A stretch of 8,499 nucleotides of DNA from Conexibacteraceae bacterium (lineage in GTDB: Bacteria; Actinomycetota; Thermoleophilia; Solirubrobacterales; Solirubrobacteraceae), in contig WQWK01000080.1 in NCBI GenBank assembly GCA_009785395.1, positions 1 through 8,499 of the forward strand, read 5' to 3'. Each line of letters starts with the position of its first letter. Within the stretch, counting starts at the first letter, position 1. This document shows positions 1 to 8,499 of the stretch, piece after piece. The notes under the pieces are model-generated. The model ran no database searches, was not told the origin of the DNA, and saw nothing but the letters and a program-made list of their open reading frames with translations. Both the position numbers and the translations under genes were made by a program.

Positions 1-297
<297 letters not shown>

Positions 298-311
<14 letters not shown>

Positions 312-591
312 GAGCGACAAGCTGCCGGTCAGCCTGCCGGTGCGGCTGCTGCGCTGGTGGATCCCGATCGGCCTGGTCGTGGTCGGGATCGTGCTGATGG
401 TCGCCGAGAACTTCGACGGGTTCGGCGTGTCCGCGTTCGCCGCCTTCGCCGGGGCGGGCGCCTCCACGTGGCTGATCAACTTCCTCTGGCGCCTGGGTAT
501 CAGCGGCGACGACGAGCGCGAGCGCGAGGCCGAGGACCGCGCCTACCTGAGCGAGCACGGGCACTGGCCCGACGAAGAGCCCTCAGACTGA
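298..591 (+). CDS. Small two-helix membrane protein, function unknown
   Basis: This 97-residue protein is translated from a TTG start with a good Shine-Dalgarno, overlapping the globin gene by 14 bp in another frame. Two hydrophobic segments are visible: about residues 20-36 (WWIPIGLVVVGIVLMVA) and 46-65 (AFAAFAGAGASTWLINFLW). They are followed by a strongly charged tail (DDEREREAEDRAYLSEHGHWPDEE). Small membrane proteins with a charged C-terminal stretch ending in a His-Gly-x-Trp-Pro-Asp-like motif recur in actinobacteria, from memory, with no known function. The protein has no catalytic motif. Co-translation with the globin suggests shared expression, but that does not establish a functional link. 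A hairpin directly follows the stop. Confidence 0.6.
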
Positions 592-594
592 TCA

Positions 595-642
595 CTTCGT
601 TGGGCCAAATGCCGCCTATAGGGGGCATTTGGCCCAACGAAG
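595..642. terminator. Perfect 19-bp inverted repeat, probable terminator or dispersed palindrome
   Basis: Arms CTTCGTTGGGCCAAATGCC (595-613) and its exact reverse complement (624-642) flank a 10-nt centre. That centre holds a further CC-TATA-GG palindrome, separated from the arms by one G/G mismatch. The element starts 4 nt after the stop of the membrane protein gene and ends 72 nt before the next gene. It could stop transcription in either direction. There is no T-run after either arm, so a classical intrinsic terminator is not certain. A repetitive extragenic palindrome or a protein-binding site is also possible. Confidence 0.6.
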
Positions 643-698
643 CGGCCCCGCCCCGCAGTTAGGCCGCCCAAAGCAGGTGCTCCGGCGCTGCTTCTGGT

Positions 699-704
699 TA
701 CTCT
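699..704 (+). promoter_or_regulatory. Candidate -10 hexamer TACTCT of a leaderless transcript
   Basis: TACTCT fits the actinobacterial TAnnnT -10 pattern and lies 10 nt before the ATG at 715, where no good Shine-Dalgarno exists (only GGA at 708-710). A transcript starting at or next to the ATG would explain this. No clear -35 is seen. The same hexamer stands 7 nt before the ATG of the divergent DUF480 gene. Confidence 0.35.
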
Positions 705-714
705 GCCGGACACG

Positions 715-1914
715 ATGAGCGACGGAGCGCCACCCGAGGTCCGCGAGCGGCTGCTGAAGGCGTGGCGCGGTGAGATCCAGGCGGGCGCCATGTACGAGCT
801 GATCGCGGCCCGCCTGCCCGATCGCGAGGCCGAGATCATGCGGCGGATGGCGCAGGCCGAGTCGAGCCACCGCGGGCGTCTCGAGCAGCGGATGCGCGAG
901 CTCGGCATCGAGGTCCCCGCGGCTGACAGCGTCAAGCTCTCGCGCTGGGCGCGCATGCAGGCGCGGATCGCGCCCGTCGACAGGCTGCTGGCGGCGCGCG
1001 AGGCCGCCGAGGACGACGAGGTCGACGATCTGTACAAGCGCCCGACCGGTGACGAGCAGACCGACAGGCTGCTGCACGAGATCCGCAAGGAGGAGCGCTC
1101 GCACTCGATGGCAGTCAATGAGATGCGCGCCGGCGACGGCGACGGCGACGGGACCGGGTCTGGGGGCCCGGCGGTGCCACTGCTCTCGCCCAACCAGCAG
1201 GCCGCGAAGGCGCGGCTCGACAAGATCATGGGCCGCGAGAAGGGCCATCGGACGGGCGGCGGCTGGATCAGCGACGCGATCTACGGCGCCAACGACGGCC
1301 TCGCCTCGGTCTTCGGCATCGTCGCGGGCGTCTCGGGCGCGACCGCCGGGTCGAGCTTCGTGCTGACAGCCGGCGCGGCGGGCGCGATCGCATCGGCGCT
1401 CTCGATGGCCACCGGCGCCTACCTCGCCTCGCGCTCGGAGACGGAGGTGATCGAGGCCAACCTCGCCCGCGAGCGCGCCGAGATCGAGAGCCATCCCGAG
1501 GAGGAGAAGGAGGAGCTGTCGCTCTTCTACCAGCTCAAGGGCATCGAGCCGGAGACCGCCGACGCGATGGCCGAGCAACTCTCCCGCAACCCCGACGCGA
1601 TGCTGCAGGCGCTCGCGATCGAGGAGCTCGGCAGCAGCGGCGCCGACGACGGCAACGCCGTGCAGGCGTCGATCGCGGCCGGCGTCTCCACCGGGCTCGG
1701 CGCGATGATCCCGGTGATCCCGTTCATCTTCACGACCGGCACGCTGGGGATCGCGATCTCCGCCGCCGTCTCCCTGGTCGCGCACTTCCTGGTCGGCGCC
1801 GCCAAGTCGCTGGTGACGCTGCGGACCTGGTGGGCGGCCGGCCTCGAGATGACGCTGGCCGGCGTCATCGTCGGCGGCGCGACCTACCTGGTCGGTCTGG
1901 CGCTACCGACCTAA
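715..1914 (+). CDS. mbfA: MbfA-like ferritin-like/VIT1 fusion, probable iron exporter
   Basis: This 399-residue protein has two modules. Residues about 8-138 form a ferritin-like four-helix domain with likely diiron ligands E20, the ExxH pair E49/H52 (ESSH) and the pair E127/H130 (ERSH). An acidic Gly-Asp linker follows (141-147). Residues about 184-399 form a VIT1/CCC1 domain: DAIYGANDGLASVFGIVAGVSGA, MATGAYLASRSETE, then a Glu-rich cytoplasmic region (ERAEIESHPEEEKEEL) and further membrane segments near 322-340, 343-365 and 375-396. In rhizobia and Agrobacterium, MbfA proteins of this architecture export iron and protect against iron/peroxide stress; the ferritin domain senses or delivers Fe(II). 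The same role is inferred here. There is no clear Shine-Dalgarno before the ATG. The stop overlaps the stop of the opposing gene. Confidence 0.85.
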   Translation: MSDGAPPEVRERLLKAWRGEIQAGAMYELIAARLPDREAEIMRRMAQAESSHRGRLEQRMRELGIEVPAADSVKLSRWARMQARIAPVDRLLAAREAAEDDEVDDLYKRPTGDEQTDRLLHEIRKEERSHSMAVNEMRAGDGDGDGTGSGGPAVPLLSPNQQAAKARLDKIMGREKGHRTGGGWISDAIYGANDGLASVFGIVAGVSGATAGSSFVLTAGAAGAIASALSMATGAYLASRSETEVIEANLARERAEIESHPEEEKEELSLFYQLKGIEPETADAMAEQLSRNPDAMLQALAIEELGSSGADDGNAVQASIAAGVSTGLGAMIPVIPFIFTTGTLGIAISAAVSLVAHFLVGAAKSLVTLRTWWAAGLEMTLAGVIVGGATYLVGLALPT

Positions 1915-2633
1915 GGGTCCGTCCAAGCGCGCTCAGATAGCCGCGCCTCGAGCTCGGCGACCCGCTGTTCGAGCGCATTCAGGCGAGTGAATAGTTCCCG
2001 CCCGTCCACCCTGGACACCTCGCCCGCCGTGCCAACCCCGTCTGCGCCGGTGGCGCTTGGCGTTTGCGCCACCGGCGGCGGCACCGCCGGCGTTTGCGCC
2101 ATCGGGGGCGGCACCGCCGGCGTCGCGGCCCGGCCGTCGGGCGCGCCGCCGAGCAGCTGGGTGAAGCGATCCTCCTTCTGGCCGGGCCGGCGCTCGAGCC
2201 GCTGGGCGTAGCCGCGCTCGCCCAACTCGGCGAGGACCTGGTCCACGGCGCCGAGTGACGGCCAGCTGACCACGCGCTCGCTCCGGGTCTTGAGCTCACC
2301 GGGGGTCTGTGGGCCGCGCAGCAGCAGGACCGACAGGATCGCGAGCTGCTCGCGGTTCAGGCCGAGCGCCTCCTCGGCGAGGTGGCGGTACTTGGTCGCG
2401 CGGCTCGTGTGGCCGCTGGCGAGGCGCGCCAGCCCGTATTTGCTGAGGCGCTGCGCCGCCTCGCGGACGGTCTCCTCGTCATAGTTGACGACCGGATCGC
2501 GGTTGGTCGACTGGTTGCAGGCCAGCCGCAGCGCGTTGAGGCTGAGCGGGTACTGGTCGGGGGTCGTGAAGCGCTTCTCGATCAGGCAGCCGAGGACACG
2601 CTGCTCGGGGGCGGTGAGCGTGTCGAAGTGCAT
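1911..2633 (-). CDS. YceH/DUF480 family double winged-helix protein
   Basis: The 240-residue product starts MHFDTLTAPEQRVLGCLIEK, the typical beginning of the DUF480 (UPF0502, YceH) family. The frame stays open upstream, but that sequence is unlike the family, so the ATG at 2631-2633 is chosen. Family signatures include TTPDQYPLSLNALRLACNQS and RDPVVNYDEETVREA (first winged helix, about 1-85), and LLLRGPQTPGELKTRSERV (second winged helix, about 88-160). A Pro/Ala/Gln linker (169-195) with two copies of TPAVPPPxAQ follows, then a heptad-like coiled coil (RELFTRLNALEQRVAELEARL, about 212-232). The family's cellular function is poorly defined; the fold suggests DNA binding and the coiled coil suggests self-association. 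It is transcribed divergently from the methionine operon and convergently with the ferritin/VIT gene. Confidence 0.88.
   Translation of the reverse strand: MHFDTLTAPEQRVLGCLIEKRFTTPDQYPLSLNALRLACNQSTNRDPVVNYDEETVREAAQRLSKYGLARLASGHTSRATKYRHLAEEALGLNREQLAILSVLLLRGPQTPGELKTRSERVVSWPSLGAVDQVLAELGERGYAQRLERRPGQKEDRFTQLLGGAPDGRAATPAVPPPMAQTPAVPPPVAQTPSATGADGVGTAGEVSRVDGRELFTRLNALEQRVAELEARLSERAWTDP
2061..2120 (-). repeat. Two tandem 30-bp copies (28/30 identical) inside the DUF480 gene
   Basis: Units 2061-2090 and 2091-2120 differ at only two positions and encode TPAVPPPMAQ and TPAVPPPVAQ on the minus strand. They form the flexible proline-rich linker between the second winged helix and the coiled coil. 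The length keeps frame, so this looks like an in-frame duplication of a linker module. Confidence 0.9.
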
Positions 2634-2640
2634 GGCGGCG

Positions 2641-2646
2641 AGAGTA
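2641..2646 (-). promoter_or_regulatory. Candidate -10 hexamer TACTCT for the DUF480 gene
   Basis: Read on the minus strand, TACTCT stands 7 nt before the ATG of the DUF480 gene, and the intervening sequence has no Shine-Dalgarno. The arrangement suggests a leaderless start like that proposed for the ferritin/VIT gene. No clear -35 is visible. Confidence 0.35.
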
Positions 2647-2681
2647 ATGCACACCGCGGGGCGGTGGGCGCCACGGGCGGC

Positions 2682-2711
2682 CTGCATGCGACTCCGACAT
2701 CTCGCATGCAG
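2682..2711. promoter_or_regulatory. 10-bp perfect inverted repeat in the divergent control region
   Basis: CTGCATGCGA (2682-2691) and TCGCATGCAG (2702-2711) are exact reverse complements separated by 10 nt, so the half-sites are 20 bp apart centre to centre, about two helical turns. The half-element ATGCGA recurs at 2732-2737, at the edge of the AT-rich palindrome. It could bind a dimeric regulator acting on either divergent gene, or form a hairpin. Confidence 0.45.
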
Positions 2712-2712
2712 C

Positions 2713-2734
2713 CATATGCACATATCTTTATATG
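2713..2734. promoter_or_regulatory. AT-rich 22-bp imperfect palindrome, candidate operator of the ArsR-methyltransferase regulator
   Basis: The site has outer arms CATAT (2713-2717) and ATATG (2730-2734). Within it, 8 of 11 symmetric base pairs are complementary; mismatches fall at 2718/2729, 2719/2728 and 2721/2726. The right half ATCTTTATATG is the cleaner one. It is a sharp AT-rich island in GC-rich DNA and overlaps a plausible -35 (TTTATA, 2727-2732). ArsR-family proteins bind AT-rich palindromes of this kind, and repression by the protein encoded next door is inferred. Confidence 0.6.
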
Positions 2735-2755
2735 CGACTTGATTGGTGGTATGGT
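2727..2755 (+). promoter_or_regulatory. Candidate promoter of the methionine operon
   Basis: TTTATA (2727-2732) and TATGGT (2750-2755) are spaced by 17 bp; each matches the housekeeping sigma consensus at 4 of 6 positions. Transcription would begin near 2762, next to the ATG at 2764, giving a leaderless or near-leaderless mRNA, consistent with the lack of a Shine-Dalgarno there. The operator palindrome covers the -35. Confidence 0.42.
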
Positions 2756-2763
2756 CGCGGTGG

Positions 2764-3882
2764 ATGACCGATACGACGTACGCGTACGAGACAGCTGAGG
2801 CGATCGCCCAGGAGGATGGCCGGGCCGTCACCCGGGAGGGCGGCCAGGCGCTGGCCGCGGGACTCGCCGCCGGACTGGGCCGCCGCCTTGGCTTCGAGGA
2901 GCTCGTCGGGGCGCTGCGCGCCGTCGCCGAGCCGACGCGCCTGCGGCTCGCGGCGCTGCTCGGCCGCGAGGAGCTGACGGTCACCGAGATCACACGCGTG
3001 GTGGGTCAGAGCCAGCCGCGCACCAGCCGGCACCTGCGGCTGCTGGTGGACGCCGGGATCCTCGAGCGCGCGCCCGAGGGCGCCCACGTTTACTACCGGC
3101 TGGCCGAGGACAGCCCGGCGGCCGAGCTCGCCTACACCCTTGCGGCGCTCGCGTCCGAGACGGACGCGACGCTCGCGGCTGACCTCGCCGCCCTGGATCG
3201 CGTGCGCGAGGCCCGTCGTGAGGCTGCGATCGCCTACCGCAACGCCCACGCCCTGGATTTCGAGGCGCTGCGCGGCCTATACGTCGGCGAGGCCGCAGTC
3301 GAGCGCGCGCTGCTGAACCTGCTCGTCGGTGAGGGGCCGATCGGCCGCCTGCTCGACATCGGCACCGGGACCGGCCGCATGCTCGAGCTGCTGGCCCCGC
3401 ACAGCGCGCAGAGCATCGGGCTCGACATCGACCATGAGATGGTGGCGCTCGCCCGTGCGGCCCTGGGCGACGCGCAGGGCTCGAGCGTCGCCGTGCGCCA
3501 CGGGGACGTGCACCGCCCGCCGTTCGACGCGGGCAGCTTCGACGTCGCCGTCATGCACCACGTGCTGCACCTGCTCGACGAGCCGGGCGAGGCGATCGCC
3601 GACGCGGCACGGCTGCTGCGCCCCGGCGGCCGCCTGGTCGTGGCCGACTTCGCGGCGCACGACGTCGAGCAGCTGCGGGAGCACCACGGGCACCGGCGGC
3701 TCGGGATCACCGACGAGGAGATGACGAACTGGGCGCAGGCCGCCGGCCTGGTGTGCGAGAGCGAGTGCTCGCTGCCGCCGTCCTGCGAGGAGGAGCAGCT
3801 GACCGTGCGGCTGTGGCTGCTGCGCGCTGCGGCCGGTGGGGCGGCCGGCGAGCCGCCCGCCGGAGCAGGAGGATCGCAATGA
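2764..3882 (+). CDS. ArsR-type regulator fused to a SAM-dependent methyltransferase domain
   Basis: This 372-residue protein has an ArsR-like winged helix at about 46-114 (LRAVAEPTRLRLAALLGREEL, recognition helix QSQPRTSRHLRLL, wing EGAHVYYRL). A class I methyltransferase domain follows (about 190-353), with motif I LLDIGTGTGR (196-205), acidic D221 after strand 2, HGDVH (246-250) and LRPGGRLVV (285-293). Fusions of this type commonly precede metF/metH genes in alphaproteobacteria. They resemble SahR-like regulators, which sense S-adenosylhomocysteine, so a SAM/SAH-responsive repressor of this operon is inferred; true methyl transfer is also possible. The metal-binding CxC of classical ArsR sensors is absent. 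About 45 residues precede the winged helix, longer than usual. The ATG at 2764 is preferred over the in-frame TTG at 2743, which lies upstream of the likely transcription start. The stop overlaps metF as ATGA. Confidence 0.85.
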   Translation: MTDTTYAYETAEAIAQEDGRAVTREGGQALAAGLAAGLGRRLGFEELVGALRAVAEPTRLRLAALLGREELTVTEITRVVGQSQPRTSRHLRLLVDAGILERAPEGAHVYYRLAEDSPAAELAYTLAALASETDATLAADLAALDRVREARREAAIAYRNAHALDFEALRGLYVGEAAVERALLNLLVGEGPIGRLLDIGTGTGRMLELLAPHSAQSIGLDIDHEMVALARAALGDAQGSSVAVRHGDVHRPPFDAGSFDVAVMHHVLHLLDEPGEAIADAARLLRPGGRLVVADFAAHDVEQLREHHGHRRLGITDEEMTNWAQAAGLVCESECSLPPSCEEEQLTVRLWLLRAAAGGAAGEPPAGAGGSQ

Positions 3883-4742
3883 TTTCGTTCGAGGTCTTTC
3901 CGCCGCGCACGCCCGAGGGCGAGCTGCGGCTCTGGGACACGCTCGACCGGCTCGCGCCGCTGCAGCCGGGCTTCGTGTCCGTCACCTGCGGCGCCGGCGG
4001 CAGCGCCAAGGACGCGACGATCGGCGTGCTGAACGCGATCGCGCAGCGCACGACGTTGACGATCGCGGGCCATCTCACCTGTGTCGGGCGCTCGCGCGCG
4101 GACACGGCGGCTGACGTCGCCCGCTACTGGGAGGCCGGCGTGCGCCACATCGTCGCCCTGCGCGGAGACGTGCCCGCGGCGGTCGCGGGGGCGGAGGCGA
4201 ACGGGCGGGCGCGGTTCGAGCCCCACCCGGATGGACACCGCAGCTCGATCGAGCTGGTCGCCGCGATCCGGCGCCAGGCGCCGGTCGAGATCAGCGTCGC
4301 CGCCTACCCAGAACCGCACCCGGACTCGGTGTCGGCGAGTCACGACCTCGATGTGCTCGCGCGCAAGGCCGACGCCGGCGCGACCCGCGCGATCACGCAG
4401 TTCTGCTTCGACACCGACGCGATCGTGGCACTGCGTGAACGCATGGCGGGTGCCGGCATCGGCCTACGGGTCGTGCCGGGGATCCTGCTGGCCACGGACT
4501 TCGACGGCGTCGCGAGGATGGCGGCGCGCTGCGGCGCGAGCCTCCCCGACTCACTGGCCGCGCATTTCCGCGGGCTCGAGGAGGATCAGACGACGCGCAA
4601 GCTGCTGGGCGCGATCGTTGCGGCCGAGCAGGTCGAGCGCCTGCGGCGCGAGGGTTTCGAGGACTTCCACTTCTACACGCTCAACCAGGGCGAGCTCGCG
4701 CCGGCCGTGTCCCGGCTGCTCGGCGTGAGGAGCGCGGCATGA
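3879..4742 (+). CDS. metF: 5,10-methylenetetrahydrofolate reductase
   Basis: This 287-residue protein (E. coli MetF is 296) reduces 5,10-methylene-THF to 5-methyl-THF using FAD, supplying the methyl donor for the methionine synthase encoded just downstream. The start ATG at 3879 has AGGAGG (3867-3872) 6 nt upstream and overlaps the regulator's stop as ATGA; the frame remains open further upstream. Family motifs are SFEVFPPRTPEGE (E5 matches the catalytic Glu of the family), FVSVTCGAGGS (35-42 region, usually VTYGAGGS; here Cys replaces Tyr at 37), HLTCVG (65-70), ALRGDVP with the flavin-contacting Asp at D97, TQFCFD (Q174), VPGILL (199-204) and HFYTLNQ near the end. All key residues appear present, so it should be active. 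The last codons (RSAA, stop) are the first copy of the junction repeat. Confidence 0.95.
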   Translation: MISFEVFPPRTPEGELRLWDTLDRLAPLQPGFVSVTCGAGGSAKDATIGVLNAIAQRTTLTIAGHLTCVGRSRADTAADVARYWEAGVRHIVALRGDVPAAVAGAEANGRARFEPHPDGHRSSIELVAAIRRQAPVEISVAAYPEPHPDSVSASHDLDVLARKADAGATRAITQFCFDTDAIVALRERMAGAGIGLRVVPGILLATDFDGVARMAARCGASLPDSLAAHFRGLEEDQTTRKLLGAIVAAEQVERLRREGFEDFHFYTLNQGELAPAVSRLLGVRSAA

Positions 4743-4756
4743 GGAGCGCGGCATGA
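4739..4756 (+). CDS. Mini-ORF 1 (MRSAA) in the metF-metH junction
   Basis: ATG at 4739 opens a five-codon frame, MRSAA, ending at TGA 4754-4756. The Shine-Dalgarno GAGGAG (4727-4732) lies inside the metF end, and the ATG overlaps the metF stop as ATGA. It was created by tandem duplication. It may be translated in a relay of ribosomes, or may be a by-product without function; the peptide sequence repeats the MetF C-terminus RSAA. Confidence 0.35.
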   Translation: MRSAA

Positions 4757-4770
4757 GGAGCGCGGCATGA
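4753..4770 (+). CDS. Mini-ORF 2 (MRSAA) in the metF-metH junction
   Basis: A second copy of the five-codon frame starts at ATG 4753, 6 nt after GAGGAG (4741-4746). It ends at TGA 4768-4770, overlapping the metH start at 4767. Together with mini-ORF 1 it makes a chain of three stop-start overlaps between MetF and MetH. Translation is possible from the signals seen but unproven. Confidence 0.35.
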   Translation: MRSAA

Positions 4771-5848
4771 CGACCGACCACGAGCACGACGCCCAGCGCG
4801 AGGCCCGCATCGAGGCCCTGAAGCACGCCGCCACCGAGCGGATCCTGGTGCTGGACGGCGCCTGGGGCGCCCAGATCCAGGAGCGCAGGCTCACCGAGGA
4901 GGATTTCCGCGGCGAGCGCTTCAAGGACCATCCGCTGCCGCTGCGCGGCAACAACGACCTGCTCTGCATCACGCGCCCGGACGTGATCTCCGATCTGGTC
5001 AGCGAGTACCTCGAGGCCGGCGCTGACATCGTCTCGACCAACACCTTCAGCTCGACCGCGATCGCCCAGGCCGACTACCGGATGGAGTCGGTCGCGCGCG
5101 AGCTGAACCTGGCGGGCGCCCGGATCGCGCGCACGGCCGCGGACCGCTTCACAGCCGCCGACCCGTCCCGGCCGCGCTGGGTCGCGGGCTCGATCGGCCC
5201 CACCAACCGCACGCTCTCGATGTCGGCCGACGTCAACGACCCCGGCGCGCGCGCGGTCGACTTCGACCAGGTGTATGACGCCTACCGCGAGCAGGCGATC
5301 GCGCTGCACGACGGCGGCGTCGACCTGTTCCTGGTGGAGACGATCTTCGACACGCTCAATGCGAAGGCGGCGCTGAAGGCGATCCTCGACCTGCAGGACG
5401 AGGGCCGCGCCGAGCTGCCGATCTGGATCTCGGGGACGGTCACCGACACCTCCGGACGGATCCTCTCGGGCCAGACCGTCGACGCCTTCTGGATCTCGGT
5501 GCGCCACGCCGAGCCGTTCGCGGTCGGGCTCAACTGCGCCTTCGGGGTCGAGCAGCTGCGGCCGTTCGTGGCGCAGCTGTCGGGCGCTGCCGACACGCTG
5601 ATCTCGGCGTATCCCAACGCCGGACTGCCGAACGAGCTCGGCGAGTACGAGGAGGGGCCGGAGATCATGAGCACGCAGCTGCGCGAGTGGGCGCAGGCCG
5701 GTCTTGTCAACATCGTCGGGGGATGCTGTGGCACGACCCCCGCACACATCCGCGCGATCGCGGAGGCCGTGTCCGGAATCACGCCGCGCCAGGTCCCGGA
5801 GGTCGCTCCGACGCTGCGGCTGTCCGGTCTGGAACCATTTGCAGCGGC

Positions 5849-5852
<4 letters not shown>
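4767..5852 (+). CDS. metH: Methionine synthase, homocysteine-binding (zinc) module as a separate protein
   Basis: This 361-residue protein corresponds to the N-terminal homocysteine S-methyltransferase domain of cobalamin-dependent methionine synthase. Motifs are [12 protein letters not shown] (28-37), [13 protein letters not shown] (85-97), [11 protein letters not shown] (141-151), [15 protein letters not shown] (186-200), [11 protein letters not shown] (221-231) and GLNCAFG (254-260). [11 protein letters not shown] (318-328) comes last. C257, C320 and C321 are the expected zinc ligands that activate homocysteine. The protein ends [11 protein letters not shown], exactly where full-length MetH continues into the folate domain, so the enzyme is split at a domain boundary. 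The partner is the next gene. The start ATG at 4767 has GAGGAG 6 nt upstream in the third junction repeat. The stop overlaps the next ATG. Confidence 0.93.

Positions 5853-8499
<2,647 letters not shown>

Follow-up and report, generated by a model that had tools for sequence, protein, structure and literature searches.

The 8,499 nucleotides analysed here, referred to as the window, carry an ArsR-methyltransferase open reading frame, metF, metH1 and metH2 in what looks like an operon (Table 1), the last gene extending beyond the window end. Methionine synthase is split in two genes, metH1 holding the homocysteine domain and metH2 the pterin, B12 and activation domains. Two papers already describe a split MetH (PMC5764234, PMC7857596), and the same split was recognized in the loci L001, L002, L004 and L005, where metH1 stops without an ATGA overlap. 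Two of the three operon junctions are single ATGA overlaps (3879-3882 and 5849-5852) and, judged from the sequence, the genes seem to be coupled at every junction. Upstream of the overlap between the ArsR-methyltransferase frame and metF there is an AGGAGG core. A 15-nt tandem repeat, TGACATGGTTGCTGC (2.1 copies, 5866-5897), follows right after the metH2 start and reads in frame as DMVAA repeats, being a second duplication at a coupled start of the operon that also holds the metF-metH1 array; a 9-nt repeat, CGGCGGACT (5.8 copies, 205-256), lies in an open frame reading repeated ADS, and a further tandem array occupies 2059-2123. With an unchanged threshold, TRF listed between 0 and 11 rows for stretches of comparable size from L001-L005. 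The open reading frame at 715-1914 combines a rubrerythrin-like N-terminus with a VIT1-type membrane domain.

Table 1. Genes, repeat units and mini-ORFs of the putative metF-metH operon (window coordinates).
Feature	Position	Strand	Remarks
ArsR-type regulator + methyltransferase ORF	2743..3882	+	TGA overlaps metF ATG (ATGA 3879-3882)
metF, methylenetetrahydrofolate reductase	3879..4742	+	PF02219 E=8.6e-71; ends GVRSAA inside unit 1
Repeat unit 1	4728..4741	+	SD AGGAG, 6 nt, ATG; encodes final metF codons
Repeat unit 2	4742..4755	+	exact copy of unit 1
Repeat unit 3	4756..4769	+	exact copy; supplies metH1 SD and ATG
Mini-ORF 1, MRSAA	4739..4756	+	ATGA overlaps with metF stop and mini-ORF 2
Mini-ORF 2, MRSAA	4753..4770	+	stop overlaps metH1 ATG
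metH1, homocysteine S-methyltransferase part	4767..5852	+	PF02574 E=5.5e-97
metH2, pterin-binding, B12-binding, activation domains	5849..8497	+	PF00809, PF02607, PF02310, PF02965 (read from 5687)

The triplicated module between metF and metH1

The third junction consists of a tandem array of three exact copies of the 14-nt unit AGGAGCGCGGCATG (4728-4769), each of which comprises a Shine-Dalgarno (SD) core, an ATG and an overlapping TGA, with the spacing AGGAG-6 nt-ATG in all three units. This confirms the original prediction of three exact 14-bp units, each a complete coupling module; its span of 4726-4770 was right to within two bases, the units proper occupying 4728-4769 and the A at 4770 closing the final ATGA. 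The junction had been described as joining metF to metH, which is correct on the metF side, while the downstream partner is metH1 only, the first of two genes. ATGA stands at 4739, 4753 and 4767: metF terminates at the first with its TGA at 4740-4742, and metH1, the protein of which begins MTTDHEHDAQ, starts at the third. Two copies of the 18-nt sequence ATGAGGAGCGCGGCATGA (MRSAA plus stop) lie between the two genes and form the two mini-ORFs, linked by ATGA overlaps, that had been predicted. The ATGs of the array occupy all three frames, as was also claimed (coordinates modulo 3: 2, 1, 0), and after the array metH1 is read in the metF frame again. Tandem Repeats Finder extended the array leftwards to 4721 by an incomplete, degenerate unit, CGGCGTG, and reported 3.6 copies with a score of 93. 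The claim of three equal SD sites was borne out by an identical predicted pairing with the 16S tail, -7.8 kcal/mol at 4726, 4740 and 4754. The junction thus has the 4-nt sharing of stop and start and an SD at a usable distance, as in ATGA overlaps, and the metF stop is separated from the metH1 ATG by 24 nt.

A chance repeat was ruled out, the probability of an exact 14-nt triplet being about 10^-9 (given this G+C and counting every position and all periods 5-50), and so was a coding repeat within one long frame, because the array holds the metF stop in its first unit and the metH1 start in its third. An exact-copy search of the window found these three copies of AGGAGCGCGGCATG and no fourth; with no extra exact copy in the window and with units that vary among the listed junctions described below, a mobile or dispersed element was judged unlikely. 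No clear RNA switch was recognized either: the three-unit form (predicted -44.0 kcal/mol in 120 nt) and the one-unit form (-34.4 in 92 nt) fold alike for their length.

That the repeat arose during assembly is highly improbable. The window is a single contig, which would allow such an error; against it, a usual read would span the 42-nt array, the MetF cluster comprises two member sequences on two contigs (one of the two was examined), and a seven-rung array of the same kind lies elsewhere in a 7.68-Mb contig.

By virtue of the array metH1 stands in the metF reading frame with one TGA between them (4740-4775). Direct reading from 4740 gives TGA GGA GCG CGG CAT GAG GAG CGC GGC ATG ACG, and the extra 28 nt might in principle act as a cassette that yields a MetF-MetH1 fusion upon readthrough of this TGA; any array adding 28 nt would give the same framing, and we consider such a function very doubtful.

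Relatives of the junction and origin of the array

The best non-self MetF matches were 74-76% identical (P0002-P0010), and the named ones in the list came mostly from Solirubrobacteraceae MAGs, one being called Acidobacteriota. In the aligned C-termini ERSAA was found in 13 of 31 relatives and a related ER/EQ..AA tail in most others. In MetF of this contig, which ends with GVRSAA, about five residues (RPxxE) are missing ahead of RSAA, so the metF end underwent a further change that simple duplication leaves unexplained. All five Solirubrobacterales-type loci (L001-L005) have GGAG within the last metF codons, hence an SD-like core is written inside metF there as well.

Counting units in relatives had been suggested as a check: L003 holds exactly one unit, AGGAGCGCGGCATGA, found among 138 loci only there and in its refetched twin L083, and no orthologous junction with two or three units was present among the 85 compared. 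The set of metF stops consisted of 95 loci (80 + 6 + 8 + 1, five of the six duplicating L001-L005; L148, which ends before the stop, was dropped), 85 of them with metH1 adjacent, and these 85 include the five duplicates. An exact tandem repeat with a period of at least 10 within 60 nt of the metF stop occurred in none of the 95, and repeats of only 6-9 nt in 14. The absence of the repeat from the compared junctions, together with the one-unit relative, indicates, as far as sequence comparison can tell, that the triplication is derived and that an ordinary coupling junction was expanded. The simplest path, suggested by what is seen at other loci, would be two 14-bp duplications of a single module, and the expansion probably proceeded by slippage.

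Start-stop ladders at other junctions

The architecture is not unique to metF-metH1: such start-stop ladders, with repeat units as rungs, recur at unrelated operon junctions of other actinobacteria, where units of 11, 14 and 17 nt were seen. Pfam searches with 20 flanking proteins from 11 loci confirmed both partners for a murI-like racemase and rph (L179), nuoF-like and nuoG (L186), nuoC and nuoD (L184), rplB and rpsS (L189, missed by the automatic junction rule), rimM and trmD (L357), ribBA and ribH (L349) and two ABC permeases (L352). One flank was identified at L183 (V-ATPase AC39-type subunit), L187 (Rieske/QcrA) and L362 (CofC-like), and L360 gave a weak BNR match only. The layout nearest to that of the window is L186, where the upstream gene ends at the first of three 17-nt rungs and the downstream gene starts at the third. 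In the six-rung ladder of L106 the units have partly diverged and all rungs are still ATGA or GTGA, while L353, L355 and L365 carry leader-type ladders without a close upstream gene.

The pattern ATGAGGN{5,11}RTGAGGN{5,11}RTGA matched 91 of 399 genomes of the class of G004 (Conexibacter, Thermoleophilia) and at least 127 of 396 genomes of its phylum, Actinomycetota. Matches were counted as near-identical ladders when their periods were equal and their spacers 75% identical or more; the class had 17 such loci (seven of 14 nt, four of 17, two of 16, three of 12 and one of 15). A control motif of the same letters that is neither start nor stop, TGGAAG, also matched 91 of the same 399 genomes; 14 of its 15 near-identical rows had periods divisible by three, as is expected inside coding sequence. 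A period not divisible by three was seen in 13 of 17 start-stop loci against 1 of 15 control rows (14 loci; Fisher p=8e-5), a difference that ties short out-of-frame arrays to the start-stop motif rather than to general slippage. The class count used 131 of 135 listed rows (two near-copies and two rows of one array were left out), the phylum count 129 rows among the matches listed and the control count 108 rows, overlapping rows and near-copies being omitted from the latter two; two of the 15 near-identical control rows lie in one contig. All p-values are exploratory.

Ladder positions were scored in 45 near-identical loci, 17 from the class and 28 among the phylum matches listed. A junction was called strict when one rung held the end of an ORF of 70 codons or more and a second such ORF began on that rung or on one further along. 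Among the 17 strict junctions the period left the remainders 2, 1 and 0 on division by three in the ratio 15:1:1, unlike what would be expected if the periods 11-17 were used equally (p=1.5e-4 against 3/7); with periods not divisible by three the excess of remainder 2 gave p=0.003 against 3/5. With 100- and 150-codon rules the ratios were 13:1:0 and 10:1:0. With a remainder of 2 (11, 14 or 17 nt) each mini-ORF closes on the next rung, whereas with a remainder of 1 it would overrun the next start out of frame. Non-junction near-identical ladders from genomes gave 11:4:13, and their frame bias differed from that of junctions with Fisher p=0.17 (0.34 and 0.63 with the 100- and 150-codon rules). 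In exact-period scans of viral contigs remainder 2 outnumbered remainder 1 by 14:2 at junctions and by 75:22 elsewhere. Since non-junction and viral ladders lean the same way, these comparisons are only suggestive of selection on the reading frame. The ORF rule itself is crude: L189, L181, L180 (at a contig end) and L361 were scored as non-junction though junction-like, L358 qualifies although its two ORFs share a rung, and the ORFs behind L106 and L350, about 70-120 codons long, may be due to chance. The viral collection was set aside as independent support, to which it adds little, most of its variable-pattern matches being of low complexity or outside junctions; many of its 14-nt arrays are heptamer repeats (60-codon rule).

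Changes in rung number could be followed at the permease junction L352, a ladder of seven rungs of AGGAGTCAGCGATG, for which 21 genomes of its genus were searched and 20 fetched loci were read. In its nine closest orthologues (L369-L377) seven rungs were present in one, the query itself, two in L371 and L374, and one in L372, L373, L375 and L376; in L370 an in-frame expansion of 12 nt makes the downstream protein longer, and in L377 TTGA replaces ATGA. Rung number therefore changes in evolution at one orthologous junction, from one to two to seven within a genus. The original prediction held that copy number could change by slippage; the change was seen at this other locus, while slippage as its cause is presumed. 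L371 and L374 are sisters (92.5% identity over the upstream flank, support 1.00), so two rungs seem to have persisted through the separation of two species. In both, the SD of the first copy is lost, with AGCAG or AACAG instead of AGGAG, which suggests redundancy of the extra copies. L384, a more distant locus, carries two copies of the module CGGATACGGAAGGAGGGGCGCCGATGA separated by about 100 nt; they lie at a permease junction around the upstream stop (position 1904 in the oriented locus) and represent the same kind of duplication with a longer unit.

A proposed relay and its relation to known systems

We propose, with a probability of roughly 70%, that a single SD-plus-ATGA module was tripled by two duplications, most likely through replication slippage, and that ribosomes are passed on through the array to metH1. 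The starting point would have been an ordinary coupled metF-metH1 junction with one module, and two 14-bp tandem duplications would have produced three copies. The junction tolerates such an expansion because the metF stop remains in the first copy and an intact SD still precedes metH1 in the last. As 14 modulo 3 is 2, every added ATG begins a frame of five codons whose stop lies in the following ATGA, so that a ribosome ending metF, or entering at any of the three SDs, might be relayed through the mini-ORFs to metH1 and not be lost out of frame.

According to PMC10666635, hardly any reinitiation is left in E. coli and Haloferax when stop and start are about 20 nt apart, and the last 15 nt of the upstream gene are enough for coupling. 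With a gap of 24 nt a direct handover from metF to metH1 should be weak, and either the relay or fresh initiation is needed. Along the mini-ORFs every step follows a frame of five codons and consists of a -4 overlap, which makes reinitiation along the array plausible by analogy; the statement that ribosomes have to reinitiate up to three times was too strong, fresh initiation at the last SD being equally possible. A ribosome footprint exceeds 14 nt, the distance between adjacent starts of the array, so neighbouring sites could hardly be used simultaneously. A modest effect on MetH1 is expected.

Two other accounts of the array have to be weighed. It might be a neutral scar of slippage, with mini-ORFs that are hardly used and metH1 initiated afresh at the third SD, which is as strong as the other two; the additional tandem arrays of the window and the decayed first-copy SD of L371 and L374 speak for this, though the spread of TRF rows in related stretches qualifies the first point. 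Recurrence at coupled junctions and the 15:1:1 frame split speak against it, although non-junction ladders lean likewise (p=0.17), and we regard the scar as possible but rather unlikely. Less likely still is an adaptive tuner, which would be added to the slippage and relay and not exclude them: rung number would be a fast-mutating dial for the MetH1:MetF ratio, with three copies kept for a better ratio. The variation at L352, the two-rung state common to two sisters, and ladders joining partners of the same complex or pathway (e.g. nuoC-nuoD, nuoF-nuoG, rplB-rpsS, ribBA-ribH) agree with such a dial. It is opposed by the SD loss in both two-rung sisters, as expected for redundant extras, by the identity of the metF-metH1 units, which gives no sign of long selection, and by the single rung in four of the nine closest L352 orthologues.

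The relay can be set beside several known arrangements. Known cases of slippage in tandem repeats at ribosome-binding sites change the spacing between SD and start; the ladders share with these a repeat number that can change at an initiation region, but they keep the spacing and add whole initiation-termination modules. In bicistronic designs a short translated leader carries the next SD inside it, and its stop overlaps the next start. These are engineered and single, whereas the metF-metH1 array is natural and repeated. Such leaders are mentioned in PMC12548453. Termination-reinitiation coupling at ATGA (-4 nt) overlaps is described in PMC10666635 and PMC6728339; every rung has this 4-nt stop-start overlap with an SD, and the 15 nt that suffice for coupling are close to one mini-ORF. 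The junctions described there are single; here the junction is repeated with minimal ORFs between. How ribosomes pass between close genes is not firmly established, RNA unfolding and reinitiation both being considered (PMC12548453).

The assertion that no duplicated coupling module had been described was wrong, on account of the other ladders found here and of the MIRUs. As stated in PMC12548453, which cites Supply et al. 1997, MIRUs are seemingly mobile repeats that insert at start codons, with an internal ORF coupled at -4 nt. At senX3-regX3 one strain has three 77-bp copies and another two of 77 bp and one of 53 bp (PMC4213456), and MIRU-based variable-number typing is in use (PMC4128351). 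MIRUs and ladders have in common repeats at operon junctions and an internal ORF coupled at -4 nt (MRSAA in the metF-metH1 array); the tandem copy number of MIRUs differs between strains, and for the ladders one, two and seven copies were seen at L352. They differ in that MIRUs measure 77 or 53 bp and are apparently mobile, while ladder units have 11-17 nt (14 bp in the metF-metH1 array), consist of the local SD and ATGA and differ between the listed junctions, with three exact copies in the window. From their sequences the ladders look like the MIRU working principle in a far shorter, locally duplicated element.

In open-licence literature on tandem coupling modules, minicistrons and slippage at ribosome-binding sites no account of such short ladders was found, only the statement on MIRUs. 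We tentatively suggest, as an idea still to be doubted, that short ladders might be a recurrent, undescribed class of actinobacterial cis-element: coupling junctions would expand by slippage, the lasting expansions would be those of 11, 14 and 17 nt, in which all mini-ORFs close on the following rung, and the relay would set a heritable, reversible ratio of neighbouring operon proteins. Orthologous junctions with one, two and seven rungs offer a ready-made natural dose series: downstream output would be expected to drop step by step if a constant fraction of ribosomes were lost at every rung, but not with fresh entry at the last SD. The ladders show how operon stoichiometry could drift by slippage with both proteins untouched, and gene callers should expect minimal ORFs of this type.
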